Shown here one piece after another: positions 1 through 32,217 of a stretch of 32,217 nt of DNA. The DNA comes from an uncultured Erysipelotrichaceae bacterium (lineage in GTDB: Bacteria; Bacillota_I; Bacilli_A; RFN20; CAG-288). Numbering within the stretch: position 1 is the first letter of the stretch; every line of letters begins with the position of its first letter. The notes below the pieces were generated by a model that worked only from the letters and a program-made list of their open reading frames with translations, was not told the origin of the DNA and did no database searches. The translations under genes were made by a program, and so were the position numbers. The DNA is taken from the NCBI GenBank assembly GCA_902772915.1, contig CACYCE010000005.1, positions 1-32,217 of the forward strand, read 5' to 3'.

Positions 1-96
1 ACTAAAGCAGCATTAGATGAATATGAAGAAATGAAACAAAATAAAGATAAATATAAAAGATATAATTCATTTAAAGATATTTTGGAGAAAGAATAG
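1..96 (+). CDS. RelB/DinJ-type antitoxin, C-terminal part (5' end outside window)
   Basis: Frame 1 is open from the window edge to TAG at 94-96 and encodes 31 residues containing ALDEYEEMK, KYKRYNSF and a final acidic ILEKE. That succession, an alpha-helix, then a K.YKRY.SF turn, then a short acidic tail, is the usual C-terminus of RelB/DinJ antitoxins, which neutralise a cognate RelE/YafQ mRNA interferase and autoregulate the operon. The N-terminal ribbon-helix-helix is outside the window and cannot be judged. The sequence directly downstream is a broken toxin-like gene, as expected for such a module. The family call rests on motif recall from a short fragment. Confidence 0.6.
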   Translation, partial: TKAALDEYEEMKQNKDKYKRYNSFKDILEKE

Positions 97-216
97 TATT
101 AACAATTTTTAAATCTAATAGATTTCCAAAAGATTTAAGATTAGCTAAAAAAGAGGATTAGATTTATCTTCATTAGAAGAAGTTGTTAATAAGCTTGCAA
201 ATGGGACCCCCAGACA
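96..216 (+). pseudogene. Decayed YafQ/RelE-type toxin gene (frameshifted)
   Basis: Immediately after the antitoxin stop, one frame reads FKSNRFPKDLRLAKK and then stops. Shifting by one base at the A-run near 148-156 continues as GLDLSSLEEVVNKLANG to about base 210. Joined, this matches the beginning of YafQ-family toxins (RFKKDLKLAKKRG.DLS.LEEVV..LANG). No start codon is seen for the first frame, and the later part of the family is not recognisable in 217-377. This is most simply a toxin gene lost by frameshift and decay while the antitoxin survives. A sequencing indel could explain the shift but not the missing C-terminal half. Confidence 0.6.
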
Positions 217-340
217 AACCATCTGGTAAAGAAGATATTTTAATGATTGAAATATTAAAAAGTGAAATAGTACTGAAAATGTATAAATGTGATATTTCTA
301 TAAATTTATCCTCAAAAAACTTAAATATTATAAAAGTCAT

Positions 341-370
341 TTCAATAAAGTTTTGATTTTTATTTATACT
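341..370 (+). promoter_or_regulatory. Probable promoter of the DUF1275 gene
   Basis: TATACT at 365-370 is a good -10 hexamer. TTCAAT at 341-346, 18 bases upstream, is a weak -35. The GTG start at 378 lies only 7 bases after the -10, so a transcript would begin at or next to the start codon (leaderless). There is no Shine-Dalgarno sequence. Confidence 0.4.
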
Positions 371-377
371 ATTAAAT

Positions 378-1088
378 GTGAAGAAGAATAAATACGCTAT
401 ATGCTTCGGTTGGATTTTGTGTTTCGTAGCTGGATTTATTGAAATCTATTCTTTTGCTGTGCGCGGAGTCTTCGCAGCGATGCAGACAGGTAATATGATT
501 ACTCTATTCATTTCTCTAATAGATAAAAATTATAATTTATCTTTAGAAAGAGGAATAGTTATTATAGGTTTTATAGTAGGATTGATAATCGCCGAATTAT
601 TAAAACCTCTATTTAAAAAAAGCAAATTATCTCAAGAATTTTGGTTTATTATTCTCGAAATCCTCTGCTTAATTCCTCCTGTTTGTATACCTGTAGGAAC
701 CAATAAATTATCTTACGATTTATCCGCTAATATCTTCATTGCTCTATTTGGAGCCTTCCAGTTATCAGGTTTTACGTCATTAAACGGTAATACCTTCATC
801 TCCACGATGATGACTGGAGTCTTAAAAAATATAACTGAGCATGCTATAAAAACTATTAAAACTAAAGATCCCAAAGAAAAAGAAAGTACCCTTTTTTATA
901 CATTCATGTTAGTCTTCTTCTTGCTTGGTATAGTCACTTCTTATTTAATTATCGCCTATACTCACGATACTCATCTAACAAGAAGATTAATGCCTTTAAT
1001 GATAATTCCTCTCTTAATAATAGAAATACCTATAAGTTTAATAGCCTTTTCTAAAAAAGGTGACGCAAATGAAAAGAAGGACGATTAA
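378..1088 (+). CDS. DUF1275/YoaK family membrane protein
   Basis: The product is a 236-residue integral membrane protein with about six hydrophobic segments (roughly 8-29, 59-76, 89-107, 116-136, 171-195, 204-224). The N-terminal block FVAGFIEIYSFAVRG followed by MQTGNMI is the family signature of DUF1275 (YoaK of B. subtilis), whose biochemical role is unknown. The end is charged and cytoplasmic (KKGDANEKKDD). The start is GTG; no ATG or ribosome binding site offers a better choice, and the -10 box lies 7 bases upstream. Its TAA overlaps the stop codon of the convergent ATPase gene (shared TTAA), with no room for a terminator between them. Confidence 0.85.
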   Translation: MKKNKYAICFGWILCFVAGFIEIYSFAVRGVFAAMQTGNMITLFISLIDKNYNLSLERGIVIIGFIVGLIIAELLKPLFKKSKLSQEFWFIILEILCLIPPVCIPVGTNKLSYDLSANIFIALFGAFQLSGFTSLNGNTFISTMMTGVLKNITEHAIKTIKTKDPKEKESTLFYTFMLVFFLLGIVTSYLIIAYTHDTHLTRRLMPLMIIPLLIIEIPISLIAFSKKGDANEKKDD

Positions 1089-3751
1089 CGTTCTTCTTTT
1101 TTATTAGGTCCATAAATTTTAATTTCTCTATGGTGTAACATGTAGAATATACTTCCTAGAACTAAAGCTGATGTAGAAATTGCTACAGCGTAAGAATACC
1201 ATTGAGAAGCGTTCATTAAAGATAAATCAATATTAGTAAATGCGTGAGATTTATCTAAGAAGAAGATTCCTAAAGCTAAGATTAAAGAGCCAAAATAAAC
1301 TACACTTCTATATAAATTAAACGGCAGACAGGTAATAAACAATAAAATAAAAGCGATAGTATCGATAGTTAGCACCATCAAAGTTAAATAAGAATTAATA
1401 ATCTCACTTTGAGAAGCGCTGTATTGGAAGAGGTTCTTTTCTTGGAAAGATACGAAGACAATAACAGAAACAGTCATACATAGAGCTGTTGGTAAAGCCC
1501 TAGCTATAACTTGTTTCATAAAGTTACCACGTATCTCTTTATTGTTAGGTTGTAAACCAATTAAGAACGCATCTAAGCCTAGAGGTATCATTTCTATGAT
1601 GAATAAAGAACGTGGAGTGAAAGGATAAGCAACCTTGTATCCAAAGAGGTTGAACAAATTAATTAAGAGTGTTAAGGAAATGACAAATAAACTCTTCATG
1701 ATGAAGACTGAAGCTGAAGATTGAACGTTATTTACAACTCTCCTTCCTTCCCTACAGACATCAGGCATAGTTGAAAAATCAGAATTTAATAAAATTACGT
1801 GAGCCGCAGATCTTGTAGCTTCTGAACCATTAGCCATAGCTACAGCACAGTCAGCTTGTCTCATAGCTAAAATATCGTTAATACCATCTCCAGTCATAGC
1901 GACAGTCTTACCTTTGTTCTTTAAAGTTTTAATAATAATCGCTTTTTGTTCAGGAGTAACTCTACCAAAAACTGTATATTTATCTGCAGCATCTTGAACT
2001 TCTTCTAAAGTTAATTCCGAAAGAGATATGTAATTTTCCGCATTAGGAATACCAGCTTTTTGAGCTATTTTAGAAACAGTCAAAGGAGAGTCTCCAGAAA
2101 TTACTTTAATATCAACTTTATTATCTATAAACCACTTGATAGTCTCAGAGGCATTTTCTCTAACTCTATCCGAAAGAATGAAGACTGCAATCAATTGTTT
2201 TTTACCACTTAGTGCTTCATTTTTAATATCGTTACCTCTGATTAAAGCGATAACTCTATATCCTTCTTCTGAATATTTATCCATCTTTTTTTTAATATCC
2301 AAAGGGACAAAATCACATAGATATTCAGGAGCACCTAAAGCGAAACTCCCCTGTTTATCAAAAGAAGTTAACGAATATTTACGCTCCGACGAGAAAGGAA
2401 TAGTTTTAGTTACATTATAAGAATTATCTAAACCAAATCGTTCTTTTAAAGCTAACGATGTCTTGTTAGCAGTACTTTCTTGAGAGGCAAGATAATTCCC
2501 CATCAATTCATTTAAATCAATGCTATTATCAAAAACTAATTGCTCTTCGAATTTCAAGAATCCATCAGTTAAAGTGCCGGTCTTATCAAAGCAAATGCAG
2601 TTGACTCTAGCTAATCTTTCAATCGAATAGATATCTTGTACTAAAGTTTTTTTCTTAGCTAATTTTATTACTCCTACTGATAAAGCGATAGAAGTTAACA
2701 AAACTAAACCGGAAGGAATCATACCTATAACTGATGCGCTTGTTTTAGTTATAGCGTCTTTTAAAGCTTCAAATTCAGAGGTAAATCTGATTCCCATATC
2801 TTGAATATTGACATAATAATTATTAAATCCTACCCAGACACCTAAAGGTATGACAATAAAAGAAACTATAGTAATGTAAGAATAAATAGTTCGATATAAA
2901 ACTGAAGTGTTTTTCTTAACTTTTTTAGCTTGCAAAGCTAATCTTCCTGCGAATGTGTCTTCACCAACTGATTCAACTTTGCATTTTGCTTGACCAGAAA
3001 CAATAAATGAACCTGCTAATAAATAATCACCTTCGTTTTTCTTGATTGATTTAGCTTCACCAGTCTGGAGAGATTCATTGACTTCTACGCTTCCACCTTT
3101 AACAATAGCGTCGACTGGAACTTGATCTCCCGAAGATAAAACAATGATGTCATCTAAGACAATTTGAGAAGAATCTATAACTTCAGTTTCTCCATCTCTA
3201 ATAACTTTAGTCTTACTAGCGACTATAATCTTTAATTTGTCAGTTACATGCTTAGAATAAATTTGTTGAGCTGTACCAATAATTAAATTAGCAAAAACTA
3301 CAACTCCAAACATGTAGTCAGATAATCTAGCGTTAGATAAAGTTAGCATCAAGATAGCTATAGCAACCATCAAGATATTAAAGTAAGTGACAAAGTTGGT
3401 AAAAATAATTTTTCCCACAGAATTAGTGTATTTTTTAGGAGTGACATTAACCATTCCTTGACTTTTGCGGATATCGATTAATTCCTTAGTTAAACCTTTA
3501 TTAATTTGAGGGTTATATCTTTCAATAGAAGCTTTTTTATTCGCTTCAGCAATAGCTTTCTTCTCTTCTTTTTTTCTTTTATATCCACCTAAAAACTTAT
3601 TGATAATTTGCACTTCCAAGGTCTCGTCAGCATTAAGTGAAATCTTCTTGTTTTTAGCTTCTTCTATCTGTGCGAGTTTAATAGCTTGGGTCTTATCATA
3701 TTTTTCTTTTTCGATTTGATTTTCCTTAGCCTCTATTTCACTTTTTTTCAT
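1085..3751 (-). CDS. P-type cation-translocating ATPase (HAD-IC, Exp7-like)
   Basis: This 888-residue pump has the full P-type set: TGEA in the actuator domain (about 230-233), the phosphorylation motif DKTGTLT with Asp389, a nucleotide-domain GAPE, and the hinge GDGIND (about 621-626). About ten membrane segments flank these. The first 110 residues are cytoplasmic, Lys/Glu-rich and probably coiled-coil. TM4 reads IPSGL (Pro346-Ser347-Gly348) where Ca2+/Mg2+ pumps usually have PEG. I recall this variant from Exp7-like pumps of Firmicutes, so the ion is uncertain; Ca2+ or Mg2+ are candidates. The gene starts 2 bases after rsmI stops and is the last gene of the dnaX operon. Confidence 0.9.
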   Translation of the reverse strand: MKKSEIEAKENQIEKEKYDKTQAIKLAQIEEAKNKKISLNADETLEVQIINKFLGGYKRKKEEKKAIAEANKKASIERYNPQINKGLTKELIDIRKSQGMVNVTPKKYTNSVGKIIFTNFVTYFNILMVAIAILMLTLSNARLSDYMFGVVVFANLIIGTAQQIYSKHVTDKLKIIVASKTKVIRDGETEVIDSSQIVLDDIIVLSSGDQVPVDAIVKGGSVEVNESLQTGEAKSIKKNEGDYLLAGSFIVSGQAKCKVESVGEDTFAGRLALQAKKVKKNTSVLYRTIYSYITIVSFIVIPLGVWVGFNNYYVNIQDMGIRFTSEFEALKDAITKTSASVIGMIPSGLVLLTSIALSVGVIKLAKKKTLVQDIYSIERLARVNCICFDKTGTLTDGFLKFEEQLVFDNSIDLNELMGNYLASQESTANKTSLALKERFGLDNSYNVTKTIPFSSERKYSLTSFDKQGSFALGAPEYLCDFVPLDIKKKMDKYSEEGYRVIALIRGNDIKNEALSGKKQLIAVFILSDRVRENASETIKWFIDNKVDIKVISGDSPLTVSKIAQKAGIPNAENYISLSELTLEEVQDAADKYTVFGRVTPEQKAIIIKTLKNKGKTVAMTGDGINDILAMRQADCAVAMANGSEATRSAAHVILLNSDFSTMPDVCREGRRVVNNVQSSASVFIMKSLFVISLTLLINLFNLFGYKVAYPFTPRSLFIIEMIPLGLDAFLIGLQPNNKEIRGNFMKQVIARALPTALCMTVSVIVFVSFQEKNLFQYSASQSEIINSYLTLMVLTIDTIAFILLFITCLPFNLYRSVVYFGSLILALGIFFLDKSHAFTNIDLSLMNASQWYSYAVAISTSALVLGSIFYMLHHREIKIYGPNKKEER

Positions 3752-3753
3752 AT

Positions 3754-4620
3754 TTATAAATCATTCAATAGTTTATAGACAGTATCTTTATTAACTTTAT
3801 ATTCTACCGCGAGAATTTTAGCAACTTGGCTTTTCTTATTTCCTTCTTTTAATAAAATTTTAGCTTTCTTAATTACTTCCTCTTGAGAAAAAATCTTATC
3901 TTCTTTTTTAAAGCCTTGAACAACGATTACAAACTCGCCTTTTAAAATTAAAGAAGGGTCTTCTTTGACTTCCTTAATTGTACCGTAAATATATTCTTCG
4001 TGAATCTTAGTCAATTCTCTTGATAATGAAATATTTCTATCACTTCCGAAGACTTTTTCTAAAGAATCTAACATCTCTAATAATCTATGAGGAGCTTCGT
4101 AGAATATCAATGTCTCTTCTCTTTCCTTCAATTCTTCTAATTTTCTTTCACGAGCGGAATTCTTAACTGGTAAAAAACCGAAGAAGGAAAAATCCGAAGT
4201 ATCAAAACCCGACATTACTAAAGCGTGAGAAAAAGCTGTAGGGCCAGGAATAGTAGAGACTAAGACTCCCTTATCTAAAGCTTCTTTAATTAACAAAGCT
4301 CCTGGATCAGATATTCCAGGCATACCCGCATCAGAAACAAAAGCTAAAGTTAAATTTTTCAATTTAACTTCTTCAATTAACCTTTTAGCTTCTTGGGCTT
4401 CCTTTTGAGAATAACAAGATACCAATTTCTTAAAAGGGATACCTACTTTGGCTAATAGAGTTGCAGTAACTCTAGTATCTTCACAAGCGATAATATCAGC
4501 TTCAGTTAAAATTTCTTTAGCGCGCAAAGAAAGATCAGAAGAATTCCCTATAGGAGTTCCAACTAAATAGACGATTCCTTCTTTGCCTGAAGAAGTAAAA
4601 GGATTAACGTGAAGAGTCAT
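3754..4620 (-). CDS. rsmI: 16S rRNA (cytidine(1402)-2'-O)-methyltransferase RsmI
   Basis: The protein methylates the 2'-OH of C1402 in the ribosomal decoding centre using SAM. It has 288 residues, as usual for the family, with the tetrapyrrole-methylase fold. Signatures include LVGTPIGNSSDLSLRA near residue 20, ACEDTR at about 46-51, SDAGMPGISDPG at about 96-107 and FYEAPHRL at about 173-180. The C-terminal region (KAKILLKEG to the end) is the helical DUF-like tail often present. The start overlaps the end of ricT by 17 bases, implying translational coupling. Placement after holB-ricT is the classical Firmicutes arrangement. Confidence 0.95.
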   Translation of the reverse strand: MTLHVNPFTSSGKEGIVYLVGTPIGNSSDLSLRAKEILTEADIIACEDTRVTATLLAKVGIPFKKLVSCYSQKEAQEAKRLIEEVKLKNLTLAFVSDAGMPGISDPGALLIKEALDKGVLVSTIPGPTAFSHALVMSGFDTSDFSFFGFLPVKNSARERKLEELKEREETLIFYEAPHRLLEMLDSLEKVFGSDRNISLSRELTKIHEEYIYGTIKEVKEDPSLILKGEFVIVVQGFKKEDKIFSQEEVIKKAKILLKEGNKKSQVAKILAVEYKVNKDTVYKLLNDL

Positions 4621-5815
4621 TATTGGAGTTGTTCTTTGAATGGTGGAAATTGTTATTTTTCTTTCCTTGTTTAAAGGAATTGTTGTTCCCTTTGTTCTTG
4701 TTTTGATTATTTAATGTAGATTTACCGTGATATAACCATTTTTCATCCGAGCGGAAAGGATTCTTTTCGTCTCTTCTCTTTTCGAATTTCTTATTGTTTT
4801 TATTCTTGTTTTCTTTATTAACTCTAGGTTTATCAGTAGAAGGAATCTTTCTATCGGTTGTAGAATCGAAACTTACAACTTCAGATTGCAAGACGTTAGT
4901 TTGGGTTGATAAAGAAGATGAGAAAGTATAAGCGACATTTTCCCTATTCTTTAAAAATTCATCGTTCTTATTATTTTCTTTCTTAACATAAGGTCTATGG
5001 TGCAAGACCGCTTCATATTCTTCTAATGGTATAGTTTCTCTAACAATATCAAAACCCTGTTCAGAATTAGGGTTATCAATTTTACCACTTAAAGAAATCA
5101 TCTTATTTAAAACATTGTAAGAATTAACTGACATTTCTATATCGTTGTAATTTATCTTCGCTCCGATTTTAGGGAAATCTTTCTTAGCTTCAGTATAAGA
5201 ATCATCTTCAAATTTTAAGCAGCAAATTAATTTACCGCATTGGCCTGACAACTTAGGAATATTGATAGCAAGCATTTGATTTTTCGCCATAGCAATACCG
5301 ATACCATCGAAAGTATTTAAGAAAGTTGAACAACATAAAGGTAATCCACACACCCCTATACCTCCGACCATTTGAGCTTTATCTCTAGGTCCGACTTGAC
5401 GCATTTCAATTCTAGCTTTAACGTATTTAGCTAAAACTTTTAAGAGATTTCTAAAATCTACTCTTTGCTCAGAGGTATAAATAATTTTTACTTTCTCGTG
5501 ATCTAAGGATGAGAAGATTCTAAATACTCTCATATCTAGTCCTTCTTTATCAGCTTCTTTCTGGACGAATTGCATAATTTCTACATCGTTTTTAGCAATC
5601 TCGTTATACAAAGTTAAATCTTCTTTAGTCGCGAATCTTTTCACTTCTAAATAAATTGAATAATCTTCCCCTTCTTTAGCTTCACGAACAGAGACTATTT
5701 TACCAAGATATTCATTACCTTCGATTTCCACAACTAAAGAATTTCCTCTCACTTCCTTTTCCGTGTAACAGTAAGTGGGTTTTATTTCTTCTAATTGGAT
5801 ACCAATAATATTCAT
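4604..5815 (-). CDS. ricT: PSP1-domain protein RicT (YaaT), with Asn/Lys-rich tail
   Basis: RicT, with RicA and RicF in B. subtilis, forms an iron-sulfur complex that specifies mRNA cleavage by RNase Y. The PSP1 core occupies about residues 1-270. Conserved cysteines are visible as CGLPLCC (Cys156, 161, 162) and CGKLICCL (Cys193, 198, 199), matching the cluster-binding pattern. Residues about 275-403 are an unusually long, low-complexity extension rich in Asn, Lys, Ser and His, probably disordered and possibly RNA-binding (inference). The usual family length is near 275. It abuts holB without a spacer and overlaps rsmI. Confidence 0.9.
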   Translation of the reverse strand: MNIIGIQLEEIKPTYCYTEKEVRGNSLVVEIEGNEYLGKIVSVREAKEGEDYSIYLEVKRFATKEDLTLYNEIAKNDVEIMQFVQKEADKEGLDMRVFRIFSSLDHEKVKIIYTSEQRVDFRNLLKVLAKYVKARIEMRQVGPRDKAQMVGGIGVCGLPLCCSTFLNTFDGIGIAMAKNQMLAINIPKLSGQCGKLICCLKFEDDSYTEAKKDFPKIGAKINYNDIEMSVNSYNVLNKMISLSGKIDNPNSEQGFDIVRETIPLEEYEAVLHHRPYVKKENNKNDEFLKNRENVAYTFSSSLSTQTNVLQSEVVSFDSTTDRKIPSTDKPRVNKENKNKNNKKFEKRRDEKNPFRSDEKWLYHGKSTLNNQNKNKGNNNSFKQGKKNNNFHHSKNNSNNDSSR

Positions 5816-6769
5816 TTATTTACCCTCCATAATAAGCGCTAAACAAGATAGCGTAAACGTGAAATTCATGTTAGCGCTACTTTTAGCTTTAGCCTCATCT
5901 AATAAAGCGACCGCTTTATCTAAATATTTTTTATACGGATTTAATCCGTTAGTATATACATCTAATATTCCGTCTTTTTTATCTAATAGACAGGAAGTAA
6001 AAATAGTGGAAAGAATACTGTAGAAATAATTATAACATTTATTACTTTTCAAATAATCTCCTCCTCTAATAAGAATGTAATTGGGATCTTCATTTTTCCT
6101 TATTAAAGCATCTAAATAATCTAAACACACTTCGTAAGCGGAATTGAATTCTTTAGAATCTAATATTTCATTCTTTCTCTCTTCTGAATAAACCATCAAA
6201 GATACTAAATAATATGCCCTTCTATCGAATTCACCTTTATACGAATTAACTTTTTGAATAATATCAGGTTTAAAAATAGGAACTAATTGACATCTAGAGA
6301 CAATCGTAGGTAAAACTTTACTTCTATTGTCGGTAGTAAGAATCGCTACAGTATTACCACTAGGTTCTTCTAAAGTTTTTAATAATGCGTTGACCGCCTC
6401 AGAAGTAGAATTTTCAATGTGATTAATAACGTAAGTGGAGATATGATTAACTTCGGCAGTAGACATTGAAAAGAAGTGAGATAATTCTTCGATATTACTT
6501 TTTCTTATAATTTTCTCTTCTCCATCTATAAGCATGAAATCAGGATGAACACCTTTGTTGAATCTAATACAAGAATCACATTCATCACAAGCTAATCCAC
6601 CCTTTTTACAAGATAAAGATTTAGCAATGAACAGAGCCGAATCTAATAGAGGGGAAGAATTTTCACCGTAAAGTAAATAGGCGTGAGATAAACGAGAAGA
6701 TTTAATTCCATTAGAAAAAAGCTTGGAAAGAACGACTTGCTCTTTTAAAAAATCTTCACGAGAATACAT
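5816..6769 (-). CDS. holB: DNA polymerase III subunit delta'
   Basis: This is the delta' clamp-loader subunit, part of the DnaX complex that loads the sliding clamp. It has 317 residues. The P-loop region (YGENSSPLLDSAL) is degenerate, as expected of delta', and a zinc module is formed by Cys54, Cys61, Cys64 and Cys67. NALLKTLEEPS and the VSRCQ (SRC) arginine-finger motif near 160 are present. It lies between tmk (2 bases upstream) and ricT (no gap) in the replication and repair operon headed by its partner dnaX. Confidence 0.93.
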   Translation of the reverse strand: MYSREDFLKEQVVLSKLFSNGIKSSRLSHAYLLYGENSSPLLDSALFIAKSLSCKKGGLACDECDSCIRFNKGVHPDFMLIDGEEKIIRKSNIEELSHFFSMSTAEVNHISTYVINHIENSTSEAVNALLKTLEEPSGNTVAILTTDNRSKVLPTIVSRCQLVPIFKPDIIQKVNSYKGEFDRRAYYLVSLMVYSEERKNEILDSKEFNSAYEVCLDYLDALIRKNEDPNYILIRGGDYLKSNKCYNYFYSILSTIFTSCLLDKKDGILDVYTNGLNPYKKYLDKAVALLDEAKAKSSANMNFTFTLSCLALIMEGK

Positions 6770-6771
6770 CT

Positions 6772-7428
6772 TTATTTAACCTTTGCTAAAAAATCATCAA
6801 TCTTTTCTTTTAAGATTTTGTAAGTTTGTAAATAGACTTCATCCATCGACTTAGAAGCATCGATAGAAATATAACGAGAGGAATATTTCTTTTCCAATTC
6901 CTTATAGCCATCGTAGACTTTTTGATGGAAAGATAATTTTTCGTTATCTAATCTATCCATCTTCTCTCCTCTTTTTGAAGATATTCTTCTTAGCCCTTCT
7001 TCAGGATCTAAATCAAAAAATAACGTCCAATTAGGAAATCTTCCATCTATTGCAAACATGTTAATTTTTAAAATTTCATCCGCTCCTAAATCTCTCCCAT
7101 AACCTTGATAGGCTAAAGAAGAGTCGACAAATCTATCGGTGATTACTATTTGATTATCATCTAAAAGTGGAAATAACTGTTGAGCCATAAGTTGTCTTCT
7201 TGAAGCAGCGTAAAGAAGAGCCTCAGTCTTGATATCTTCATCTTTATTGTCGATATCTAGAATGATATTTCTAATCTTCTCAGAAATTTTATTTCCCCCA
7301 GGTTCTCTAGTTAATAAGAAAGAATAACCTTCTTGTTTCAAACGAGCGCAAGCTCTTTCTAAAGCGGAAGATTTACCTGAACCATCGCATCCTTCAGCGG
7401 ATATTAATAAACCTTTTTCGTGCAGCAT
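6772..7428 (-). CDS. tmk: Thymidylate kinase
   Basis: The enzyme phosphorylates dTMP to dTDP for DNA synthesis. It has 218 residues, the normal size. P-loop GCDGSGKS lies at 13-20, REPGG at about 41-45 and the DRF motif at Asp98-Arg99-Phe100, followed by SSLAYQG. The lid region carries RRISSKRGEKMDR. It is the middle gene of the dnaX operon, 2 bases after recR and 2 bases before holB, as in other Firmicutes. Confidence 0.95.
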   Translation of the reverse strand: MLHEKGLLISAEGCDGSGKSSALERACARLKQEGYSFLLTREPGGNKISEKIRNIILDIDNKDEDIKTEALLYAASRRQLMAQQLFPLLDDNQIVITDRFVDSSLAYQGYGRDLGADEILKINMFAIDGRFPNWTLFFDLDPEEGLRRISSKRGEKMDRLDNEKLSFHQKVYDGYKELEKKYSSRYISIDASKSMDEVYLQTYKILKEKIDDFLAKVK

Positions 7429-7430
7429 AA

Positions 7431-8039
7431 TTAGTCTCCTTCTTTCATATCTAATCGCCCTCTTAAAGAGCGCTCAATTGTCAATTCATCGACGTATTCT
7501 AGATCCGCTCCTATAGGTAAGCCATAAGCCAATCTAGTAATCTTAACAGGAAATTCACTTAAGATTTTATGAATGTAAGAAGCGGTTAATTCCCCATCTA
7601 AAGTTGATGAACAAGCTAAGATTACTTCTTTGATTGTTCCTTTAGATACTAAATCTTTAAGTTCGTTGATTCTTATATCGTCAGGTCCTCTGCCTTTCAA
7701 TGGAGAAAGAGTGTTACCTAAAACGAAATATTTACCATTGTATTTGTTAGTTTTTTCAAAAGTCAAAATATTTTTAGCGTCAATTAAAACTAACAAAGTC
7801 GATTCATCTCTAGTAGGATCATCACATATAGGACATTTATCAGTGTCGATTTTCATTCCGCATTTAGGGCAAGAATGAACATGCTCATTAACATATTTTA
7901 AAGATGAGACGAATTCTTCAATTTCTTCATCGCTAAAAGACAAAGTCGCGTAAGCTAATCTCTCCGCGGTCTTACTTCCTATACCGGGAAGTTTTTTATA
8001 GATTGCAATAAGTTTAGTAACTGAATCTATTTGTTCCAT
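7431..8039 (-). CDS. recR: Recombination protein RecR
   Basis: RecR acts with RecF/RecO to load RecA at gapped DNA. The 202-residue protein shows, in order, a helix-hairpin-helix (LPGIGSKTAERLAY, about 17-30), a four-Cys zinc finger (Cys57, 60, 69, 72) and a Toprim domain from about 80, with LSPLKGRGPDD as the typical RecR loop. It starts 3 bases after ybaB. The recR-ybaB-dnaX linkage is conserved across bacteria. Confidence 0.96.
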   Translation of the reverse strand: MEQIDSVTKLIAIYKKLPGIGSKTAERLAYATLSFSDEEIEEFVSSLKYVNEHVHSCPKCGMKIDTDKCPICDDPTRDESTLLVLIDAKNILTFEKTNKYNGKYFVLGNTLSPLKGRGPDDIRINELKDLVSKGTIKEVILACSSTLDGELTASYIHKILSEFPVKITRLAYGLPIGADLEYVDELTIERSLRGRLDMKEGD

Positions 8040-8042
8040 AAA

Positions 8043-8342
8043 TTAGAATCCACCAAATTGGGATTGCATGGAAGAAGCAATTTGTGCGGTAGCTTCATCG
8101 ATCTTTTTGTTAACTTCTGTAAAAGCCGCTTTAACCATATCTTCAATCATTTCTTTATCTTCAGGATTTAAAACATCCTTGTCGAATTCAACTTTCTCTA
8201 CGACATGATTGCCGTAAACTGAAACTTTTAAAGCTCCTCCTGCTACTGAAGCAGTAAAAAGAGTATTTTCAACTTCATCTTGTTTCTTTTTCATCTCTTC
8301 TTGCATCTGTTGAGCTTGTCTCATTAATTTATTTAAATCCAT
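8043..8342 (-). CDS. YbaB/EbfC family nucleoid-associated protein
   Basis: The product is a 99-residue dimeric DNA-binding protein of the YbaB/EbfC family, usually encoded between dnaX and recR. The sequence begins MDLNKLMRQAQQMQEEM and contains the core GGALKVSVYGNHVVEKVEFD, followed by a helical part ending in SQFGGF, all family-typical. Its cellular role (nucleoid association) is family knowledge. It starts 16 bases downstream of dnaX. Confidence 0.95.
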   Translation of the reverse strand: MDLNKLMRQAQQMQEEMKKKQDEVENTLFTASVAGGALKVSVYGNHVVEKVEFDKDVLNPEDKEMIEDMVKAAFTEVNKKIDEATAQIASSMQSQFGGF

Positions 8343-8358
8343 AATCTATAATCTCTTT

Positions 8359-10179
8359 CTATAGCAATCCATTTAAGAATTTTTCAGCGTTAGTTAGTTC
8401 TTCTTTCTTCTCTTCTTTAACATTTGAAGTAGGAATGACAATAGGTCTTCTATTAGGTAATTTATTAACTTGCATCAAATTCTTAAATTTAGTGACGCAA
8501 TTCATTAAATCGACTTTATAAATAGAAATAATTACTACGTTATCCCTATTGAACAATTCCTTCATTAGCTTCTTAGTTAATTCCTGGGAAGTAAATTTAT
8601 TCACAGAGGAAGTTGTACCTTTAGAAAAAGATGAAACTAATAAAACATTAGGAGCGTAAACATAAGGAATAGCCGTTCTCAATTCGTTAGCTAAATAATA
8701 GAGTTCAGAAGACGAAGGAATAGTCGCTAAGCGTGCATCCCAATTTTCTTTGATATAATTTTTCTCTTCTTTAAGACCTTGAAGCATGATATTTATAATT
8801 TCATCTTCACTTAAACGAAGACTCTCATCTTCGTTTAGAGGAGCGAAGTCTTCAATTTGAGAATTAATTCTAACTAAAGGAGTAGGTTGAACATTTTCTA
8901 CTGGTTTAGGTTCAATTTTAACTTCTTGTTTAGTTTCTTCTTTCTTCTCTTCTTCAAATAGAGGTTTAATCTCATTCTCTTTTTTAGTTTCTTCTTGAAT
9001 GAGAGGTTCTTGCTTAACAGCAGGTTCTTCTTGTTTTATTTCTTCAACTTTAAGAGGTTCTTCTTGTTTTTGAATGTAGATTTGCTCTTGAGGTTGCATG
9101 AAAGAATCGTCTTGAGTGTTAATTAAAGATAACATAGTCATTTCAAATTGATCAAAGGCATTTAAAGTGGAAGAATAATTTCTTCTTTCTTTAATTAAAG
9201 TACCTAGATTCGCTCTAATTTCACTAGGAGGAACGACAGTTCTTAAAGCTTCTTCTGGAGCTAGATAACTCAATAAGGAAGGATCTCTAGTCACTCCAAA
9301 AATAAGTAAGTCTTTGTAGATGTTAATTAAATCATCGTGAAGTCTAAGCACATCCGCACCTAGAGCGTATTTATCTTTAACAAATCTAATAGCTTCTTTT
9401 AGATTTCCATTATGAACATTTCTAACTAGAGCTAATTCATCTTCGATTTTAAGTAAGCCAAACAAAGTATCAATATCTTCAGAAGTCACTTTTTCTCCAG
9501 AATATGAAATAGCTTGATCTAATAAGGAAAGTGAATCCCTAACTCCACCTTGACTCATTCTAGCAATAGATTTTAAGGCTTCTATTTCATAATCGATTCC
9601 TTCTTTTTCTAAAATATTCTTCATATTGAAGATTAAATCCTCATCTGAGACTTTAGAAAAATCAAATCTTTGAACTCTAGAAAGAATAGTAGGAAGAACT
9701 TCGTTAGGCTCGGTAGTCGCTAAAATGAAGACGACGTTAGCAGGAGGCTCTTCCAAAGTTTTTAATAAAGCGTTAAAAGCTGCTCCAGTCATGGAGTGAA
9801 CTTCGTCGATAATATATATTTTGTAACGCCCTAAAATAGGAGCGAAAGAGACTTGTTCAATAAGATTTCTGACATTGTCGACTCCAGAATTTGAAGCGGC
9901 ATCAATTTCGTAGACATCAGGATGCTTGCCAGCTAAAATATCGAGGCAATTTTCACAGTGGTTGCATTCTTCACCAACCCCTTCAGAACAATTCAAAGCC
10001 TTAGCAAACAATCTCGCCATTGAGGTTTTGCCAGTTCCTCTAGGTCCAGAGAAAAGATAAGCGTGAGCAATCTTATTTTCTCTGAGTGCGTTTTTTAAAG
10101 TTTTTACTACTGCCTTTTGTCCGACGATTTCATCAAAAGTCTTAGGACGATATGTTCTATATAATGCTCTGTAAGCCAT
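8359..10179 (-). CDS. dnaX: DNA polymerase III subunit gamma/tau
   Basis: This ATPase of the clamp loader has 606 residues from the ATG at 10179. An upstream ATT would add four residues, but AAGGTGAT ten bases before ATG decides for MAYRALYRTYRPKTF, the universal DnaX start. P-loop GPRGTGKT is at 45-52, zinc cysteines at 64, 72, 75 and 78, DEVH at 125-128, and SRVQRFDF supplies the arginine finger. Residues about 370-440 are a Glu/Lys/Pro/Gln-rich linker with repeated QEEP units, followed by a short tau-like C-terminal domain. No in-frame late slippery site was found, so a single product is likely. It is the first gene of an eight-gene operon. Confidence 0.95.
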   Translation of the reverse strand: MAYRALYRTYRPKTFDEIVGQKAVVKTLKNALRENKIAHAYLFSGPRGTGKTSMARLFAKALNCSEGVGEECNHCENCLDILAGKHPDVYEIDAASNSGVDNVRNLIEQVSFAPILGRYKIYIIDEVHSMTGAAFNALLKTLEEPPANVVFILATTEPNEVLPTILSRVQRFDFSKVSDEDLIFNMKNILEKEGIDYEIEALKSIARMSQGGVRDSLSLLDQAISYSGEKVTSEDIDTLFGLLKIEDELALVRNVHNGNLKEAIRFVKDKYALGADVLRLHDDLINIYKDLLIFGVTRDPSLLSYLAPEEALRTVVPPSEIRANLGTLIKERRNYSSTLNAFDQFEMTMLSLINTQDDSFMQPQEQIYIQKQEEPLKVEEIKQEEPAVKQEPLIQEETKKENEIKPLFEEEKKEETKQEVKIEPKPVENVQPTPLVRINSQIEDFAPLNEDESLRLSEDEIINIMLQGLKEEKNYIKENWDARLATIPSSSELYYLANELRTAIPYVYAPNVLLVSSFSKGTTSSVNKFTSQELTKKLMKELFNRDNVVIISIYKVDLMNCVTKFKNLMQVNKLPNRRPIVIPTSNVKEEKKEELTNAEKFLNGLL

Positions 10180-10201
10180 GTTAAAAATCACCTTCTATAA
10201 A

Positions 10202-10210
10202 ATTTTAACA
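10202..10210 (-). promoter_or_regulatory. Extended -10 promoter of the dnaX operon
   Basis: On the minus strand TGTTAAAAT forms an extended -10 (TGn plus TAAAAT, five of six consensus bases). It is placed 23 bases before the dnaX ATG, leaving room for the AAGGTGAT ribosome binding site. The -35 region (TAAGTA) is poor and overlaps the palindrome at 10223-10245. Confidence 0.5.
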
Positions 10211-10222
10211 TAGAGCGAGTTA

Positions 10223-10245
10223 AATACTTAATAAAATTAAGTATT
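10223..10245. repeat. Perfect 9-bp inverted repeat at the dnaX promoter
   Basis: AATACTTAA (10223-10231) and TTAAGTATT (10237-10245) pair perfectly around TAAAA. Neither strand has a U-tract directly after it, so a terminator is not favoured. It covers the -35 region of the putative dnaX promoter and could be an operator (inference). Confidence 0.5.
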
Positions 10246-10267
10246 AATTTCAATTTTGAGCAATTAA

Positions 10268-10296
10268 AAAACTCGCACTTTTGAAGTGAGAGTTTT
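10268..10296 (-). terminator. Rho-independent terminator after the 154-residue membrane protein gene
   Basis: AAAACTC at 10268-10274 pairs with GAGTTTT at 10290-10296, CACTT at 10276-10280 pairs with AAGTG at 10284-10288, and one G.A mismatch interrupts the stem. The loop is three bases. On the minus strand the stem runs into a U-rich tail, 8 bases after the stop of the upstream gene. The + strand also ends in T-rich sequence. Confidence 0.8.
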
Positions 10297-10303
10297 AATT
10301 TTT

Positions 10304-10768
10304 TTAGTCTTGCTTACCTAACATGAAGGCACCAGCGCAATAGCAAGCACCAAACACTAGAGAAACGACAGCTTCAATCCATTCTATTGCAATAGCTCCA
10401 CCGCTTAATTGAACACCACCAGGTAAAGCAGTGGAAATAATATCAGCGATACCAAATATAAAGAGGATTACACCCATAACTCTCGCCCAAGTTCCACATT
10501 TCCCACTAATGGAATATCTAAAACCAGGATAGATAGCTAAGAAATAAATTATTAAGCTAATGACTAAGAGGACAATAATCGCAACTCTCACACCAGAGAA
10601 GAATGCAATTCTATTTTGACCAACGTACTCAGGTAAGTAAGTAGGATCTTCATATAGAGCTTGAATTGCACTAAATGACAAAATAAAACTAACAATGCTA
10701 ATAATAGCAGCGACACATAAAACGATAGTTGAAACAAACAGTAGTCCTGTTCCCTTCTTTTTGAACAT
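10304..10768 (-). CDS. Small four-helix membrane protein, unknown function
   Basis: I do not recognise this 154-residue protein. It has four strongly hydrophobic segments (about 9-33, 54-80, 95-113, 127-149), a short basic N-terminus (MFKKKG), and an outside loop between the first two helices containing DPTYLPEYVGQNR. A Cys (KCGTW) precedes helix 3. It is monocistronic: its own consensus promoter lies 25-53 bases upstream, AAAGGAGAAC is an excellent ribosome binding site, and a terminator follows at once. The strong expression signals suggest a well-transcribed gene. Confidence 0.8.
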   Translation of the reverse strand: MFKKKGTGLLFVSTIVLCVAAIISIVSFILSFSAIQALYEDPTYLPEYVGQNRIAFFSGVRVAIIVLLVISLIIYFLAIYPGFRYSISGKCGTWARVMGVILFIFGIADIISTALPGGVQLSGGAIAIEWIEAVVSLVFGACYCAGAFMLGKQD

Positions 10769-10792
10769 TTTGAATGTTCTCCTTTCGCTTAT

Positions 10793-10821
10793 ATTATGAC
10801 TTAAAAAAGCCCATCTGACAA
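10793..10821 (-). promoter_or_regulatory. Consensus sigma-A promoter of the 154-residue membrane protein gene
   Basis: On the minus strand TTGTCA (10816-10821) is followed after exactly 17 bases by CATAAT (10793-10798), five of six matches in each box. The start codon is 25 bases downstream, with an AAAGGAG ribosome binding site between. This is the best classical promoter in the window. Confidence 0.8.
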
Positions 10822-10837
10822 CAAACTGTTTAAATAA

Positions 10838-11662
10838 CTATTGATTATAACTTTTAGTAAGTCTAATAAATCTATCTCTTCTAGTTAAATCTTGAATTAC
10901 TTCACAGTTGTATTGAGGTAAAGCTTCTCTAACTAAAGCGACAGTCTCATTTGAATTAGATGCTTCAATTTCAAAATAAGCGACACCGTGTTCAGAAAGA
11001 ACATCATTTAAATCTGAAAAGATGGAGCGGAATGCGTTTAATCCATCTTCCCCTGAATAGAGAGCATCTTGAGGTTCATAACCTAAAGAAGCATCTAAGA
11101 CTTCGCTAGTTTTAATATAAGGAGGGTTACAAACGATTAAGTCAAAACGCATATTATGTTCAACAAAATAGTGCAAAAAGCTTGTCAAAACGATATTAAC
11201 TTCCTTTTTATTAATATCACAGTTTTGTTGAGTTGTTTGAATAGCGTATGGTGAATAATCCGAAGCGTAGATAGTAGCATGAGGAAAAATATGTTTTAAA
11301 GAAATAGCGATACATCCACTTCCACAACATAGATCTAAGGCTGAATTAATAAGAGTCTTCTTTTGACGTTGCTCAACGATTTCCATTAATTCTTCAGTCT
11401 CTGGACGAGGAATTAAAACGTGAGGATTAACTTCGATATGCTGATGGTAAAAATCTACAAAGCCTATTAAATAAGCAGGAGGATAACCTGCTGCTAAAAC
11501 TTCTAAGTCATTATTAAAGCGCTCGGGCATCATATAAAGTCGCCCAAGTTTAGTTTGATCGTAATCAATCTTGTATCTAAATCTAAATAAATCTCTTATG
11601 TCAGCCTCAGGAGTACCTATGGCCTTTAAAGAAGAGATTGCTTTATCGGAATTGACAACCAT
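10838..11662 (-). CDS. prmC: Release factor glutamine methyltransferase PrmC
   Basis: The enzyme N5-methylates the glutamine of the GGQ motif in release factors, using SAM. It has 274 residues with the helical N-domain, IPRPETE at 84-90, the SAM-binding DLCCGSGC at 110-117 and the catalytic NPPY at 179-182. The ATG shares an A with the TAA of prfA (TAATG), so enzyme and substrate are translationally coupled. No terminator is obvious before the promoter of the next gene, which lies just past its stop. Confidence 0.96.
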   Translation of the reverse strand: MVVNSDKAISSLKAIGTPEADIRDLFRFRYKIDYDQTKLGRLYMMPERFNNDLEVLAAGYPPAYLIGFVDFYHQHIEVNPHVLIPRPETEELMEIVEQRQKKTLINSALDLCCGSGCIAISLKHIFPHATIYASDYSPYAIQTTQQNCDINKKEVNIVLTSFLHYFVEHNMRFDLIVCNPPYIKTSEVLDASLGYEPQDALYSGEDGLNAFRSIFSDLNDVLSEHGVAYFEIEASNSNETVALVREALPQYNCEVIQDLTRRDRFIRLTKSYNQ

Positions 11663-12744
11663 TATTTTTGACTCGCCTTAATCTGTTCGAGAATCAAATC
11701 TTTTTGATGAGCTTCTTGGAGAGCATCTAAGATATCATCTAAATCACCATCCATTACCCTATCTAAAGAATTAGTAGTATAACCGATTCTGTGATCAGTA
11801 ACTCTGTTTTGAGGATAATTGTAGGTTCTGATTTTTTCACTTCTCTCACCATTACCGACTTTGAGCTTTCTTTCTGCATCTAAAGCAGCGTTCTTTTCTT
11901 CATCCATCTTAGCTTGCAATCTAGCGCGTAAAAGCTCCATAGCGGTTTCTTTATTGGCTAATTGGTCTCTTTCAATTTGACAAGTGACCACAATTCCTGA
12001 AGGTATGTGAGTAATTCTAACTGCAGATTCGGTCTTATTGACGTTTTGACCTCCTGCACCAGAAGATCTGTAAGTATCAATTTGTAAATCTACTGGATTG
12101 ATAACTACATCTTCCTTTTTAGTTTCAGGCATAACCAAAACTCTAGCAGTGGAAGTTTGTAATCTACCACTTTTTTCAGTAACAGGAACTCTTTGAACTC
12201 TGTGGGTTCCAGATTCAAACTTCAATCTAGAATAAACCCCTTTGCCTTTAATCATTAAAGAGACGGAAGAATATCCTCCTAAAGAAGTAGGTTCTTCATC
12301 AATAAGATTATATTTCCAACCTTTCTTATCGGCGTATTTCATGTACATTCTATATAAGTCACCAGCGAAGATATTACCTTCCTCTCCACCGACAGCTCCT
12401 TGAATATCCATAATGACATTTTTATCGTCATTAGCATCTTTAGGTAAGAGAGCCTTTTGAATCTTATCTTCGTATACAGGTATTTCATTATTGATTCTAT
12501 CGACTTCTTCTTGACCCATTAAAGCCAATTCTTCATCGCTATCTTTAGCCATGATTTCAGCGTCTTTTTTATCAGAGAGCAATTTCTTATATTTTTTATA
12601 TAGGACTACAGCCTCTTCTAAGCCCGCTCTCTCTTTATTTAAATCTTTAACTTTAGAGAAATCCAAAGAGGTAGATAAAAGGGCGTCGATTTCATCGACT
12701 CTTTTTTCCATGGTCTCTAATCTATCAATCATATATTCATTCAT
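11662..12744 (-). CDS. prfA: Peptide chain release factor 1
   Basis: RF1 terminates translation at UAA and UAG. The 360-residue length is standard. The GGQ motif is at 231-233 within RSSGAGGQNVNKTES, and the discriminator tripeptide is PVT at 187-189 (PxT type), which separates RF1 from RF2 (SPF). AAAGGA ten bases before the ATG is the ribosome binding site. It sits at the foot of a 12-bp inverted repeat that spans the gap to the upstream YfhO gene. It is co-transcribed with prmC, and most genes in this window end in TAA. Confidence 0.96.
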   Translation of the reverse strand: MNEYMIDRLETMEKRVDEIDALLSTSLDFSKVKDLNKERAGLEEAVVLYKKYKKLLSDKKDAEIMAKDSDEELALMGQEEVDRINNEIPVYEDKIQKALLPKDANDDKNVIMDIQGAVGGEEGNIFAGDLYRMYMKYADKKGWKYNLIDEEPTSLGGYSSVSLMIKGKGVYSRLKFESGTHRVQRVPVTEKSGRLQTSTARVLVMPETKKEDVVINPVDLQIDTYRSSGAGGQNVNKTESAVRITHIPSGIVVTCQIERDQLANKETAMELLRARLQAKMDEEKNAALDAERKLKVGNGERSEKIRTYNYPQNRVTDHRIGYTTNSLDRVMDGDLDDILDALQEAHQKDLILEQIKASQK

Positions 12745-12757
12745 AATCTTTTTTCCT

Positions 12758-12814
12758 TTCTTTCTTAAATTTAATTTGAATTTTTTGAGCTTTATAAATT
12801 ATTTTAAGAAAGAA
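12758..12814 (-). repeat. 12-bp perfect inverted repeat in the YfhO-prfA gap, next to the prfA ribosome binding site
   Basis: TTCTTTCTTAAA at 12758-12769 and TTTAAGAAAGAA at 12803-12814 are perfect inverted copies separated by 33 AT-rich bases. In the minus-strand RNA, the first arm begins 1 base after the YfhO stop and the second ends against the AAAGGA ribosome binding site of prfA. The stem is A/U-rich with no proper terminator tail. It could modulate prfA translation or mRNA processing (inference). Confidence 0.5.
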
Positions 12815-12815
12815 G

Positions 12816-15800
12816 CTAAGACTTCTTCATATATGCGTGTTTCTTTAAACGCTCCACTTGTCTTTGGTTCTCCTTTAAACCATAGTAAAGGATAAACAAA
12901 ATTAATTCACTAATCAAGGCGATTTGCGAAATAGTTCCACCCCAATTTAAACCAGGAGTGAAATAAGTTAAAGTGTAAGAAACATTATTTCCTCCTTTAG
13001 CAATGTAAGAAATAAATCCACCTTGAGATTTAAATAATTCGACATTTTCACTGACGTAATTATTAGAAGCGTCAGTGTAAGTTCTCACTAATTTAAACCC
13101 GGAAGAATAAGGATAATTGATTACACCGATTCTATCTCTATCTTGACTAGTCTTATAAACAACTTTATTTCTATTAGATTTAGAATAGTCAATCTCGACT
13201 TTAGTTTGTTTAATCTTAGCGATATCTTCATCGTATTCAGATTGATATTCAATACCTGCAGTATTAATAGAGAAAGATTCAAAGAAAGAATAAGTAATAA
13301 CCCCGACGATTTTATAAATAGGTTCATCAACGTAGAATCCTATGTCAGATTTCCATAAATTTCCTTGGTGAACAAAATTATCACCATCCTTAGTAATCAA
13401 ATGATATTTGCTAGTTTCTTGATCGTAACCATAGAGGTAGAAATCGATATTTGCGTGCCCTAAATTAGTAGTTCCTAAAGAGACATAAGCTTTATTAGTC
13501 TTAGAAGCATCTTGAGCTAAAATCGCTTTAGGTAAAGCGGTATTTGATTTAATTAAAACTTTGGAATAGTACGCTCCTTGGCTGTGACTATCACTAGTCC
13601 AAGAGAAAGTGGAGGTGTTTGTAACTTCATCGCCGTTAGTTTCAAAAGCTAATTCTGGATCAGAAGCGGATTTCAAATAGAATAAAGTCTTCCCTGTAGA
13701 AGTCTTCTTATCAGAGACGATCCCATAAGGTGAATTAGGATCACTTTGAACTGAATTTAACAATTCTGTTTGATGTAAATCAGAATAGGCGGAATCAGTC
13801 ATGGAGGGATCCAAAGTTCTTAATACACCGTTATTAGAATCACCAGTCTGAGGATTAGGATCCCAAATAGCTCTTGAGAAGTAAGTTCTAATAGAGCTGT
13901 TATTTAAACTAGTTCTATATACTAGATCTTTTGATTCGCCATAAAGATGACTATCCCTAGTAAAAGGAGCAAAGACACTAGAATTGGCTTCTAGATATTT
14001 AGAGTCGACTACAGCTTTCTTTAAATACGCTACTTCAATCTTATCTTCATCAGAATACATCTCCGAATCCGCCACAGAAGAAGAAATGTAATTATCATAG
14101 AAAAACATTCTATCGATAAAGGAATTGTTGACGAATAATTTGAAATTAGATTGTTTAATCGTATTTCTTAAAGTTTCCGGATATTCAGTTATAGTTTCGA
14201 CATCTTGGAAATTAAAAGGAACGTTGTAAGAATAAGAGTGAGAATCTAGATAATTATCTCTTTTTAAAATGTAATATTTTACACCTGAAAATTCATCGAG
14301 ATTAATTCTCTTATCTTGGTAAGAAAGCATGTATGAGTTAGGATTATGCGCAATCTTAGAATAATTGAAGAAATCTGCCGTATCGTAATTGATAGTCGAA
14401 CAGAATGTAGCAAGACCATTGTAACCTTCAGCCATCGATATATTAGGGTCGAAGTTATAATTAGAAGTCATGTTAGTATTTAAAATTCTATAGAAGTTTT
14501 GATCTTTAGAATCGTAATTGTTCAATTGAGTGACGATGTTAGTTTGGGCATCGAAATTCGCTCTTCCTGAGAAGATATCTCCGCTGTATGAAGAAGTACC
14601 AAAGCCAATGATTGTTGTATTTCCCATGATAATAGCGTCTAAGCCAATAGTAATAAGCATCGCTTTATCAAAATGCTTACCCTTTTTCATTGTTACTCGT
14701 AAAGGAATGTAACAGACTAAATAGAAGATACCTTGGAAGATTGCTCCAAAGACGTACATATTGACGTTGTTACCCATGATGTTATAAGTGATATCTAAAG
14801 GCTGCAACATCGGGAATGTACCATTATTAGCCCAATCGAAGCAAAATTTGACAGTTATACCAAAAAGGATATAGACGATAACTAAAGATACATCTAACGA
14901 CCAACGAGGAATACTTCTTATATCATCGATATGGCAACAAACAAAGGTGATGATTAATATGGATACGAAGATTTCCCATCTTCCATAAGCCACGGAAGAA
15001 AAAGCCCCAGAAGCGTAATAAACAAAAGGTGTCTCTAAAGCTACAATTACTAAGACTACTCCGATAAGTTGTGTAATCTTCTTTTTTCTAATGGCGTTAA
15101 TAATAGAAGGAATAATAAATAGAAGAATAGGAGTAGAGACATAGATAGAAGAACCGACATTGTCATATCCGCTTAATTTAGTCATAGGTTCTTCAAAACA
15201 TGAATTGTTGATAAATAACAATGACTCTAGAGGATATAGATGCATAAATGTCTGATTGGTATAGGAAGTTTCTTTCCACAAATTCGGACTAATCGCCCCT
15301 GGCCACAACAAACACAATTTCAATTTATCCCATATACTTGAAGCGTTCTTTATTTGATCTATAAATGTCGCTTGAGAAGAGATTCTAGGCATATTTTGAA
15401 TCAAGATGAAAGAAGGAAGAATAATAAAAGCGACCATGGCTATACCAATACCAAAGCCTATAACGCCAAATCCTAATACTGATAAATTATCTTTAGCATC
15501 TCTTTGTCTGATAGTTTGGAAGAATCTGGCCATTGCATATATAAAACAGAACACTGCAAATATAGCTAAATACTGATAATTAACCGCACCCATCAAGAAA
15601 CAAGCTACAGTTAATAATCTAGGATCCTTTTTTCTAATGATCTTTTCTACACCTAATAACATCAAAGGTAAAAAAGTCGCCGCTTCCATCATGTGGAAGA
15701 ACCATAAATAGAACCAAGTCCATCCGCAGAAAGCATAAGCTATAGCGCCAAATTTCTTAGTGTTAGTCTTTAAATTGAACGCCCCTAAATAATCGTAAAA

Positions 15801-16301
15801 GAACAAACCCGCCAAAACGATTTTTACAATCATCATAATAGCTTGAACTTGATTTAACCAAACGCGGGGGAAAATAACTAAAATCAAGAAAAAGGGGTCA
15901 AATAAATAATAGAAGGAATATGCTGCCACATTATCTACACCATAAGCCCCACCTGTATTCCACAAAGGGAATGTTCCTGTTCTTAAAAAATAACGCCAAT
16001 CATCGTAACCATTGTAGATGAAAGCCATACCCTGGAGTTTAAAATCACCAGTGATAGGAATAGTAAATGATTGAGTAAATAAAGTATAAGCAAAACACAA
16101 AAAAGCAACTAGAGTTAGAATACCTGACAATTGCCATTTAGGAGATTTTTTAATATGCTCCCAAAGCCTTTTCATATAAGAAGGAAAATCATTAAAGAAA
16201 TCCGTCAATAAATTTTTACAATTGAAATAAAGGTCGACGAAAGACAATTTAACATCTTCCATGAATGTATTGGATTTATTTTCTGCGAAGTGACTTTCCA
16301 T
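12816..16301 (-). CDS. YfhO family membrane protein (GT-C-like), very large
   Basis: This 1161-residue polytopic protein is recognised as a YfhO-family member. It has a cytoplasmic N-terminus of about 55 residues, a first helix at about 57-77, then FPLWNTGGAYGVDNVAAYS, the family-typical extracytoplasmic loop. A dozen or so helices run to about 560, a large extracytoplasmic domain (about 575-1125) rich in Asn, Ser, Asp and Tyr follows, and one last helix (about 1128-1148) precedes a basic tail. YfhO proteins are GT-C-type and linked to glycosylation of cell-envelope polymers in Bacillus and Listeria. The extra length over the usual 850-900 residues lies in the outer domain. The ATG shares a base with the stop of the upstream gene (TAATG). 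Confidence 0.85.
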   Translation of the reverse strand: MESHFAENKSNTFMEDVKLSFVDLYFNCKNLLTDFFNDFPSYMKRLWEHIKKSPKWQLSGILTLVAFLCFAYTLFTQSFTIPITGDFKLQGMAFIYNGYDDWRYFLRTGTFPLWNTGGAYGVDNVAAYSFYYLFDPFFLILVIFPRVWLNQVQAIMMIVKIVLAGLFFYDYLGAFNLKTNTKKFGAIAYAFCGWTWFYLWFFHMMEAATFLPLMLLGVEKIIRKKDPRLLTVACFLMGAVNYQYLAIFAVFCFIYAMARFFQTIRQRDAKDNLSVLGFGVIGFGIGIAMVAFIILPSFILIQNMPRISSQATFIDQIKNASSIWDKLKLCLLWPGAISPNLWKETSYTNQTFMHLYPLESLLFINNSCFEEPMTKLSGYDNVGSSIYVSTPILLFIIPSIINAIRKKKITQLIGVVLVIVALETPFVYYASGAFSSVAYGRWEIFVSILIITFVCCHIDDIRSIPRWSLDVSLVIVYILFGITVKFCFDWANNGTFPMLQPLDITYNIMGNNVNMYVFGAIFQGIFYLVCYIPLRVTMKKGKHFDKAMLITIGLDAIIMGNTTIIGFGTSSYSGDIFSGRANFDAQTNIVTQLNNYDSKDQNFYRILNTNMTSNYNFDPNISMAEGYNGLATFCSTINYDTADFFNYSKIAHNPNSYMLSYQDKRINLDEFSGVKYYILKRDNYLDSHSYSYNVPFNFQDVETITEYPETLRNTIKQSNFKLFVNNSFIDRMFFYDNYISSSVADSEMYSDEDKIEVAYLKKAVVDSKYLEANSSVFAPFTRDSHLYGESKDLVYRTSLNNSSIRTYFSRAIWDPNPQTGDSNNGVLRTLDPSMTDSAYSDLHQTELLNSVQSDPNSPYGIVSDKKTSTGKTLFYLKSASDPELAFETNGDEVTNTSTFSWTSDSHSQGAYYSKVLIKSNTALPKAILAQDASKTNKAYVSLGTTNLGHANIDFYLYGYDQETSKYHLITKDGDNFVHQGNLWKSDIGFYVDEPIYKIVGVITYSFFESFSINTAGIEYQSEYDEDIAKIKQTKVEIDYSKSNRNKVVYKTSQDRDRIGVINYPYSSGFKLVRTYTDASNNYVSENVELFKSQGGFISYIAKGGNNVSYTLTYFTPGLNWGGTISQIALISELILFILYYGLKENQRQVERLKKHAYMKKS

Positions 16302-16846
16302 TAAAATAATCCATCCTCTATTTCTACCTTAGAGACATTATCTCCTTTGTTTAACTTAATAAAATCGAGAATAAAGTAACCTTTTTTATCAGTTGAATTA
16401 AAGACTTGATCATCCTCTAGATAATATTCTAACTTAACTATGTTATTTTTATAATCTATTCTTCTAATTTCTGAACGTTTAAAAAAAGTTCCTTCTCTAC
16501 ACACAACCAGCAACTTGTTTTCATTAAAGAAAGTTTCTTTAGAATTAAATATACTTAAACCTCTGGAAATATTCATGTTATCAATATCGTTATATGAATT
16601 TGCTATAGAGGCTTTAGATTCGAAAATAACACCGTCGTTTTTCATCTTTTCCCTGTAAGGATTTTCTCTGATTACTTGGCAAGATAGTTCATTTACTACT
16701 AAAGGATTACTGCTCAAGTCATTAATTCTATATGAGGATCTAGTTCCGTGAGGAAGAAGTAAAAGGGCGACAAAAAGAGCAATAAAAACTAATACGAGGA
16801 TTATCACATAAAGAGGTTTTCTATCTTTTTGAATTATTTCTTCCAT
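16301..16846 (-). CDS. Single-span membrane-anchored protein, unknown function, coupled to YfhO
   Basis: I do not recognise a family. The 181-residue protein has a 13-residue cytoplasmic start, one strong helix (about 12-31) and an outside domain of about 150 residues with alternating hydrophobic and charged residues, suggesting a beta-rich fold. Its stop overlaps the YfhO ATG, so it is probably a partner of that protein on the outer face of the membrane (inference from coupling). No Shine-Dalgarno sequence is visible before the ATG. A TATAAT box lies at 16872-16877 (minus strand), 25 bases upstream, without a clear -35. Confidence 0.75.
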   Translation of the reverse strand: MEEIIQKDRKPLYVIILVLVFIALFVALLLLPHGTRSSYRINDLSSNPLVVNELSCQVIRENPYREKMKNDGVIFESKASIANSYNDIDNMNISRGLSIFNSKETFFNENKLLVVCREGTFFKRSEIRRIDYKNNIVKLEYYLEDDQVFNSTDKKGYFILDFIKLNKGDNVSKVEIEDGLF

Positions 16847-16890
16847 ATATAATCAATATATTTACTAAATAATTATACATCAAAAAGGTT

Positions 16891-16920
16891 AAAGCGCCAC
16901 TTATGTAGAGGTGGCGCTTT
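16891..16920 (-). terminator. Terminator of the tldD-tldE operon
   Basis: AAAGCGCCAC (16891-16900) and GTGGCGCTTT (16911-16920) form a perfect 10-bp GC-rich stem with a 10-base loop. On the minus strand it starts 7 bases after the tldE stop and is followed by AACC then five Ts. Confidence 0.85.
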
Positions 16921-16926
16921 AGATAC

Positions 16927-18246
16927 TTATTTACCAGATATTGCAACTTTTCTAATCGCTATAGAAGGGGCTTCGCAACGATTGTAATTTAAAGTCAAAT
17001 TAGAAGCGACATCGATTACTCTATTGAAGTCTTTTAAGATATTACCTGCGACTGTAATTAAAGTGACAGCTTTACCTAACTTACCATCTTTTATTTCAAA
17101 ACCGTTAGCTTGTAAAGAATAATCTCCCGATTGTTCGTTTAAACCAGTACCTATACCTTCTAAAGAATCAATATAGATACCTTCTTTAATCTTAGCGAAT
17201 AATTCTTCTTCAGATTTCTTACCTGGTTTGATAGAGATAAATCCTAATTCCGGTTCAATATGTCCTCCTACTAAGGCAGCGTTACCTGTAGATTCTTTGC
17301 CTTCTTTTTTAGCTTGTTCCAAATCGTAAATGTAAGTTTTCAGAACTCCATTTTTCACTAGAACTTTCTTTTTAGTAGGCATACCTTCTCTGTCGAATGA
17401 CCCGCCAAAAGGATTCTTAGCAAATGGATCTTCAATAACTGTAATTTTGCTAGAGAGAACTTTCTGATTTAATTTACCTTCAAATAAAGATAAATGTTGG
17501 GCGACCGAGAAAGAAGAAACTTGATTCATTAAAGTTCCTAATAACCAAGAAACGCATATAGGTGAGAAGACTACATCGTATTTCTTAGAAGGGAGAGGAC
17601 TTGCTCCGATTCTTCTAGCTGCGGTCTTGCAAATTTCATCGATCAATTTATCTTTATTGAATTCTTTCAAATCTTTAACTAATTCAAATTTGAATTCAGA
17701 TTCAATATCATCTCCATCTTTAATATTCACAGAGGCGGAGATTACTAAATAATTAACTTTCTCTTTTAAGTGGACACCATTTGAATTCATAAATTCTTGG
17801 TTATCGCTAGATTTAGAGATATTGATATCAGTAACCGTAATTCTCTTTTCTCTATTTCTAAGTTCTTTAGAAATATCTAAAGCTAATTTGATTAATTCTT
17901 CAGAAGATAATTTTTCTAATTCAGGAGAGAAACATTTGTGTTTCTTATATTTATATCCTTTTTGAATATAGAATTCTTTATTACCTTCTAGGCCGTATTT
18001 AGCTGAAGCTATAATAGCATCCATCATTAAATCAGCCACTTTAGAATCAACTCTATCCGAAGCGAAATTACCATTTTTACCTTCGTAGATTCCTCTTCCT
18101 ATTAATTTAGTGTCAGAACTGACAGTCAAATTAGAGATTTCATCTAAATAAACAGAAACAGAAGTAGATGAAGAAGTTTTATATACCAGTTCGAAAGGAG
18201 AAATTCCTCTTTCTTCTGCCTTTTTGAAATATACATTAAAAGCCAT
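16927..18246 (-). CDS. pmbA: TldE/PmbA, non-catalytic partner of TldD
   Basis: The 439-residue protein belongs to the U62/TldD-related family. It contains GTGLNEQSGDYSLQANGFEI, typical of the PmbA C-terminal half. It lacks a HExxxH zinc motif, as expected of TldE, which supports the catalytic TldD in a heterodimeric protease that degrades unfolded or modified peptides and matures some RiPPs. The region KNPFGGSFDREGMPTKK is a conserved strand-turn. It follows tldD by 2 bases and precedes a strong terminator. No RiPP precursor gene is visible nearby, so housekeeping proteolysis is more likely. Confidence 0.9.
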   Translation of the reverse strand: MAFNVYFKKAEERGISPFELVYKTSSSTSVSVYLDEISNLTVSSDTKLIGRGIYEGKNGNFASDRVDSKVADLMMDAIIASAKYGLEGNKEFYIQKGYKYKKHKCFSPELEKLSSEELIKLALDISKELRNREKRITVTDINISKSSDNQEFMNSNGVHLKEKVNYLVISASVNIKDGDDIESEFKFELVKDLKEFNKDKLIDEICKTAARRIGASPLPSKKYDVVFSPICVSWLLGTLMNQVSSFSVAQHLSLFEGKLNQKVLSSKITVIEDPFAKNPFGGSFDREGMPTKKKVLVKNGVLKTYIYDLEQAKKEGKESTGNAALVGGHIEPELGFISIKPGKKSEEELFAKIKEGIYIDSLEGIGTGLNEQSGDYSLQANGFEIKDGKLGKAVTLITVAGNILKDFNRVIDVASNLTLNYNRCEAPSIAIRKVAISGK

Positions 18247-18248
18247 AA

Positions 18249-19643
18249 TTAAATTTTCTCCCCTCTACCACCGACAGTGACATTTTGAATTCTTAAAGTG
18301 GGTTGACCAACATCGGCTTCAATACTTCCTGAAGAAGCTCCACACATTCCTTGACCCCTTTGACAATCGTTAGCTACCATATCGATATTAGGTAATATTT
18401 CATAGCCAAATCCAATCAAAGATGCGCCTTTAACCATATGATCGATCTTACCATCCTTAATTATGTATGCTTCAGAAGCGGTAAAATTGAATTTATCTGT
18501 AGAAGGATCTACTGAGCCTCCATTGAAAGAGACGCAATATAACCCAAATTTAGTCGCTTTAATAATTTCTTCAACAGTGGATTTACCATTTTCAATAAAA
18601 GTATTGGTCATTCTAGTAGTAGGAACATATTTATATGATTCTCTTCTACACGCTCCAGTAGTAGGTAAACCTAATCTTCTACCGTTGTAGTCATCCATCA
18701 TGTAATTTACTAAGACTCCATTTTTAATCAATTGATTCTTAGTAGTCTTGTTACCTTCATCATCAAAGTTAGCTGAACCCCAGGCGTTAGGAATAGTTCC
18801 ATCATCGACAGCAGAAACGACACTAGAAGCAATCTTTTGTCCTTTTTTACCACAGAAAGTAGAAGAATTATGGGAAATAGCCACACCTTCTAAAGGATGC
18901 CCGCAAGATTCGTGAAATAAAACTCCCCCGAAAGCATTGCCAATAATGACAGTCATCTTTCCGGAAGGGCATTCAGGAGCGTCTAATAAATTCACAGCGC
19001 ACTTAGCTCCTTTTCTAGCGAGTTCTTCAACATCGAACATATCGAATATTTCATCGCCGTAAGATCCTCCAGGTCTCTCCCCTCCTATTTCAAAAGCACC
19101 ATCTTTAGAAGCGAAAGATGTAATCATAATTCTAGTTTTGACTCTTCTATCGTAGACTGCTCTACCTTTTGAATTGTAGATTTCTACATCTTCATCTATC
19201 TCTTTTAATGCCGCTTCAACATTGACAATTAAGGGTGAATATTCATAAGCGGCTTTTTCACCTAGGCGAAGTTTAGCAATCTTTTCATCATCAGACATTT
19301 GATCATGAGGAATTTTAGGTTGATGCTTTAAAGGATTGTGAATTTTCTTTAAAGGAGGACAATGCATTTTCCTTTTAGAAGAGAAAGATGATGATAATTC
19401 CCCTGCTAATTTAACTAATGATTTTTTAGATAAATCAGAAGTATAACCATAGACTACTTGTTCGCCTTGAATAAGACGAATGCCAGCGCCGTAGATTAAG
19501 TTTGTCGAGCAAGCCTCTACTCTCTTATGGGAAACAAGAATGTTGTGAACCTTCTTGTTTTGAACGTAAAGCTCTGCGTAATCGGCTCCACTTTTTAAAC
19601 CTTCTTCTAGAACGCTAGTTGCAATACTTTTTGTAACTAACAT
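18249..19643 (-). CDS. tldD: Zinc metalloprotease TldD
   Basis: This is the catalytic subunit of the TldD/TldE protease, cytosolic, with 464 residues. The zinc motif is HESCGH (His244, Glu245, His249), followed by PLEG. The family's third ligand, a Cys near the C-terminus, is likely Cys434 in MCGASSGSIEADVGQP. TDKFNFTASEAYII and NVTVGGRGEKI are also typical. The ATG has AAAGGA at a good distance, and an extended -10 promoter lies 30 bases upstream. The gene runs divergently from the truncated flavodoxin-like gene. Confidence 0.94.
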   Translation of the reverse strand: MLVTKSIATSVLEEGLKSGADYAELYVQNKKVHNILVSHKRVEACSTNLIYGAGIRLIQGEQVVYGYTSDLSKKSLVKLAGELSSSFSSKRKMHCPPLKKIHNPLKHQPKIPHDQMSDDEKIAKLRLGEKAAYEYSPLIVNVEAALKEIDEDVEIYNSKGRAVYDRRVKTRIMITSFASKDGAFEIGGERPGGSYGDEIFDMFDVEELARKGAKCAVNLLDAPECPSGKMTVIIGNAFGGVLFHESCGHPLEGVAISHNSSTFCGKKGQKIASSVVSAVDDGTIPNAWGSANFDDEGNKTTKNQLIKNGVLVNYMMDDYNGRRLGLPTTGACRRESYKYVPTTRMTNTFIENGKSTVEEIIKATKFGLYCVSFNGGSVDPSTDKFNFTASEAYIIKDGKIDHMVKGASLIGFGYEILPNIDMVANDCQRGQGMCGASSGSIEADVGQPTLRIQNVTVGGRGEKI

Positions 19644-19672
19644 AAGTTTTTCCTTTCTTTGAAACTATGACA

Positions 19673-19681
19673 ATTATAACA
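19673..19681 (-). promoter_or_regulatory. Extended -10 promoter of tldD-tldE
   Basis: The minus strand reads TGTTATAAT, a perfect extended -10 (TGn plus TATAAT), 30 bases before the tldD ATG. There is no -35 match at 17 bases (CGAAAA), consistent with an extended -10 class promoter. Confidence 0.65.
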
Positions 19682-19811
19682 TTATAAATAATGAATTTTC
19701 GTGTATTTTAGTGGACATTTACGCAAATTTTGGTTGCGTTAATAAAATTTTATACATATTTATAAGAACTCTAAATAGCATTATTATAAAATCTAGAGAA
19801 ATATATATATT

Positions 19812-20036
19812 TTGAAAATCGCTATTAGATATTTATCGAAATTAAGTCACACCAAAAGAATCGCTCAAGCTATAGGTGAAACACTTAATATTGCTCCTGT
19901 ATCTATAGTTGACGAACCTGAACTCAAAGAGAAAGTGGATATTCTCTTCTTAGGTGGAGCACCTTACGCTAATGTCATGGATGATAAATTAAGACAATAC
20001 GCTTTAAATTTGAATCCTTTTGTAAACCTCATATAA
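19812..20036 (+). pseudogene. Flavodoxin-like gene, truncated after the N-terminal half
   Basis: The frame begins TTG AAA ATC and encodes MKIAIRYLSKLSHTKRIAQAIG, an FMN-phosphate-loop region of flavodoxin-like proteins. KVDILFLGGAPYAN, the second conserved strand, and KLRQYALNLNP follow. Similarity ends there and a stop comes at 20034-20036, giving 74 residues where about 150 are expected. The break is 4-20 bases from the hairpin at 20041-20075, so the island beyond probably replaced or split the gene. I find no convincing C-terminal half beyond 20830. No ribosome binding site is visible; an AT-rich -10-like stretch precedes the TTG. Confidence 0.6.
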
Positions 20037-20040
20037 GAAA

Positions 20041-20075
20041 AGACCCTCCTGTTAGTTTGTCTAACATTTGGGTCT
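20041..20075 (-). repeat. Structured hairpin B (left end of toxin-immunity island)
   Basis: Read on the minus strand: outer stem AGACCC/GGGTCT, asymmetric internal loop AAA (5') and GGA (3'), inner stem TGTTAG/CTAACA, terminal loop ACAAA. Every stem base pairs. It has the same layout as hairpin A (20799-20829) but a different inner stem. It is followed by CTTTTCTT on the minus strand and could therefore also act as a terminator for the immunity gene. Confidence 0.75.
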
Positions 20076-20129
20076 CACTTAAATCTAACGATGCTTGATT
20101 TCTTTAATATGCATATTAAATAGATTTGC

Positions 20130-20471
20130 CTATATAAGAGATTTAAGACGTTCTGATACCATATCTTCTATCTCAAAAGAACCATCGTTGATTTCGTTCA
20201 ATCTTTCGATAATCTTAGAAATTAAATCAAGTAATTTAGGCGCCAACTCTTTTTCCTTTTCCGAATCAAAACGCAACCCATCTGAGTTTGTTTCATCCTT
20301 TGAGTAAAGAGAACACCATAGCTCGTTGGCTTCTTTATCAAGAGAATTAATAATAGGATCGTTATCAACAATGGCGCTACCTGATGATTCATTACCATTT
20401 TCATCTTCATAATCTCTTAACAAAGGCCCAAATATAAATTCTAAGCCGATTTGAATAATAACTTTTTCCAT
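20130..20471 (-). CDS. Acidic small protein, putative immunity protein
   Basis: I recognise no family. The 113-residue protein is strongly acidic (27 Asp/Glu against 12 Lys/Arg), helical in its last third, and has no signal peptide or membrane segment. GGAGGT lies ten bases before the ATG, and that ATG overlaps the stop of the upstream toxin-like gene (TAATG). A small acidic protein coupled directly behind a small basic nuclease-like protein is the usual immunity arrangement of polymorphic toxins, so an inhibitor role is inferred from context. Alternatively it may be an unrelated protein of the island. Confidence 0.65.
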   Translation of the reverse strand: MEKVIIQIGLEFIFGPLLRDYEDENGNESSGSAIVDNDPIINSLDKEANELWCSLYSKDETNSDGLRFDSEKEKELAPKLLDLISKIIERLNEINDGSFEIEDMVSERLKSLI

Positions 20472-20791
20472 TATTTATTACCTCCACGATATTTTCTTGG
20501 ATAAGCGGTTTCAATGTAACCATTTTCTGCTATGCCATACCCAATCACATATTGCCCTTGATAATAATATTTGCTTCGGTAGCCTACAATATCATTAGAT
20601 TCGTGATAATTTGAAAAAATGAGTTTCCCTTTTGATATTGTATCACTAAGCAAAGCAGCTATTTGATTATTCTTTATTCCAAAAGATCGCTCAAAATCCT
20701 TGCCATGAGATTTAATAATGTGACTCAAGGCCCCTTTTTCCAGAAATAATTTATTACCATTTTCAAGTTTGAATTCTAATGTGTATTTCAT
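20471..20791 (-). CDS. Small putative RNase toxin (BECR/EndoU-colicin-like domain), stand-alone
   Basis: The 106-residue, net-basic protein has the pattern GALSHIIKSHGKDF (His24, Lys27, His29) in its first third. A central helical part (NNQIAALLSDTISKG) and two beta-strands ending in GYIETAYP (91-98) follow. An early H..K.H element plus a terminal strand with T-A-Y-P is typical of BECR-fold RNase toxin tips (EndoU/colicin D/E5-like) of polymorphic toxins. The exact family is not certain. There is no secretion or trafficking N-terminal domain. The start has an AGGAGG-type ribosome binding site that lies inside hairpin A. No promoter is seen in the 85 bases after aroF, so expression would depend on read-through from the aro operon. 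Confidence 0.65.
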   Translation of the reverse strand: MKYTLEFKLENGNKLFLEKGALSHIIKSHGKDFERSFGIKNNQIAALLSDTISKGKLIFSNYHESNDIVGYRSKYYYQGQYVIGYGIAENGYIETAYPRKYRGGNK

Positions 20792-20798
20792 GAAAAAT

Positions 20799-20829
20799 AC
20801 CCCTCCTCCTGTTGTCCAGGATTTGGGGT
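20799..20829 (-). repeat. Structured hairpin A (right end of toxin-immunity island)
   Basis: Read on the minus strand: outer stem ACCCC/GGGGT, internal loop AAA (5') and GGA (3'), inner stem TCCTG/CAGGA, terminal loop GACAA. The 3' arm contains the GGAGG that serves as ribosome binding site of the toxin gene, so folding would hide it. Shared with hairpin B: CCC/GGG, the AAA/GGA loop and ACAA in the terminal loop. Confidence 0.75.
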
Positions 20830-20876
20830 ACAGTTCACAATCGCACTTTCTGTCTTCGCTTCAATAAGAATTTTTT

Positions 20877-21923
20877 TTACAAGGATTTAATAATTCTCAA
20901 TTCTTTAGCTAAATCTAAAAGCAATTCTTCACTCTTCTCCCAGCCTAAGCAAGGATCAGTAATAGATTTACCATAGATTCCTTCTTCAACTTTTTGACAG
21001 CCATCTAACAAATAAGATTCAATCATTAAGCCTTTGATAATTTTTCTTAATTCAGGATTGTGTTTAAAAGAATGTATAACTTCTTTACAAATTCTAATTT
21101 GCTCTAAGTATTGCTTGCCGGAATTATCGTGATTGACATCGACGATAATCGAGGGATTTTCAAAATGTTTAGTTAAATATAATTTAGATAAATTTACTAA
21201 ATCTTCATAGTGATAATTAGCAAAATGTCTACCTTCATCATCAACGTACCCTCTTAAAATCGCATGAGCATAAGGGTTTCCTTTAGACTGAACCTCATAG
21301 CCTCTGTAAATGAAATTATGAGGGTGTTGAGCGGCGTTAATAGAATTTAACATGACAGTTAAATCCCCCGAGGTGGGATTTTTCATACCTACAGGTATAT
21401 CTAAACCTGAAGCGGTCATTCTATGTTGTTGATCTTCCACCGATCTAGCTCCAACAGCTACGTAAGAAAGACAATCAGATAAATATTGGTGATTTTCAGG
21501 ATAGAGCATTTCATCCGCGCAGGAAAAACCAGTTTCTTTAATAGCGCGCATATGCATCTTTCTAATGGAGATTAATCCTCTAACTAAATCTGGATCTTTA
21601 TTGGGATCAGGTTGATGAAGCATACCTTTATAACCCGCTCCAGTAGTACGAGGTTTATTAGTATAGATACGTGGAACGATAGTAATGACATCGTTAATTT
21701 TAGGATAAATATCTCTAAGTCTAGAAATATATTCAATAACTGCGTCTTCTCTATCCGCAGAGCAAGGACCAATAATTAAAAGTAACTTCTCCAATTTACC
21801 GGAGATGATATCTTTAACTTCTTGGTCGTTTCTAGATTTTATTTCCTTTAAATCATTACTAAGAGGATACATTCTCTTAAGTTCATCAGGAGTAGGTAGT
21901 TTTCTTTTAAATTCTAAATTCAT
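20877..21923 (-). CDS. aroF: 3-deoxy-7-phosphoheptulonate synthase (DAHP synthase, type I AroFGH)
   Basis: The enzyme condenses PEP and erythrose 4-phosphate, the entry step of the shikimate pathway. It has 348 residues as in E. coli AroF/G/H. Signatures are LLIIGPCSADRED near 48-60, PRIYTNKPRTTGAGYKGMLHQPDP around 85-110, VGARSVEDQQHR, MKNPTSGD and IVDVNHDNSGK. AroF, AroG or AroH type cannot be told from this, so the symbol is generic. It is the last gene of the aro operon, 0 bases after tyrA. No ordinary terminator follows before hairpin A. Confidence 0.94.
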   Translation of the reverse strand: MNLEFKRKLPTPDELKRMYPLSNDLKEIKSRNDQEVKDIISGKLEKLLLIIGPCSADREDAVIEYISRLRDIYPKINDVITIVPRIYTNKPRTTGAGYKGMLHQPDPNKDPDLVRGLISIRKMHMRAIKETGFSCADEMLYPENHQYLSDCLSYVAVGARSVEDQQHRMTASGLDIPVGMKNPTSGDLTVMLNSINAAQHPHNFIYRGYEVQSKGNPYAHAILRGYVDDEGRHFANYHYEDLVNLSKLYLTKHFENPSIIVDVNHDNSGKQYLEQIRICKEVIHSFKHNPELRKIIKGLMIESYLLDGCQKVEEGIYGKSITDPCLGWEKSEELLLDLAKELRIIKSL

Positions 21924-22763
21924 TTATTTTAACTCTCTCTTTTTAGAAGTCGAGTTATTTAATAGACCTTCTAAAACATTTCTATCTTCTTTTTCGATAG
22001 CTTCTTCCATTTTATCTAATTCTCTTTTGAATTGCTCTATTTTTTTAATCAATTCATCTTTATTGAGAATGAATAATTCACTCCACATTTTAGAATTAAT
22101 ATCGCTGATTCTAGTTAAATCTTTAAAAGAATTCCCAATATATGGGGAGATATCTTTATTATCCGAAGAATTAATTAGTGTTGATGATAAAACGTGAGGC
22201 AATTGTGAGACGTAAGCTATTATTTCATCGTGTTCAGATGGAGATAAGATTTTGATATTGTTAAATCCCATCTCTTCAGCTAGAGAAATAACCCACTGTT
22301 TAGCCTCTGAAGAATTTGAATTATCGACAATTATAAAATTGCTCTTATTAAAGCTAACGCTCTTATAATTAAAGACACCTTCTTTTTCACTTCCGGACAT
22401 TGGATGAGTAGGTATAAATTCTACTTCATCGTCTTTAATAATTTCATTTACAGATGTAATTACAGGTTTTTTAACTCCGCTTACATCAGTAAATATAGTC
22501 CCTTTTCTAAAATATGAATGATAAGAATAAATCCAATTTATTAATAAGCTAGGATATAAAGCGAAGATGATTTTATCGAATTCTTGAATGAATTCTTTAT
22601 CTACCTCACTTCTTCCTTCTACGATTATCTTTTCATTTAAAGCGTAAGAAAGTGATTCTTTAGAAATATCTAAAGCGTAGATTTGATAACCCAGTTCACT
22701 TAATTTAGAAGCGTAAGCCCCACCAATCAAGCCTAGTCCGACAATTAAGATTTTCTTATTCAT
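21924..22763 (-). CDS. tyrA: Prephenate dehydrogenase
   Basis: The enzyme oxidatively decarboxylates prephenate to 4-hydroxyphenylpyruvate for tyrosine. It has 279 residues. The NAD-binding GLGLIGGAYASKL is at about 9-21, and THPMSGSEKEGVFNY (about 118-132) carries the catalytic His region. The second half is the all-helical dimerisation domain. There is no fused chorismate mutase and no ACT domain, so feedback control by tyrosine is not evident. The chorismate mutase step is supplied by PheA. The start overlaps the aroA end by 8 bases. Confidence 0.92.
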   Translation of the reverse strand: MNKKILIVGLGLIGGAYASKLSELGYQIYALDISKESLSYALNEKIIVEGRSEVDKEFIQEFDKIIFALYPSLLINWIYSYHSYFRKGTIFTDVSGVKKPVITSVNEIIKDDEVEFIPTHPMSGSEKEGVFNYKSVSFNKSNFIIVDNSNSSEAKQWVISLAEEMGFNNIKILSPSEHDEIIAYVSQLPHVLSSTLINSSDNKDISPYIGNSFKDLTRISDINSKMWSELFILNKDELIKKIEQFKRELDKMEEAIEKEDRNVLEGLLNNSTSKKRELK

Positions 22764-23952
22764 TTTCTTGATAACTCACTTTCGCACCTAATTGAATTAG
22801 AACATCGTAATAATTTGGAAAACTCTTTTCTACACATTCACAAGAAGAGATGCTTACTTCCATTTTAGAACTTAACAGAGATAATGCCATAGCAATTCTA
22901 TGATCATTATGAGAATCAAAATCCCCTTTTAATGGATATGAATTAAGAGGATGAACTTCTATTTCATCATCCTTAATCTCGATTTTCCCTCCGATTTTCT
23001 CTAATTCTTGCTTAATAGCTTCACCTCTATCGCTTTCTTTAATCTTCAACCTTTTAGTTCCAATAAACTTACCACCATTAAATAAAGAAGCGAAGACAAA
23101 TAGAACCGGTCCTAAATCAATGCAATTAGAAATATCTAAAGTGGGTTTGGATACAGCTAATTGATTAAAATAATCTTTATAAACTTTATCGCCTTGATAT
23201 GAAAAAGGATTAAGTCCTTTAACATCTACTTTTCCTCCTAAATAATTAAAGGCATCTAAGAAAGCGGAGTTAGAATAATCTCCTTCTACTACCGAATCGT
23301 AATGTTGATATTTTTGATTGCCTTTAACATAGATAAAGTTATCTCTAAAATCGAATTTAATGCCGTATTTATTTAAAACATCGATAGTTATATCTATATA
23401 AGCTTTACTCTCTAAAGGTGAAGTAATTTCAATAACACTATCACCATCTAATAAAGGCAAAGCAAACAATAAGCCTGTTATATATTGAGAAGAGACATCT
23501 CCTCTAACTTTATATGTAGAAGGAATTAACCTTCCTTTGCAAATAATCTTGTCTTCTAAGCGATTTATTTCAATACCTTTATTTTTAAATGCTTCTATAT
23601 AAACATCGACTCCTCTTTGAACCAACCTAGGAGAGCATTTAAAGATTGCCTTATCTTGTAAAGCTAGAACAAGTGGGATAAAAAATCTTAATGTCGAACC
23701 AGATTCCAAACACGAAAATTCTTCGTCTTTTTCTTTAAAACCATCAAAAGAAACAGAGTTAAAATTAACAATTTTTTTAAAGCCTAAAGAAGAAAGGCAA
23801 GACAAAGTCGCGAAGATATCATTAGAGAAAGCTATATTATCAACTTTAGAAGATGATAAACCCGCTCCAATAAGATATCTATGGGCGTAAGATTTCGAAG
23901 GAGGACAAATGATTTCTCCTATCGGTCTACATTTATTTATTATTACCTTCAT
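22756..23952 (-). CDS. aroA: 3-phosphoshikimate 1-carboxyvinyltransferase (EPSP synthase)
   Basis: The enzyme transfers the enolpyruvyl group from PEP to shikimate 3-phosphate. It has 398 residues, slightly shorter than the usual 420-430. Present are PPSKSYAHRYLI (substrate Lys/Ser/Arg), ESGSTLRFF (the LxSGxxxR block), GDYSNSAF, KESDRGEAI and SHNDHRIAMALSL. It overlaps aroQ by 20 bases and tyrA by 8, which points to strict co-translation. Confidence 0.94.
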   Translation of the reverse strand: MKVIINKCRPIGEIICPPSKSYAHRYLIGAGLSSSKVDNIAFSNDIFATLSCLSSLGFKKIVNFNSVSFDGFKEKDEEFSCLESGSTLRFFIPLVLALQDKAIFKCSPRLVQRGVDVYIEAFKNKGIEINRLEDKIICKGRLIPSTYKVRGDVSSQYITGLLFALPLLDGDSVIEITSPLESKAYIDITIDVLNKYGIKFDFRDNFIYVKGNQKYQHYDSVVEGDYSNSAFLDAFNYLGGKVDVKGLNPFSYQGDKVYKDYFNQLAVSKPTLDISNCIDLGPVLFVFASLFNGGKFIGTKRLKIKESDRGEAIKQELEKIGGKIEIKDDEIEVHPLNSYPLKGDFDSHNDHRIAMALSLLSSKMEVSISSCECVEKSFPNYYDVLIQLGAKVSYQENE

Positions 23953-24382
23953 TTAAATATTCTTTCAAAAATTCTATAGCGTGAATATAACCATTAAATC
24001 CTTCACCCTTGATTGTTTTAATGCAAGCTAATCCGATGTAAGAAATTTGTCTGAAGTCTTCTCTTTTTTCTAATTCCGAAATATGAACTTCTACTGTAGG
24101 TAACTTAACTGACTTTAATGCATCCATAATAGCAATAGAAGTATGAGTATAAGCGCCAGGGTTAATAACTATAGCATCGTAATGTTCAAAATAAGCTTGT
24201 TGAATTAAATCTACCAATTCCCCTTCGTGGTTAGTTTGAAAGATAGAGACGTCAATCTTATGCTCAACGCAATATTTCTCAATCAATTCACACAGCTGAT
24301 TATAATTAGATGTTCCATATATATCAGGTTCTCTAATACCTAACATATTTAAATTCGAACCATTTAAAACCATAATTTTCAT
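23933..24382 (-). CDS. aroQ: 3-dehydroquinate dehydratase, type II
   Basis: The enzyme dehydrates 3-dehydroquinate to 3-dehydroshikimate. It has 149 residues and the type II fold: LNGSNLNMLGIREPDIYG with the catalytic Tyr at about 23, QTNHEGELVD, NPGAYTHTSIAI and VEVHISELEKRE. A type I AroD is not present in the window. It sits 1 base after the aroE-aroK fusion gene. Confidence 0.95.
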   Translation of the reverse strand: MKIMVLNGSNLNMLGIREPDIYGTSNYNQLCELIEKYCVEHKIDVSIFQTNHEGELVDLIQQAYFEHYDAIVINPGAYTHTSIAIMDALKSVKLPTVEVHISELEKREDFRQISYIGLACIKTIKGEGFNGYIHAIEFLKEYLNEGNNK

Positions 24383-24383
24383 A

Positions 24384-25616
24384 TTAGATATCCTCCTTGA
24401 TTTTCTTAACTATTTCTTCAACATCTCTATTACCGTCAATAATTACGTCACTAGCTTTAACATAGAGATTGTAACGTTCCTCATATCTCTTTTTTAATTC
24501 TTCTCTAGATGAAGATAAAGGGCGAGAAGAAGTAGGTATTAAATTCTGTAAAGAGCGATCTAAGAAATACAATTTACCATTTTGTTTGAGGTTCAGGATA
24601 TTTTCTTCTCTAAGAATTACACCTCCTCCGGTAGAAATAATTCTATTGTTTAATCTTGAAACTTCCTTAATTAAGATAGATTCTTTCTCTCTAAAATTAG
24701 ATTCTCCATATTTAGAGATATAATCTCCAGGATGTAATTCATATCTCTGTGCAAACAATTGATCTAAATCGATAAATTCTTTTTTTATTGACTTACTTAA
24801 AGCTTCCCCTATAGTGGTTTTACCTGAACTAGGCATACCTATTAAAACAACATTTTGCTTTTCTTTAAGAATTCTTTGATATTCTTCTTCTATTAGTTTT
24901 TCATCTAATTTCACATCTAAGAATTTCTCTATGGCGTAGAAGGCTTGAGCGACTAACATATATAATCCTCCTACAGCCTTAACACCTTTACTTAAAGCTC
25001 TATTCACCAAATTAGTTTTAATAGGATTATAAATAACATCTATAACTCCTTTTAACGAAGTGAATTTATCTAAATGAATCAATTCGCCTTCATTATTAGG
25101 AAACATTCCTACAGGGGTAGAATTAAAAATAATTTCAATTTCTGGAGCGATAGAATCTAATTCATCGTAAGTATAAGTATTTTCTTTTTTTAAACGAGAA
25201 GCGAAATATATATTTTTCGCTCCTAATTTTTTTACTGTATAAGAGATGGTTTTACTAGTTCCTCCCGTTCCTAAAATCAAGATAGTTTTATCCTTGATTT
25301 CAATATTAAATCTCTCAATTAAAGCCTGTAAACCTAACGTATCAGTATTATATCCATAAAGGATACCTTCTCTATTAACTACAGTATTACACGCTCTAAT
25401 TTCTTTTACTTCTGGAGAGATAAAATTTAGATATTCCATCACTTTTTCTTTATAAGGAATAGTAATGTTTATTCCTTTAAAATCTTTCCTTTTTAAAAAT
25501 GAAGAAAAGCCCTCGTCATCTAATTCTATTAACGAGTATGGATATTTACCTAAAGAAGAGTGGATTTCACTAGAATAAGAATGCCCTAGTTTTTTCCCTA
25601 GCAATCCGTAGTTCAT
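24384..25616 (-). CDS. aroE: Bifunctional shikimate dehydrogenase/shikimate kinase (AroE-AroK fusion)
   Basis: The single 410-residue chain carries two consecutive enzymes. AroE covers about 1-248: NITIPYKE with catalytic Lys56, YNTD with Asp92, NADP loop GTGGTSKT at about 116-123, and FNSTPVGM. AroK covers about 254-410: P-loop GMPSSGKT at 260-267, DLD at 283-285, the FREKE shikimate site, STGGGV at about 328-333, and the lid SRPL. Both active sites look intact. A short charged linker (EEEYQRILKEKQ) joins them. The fusion couples steps that are separated only by shikimate. It starts 1 base after the TGA of aroC. Confidence 0.93.
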   Translation of the reverse strand: MNYGLLGKKLGHSYSSEIHSSLGKYPYSLIELDDEGFSSFLKRKDFKGINITIPYKEKVMEYLNFISPEVKEIRACNTVVNREGILYGYNTDTLGLQALIERFNIEIKDKTILILGTGGTSKTISYTVKKLGAKNIYFASRLKKENTYTYDELDSIAPEIEIIFNSTPVGMFPNNEGELIHLDKFTSLKGVIDVIYNPIKTNLVNRALSKGVKAVGGLYMLVAQAFYAIEKFLDVKLDEKLIEEEYQRILKEKQNVVLIGMPSSGKTTIGEALSKSIKKEFIDLDQLFAQRYELHPGDYISKYGESNFREKESILIKEVSRLNNRIISTGGGVILREENILNLKQNGKLYFLDRSLQNLIPTSSRPLSSSREELKKRYEERYNLYVKASDVIIDGNRDVEEIVKKIKEDI

Positions 25617-25617
25617 C

Positions 25618-26730
25618 TCAATCTAATCTTTCTTTTAAAAAGACATCACTTCCGTATTTAACTTCTAATAAATCCGCTATGACAATAGCAACCAATGTTC
25701 TAATAACTATATTGATTCTTCTGATAATAGCAGGATCATGTCTACCTATTAATTCAATAGAAGCATTTTGGTTAGTTTTAATATTGATAGTATCTAATTT
25801 CTTAGCGATAGAAGCGGTAGGGCGAATAGCTAAATTAAAAATTACAGGCATGCCGTTAGATATTCCCCCATTAATCCCACCATTTCTATTGGTGGAAGTA
25901 ACTACTTTACCATCTTCATTGTAGAAAGAATCGATAGTCTCACTTCCTCTTTTAGAAGCCATCTTAAATCCTTCTCCAAATTCGATACCTTTAACTCCTC
26001 CTATGCCAAATACAGCTTTGGAAATTTCTGATTCTAAAGAAGAGAACCAGGGTTCACCTAAACCTACAGGTAAATTAGTTATAGCAACTTGAATGATTCC
26101 TCCTACAGAATCTAAATCTTTTCTAGCTATTTCGATCTCTTTTTCCATCTTTAATTGAACGTCATCTAAGACGGGGAAAGACAATTTATTTAAATAATCA
26201 ATTTCTCTTTCTACATCTTTAGAAGAAATAGAAAAATCTCTATCTTCAACCTTTCCACATTGTTTAATGTGAGTTCCAATTTTTATATTAAATTTCTCTA
26301 GAGCGTTTAAAGGAATACTTCCTAAGCCTACTATAGGAGCAGTAATTCTCCCAGAGAAATGTCCCCCACCTCTATAATCTTGGAAGGAGTGGTATTTATT
26401 TTCTGCGACATAATCGATATGAGAAGGGCGAGCCAAATCTTTAGTCTTATCATAATCAGAAGAACGAACGTTATTATTAGAAATAAGAATAGTAATAGGT
26501 TGACCAGTAGTATAAGAATTAAAAACACCAGAGATGATTTGATAATCATCTTTTTCAATTCTAGAAGTCTCATTATTTGAAGAAGGTCTTCTCTTACCTA
26601 AGCATTCTTTTAAGAATTCTTCATCAACTTTAATACCTGGAGTAAACCCATCTAAAGTCGCACCTATATATTCACCATGACTCTCACCAAATAAAGTCAA
26701 AACTAAATTGTTACCTATTGAATTACGCAT
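25618..26730 (-). CDS. aroC: Chorismate synthase
   Basis: This FMN-dependent enzyme eliminates phosphate from EPSP to give chorismate. It has 370 residues. The N-terminus FGESHGEYIGATLDG, then KRRPSSN, RGGGHFSGR and GGINGGISNGMPV are all family blocks with the active-site histidines. It overlaps the end of aroB by 8 bases. It ends in TGA, the one UGA stop I verified here, which shows that UGA is not a tryptophan codon. Confidence 0.95.
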   Translation of the reverse strand: MRNSIGNNLVLTLFGESHGEYIGATLDGFTPGIKVDEEFLKECLGKRRPSSNNETSRIEKDDYQIISGVFNSYTTGQPITILISNNNVRSSDYDKTKDLARPSHIDYVAENKYHSFQDYRGGGHFSGRITAPIVGLGSIPLNALEKFNIKIGTHIKQCGKVEDRDFSISSKDVEREIDYLNKLSFPVLDDVQLKMEKEIEIARKDLDSVGGIIQVAITNLPVGLGEPWFSSLESEISKAVFGIGGVKGIEFGEGFKMASKRGSETIDSFYNEDGKVVTSTNRNGGINGGISNGMPVIFNLAIRPTASIAKKLDTINIKTNQNASIELIGRHDPAIIRRINIVIRTLVAIVIADLLEVKYGSDVFLKERLD

Positions 26731-27739
26731 TTAAATTCTCCTTATCTAAGATTTCTTTCAAGGAATCTAAAGAGATATTTTCAATCCTATATTTCCCTAT
26801 TTGATCGACAAAAACGACATTAATAGTATTACCTCTAGTTTTTTTATCGTGCTTTATATATTTAAAAATTTCCTCTTTATCTAATTCAATTTCGGTAGGT
26901 AAATTATATTTTTTTAAAATAGAGATTATTCTTTGCTTAACTTCTTTAGAAGAAAAATAAAGCATTCCTAAACCCACGCATTCTCCGTGGAGTAATTTCA
27001 TATCTGAAGATGACTCTATAGCATGACCTATAGTATGGCCGAAATTTAAAATTTGTCTTAAACCTTGTTCTTTAGTATCTTTCTCCACAACTTCCTTTTT
27101 TACACTTAAGGCTCTAAATATCACTTCATCGATTACTTTAAATAAATGACCTTTATTGTTATCGATTAAATCTACCAACTTAGGATCGCTAGTAATACCC
27201 ATTTTTAAAGCTTCGACCAAACCGGAATAGAACTGTCTTGCTGATAAGGTTTTTAAAGTCGAAGTATCAATCAAAACACATTTAGGTTGATAGAAGGTTC
27301 CAATGATATTTTTATAAGTCAAAAAATCAACAGCAGTCTTTCCCCCTATAGAAGAATCAACTTGGGAAAGTAAAGTTGTAGGGCAATTGTAAAAATCTAT
27401 TCCTCTCATGTAAGTAGAAGCGACAAATCCCCCTAGATCTCCTACTACTCCTCCCCCTACTGCAACTATACAATCAGAGCGAGTAAATTCATTTTCAACC
27501 AAGACTTTCATAACTTGTAAATAAGAATCGATATTTTTAGATTGCTCACCTTGATCAATAACAAAAGTTACAGCTTCTTTGCATTGTTGCTTAATAGCTT
27601 CTGAATAAACAATAGGAACTCCTGAATCAGAGAGAATTAAAACTTTTCGATCCAAATTAAAATAGGAGGAAGCTTTCTTTAAGATTCCATTTTCAATAAT
27701 TACTTGATACTTATTTTGAACGTTGACATCTAAAATCAT
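26723..27739 (-). CDS. aroB: 3-dehydroquinate synthase
   Basis: The enzyme converts DAHP to 3-dehydroquinate with NAD and a divalent metal. It has 338 residues. Visible are DQGEQSKN, VAVGGGVVGDLGGFVASTYMRG (NAD site), PTTLLSQVDSSIGGKTAVD and the metal ligands in LNFGHTIGHAIES and HGECV. It starts 1 base after pheA and overlaps aroC. Confidence 0.95.
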   Translation of the reverse strand: MILDVNVQNKYQVIIENGILKKASSYFNLDRKVLILSDSGVPIVYSEAIKQQCKEAVTFVIDQGEQSKNIDSYLQVMKVLVENEFTRSDCIVAVGGGVVGDLGGFVASTYMRGIDFYNCPTTLLSQVDSSIGGKTAVDFLTYKNIIGTFYQPKCVLIDTSTLKTLSARQFYSGLVEALKMGITSDPKLVDLIDNNKGHLFKVIDEVIFRALSVKKEVVEKDTKEQGLRQILNFGHTIGHAIESSSDMKLLHGECVGLGMLYFSSKEVKQRIISILKKYNLPTEIELDKEEIFKYIKHDKKTRGNTINVVFVDQIGKYRIENISLDSLKEILDKENLNA

Positions 27740-27740
27740 A

Positions 27741-28832
27741 TTACTTCAATAGAGAGTAACTACCAACAACCTTAAATTTATCGCAGAAGCTACTCAATTC
27801 TCCTATCATTTGTCTACCTTCATCAGAATTGATATTACCTTCAATTTCAATGAAGAAATAATAATTCCAAATCAATTCTTTACTAGGGCGAGAACGTAAA
27901 TTACGCATATTGAAATTATGCACTCCTATAATATCTAGAACCTTCGCTAAAGAACCAGAGGAATTAGAAACCGTAAAAACGATGATGAAGTTTTCACCCA
28001 TCTTTGAAGAAGGGTCAACTTGTCTAGGACTTCTAGAAAAAAGGCCAAATCTAGTAGTGTTATTTCTAGAAGTGTTGATATTATCTGCTAGAACATCTAA
28101 AGAATAGATTTCTCCATTAGCTCTATTAGCAATTACTCCTACATCTTTATAACCTTTTTCTTTAAGTTCTTTACAAGCTAGAGCGGTATTGACATATTCT
28201 CTTCTTTGGAAACCTTTAGAGGAGATATATTCATCACATTGAGCAAGAGCTTGAGGATGAGACATGACAGTTTTAACATCCTCTAATTTAACGCCTTTAT
28301 TAACTAACAAAGCGTGATTGATATCCAATTCAATAATTCTATTGATGTATAAAGAGCCGTTGAAAATTAAATCCATTACTTCGCCAACATCTCCAGCGTA
28401 AGAATTTTCAATAGGAAGCACGCAAAGATCTACTTCGCCATTTTCGACTTTCTTATAAGCTGAAGAAAAAGAAGAACAAGGTACTAAATTAGGTGTTTGA
28501 CAAACTTCTCTAGCAGCTAAATAAGCGTAAGCTCCCTTTTCACCACAGTAAGCGACTTTAACACCATCGATAATTTTATTTTGATAATCTTTAGAGACTT
28601 TTAGAATGGATTTAAAAAATTCTACGTAGTAGTCTTTAGTTTCTTCATCAGTAATTAAATCCATATTTTTTTGAATTAATTCCGCTTCTCTTTTTAAATC
28701 TAAAACCGGAAGTCCTTTTTCTTTTTTGTAATAGGCTACCTTTTTAGATTCTTTCATTCTCTTTTGAAATAAATCCGCCATCTGTTTATCAATAGCGGCG
28801 ATATTACTACGAATCTTTTTCAAATCATCCAT
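27741..28832 (-). CDS. pheA: Bifunctional chorismate mutase/prephenate dehydratase (P-protein)
   Basis: The protein converts chorismate to prephenate and then to phenylpyruvate. It has 363 residues in three parts. An AroQ-type chorismate mutase (about 1-90) contains RSNIAAIDKQMADLFQKRM and KREAELI. The dehydratase (about 93-275) has VAYCGEKGAYAY and the conserved NTARFG-like stretch as NNTTRFG. A C-terminal ACT domain (about 285-360) has NLRSRPSK in place of the usual ESRP, so phenylalanine feedback is likely. It is the first gene of the operon; prephenate from its mutase also feeds TyrA. Confidence 0.94.
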   Translation of the reverse strand: MDDLKKIRSNIAAIDKQMADLFQKRMKESKKVAYYKKEKGLPVLDLKREAELIQKNMDLITDEETKDYYVEFFKSILKVSKDYQNKIIDGVKVAYCGEKGAYAYLAAREVCQTPNLVPCSSFSSAYKKVENGEVDLCVLPIENSYAGDVGEVMDLIFNGSLYINRIIELDINHALLVNKGVKLEDVKTVMSHPQALAQCDEYISSKGFQRREYVNTALACKELKEKGYKDVGVIANRANGEIYSLDVLADNINTSRNNTTRFGLFSRSPRQVDPSSKMGENFIIVFTVSNSSGSLAKVLDIIGVHNFNMRNLRSRPSKELIWNYYFFIEIEGNINSDEGRQMIGELSSFCDKFKVVGSYSLLK

Positions 28833-28892
28833 AATAAAACTCTCTTTTTCATTCAGTATTTAGAATATATTACCATATTTATAATATTAACT

Positions 28893-28920
28893 AGTATCCA
28901 TATAGAGGTTATAAAGTCAA
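28893..28920 (-). promoter_or_regulatory. Probable promoter of the aro operon
   Basis: On the minus strand TTGACT (28915-28920, five of six) is followed after 16 bases by GATACT (28893-28898, four of six), or after 17 by ATACTA. The -35 box overlaps the U-tract of the terminator at 28919-28950. The pheA ATG is about 60 bases downstream with AAAGAGAG before it. I see no T-box motif or aromatic-rich leader peptide in that leader. Confidence 0.5.
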
Positions 28921-29000
28921 AATAAAAGCGAGCCCGGAAAGGAGGCTCGCCCCTTGTTGCGGCACTCTGCCAAGTACCTATTCAAACTCGCTTTTTTGCG
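28919..29000 (-). ncRNA. Candidate structured RNA ending in a rho-independent terminator
   Basis: On the minus strand the order is: a CGC-A6-GCG hairpin (28989-29000), a GGCA/TGCC hairpin with a GAG loop (28961-28971), and then the terminator stem GCGAGCC/GGCTCGC (28928-28950, nine-base loop) followed by TTTTATTTT. The segment AAAAGCGAG at 28987-28995 (minus strand) can also pair with the terminator's 3' arm and tail, so two folds compete. No promoter or known RNA family is recognisable, and the 5' end is unknown. It is either a short separate RNA or an attenuated leader upstream of pheA. Confidence 0.45.
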
Positions 29001-29018
29001 AAGATGAATCGAATTTAG

Positions 29019-29048
29019 AATGTGCACAAAAACTGATATTAATGTGCA
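29019..29048. repeat. Direct repeat AATGTGCA with 22-bp period
   Basis: AATGTGCA occurs at 29019-29026 and 29041-29048. The copies are 22 bp apart start to start (two helical turns), and the first is part of the palindrome TGTGCACA. The position between divergent genes fits a cooperative regulator site, but eight-base repeats can arise by chance. Confidence 0.3.
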
Positions 29049-29156
29049 GATAATATAGTATTTATTTTTTTCGCTAAGTTTAGATAAACCGCAAGTTATG
29101 AGACAATTTTATTAATAAAACTTTTAAAATTCAACAAAATCTAAAAACAAATTTAT

Positions 29157-29170
29157 TGAAACCGCTTACT
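29157..29170. promoter_or_regulatory. LacI/CcpA-type operator (cre-like) upstream of GH28
   Basis: TGAAACCGCTTACT matches the cre consensus TGWAANCGNTNWCA at 13 of 14 positions, with the central CG. It lies about 50 bp upstream of the GH28 -10 box. CcpA or a pectin-sensing LacI-family regulator such as KdgR would be expected to bind such a site. No regulator gene is in the window. Confidence 0.6.
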
Positions 29171-29215
29171 TATTATTTTTTAGTGTGCTGATAACAAGTT
29201 GTATATACATAACAA

Positions 29216-29224
29216 TGTTATAAT
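29216..29224 (+). promoter_or_regulatory. Extended -10 promoter of GH28
   Basis: TGTTATAAT at 29216-29224 is a perfect extended -10. The first base of the ATG at 29232 is 8 bases beyond it, so the transcript would start at about the start codon. There is no -35 match. Confidence 0.6.
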
Positions 29225-29231
29225 TGGTAAC

Positions 29232-30743
29232 ATGAAAATAATAACTATCACATCTAGAAGCATCACTATAGAACTTGATAATTCCAAGCCTTACTTTTCA
29301 CCTTCTCCTTTTAAAATCTATTTAAATGGAGAATTATTAAGAGAAGAAAATAAAAATGTCTTCTCTATTTTTGACCTTAGCCCTCATACTTCTTACAAAA
29401 TTAAAATTAACAATGAAGAAATAGAAGTGACGACTAATTCCGAATCTAATCTTATAAAACTATCTTCATTTAACCCCTACAAAGATGGTATTCACGATGA
29501 TACTTGTAAAATTCAAGCTGCGATTTTATGTGCAGTAGAAAATTCTACAGTCTATATTGAAGAAGGAACATATTTAATCACTTCTTTGTTCATGAAAAGT
29601 GGAGTGACTCTCTATTTAGAAAAAGGAGCTAAATTAATAGCTTCTACAAATAGAAATGATTACCCTGTTCTACCTGGAGAATTAAACACGTATTCATTAG
29701 GCTGCTATGAAGGAACTGAGACTGAACAATTCGCTTCTATTATCAATTTTATCAATGTTAATAATTCCTCTTTAATTGGTGAAGGTGAAATTGATTGCCA
29801 AGCAGAAAAAGCTGATTGGTATATCAATCACAGAGTTAAGAGAATCGCTTGGAGAGGGCACGGTATCTACACCAACAGATCTAAAAACATCTTAGTATGT
29901 GGGATTTATTTACATTCAACTCCCGCTTGGGCGGTCCATCCTTTCTTGAGTGAAGAATTAACTTTCTTAAATATGAAGATAGTTAACGAACCTAAGATGC
30001 CTACAACTGACGGAATTGATCCTGACACTTGTAATAACGTAGTAATTAAAGGATGTGAATTTGATGTAGGAGATGATTGTATCGCTATAAAAAGCGGTAC
30101 GCTTCCTCTAGCTAAAAAATATCGTTTACCATGCAAAAACATAGTTATTTCTAACAACTTAATGAATCAAGGTCACGGTGGAGTAGTCTTTGGAAGTGAA
30201 TCTAGTGGTGGAATTGAAAATGTCAATGTAAATAAATGCTTATTCGTCTCCACTGACAGAGGTTTAAGAATTAAAACTAGAAGAGGTAGAGGCCACATAG
30301 GTATTATTAACAACATTTCTTTTACCAATATAGAAATGCGTAAAGTCAAAACACCCTTTGTAGTAAACATGTACTATAACATGGGTCCTAGCGATGGTCA
30401 TAGCGAATATGTCTACACCACTAAAGAACTACCATTTGATGAAAGAACTCCAGTTATAGGTAAATTTAAATTTTCAAATATGAAATGCTACGATGTCGAA
30501 TACGCTTGTGGTGTTTTCTTAGGCTTAAAAGAATCTCCTATAGAAGAAATTGAATTTAACAATGTAGAATTTGATTGTAATCCCAGCTGTGAAGAAGGGT
30601 TCCCTGTCATGATTGAGCACAATATTAAAATGAAGAATATCGGTTTGTATTGTTTAAATGTTAAAAGCATTAAAACAAACAATGTGATTTTCAATAATAT
30701 TAAAGGTGATAAGATATTTATCGCTAAAGGAGATGATGAATAA
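29232..30743 (+). CDS. Glycoside hydrolase family 28 (polygalacturonase-like), cytoplasmic
   Basis: The enzyme is expected to hydrolyse galacturonides from pectin. From the ATG at 29232 it has 503 residues; an upstream TTG at 29199 would place the -10 box inside the gene. A fibronectin-III-like domain (about 1-75) precedes the right-handed beta-helix. Catalytic motifs are TDGIDPD (about 259-265), GDDCIAIKSG (about 281-290), GHGGVVFGSE (about 314-323) and RGLRIKTRRGRGG-like RIK (about 343-352), all intact. There is no signal peptide, so it probably acts inside the cell on imported oligogalacturonides, as an exo-enzyme. Its stop overlaps the start of the transporter gene (TAATG). Confidence 0.9.
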   Translation: MKIITITSRSITIELDNSKPYFSPSPFKIYLNGELLREENKNVFSIFDLSPHTSYKIKINNEEIEVTTNSESNLIKLSSFNPYKDGIHDDTCKIQAAILCAVENSTVYIEEGTYLITSLFMKSGVTLYLEKGAKLIASTNRNDYPVLPGELNTYSLGCYEGTETEQFASIINFINVNNSSLIGEGEIDCQAEKADWYINHRVKRIAWRGHGIYTNRSKNILVCGIYLHSTPAWAVHPFLSEELTFLNMKIVNEPKMPTTDGIDPDTCNNVVIKGCEFDVGDDCIAIKSGTLPLAKKYRLPCKNIVISNNLMNQGHGGVVFGSESSGGIENVNVNKCLFVSTDRGLRIKTRRGRGHIGIINNISFTNIEMRKVKTPFVVNMYYNMGPSDGHSEYVYTTKELPFDERTPVIGKFKFSNMKCYDVEYACGVFLGLKESPIEEIEFNNVEFDCNPSCEEGFPVMIEHNIKMKNIGLYCLNVKSIKTNNVIFNNIKGDKIFIAKGDDE

Positions 30744-31783
30744 TGAATGAACTAGCTTTTACAAGTAATGCCGTTCTTCCTATTATCTTATGTATAGTCG
30801 TAGGATATGTCTTAAAGATATTGAAATTGTTCCCCGATAATTTCTGGGGAGCCTTAAATAAATTGTGCTTTAGATGTTTCTTACCAGTTCTCTTATTTAA
30901 GAACATCTACGATATTAAAGATATCACCTCAATTGGAAATTACTGGCAAGTTATAGTTTTTGCCGCTGTAGCTATAATCGCTATCTTCTGCATAGGTTTA
31001 TTAGTGGTAATCTTAACAATCAAAGATGATAAGCAAAAAGGTGTGGTCTTACAATGTATATTCAGATCTAATTACGCTATCATCGGTTTAGGTTTAGTTG
31101 AATTATTGTCAGTAAGTTTACCTGCTGATGTTGCCTCTACAGCTAAAGGTGTAGGAGCTTTATTATCTGCTATCTCTATTCCTATTTTTAATATTTTGGC
31201 AGTCATTTCTCTATCAGTATTTGTTAAAGGTGAAGACAACAAGAAAATTTCAGTTAAAGAAATTTTATTAAAGATTATTAAAAATCCTTTAATTATAGGT
31301 GTCTTTACAGGTGTTGCAGTCTTAGCTTTAAGAATGGCAATCCCTGTAGATTCTTCCTCTAACCCCGTCTTCACATTGAGATATTTCACAAATTACGGTA
31401 CTAACGACACTTTCATTTATACCGCTATCAAATATCTTGCTAACGCCACCACTCCTTGTGCTTTAATTGCTCTAGGTGGAGCATTTACTTTTTCCGCTGT
31501 TGCCAAACTCAAATGGCAAATCATAATCGGTACTGCCTTTAGAACCGCTTTAGTTCCTACAGCTTGCTTATTGGTAGCATATTTCTTAGGCTTTAGAAAT
31601 GTTGAATTCCCTGCCTTAATTGCTCTATTTGGTACCCCAGTAGCAGTATCATCCGCTCCTATGGCTTCAGAAATGAAAAACGATTCTGAACTAGCCGGTC
31701 AGTTAGTGGTCTGGACTAGCTTAATTTCAGCGTTTACTCTATTTGCTATAATCTTAATTTGTTCAAATGTTGGAATATTTTAA
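30743..31783 (+). CDS. AEC family (auxin efflux carrier/malate permease-like) transporter
   Basis: The 346-residue protein has about ten membrane helices. The N-terminal NAVLPIILCIVVGYVLKILKLFP and NKLCFRCFLPVLLFKNIY, and the C-terminal half with TPCALIALGGAF and GTPVAVSSAPMASEM, are typical of the AEC family. The two halves show the family's inverted repeat. Members carry organic acids such as malate or other anions. Translational coupling to GH28 suggests it moves a uronate-related acid or a catabolic product; this is inference, since AEC proteins are not known to me as pectin importers. Confidence 0.88.
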   Translation: MNELAFTSNAVLPIILCIVVGYVLKILKLFPDNFWGALNKLCFRCFLPVLLFKNIYDIKDITSIGNYWQVIVFAAVAIIAIFCIGLLVVILTIKDDKQKGVVLQCIFRSNYAIIGLGLVELLSVSLPADVASTAKGVGALLSAISIPIFNILAVISLSVFVKGEDNKKISVKEILLKIIKNPLIIGVFTGVAVLALRMAIPVDSSSNPVFTLRYFTNYGTNDTFIYTAIKYLANATTPCALIALGGAFTFSAVAKLKWQIIIGTAFRTALVPTACLLVAYFLGFRNVEFPALIALFGTPVAVSSAPMASEMKNDSELAGQLVVWTSLISAFTLFAIILICSNVGIF

Positions 31784-31788
31784 TCGTA

Positions 31789-31817
31789 TTTAAATTTTAA
31801 AAATAATAATTTATAAT
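31789..31817 (+). promoter_or_regulatory. Promoter of the TM2-domain gene
   Basis: TTTAAA (31789-31794), exactly 17 bases, then TATAAT (31812-31817). The ATG at 31845 is preceded by TAGGAG, a clear ribosome binding site. It starts 6 bases after the stop of the AEC gene, with no terminator between. Confidence 0.55.
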
Positions 31818-31844
31818 TTATTAGTATTGTAGGAGTTAAAGATT

Positions 31845-32090
31845 ATGAACGAAGAAAAAATCGATTGGCTATTAATTCTAGTTATCTTCTTTGGAGGATG
31901 GTTGGGTTTAGATAAATTCTACGCCTTAAAAGCTAAAGGCTGGAAATTGTTCCTTATTAAATTCCTCGCTAACACCATAGGTATTGGTGAATTGTGGAAC
32001 ATCTTAGACTTAGTCATGGCTTTTGTTAAGAAATACCAAGCAGATCCTCGCGATTACTTAGATTTATTCGAAAAAAAACAATCTTATTAA
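31845..32090 (+). CDS. TM2-domain protein
   Basis: The 81-residue protein has two membrane helices (about 8-22 and 37-62) joined by GGWLGLDKFYALKAKGWKL and GIGELWNILDLVMAF. That is the TM2 domain, with its conserved G..G.d.FY.g....g..kl loop and the W-x-x-x-D segment of helix 2. The function of bacterial TM2 proteins is unclear. TAGGAG is 9 bases before the ATG; own promoter and terminator make it monocistronic, possibly with read-through from the AEC gene. Confidence 0.9.
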   Translation: MNEEKIDWLLILVIFFGGWLGLDKFYALKAKGWKLFLIKFLANTIGIGELWNILDLVMAFVKKYQADPRDYLDLFEKKQSY

Positions 32091-32095
32091 AAAAT

Positions 32096-32135
32096 AAAGC
32101 GCTGAATTGAATTGAGAATCAATGTTCAGCGCTTT
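32096..32135 (+). terminator. Terminator of the TM2-domain gene
   Basis: AAAGCGCTGAA (32096-32106) pairs perfectly with TTCAGCGCTTT (32125-32135). The 18-base loop can form a smaller inner TGA/TCA stem. TTTTCTT follows. It begins 5 bases after the stop codon. Confidence 0.85.
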
Positions 32136-32144
32136 TCTTATGAT

Positions 32145-32179
32145 AAAACTAAGAGGTAACATAAATACTTCTTAGTTTT
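32145..32179. terminator. Second, bidirectional terminator-like hairpin
   Basis: AAAACTAAGA (32145-32154) and TCTTAGTTTT (32170-32179) form a 10-bp stem with a 15-base loop. T-tracts lie at the 3' end on both strands. It may back up the preceding terminator or end a transcript entering from the right. Confidence 0.6.
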
Positions 32180-32197
32180 TTATTATATATAACAATA

Positions 32198-32206
32198 TGT
32201 TACAAT
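32198..32206 (+). promoter_or_regulatory. Extended -10 promoter of a gene beyond the window
   Basis: TGTTACAAT (TGn plus TACAAT) lies 4 bases before an ATG at 32211, whose frame runs off the window after two codons. The layout resembles the GH28 promoter (AACAAT upstream, no ribosome binding site). Confidence 0.4.
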
Positions 32207-32217
32207 TCATATGTATC

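Follow-up and report, generated by a model that had tools for sequence, protein, structure and literature searches.

Genes and features at the locus

Two small genes lie on the minus strand behind an aro gene cluster in the window (the whole 32,217-nucleotide stretch of DNA that was analysed). They are joined by a TAATG overlap and encode a basic and an acidic protein, with the positions, lengths and charges that the original prediction had given them. The features referred to below are:

20007–20080, minus strand: IS3-type left end, type B, 74 bp, in the same orientation as the type A end, cut after about nine orfA codons
20130–20471, minus strand: acidic partner ORF, 113 residues, pI 4.20
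20471–20791, minus strand: toxin ORF, stop codon included, 106 residues, pI 9.44; chimeric, with residues 1–10 (MKYTLEFKLE) encoded by the IS and residues 11–106 forming the BECR RNase domain
20471–20761, minus strand: toxin-derived part of that ORF, stop codon included; homology to the closest relative (locus L003) starts at KLEN
20762–20837, minus strand: IS3-family left end, type A, 76 bp, with terminal repeat TGAACTGTACCCC..., hairpin, ribosome-binding site, ATG and ten orfA codons
20788–20840, minus strand: leader hairpin that includes the ATG and the greater part of the ribosome-binding site, with a T-rich tract after the inner stem
20877–21923, minus strand: DAHP synthase (PF00793, E = 8.5e-46), the end of the aro gene cluster

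The DAHP synthase stop ends at 20877, 85 bases before the toxin ATG. A promoter scan of this region returned 10 promoter-like sites against 10.8 expected, none of them above chance, in agreement with the predicted promoterless gap; the aro cluster is the only evident source of read-through transcription into the pair. As also predicted, the toxin ORF has no N-terminal secretion module. No delivery backbone occurs in the window, and genome searches gave no second copy of either the toxin or the partner gene. The pair with its IS joint is known from one draft genome.

Two side observations concern the neighbouring genes. The DAHP synthase has a match in its own genome only and none in four further genomes searched from the genus (G019–G022), and members of the genus may therefore differ in having the aro cluster. 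On the plus strand, a 74-residue ORF (19812–20036) extends into the type B IS end, which seems to have cut it short; this ORF resembles a flavodoxin by eye, but has no Pfam match.

Toxin domain

Relatives of the toxin were found by alignment-based searches, single-sequence searches being insufficient: as a single query the window toxin gave no match in genome contigs, viral contigs, phages or plasmids, and Pfam gave weak matches to PBECR1 and PBECR3, under the cut-off. Toxin-domain profiles matched one solved protein, chain C of PDB entry 7M5F, a CdiA toxin (E = 3e-21 for a family profile of 33 sequences, 1.1e-17 for a 13-sequence profile and 0.022 for the window toxin as a single sequence). 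By profile comparison the toxin thus falls into the same BECR RNase family as CdiA-CT of Serratia marcescens BWH57, a toxin to which the depositors of 7M5F ascribe a BECR fold, with H47, E51, H52 and R89 as active-site candidates (PMC8616854). Both candidate histidines are retained in the window toxin, as H24 and H29; the positions of E51 and R89 are not kept, and vary across the clade. H24, H29, N90 and G91 do not vary in the 33-sequence alignment, all of whose invariant residues the window toxin has, and the motifs first noticed from the sequence (H..K.H and GYIETAYP) are real, as HIIKSH and NGYIETAYP.

An AlphaFold2 model of the toxin (pLDDT 86, pTM 0.78) runs in the order EE-HH-EEEE: a pair of strands at the N-terminus, then two helices, then a meander of four strands. 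What defines BECR domains is a four-strand meander preceded by a helical segment (PMC3482391), and the modelled toxin has this order of elements; profile and model together uphold the predicted BECR-type RNase tip and do not point to a different class of fold. Foldseek of the model against the PDB returned no BECR match of value; ketosteroid-isomerase-like matches were weak (TM about 0.25) and were treated as noise.

Acidic partner

The partner was modelled with a pLDDT of 92. Its best PDB fold match is chain A of 7M5F (probability 0.93, TM 0.55/0.62, but E 0.12), the immunity chain of the same complex whose toxin chain is matched by the toxin profiles. Sequence profiles of the partner gave no match reaching this chain, and Pfam recognized no domain in the partner, DNA-binding domains included. 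From the resemblance of its modelled fold, the partner is predicted to be a CdiI-like immunity protein. The toxin by profile and the partner by fold thus lead independently to two chains of one complex, which is the strongest argument for a toxin/immunity pair.

The toxin start within an IS3-family left end

Searching DNA with 20837–20762 revealed copies up to 99% identical, with matches in 100 of 273 genomes of the order. In type A copies the ATG opens MKYTLEFKLECVEKYKKG..., the transposase OrfA, and a full type A copy (L151) encodes OrfA (HTH_Tnp_1) and OrfB (rve), which places the element in the IS3 family. The hairpin pattern recurs within the genome, where a copy at the end of contig C41 runs on into ATGAAATACACATTAGAATTCAAACTTGAATGTATC. 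In the window, exactly ten codons are of IS origin, after which the frame goes straight on into the toxin; only 76 bp of the type A element are present, the rest of orfA, orfB and the right end being absent, and no inverse copy of the terminal repeat core occurs in the window. This corrects the original prediction in one point: the ATG, ribosome-binding site and first ten codons are IS DNA and not native to the toxin, from which the rest of the ORF derives. Misassembly at the IS end is unlikely: the genome has one other long copy, in C41, which with 93% identity and a 5-base insertion would hardly be confused with it.

The closest relative has KLEND at the joint (AAACTGGAAAAT), and we infer that the IS and toxin sequences may have met at or near a shared AAACT(T/G)GAA. 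Where the window has the IS residues TLEF, this relative has IIFIA, a sequence of its own. Residues 4–8 form a strand in the toxin model, and the IS-encoded residues are accordingly predicted, on the model, to form the first β-strand of the toxin.

The type B end on the other side of the pair comes from an element related to type A and has a 96% identical copy in another genome (G055 C16) and a 91% identical one in contig C16 of its own genome; intact relatives continue as OrfA MRFTKEFKLECIRKYKAG or MRYTKEFKLECIRKYKAG, and the hairpin at 20044–20072 belongs to this left end. The pair therefore has an IS left end on either side but neither right ends nor a transposase, and should not be mobile on its own. 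Explanation of the flanking hairpins as integron attC sites or as a separate RNA motif was dropped, both being IS3 left ends; Rfam gave nothing of value on the hairpins.

Solo IS3 left-end hairpins without transposase also occur elsewhere in the genome (G000). One, at C17:48089–48128 (L104, L108), is a palindrome of ~47 bp ending TGAACTGT...ACAGTTCA; another, at C14:17751–17801 (L103), closely follows a gene, as a terminator would. In this genome, IS ends may function as terminators or as small hairpins that are mobile.

Leader hairpin and expression

The leader hairpin has a minimum free energy of −27.4 kcal/mol (z −3.8), and the bases of the toxin ATG are paired with a probability of 0.78–0.98. 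The GGA of the Shine–Dalgarno stretch is unpaired, inside an internal loop; of the earlier claim that the ribosome-binding site lies in a hairpin arm, the cover of most of the site (and of the ATG) stands and the pairing of these three bases does not, so that some translation is possible. Across 25 left ends of both types, 93.9% of hairpin cells are paired, against 51–63% when the hairpin is slid, and covariation is 0.214 against 0.108 in shuffles. Judged by this alignment, the hairpin at the toxin start is a covarying leader that belongs to the IS itself. As a separate observation, both IS types (20801–20827 and 20044–20072) keep a constant 3 × 3 internal loop, with AAA opposite GGA, between flanking stems that covary.

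The hairpin runs out into a T-rich tract and may therefore act twice, by stopping transcription that comes in from upstream and by concealing the start. A simple terminator scan did not list it, probably because of the internal loop. From its predicted pairing, the leader should hinder translation of read-through RNA, and the toxin/partner pair is probably almost silent.

Relatives and DUF4417 operons

Within the order, about twelve genomes gave relatives of the toxin; scanning genome contigs with an alignment returned 44 loci, from Bacillota, Actinomycetota, Fibrobacterota, Synergistota and others. The gene order DUF4417–toxin–partner occurs in 26 of the 44 (for example L004, L007, L057 and L058; the first gene of L004 is DUF4417, PF14386, E = 4.5e-18). 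Operon toxins have 124–259 residues, the longest values stemming from mechanical ORF starts, and operon partners about 105–125 residues, often overlapping the toxin gene. The window toxin is without the N-terminal part found in these operon toxins, and the whole genome of the window has no DUF4417 match.

Eight further loci have the partner with a partial toxin and three the partner with no recognizable toxin; two have a toxin without a partner, and both of these run out at the contig edge. The partner is present in all clade relatives that have a complete toxin and enough downstream sequence, so that homologues encoded alone are not found among such loci, and this retention, with the fold match to the immunity chain, supports the predicted orphan pair of toxin tip and cognate partner. 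Trees group the window toxin and partner each with G042 (the genome of L003; support 99/96 and 98/93), which indicates that the pair was inherited together; deeper placement beyond G042 is not resolved in either tree. G042 also holds two tandem partner genes (L045; C20, 9672–10761) behind the toxin closest to that of the window, the contig ending within this toxin.

Full-length toxins ending in the same tip, which the original prediction had proposed to look for, do exist: the domain is the C-terminal end of longer proteins in L089 (over 2000 residues), L092 and L039, and plasmid matches of a relative fall in hemagglutinin-repeat proteins. In L039 (G521 C10, 6816–11388), adjacent genes share a long N-terminal stretch (LRGKYVDGLISLASAALSVAAD...) and differ in their tips, one of which is this BECR domain; L039 is a polymorphic toxin array in the same class.

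Among 27 DUF4417 loci of the order, the next gene often begins MGGRG, MGSRG, MGVR or MGQG and then diverges, and the third gene, for a small partner, is likewise variable (DUF4417 loci L172–L201 were noted for this); of ten such second genes, Pfam recognized almost none. These sequences suggest a wider polymorphic toxin-like system in which DUF4417 is the constant part. We tentatively propose, as a conjecture we would sooner doubt than adopt, that gut bacteria have a polymorphic toxin-like system, so far undescribed, of which DUF4417 is the hallmark and which consists of a constant gene, a variable-tip protein and a variable partner; the window pair would be a tip that has come free of this system and to which an IS3 left end has lent a new start and a leader that silences it. 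Among the papers searched, three mention DUF4417, and none describing it together with a toxin came up.

Interpretation

With the family of the toxin, the conservation of the partner, the IS origin of the start and the conservation of the hairpin computed as above, we consider it likely that the locus is an orphan toxin/immunity module of the CdiA-CT/CdiI type seen in BWH57, with an IS3 left end as its cap, and that it is all but silent. The BECR RNase domain would have lost its native start and N-terminal part and been attached, in the same reading frame, to ten initial codons of orfA from an IS3-family element, so that the IS left end would now provide the start codon, the ribosome-binding site, the first β-strand and the leader hairpin. 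RNA from the aro operon would meet a hairpin that resembles a terminator and in which the ATG and the greater part of the ribosome-binding site are masked as well, and the toxin and its coupled partner would for this reason be made at very low levels, if at all. Any toxin made would presumably cut RNA inside the producing cell, where the partner would bind and block it; no route for delivery is apparent, and the capacity for delivery would have been lost.

Decay offers the most serious competing account, a possible one that we nevertheless hold to be the poorer description: the toxin gene would be debris in the course of loss beside IS scars, with the partner alone (or neither gene) being kept, for example against neighbours that deliver the toxin. 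IS scars do flank the pair on both sides, other loci (L091, L094, L095, L097, and L040, L043 and L044 from the genome search) have an intact partner beside a toxin that is broken or missing, and the window toxin is only 41% identical to its closest relative whereas the partner is 65% identical to its own. Against this, the toxin ORF continues from the IS start in the same frame, is uninterrupted over the full length of the domain and keeps every residue that is invariant in the 33-sequence alignment, and the partner has no identifiable start signals besides the coupled ATG.

It is unlikely that the genes form an ordinary chromosomal toxin–antitoxin pair acting in its own cell, with the IS leader as a control element. 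Such a reading would suit a small coupled pair of basic toxin and acidic partner, as BECR toxins are common in toxin–antitoxin systems and the hairpin could serve as a translational switch, but the toxin gene precedes the partner gene, no promoter rises above chance, and the partner has no Pfam DNA-binding domain and is modelled with a CdiI-like fold. It is very improbable that the pair is kept silent as a spare tip, which recombination would move onto the delivery protein of a full-length polymorphic toxin: although the same domain ends the longer proteins of L089 and L092 and the tip-variable genes of L039, here it has no second copy in the genome, no flank in common with a delivery protein and, upstream, IS DNA in place of a recombination anchor, and with no DUF4417 gene in the genome and no delivery backbone in the window, the earlier picture of a simple stored unit of a polymorphic toxin array does not hold.

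If the pair is an orphan module capped by an IS end, it has some general meaning. Toxin tips that have become orphans usually have no start site for translation. This one obtained its start from the end of a transposon, and with it came a hairpin that would hold the toxin close to off and a peptide predicted to complete its fold. This would be a concrete route by which stray toxin domains are tolerated, kept or revived. The comparison also links the functionally open CDI toxin structure 7M5F to a common, unstudied DUF4417 operon of gut bacteria.

Comparison with known systems

With CdiA-CT/CdiI of S. marcescens BWH57 (PDB 7M5F; PMC8616854), the pair shares the toxin family, both candidate histidines and a partner model closest to the CdiI chain; it differs in that the toxin is detached from CdiA and takes its start and predicted first strand from an IS, that E51 and R89 are not kept and that the partner is not recognizable by sequence profile. 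The DUF4417–toxin–partner operons have the same toxin domain and partner family in the same order, whereas the window has neither the DUF4417 gene nor the N-terminal part of the toxin.

The upstream end agrees with IS3-family elements in terminal repeat, hairpin, ribosome-binding site, ATG and ten orfA codons, at up to 99% identity, but its frame continues as a toxin instead of orfA, and orfB and the right end are missing. In ISPpu9, a transposase leader hairpin hides the ribosome-binding site and limits translation (PMC8450116); the window leader likewise lies over most of the ribosome-binding site, but its control is predicted and the sequence behind it encodes a toxin domain.

Orphan cdiA-CT/cdiI modules lie behind a full cdi locus and are generally without translation start signals (PMC3150448). 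The window pair resembles them as a detached toxin tip followed by an immunity gene, with no delivery part, and differs in having DAHP synthase upstream rather than a cdi or rhs locus, and an IS-supplied start within a hairpin. With no full cdi locus ahead of it, we do not file the pair as such a module; by analogy, it probably works like one.

Follow-up and report, generated by a model that had tools for sequence, protein, structure and literature searches.

The pheA-GH28 intergenic region

The window (the whole stretch of DNA analysed, 32,217 nt) comes from a genome of 1.27 Mb in 58 contigs that is 93% complete. Within it, pheA heads an aro operon (Table 1), and a GH28 polygalacturonase-like gene is divergent from pheA, with an ORF that opens at 29199 and an ATG at 29232 on the plus strand. 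The intergenic region of about 400 bases between these genes contains the whole of the element described here, which lies on the minus strand, and no same-strand ORF of at least 90 aa is present in the 1500 nt upstream of this pheA element. The sequence-only reading had described a GC-rich terminator preceded by two small hairpins. All three were recovered on the minus strand, with the terminator beginning 122 nt upstream of pheA.

Several other features were observed in this region. A tandem 22-nt repeat starting AATGTGCA (29019-29062, 73% identity) overlaps hairpin 1, and hairpin and repeat may be a DNA operator, for example a regulator site for the GH28 gene, instead of RNA. On the plus strand, within a GC-rich block, GGAAAGGAGG (28936-28945) is followed by a 17-codon TTG frame, LLRHSAKYLFKLAFLRR, with its stop at 29007. 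Upstream of the GH28 gene, a relaxed cre-type (CcpA) consensus has its sole window match, TGAAACCGCTTACT, at 29157-29170 (plus); it finds at least one match in 24 of 100 window shuffles. At 29219-29232 on the plus strand, a TATAAT ends 7 bases 5' of the GH28 ATG with no Shine-Dalgarno sequence between them, so that, judged from this arrangement, the GH28 mRNA is possibly leaderless.

Table 1 Features of the pheA upstream region and the aro operon.
Feature	Position in window	Strand	Basis and remarks
aroB, aroC, shikimate dehydrogenase-kinase fusion, aroQ, aroA, tyrA, DAHP synthase	20877-27739	minus	downstream of pheA, same strand
pheA	27741-28832	minus	chorismate mutase and prephenate dehydratase domains; ACT under Pfam's cut-off; heads aro operon
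Candidate promoter TTGACT-16-GATACT	28893-28920	minus	9/12; overlaps terminator tail
U-rich terminator tail	28919-28923	minus	sequence; continues TTTT of the 3' arm
Intrinsic terminator hairpin (segments 3:4)	28924-28954	minus	terminator scan and fold; 12 bp, 6 G-C, loop CCTTTCC
Hairpin 3	28961-28978	minus	fold; 7 bp, adjoins terminator upstream; with its neighbours better than shuffles
Hairpin 2 (segments 1:2)	28980-29009	minus	fold; two 5-bp helices and an internal loop
Segment 2, AAAAGCGAG	28987-28995	minus	perfect 9-nt complement of terminator 3' arm and U tract (28924-28932)
Hairpin 1 (TGCACA/TGTGCA)	29023-29048	minus	fold; beyond the range of the sequence-only reading
Candidate leader promoter TTGAAT-17-TAAAAT	29106-29134	minus	9/12; first hexamer at -302 from pheA

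Strand-specific folding

Folding of 28919-29060 on the minus strand yields -45.0 kcal/mol (z -4.76), and none of 200 shuffles is as good. With the terminator left out, a 96-nt stretch (29050-28955, minus) retains a z of -3.3, with 2/500 shuffles as good, and a 156-nt stretch (29110-28955, minus) retains a z of -2.5, with 7/500 as good. Three plus-strand stretches of the element have z values of -0.96 to -1.52, near their shuffles. If the minus strand is the structured one, an excess of G-U pairs is expected in its fold, and G-U pairs make up 8 of 38 there compared with 1 of 33 in the plus-strand fold.

The whole window was also scanned in 1070 stretches of 120 nt on both strands, with 60 shuffles each. 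The stretch 28921-29040 (minus, z -3.2) ranks 23rd by z; within the window, the element's fold rank is good, not exceptional. The lowest z (-5.7) belongs to 16801-16920 on the plus strand. This stretch includes most of a 14-bp terminator-like hairpin at 16889-16922 (plus), which lies between the genes at 16301-16846 and 16927-18246 and is at the top of the terminator lists in both scans of the window.

Pairing that competes with the terminator

A GCGAG repeated from the terminator 5' arm had been proposed to pair with the 3' arm. Taken alone, this repeat is ordinary (478/2000 shuffles as good); what stands is the longer 9-nt complement AAAAGCGAG/CTCGCTTTT, which is matched by 17/5000 shuffles over 80 nt upstream and by 20/5000 over 140 nt. 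Duplexes of each terminator arm with upstream segments gave a similar picture, with 10/500 shuffles as good for the 3' arm and 302/500 for the 5' arm. For the 3' arm alone, out of these two, an upstream partner (segment 2) exceeds chance; the best 5'-arm antiterminator in the window leader, a duplex of -9.9, does not.

A fold in which the 2:4 helix is forced reaches -38.5 kcal/mol, 6.5 kcal/mol weaker than the terminator fold. It retains hairpin 3, and a small AAGGGG/CUCCUU hairpin occupies the terminator 5' arm. In the free equilibrium ensemble, a core pair of the terminator has a probability of 0.997. The 2:4 helix would end on the same U tract as the terminator and so would itself resemble a terminator; for this reason, and because its partner would be made last, it is probably not an ordinary antiterminator.

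Known RNA families and conservation

No Rfam family matches the window at gathering score, and the strongest of the weak matches to the element, Xoo2, reaches 18.6 bits (E 0.33) where the cut-off is 45. The T-box model (RF00230) has no match in the window at gathering score, nor any in 28750-29250 at E up to 10, a threshold that lets weak matches through in 10 of the 14 genomes used as controls, some of them archaeal. The source genome holds six T-box model matches, one of them over the cut-off, and the weakest of these (L061, 40 bits) was recovered at E 1.7e-07 in the same kind of search. With this positive control working, a T-box identity was rejected. The earlier description of an aro operon without a recognisable T-box is thus borne out, in gene content as well. 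The two weakest T-box matches of the genome (L060 and L061) were read and contain a GGTACCGCG core. By eye, an upstream arm in these two T-boxes can pair with the terminator 3' arm across a long loop, which is a likeness to the element; the element differs in having no match to the model.

A mobile element or repeat delimited by AAAAGCGAG/CTCGCTTTT was likewise rejected, there being no second genomic copy at E up to 0.001. Plasmid and phage records gave 8 weak partial matches each, with best E values of 0.03 and 0.1 and none covering 80% of the intergenic query, and an exact copy of the 23-nt hairpin is absent from the viral contigs searched.

Conservation upstream of pheA in relatives, which the sequence-only reading had named as a check, was found in neither sequence nor structure. 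When 98 genomes (own included) were searched at the DNA level, the own locus was recovered and all other matches had E 0.0148 or worse. A one-sequence hairpin model (R1) recovered the own locus at 1.5e-37 among 279 genomes of the order (own included). The foreign matches, with E values per genome of 0.015, 0.034, 0.0374 and 0.076, are at about chance level for 279 genomes; the best of them (L063) was read, and its genome (G239) is without a PheA match below 1e-40. This search used stricter filters, and its repetition with laxer filters over 37 genomes (own included) gave no better foreign match. In the four genomes of the same genus, two of them only 65-67% complete, a search for pheA at E up to 0.001 gave no match. 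The conservation test is weak, since another gene directly abuts pheA in 8 of the order's 15 other pheA loci.

pheA operon heads in other genomes

A PheA match below 1e-40 is present in 16 of the 279 genomes, own included. At the eight loci with an abutting gene, an ORF of 392-422 aa ends within 20 nt of pheA, and it is a class I/II aminotransferase in all seven tested. The source genome has no close aminotransferase copy (two matches, at 24% and 29% identity), and the GH28 gene now stands opposite; from these two observations, the operon head may have been rearranged. The remaining heads vary. In L081, an ORF ends 71 nt before pheA, with a terminator-like site at -87 that overlaps the ORF end and another at -226, and in L088 the upstream region is cut by the contig end. 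L085 is pheA-first, with tRNA genes upstream and its nearest terminator at -252, after the tRNA genes.

Four further loci (L078, L079, L080 and L082) have no gene abutting pheA and a terminator that starts 103-115 nt before it; all belong to one genus (g30) and are hence not independent. Each holds a frame rich in Phe and Tyr codons: MAKEIRSKNLDVNATFSFYFSGYFYFSHFSPAMT in L078 (9 in 34), MELARSTRAYYEFSFYYGSYFYFSQI in L079 (10 in 26, spanning -228 to -150), MVAMELARSAKAYYEFSFYYGSYFYFTQI in L082 (10 in 29, spanning -240 to -153) and a similar frame in L080 (11 in 40). The four loci have ATTGACATATTT in common, with TTGACA at -262 to -276, and a GCCAGC segment pairs with the terminator 5' arm. For this 5'-arm duplex, 4, 4, 18 and 17 of 500 shuffles are as good, compared with 175, 109, 425 and 279 of 500 for the 3' arm. 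An occlusion scan gave scattered upstream pairing both for the window's 5' arm (0, 6 or 8/12 by block, 6/12 with nothing occluded) and for L080 (1, 6 or 7/10); it does not cleanly separate the window from the g30 relatives, whereas the duplex test does. Across the four leaders, the terminator is 100% paired with one compensatory cell and the antiterminator 87.5% paired, also with one, covariation that does not exceed the shuffle control for only four sequences. A second terminator-like site lies within the peptide region of L079 (-190) and L082 (-193). By their anatomy, these leaders (-280 to -80) are apparent leader-peptide attenuators. In the literature searched, no treatment of pheA attenuators of this order was found, which does not show that there is none.

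Five named-record loci outside the order (L067-L071) encode PheA relatives at 47-53% identity. In L067 and L071, an ORF stands directly before pheA. L068 is pheA-first and has a perfect promoter, preceded by a hairpin after the upstream gene; no plus-strand terminator lies between this promoter and pheA. In L070, a promoter is accompanied by two weaker terminator-like hairpins (1719-1735 and 1750-1765) ahead of pheA (1790). L069 (276-590 of MAG contig JAQXLO010000038.1) combines a perfect promoter with a frame of 56 aa that holds 11 Phe/Tyr, and its 12-bp terminator lies 51 nt ahead of pheA. Among 45 operon heads from the loci in hand, two have a terminator starting at -140 to -80, the window's and one other; this control evidently omitted the g30 pheA loci, whose terminators qualify, and shows only that 1 of 44 other heads is positive.

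Leader-peptide search and candidate promoters in the window

Upstream of the window's pheA, frames with an ATG, GTG or TTG start contain no Trp and at most three Phe/Tyr codons (3/36, and 3/8 for a frame at -318, which precedes the candidate promoter). With no suitable frame, compared with 9-11 Phe/Tyr in the g30 relatives, leader-peptide attenuation was rejected for the window itself.

The sequence-only reading also placed a promoter directly after the terminator. A 9/12 site is indeed present there, although such sites occur at chance frequency: 8 were found in 28000-30500 compared with 10.4 expected from shuffles, so that they are not enriched. The candidate leader promoter belongs to the same 9/12, chance-frequency class. 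It is placed like the TTGACA of the four g30 relatives, and a clear intrinsic terminator lies between it and pheA. Thus, the promoter evidence does not decide between the readings.

A proposed attenuation leader and alternative readings

We put at about an even chance the reading in which the element is a leader private to this aro operon and acts by transcription attenuation. Transcription would begin upstream at the candidate promoter (29134-29106), and the mRNA of the operon would carry as its 5' leader the minus-strand stretch between about 29100 and 28919. The terminator would serve as a gate at which most transcripts end unless a feature of the leader blocks its formation, and it would be conditional, reporting aromatic amino acid supply. 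This reading draws on the strong strand-specific folding, which persists without the terminator, on the 9-nt complement to the 3' arm, on the similar terminator distance in the four pheA-first g30 loci (-103 to -115 vs -122) and on the L069 and L070 pheA leaders outside the order. It is weakened by the lack of a homologue, of a Phe/Tyr-rich leader peptide and of a 5'-arm antiterminator above chance, as well as by the near-complete terminator pairing at equilibrium and the possible promoter after the terminator. It is further weakened because the four g30 loci are one genus, L085 is without a nearby terminator and L068 has a promoter without a terminator. An attenuator-like leader, as proposed from sequence, remains the best reading, with similarly placed terminators in g30 and no conservation found in sequence or structure. 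The layout is not the classic one that had been claimed, since the window's segment complements the 3' arm, whereas the g30 segments complement the 5' arm.

The pheA gene of Escherichia coli is an example of a ribosome-mediated (leader peptide) attenuator of the pheA/trp type. Like these attenuators, the element has a terminator in the leader of an aromatic operon, upstream hairpins and a competing pairing. It differs from them in having no Phe/Tyr-rich peptide and in the target of its competing segment, which is the 3' arm instead of the 5' arm. The general mechanism of ribosome-mediated attenuation is set out in PMC1183508. With the g30 leaders, the element shares the absence of a gene abutting pheA, a terminator about 100-120 nt before the start codon and a candidate promoter 260-300 nt before it, but it has neither their frames with 9-11 Phe/Tyr codons nor the GCCAGC that pairs to the 5' arm. 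Judged by position and structure, an attenuation leader whose sensor is different or has been lost is the most likely reading of the element.

An unregulated terminator and a separate short RNA are both serious alternatives to an attenuation leader. The element could be an independent RNA of about 100-180 nt that ends at 28919, with pheA served by its own promoter at 28920-28893; the loop CCUUUCC could then pair with Shine-Dalgarno-like mRNA sequences. The promoter-like site that overlaps the terminator tail, the several stable hairpins and the C-rich loop all fit this account. We nevertheless regard it as unlikely, since the hairpin model finds no relative in 278 other genomes, the own genome lacks a second copy at E up to 0.001, promoter-like sites occur at chance frequency, and similarly placed terminators belong to apparent attenuators in four pheA-first relatives. 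Rather unlikely, too, is a terminator that regulates nothing, either a relic of a lost upstream operon gene or an insulator against antisense transcription from the GH28 side, with the complementarity coincidental. An operon head that may be rearranged, given the ORF that abuts pheA in 8 of 15 other loci, an aminotransferase in the seven tested, and that has no close copy here, would suit such a terminator, as would the absence of conservation in the DNA and R1 searches and a fold that is ordinary within the window. Structure beyond the terminator that is better than chance (2/500), the rarity of the 9-nt complement and a spacing that resembles the pheA-first relatives argue against it.

Other readings are less probable. 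It is improbable that the element works as an RNA switch private to its lineage, with neither T-box nor leader peptide, whose signal is an aromatic amino acid or an intermediate of the pathway and in which an upstream strand would capture the terminator 3' arm while the AAGGGG/CUCCUU hairpin holds the 5' arm. A ribosome-dependent leader-peptide attenuator of the g30 kind, whose peptide is atypical or damaged in this assembly, is very improbable. A stop-to-stop frame at -229 to -148 (ILYYLHINISFCAHSKFDSSSQKSEFE) is placed like the L079 and L082 peptides, but it lacks an ATG, GTG or TTG start, only 5 of its 27 codons are for Phe/Tyr compared with 10 of 26 in L079, and the 5'-arm antiterminator above chance is missing here too. 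Least credible, with only the slightest probability, is a functional RNA on the plus strand that acts as a GH28 leader, in which AAAAGCGAG (28924-28932) would pair with a near CTCGC or with a far CTCGC before TTTTTT. The TTTTTT does follow the second CTCGC, at 28987, and the Shine-Dalgarno-like GGAAAGGAGG lies eight bases before the 17-codon TTG frame; against this, plus-strand folds are near their shuffles and the G-U pairs are concentrated in the minus-strand fold.

Implications for aromatic amino acid regulation

As a single unconserved example, the element is mainly a candidate for RNA work. The search around it brought to light apparent Phe/Tyr leader-peptide attenuators before pheA in genus g30, in the order of a T-box-bearing genome, and four other pheA-first operons of the order, all of this one genus, appear to use leader peptides. 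Should the leader described here prove to be a switch, it would sense aromatic amino acids without being either a T-box or a leader peptide.
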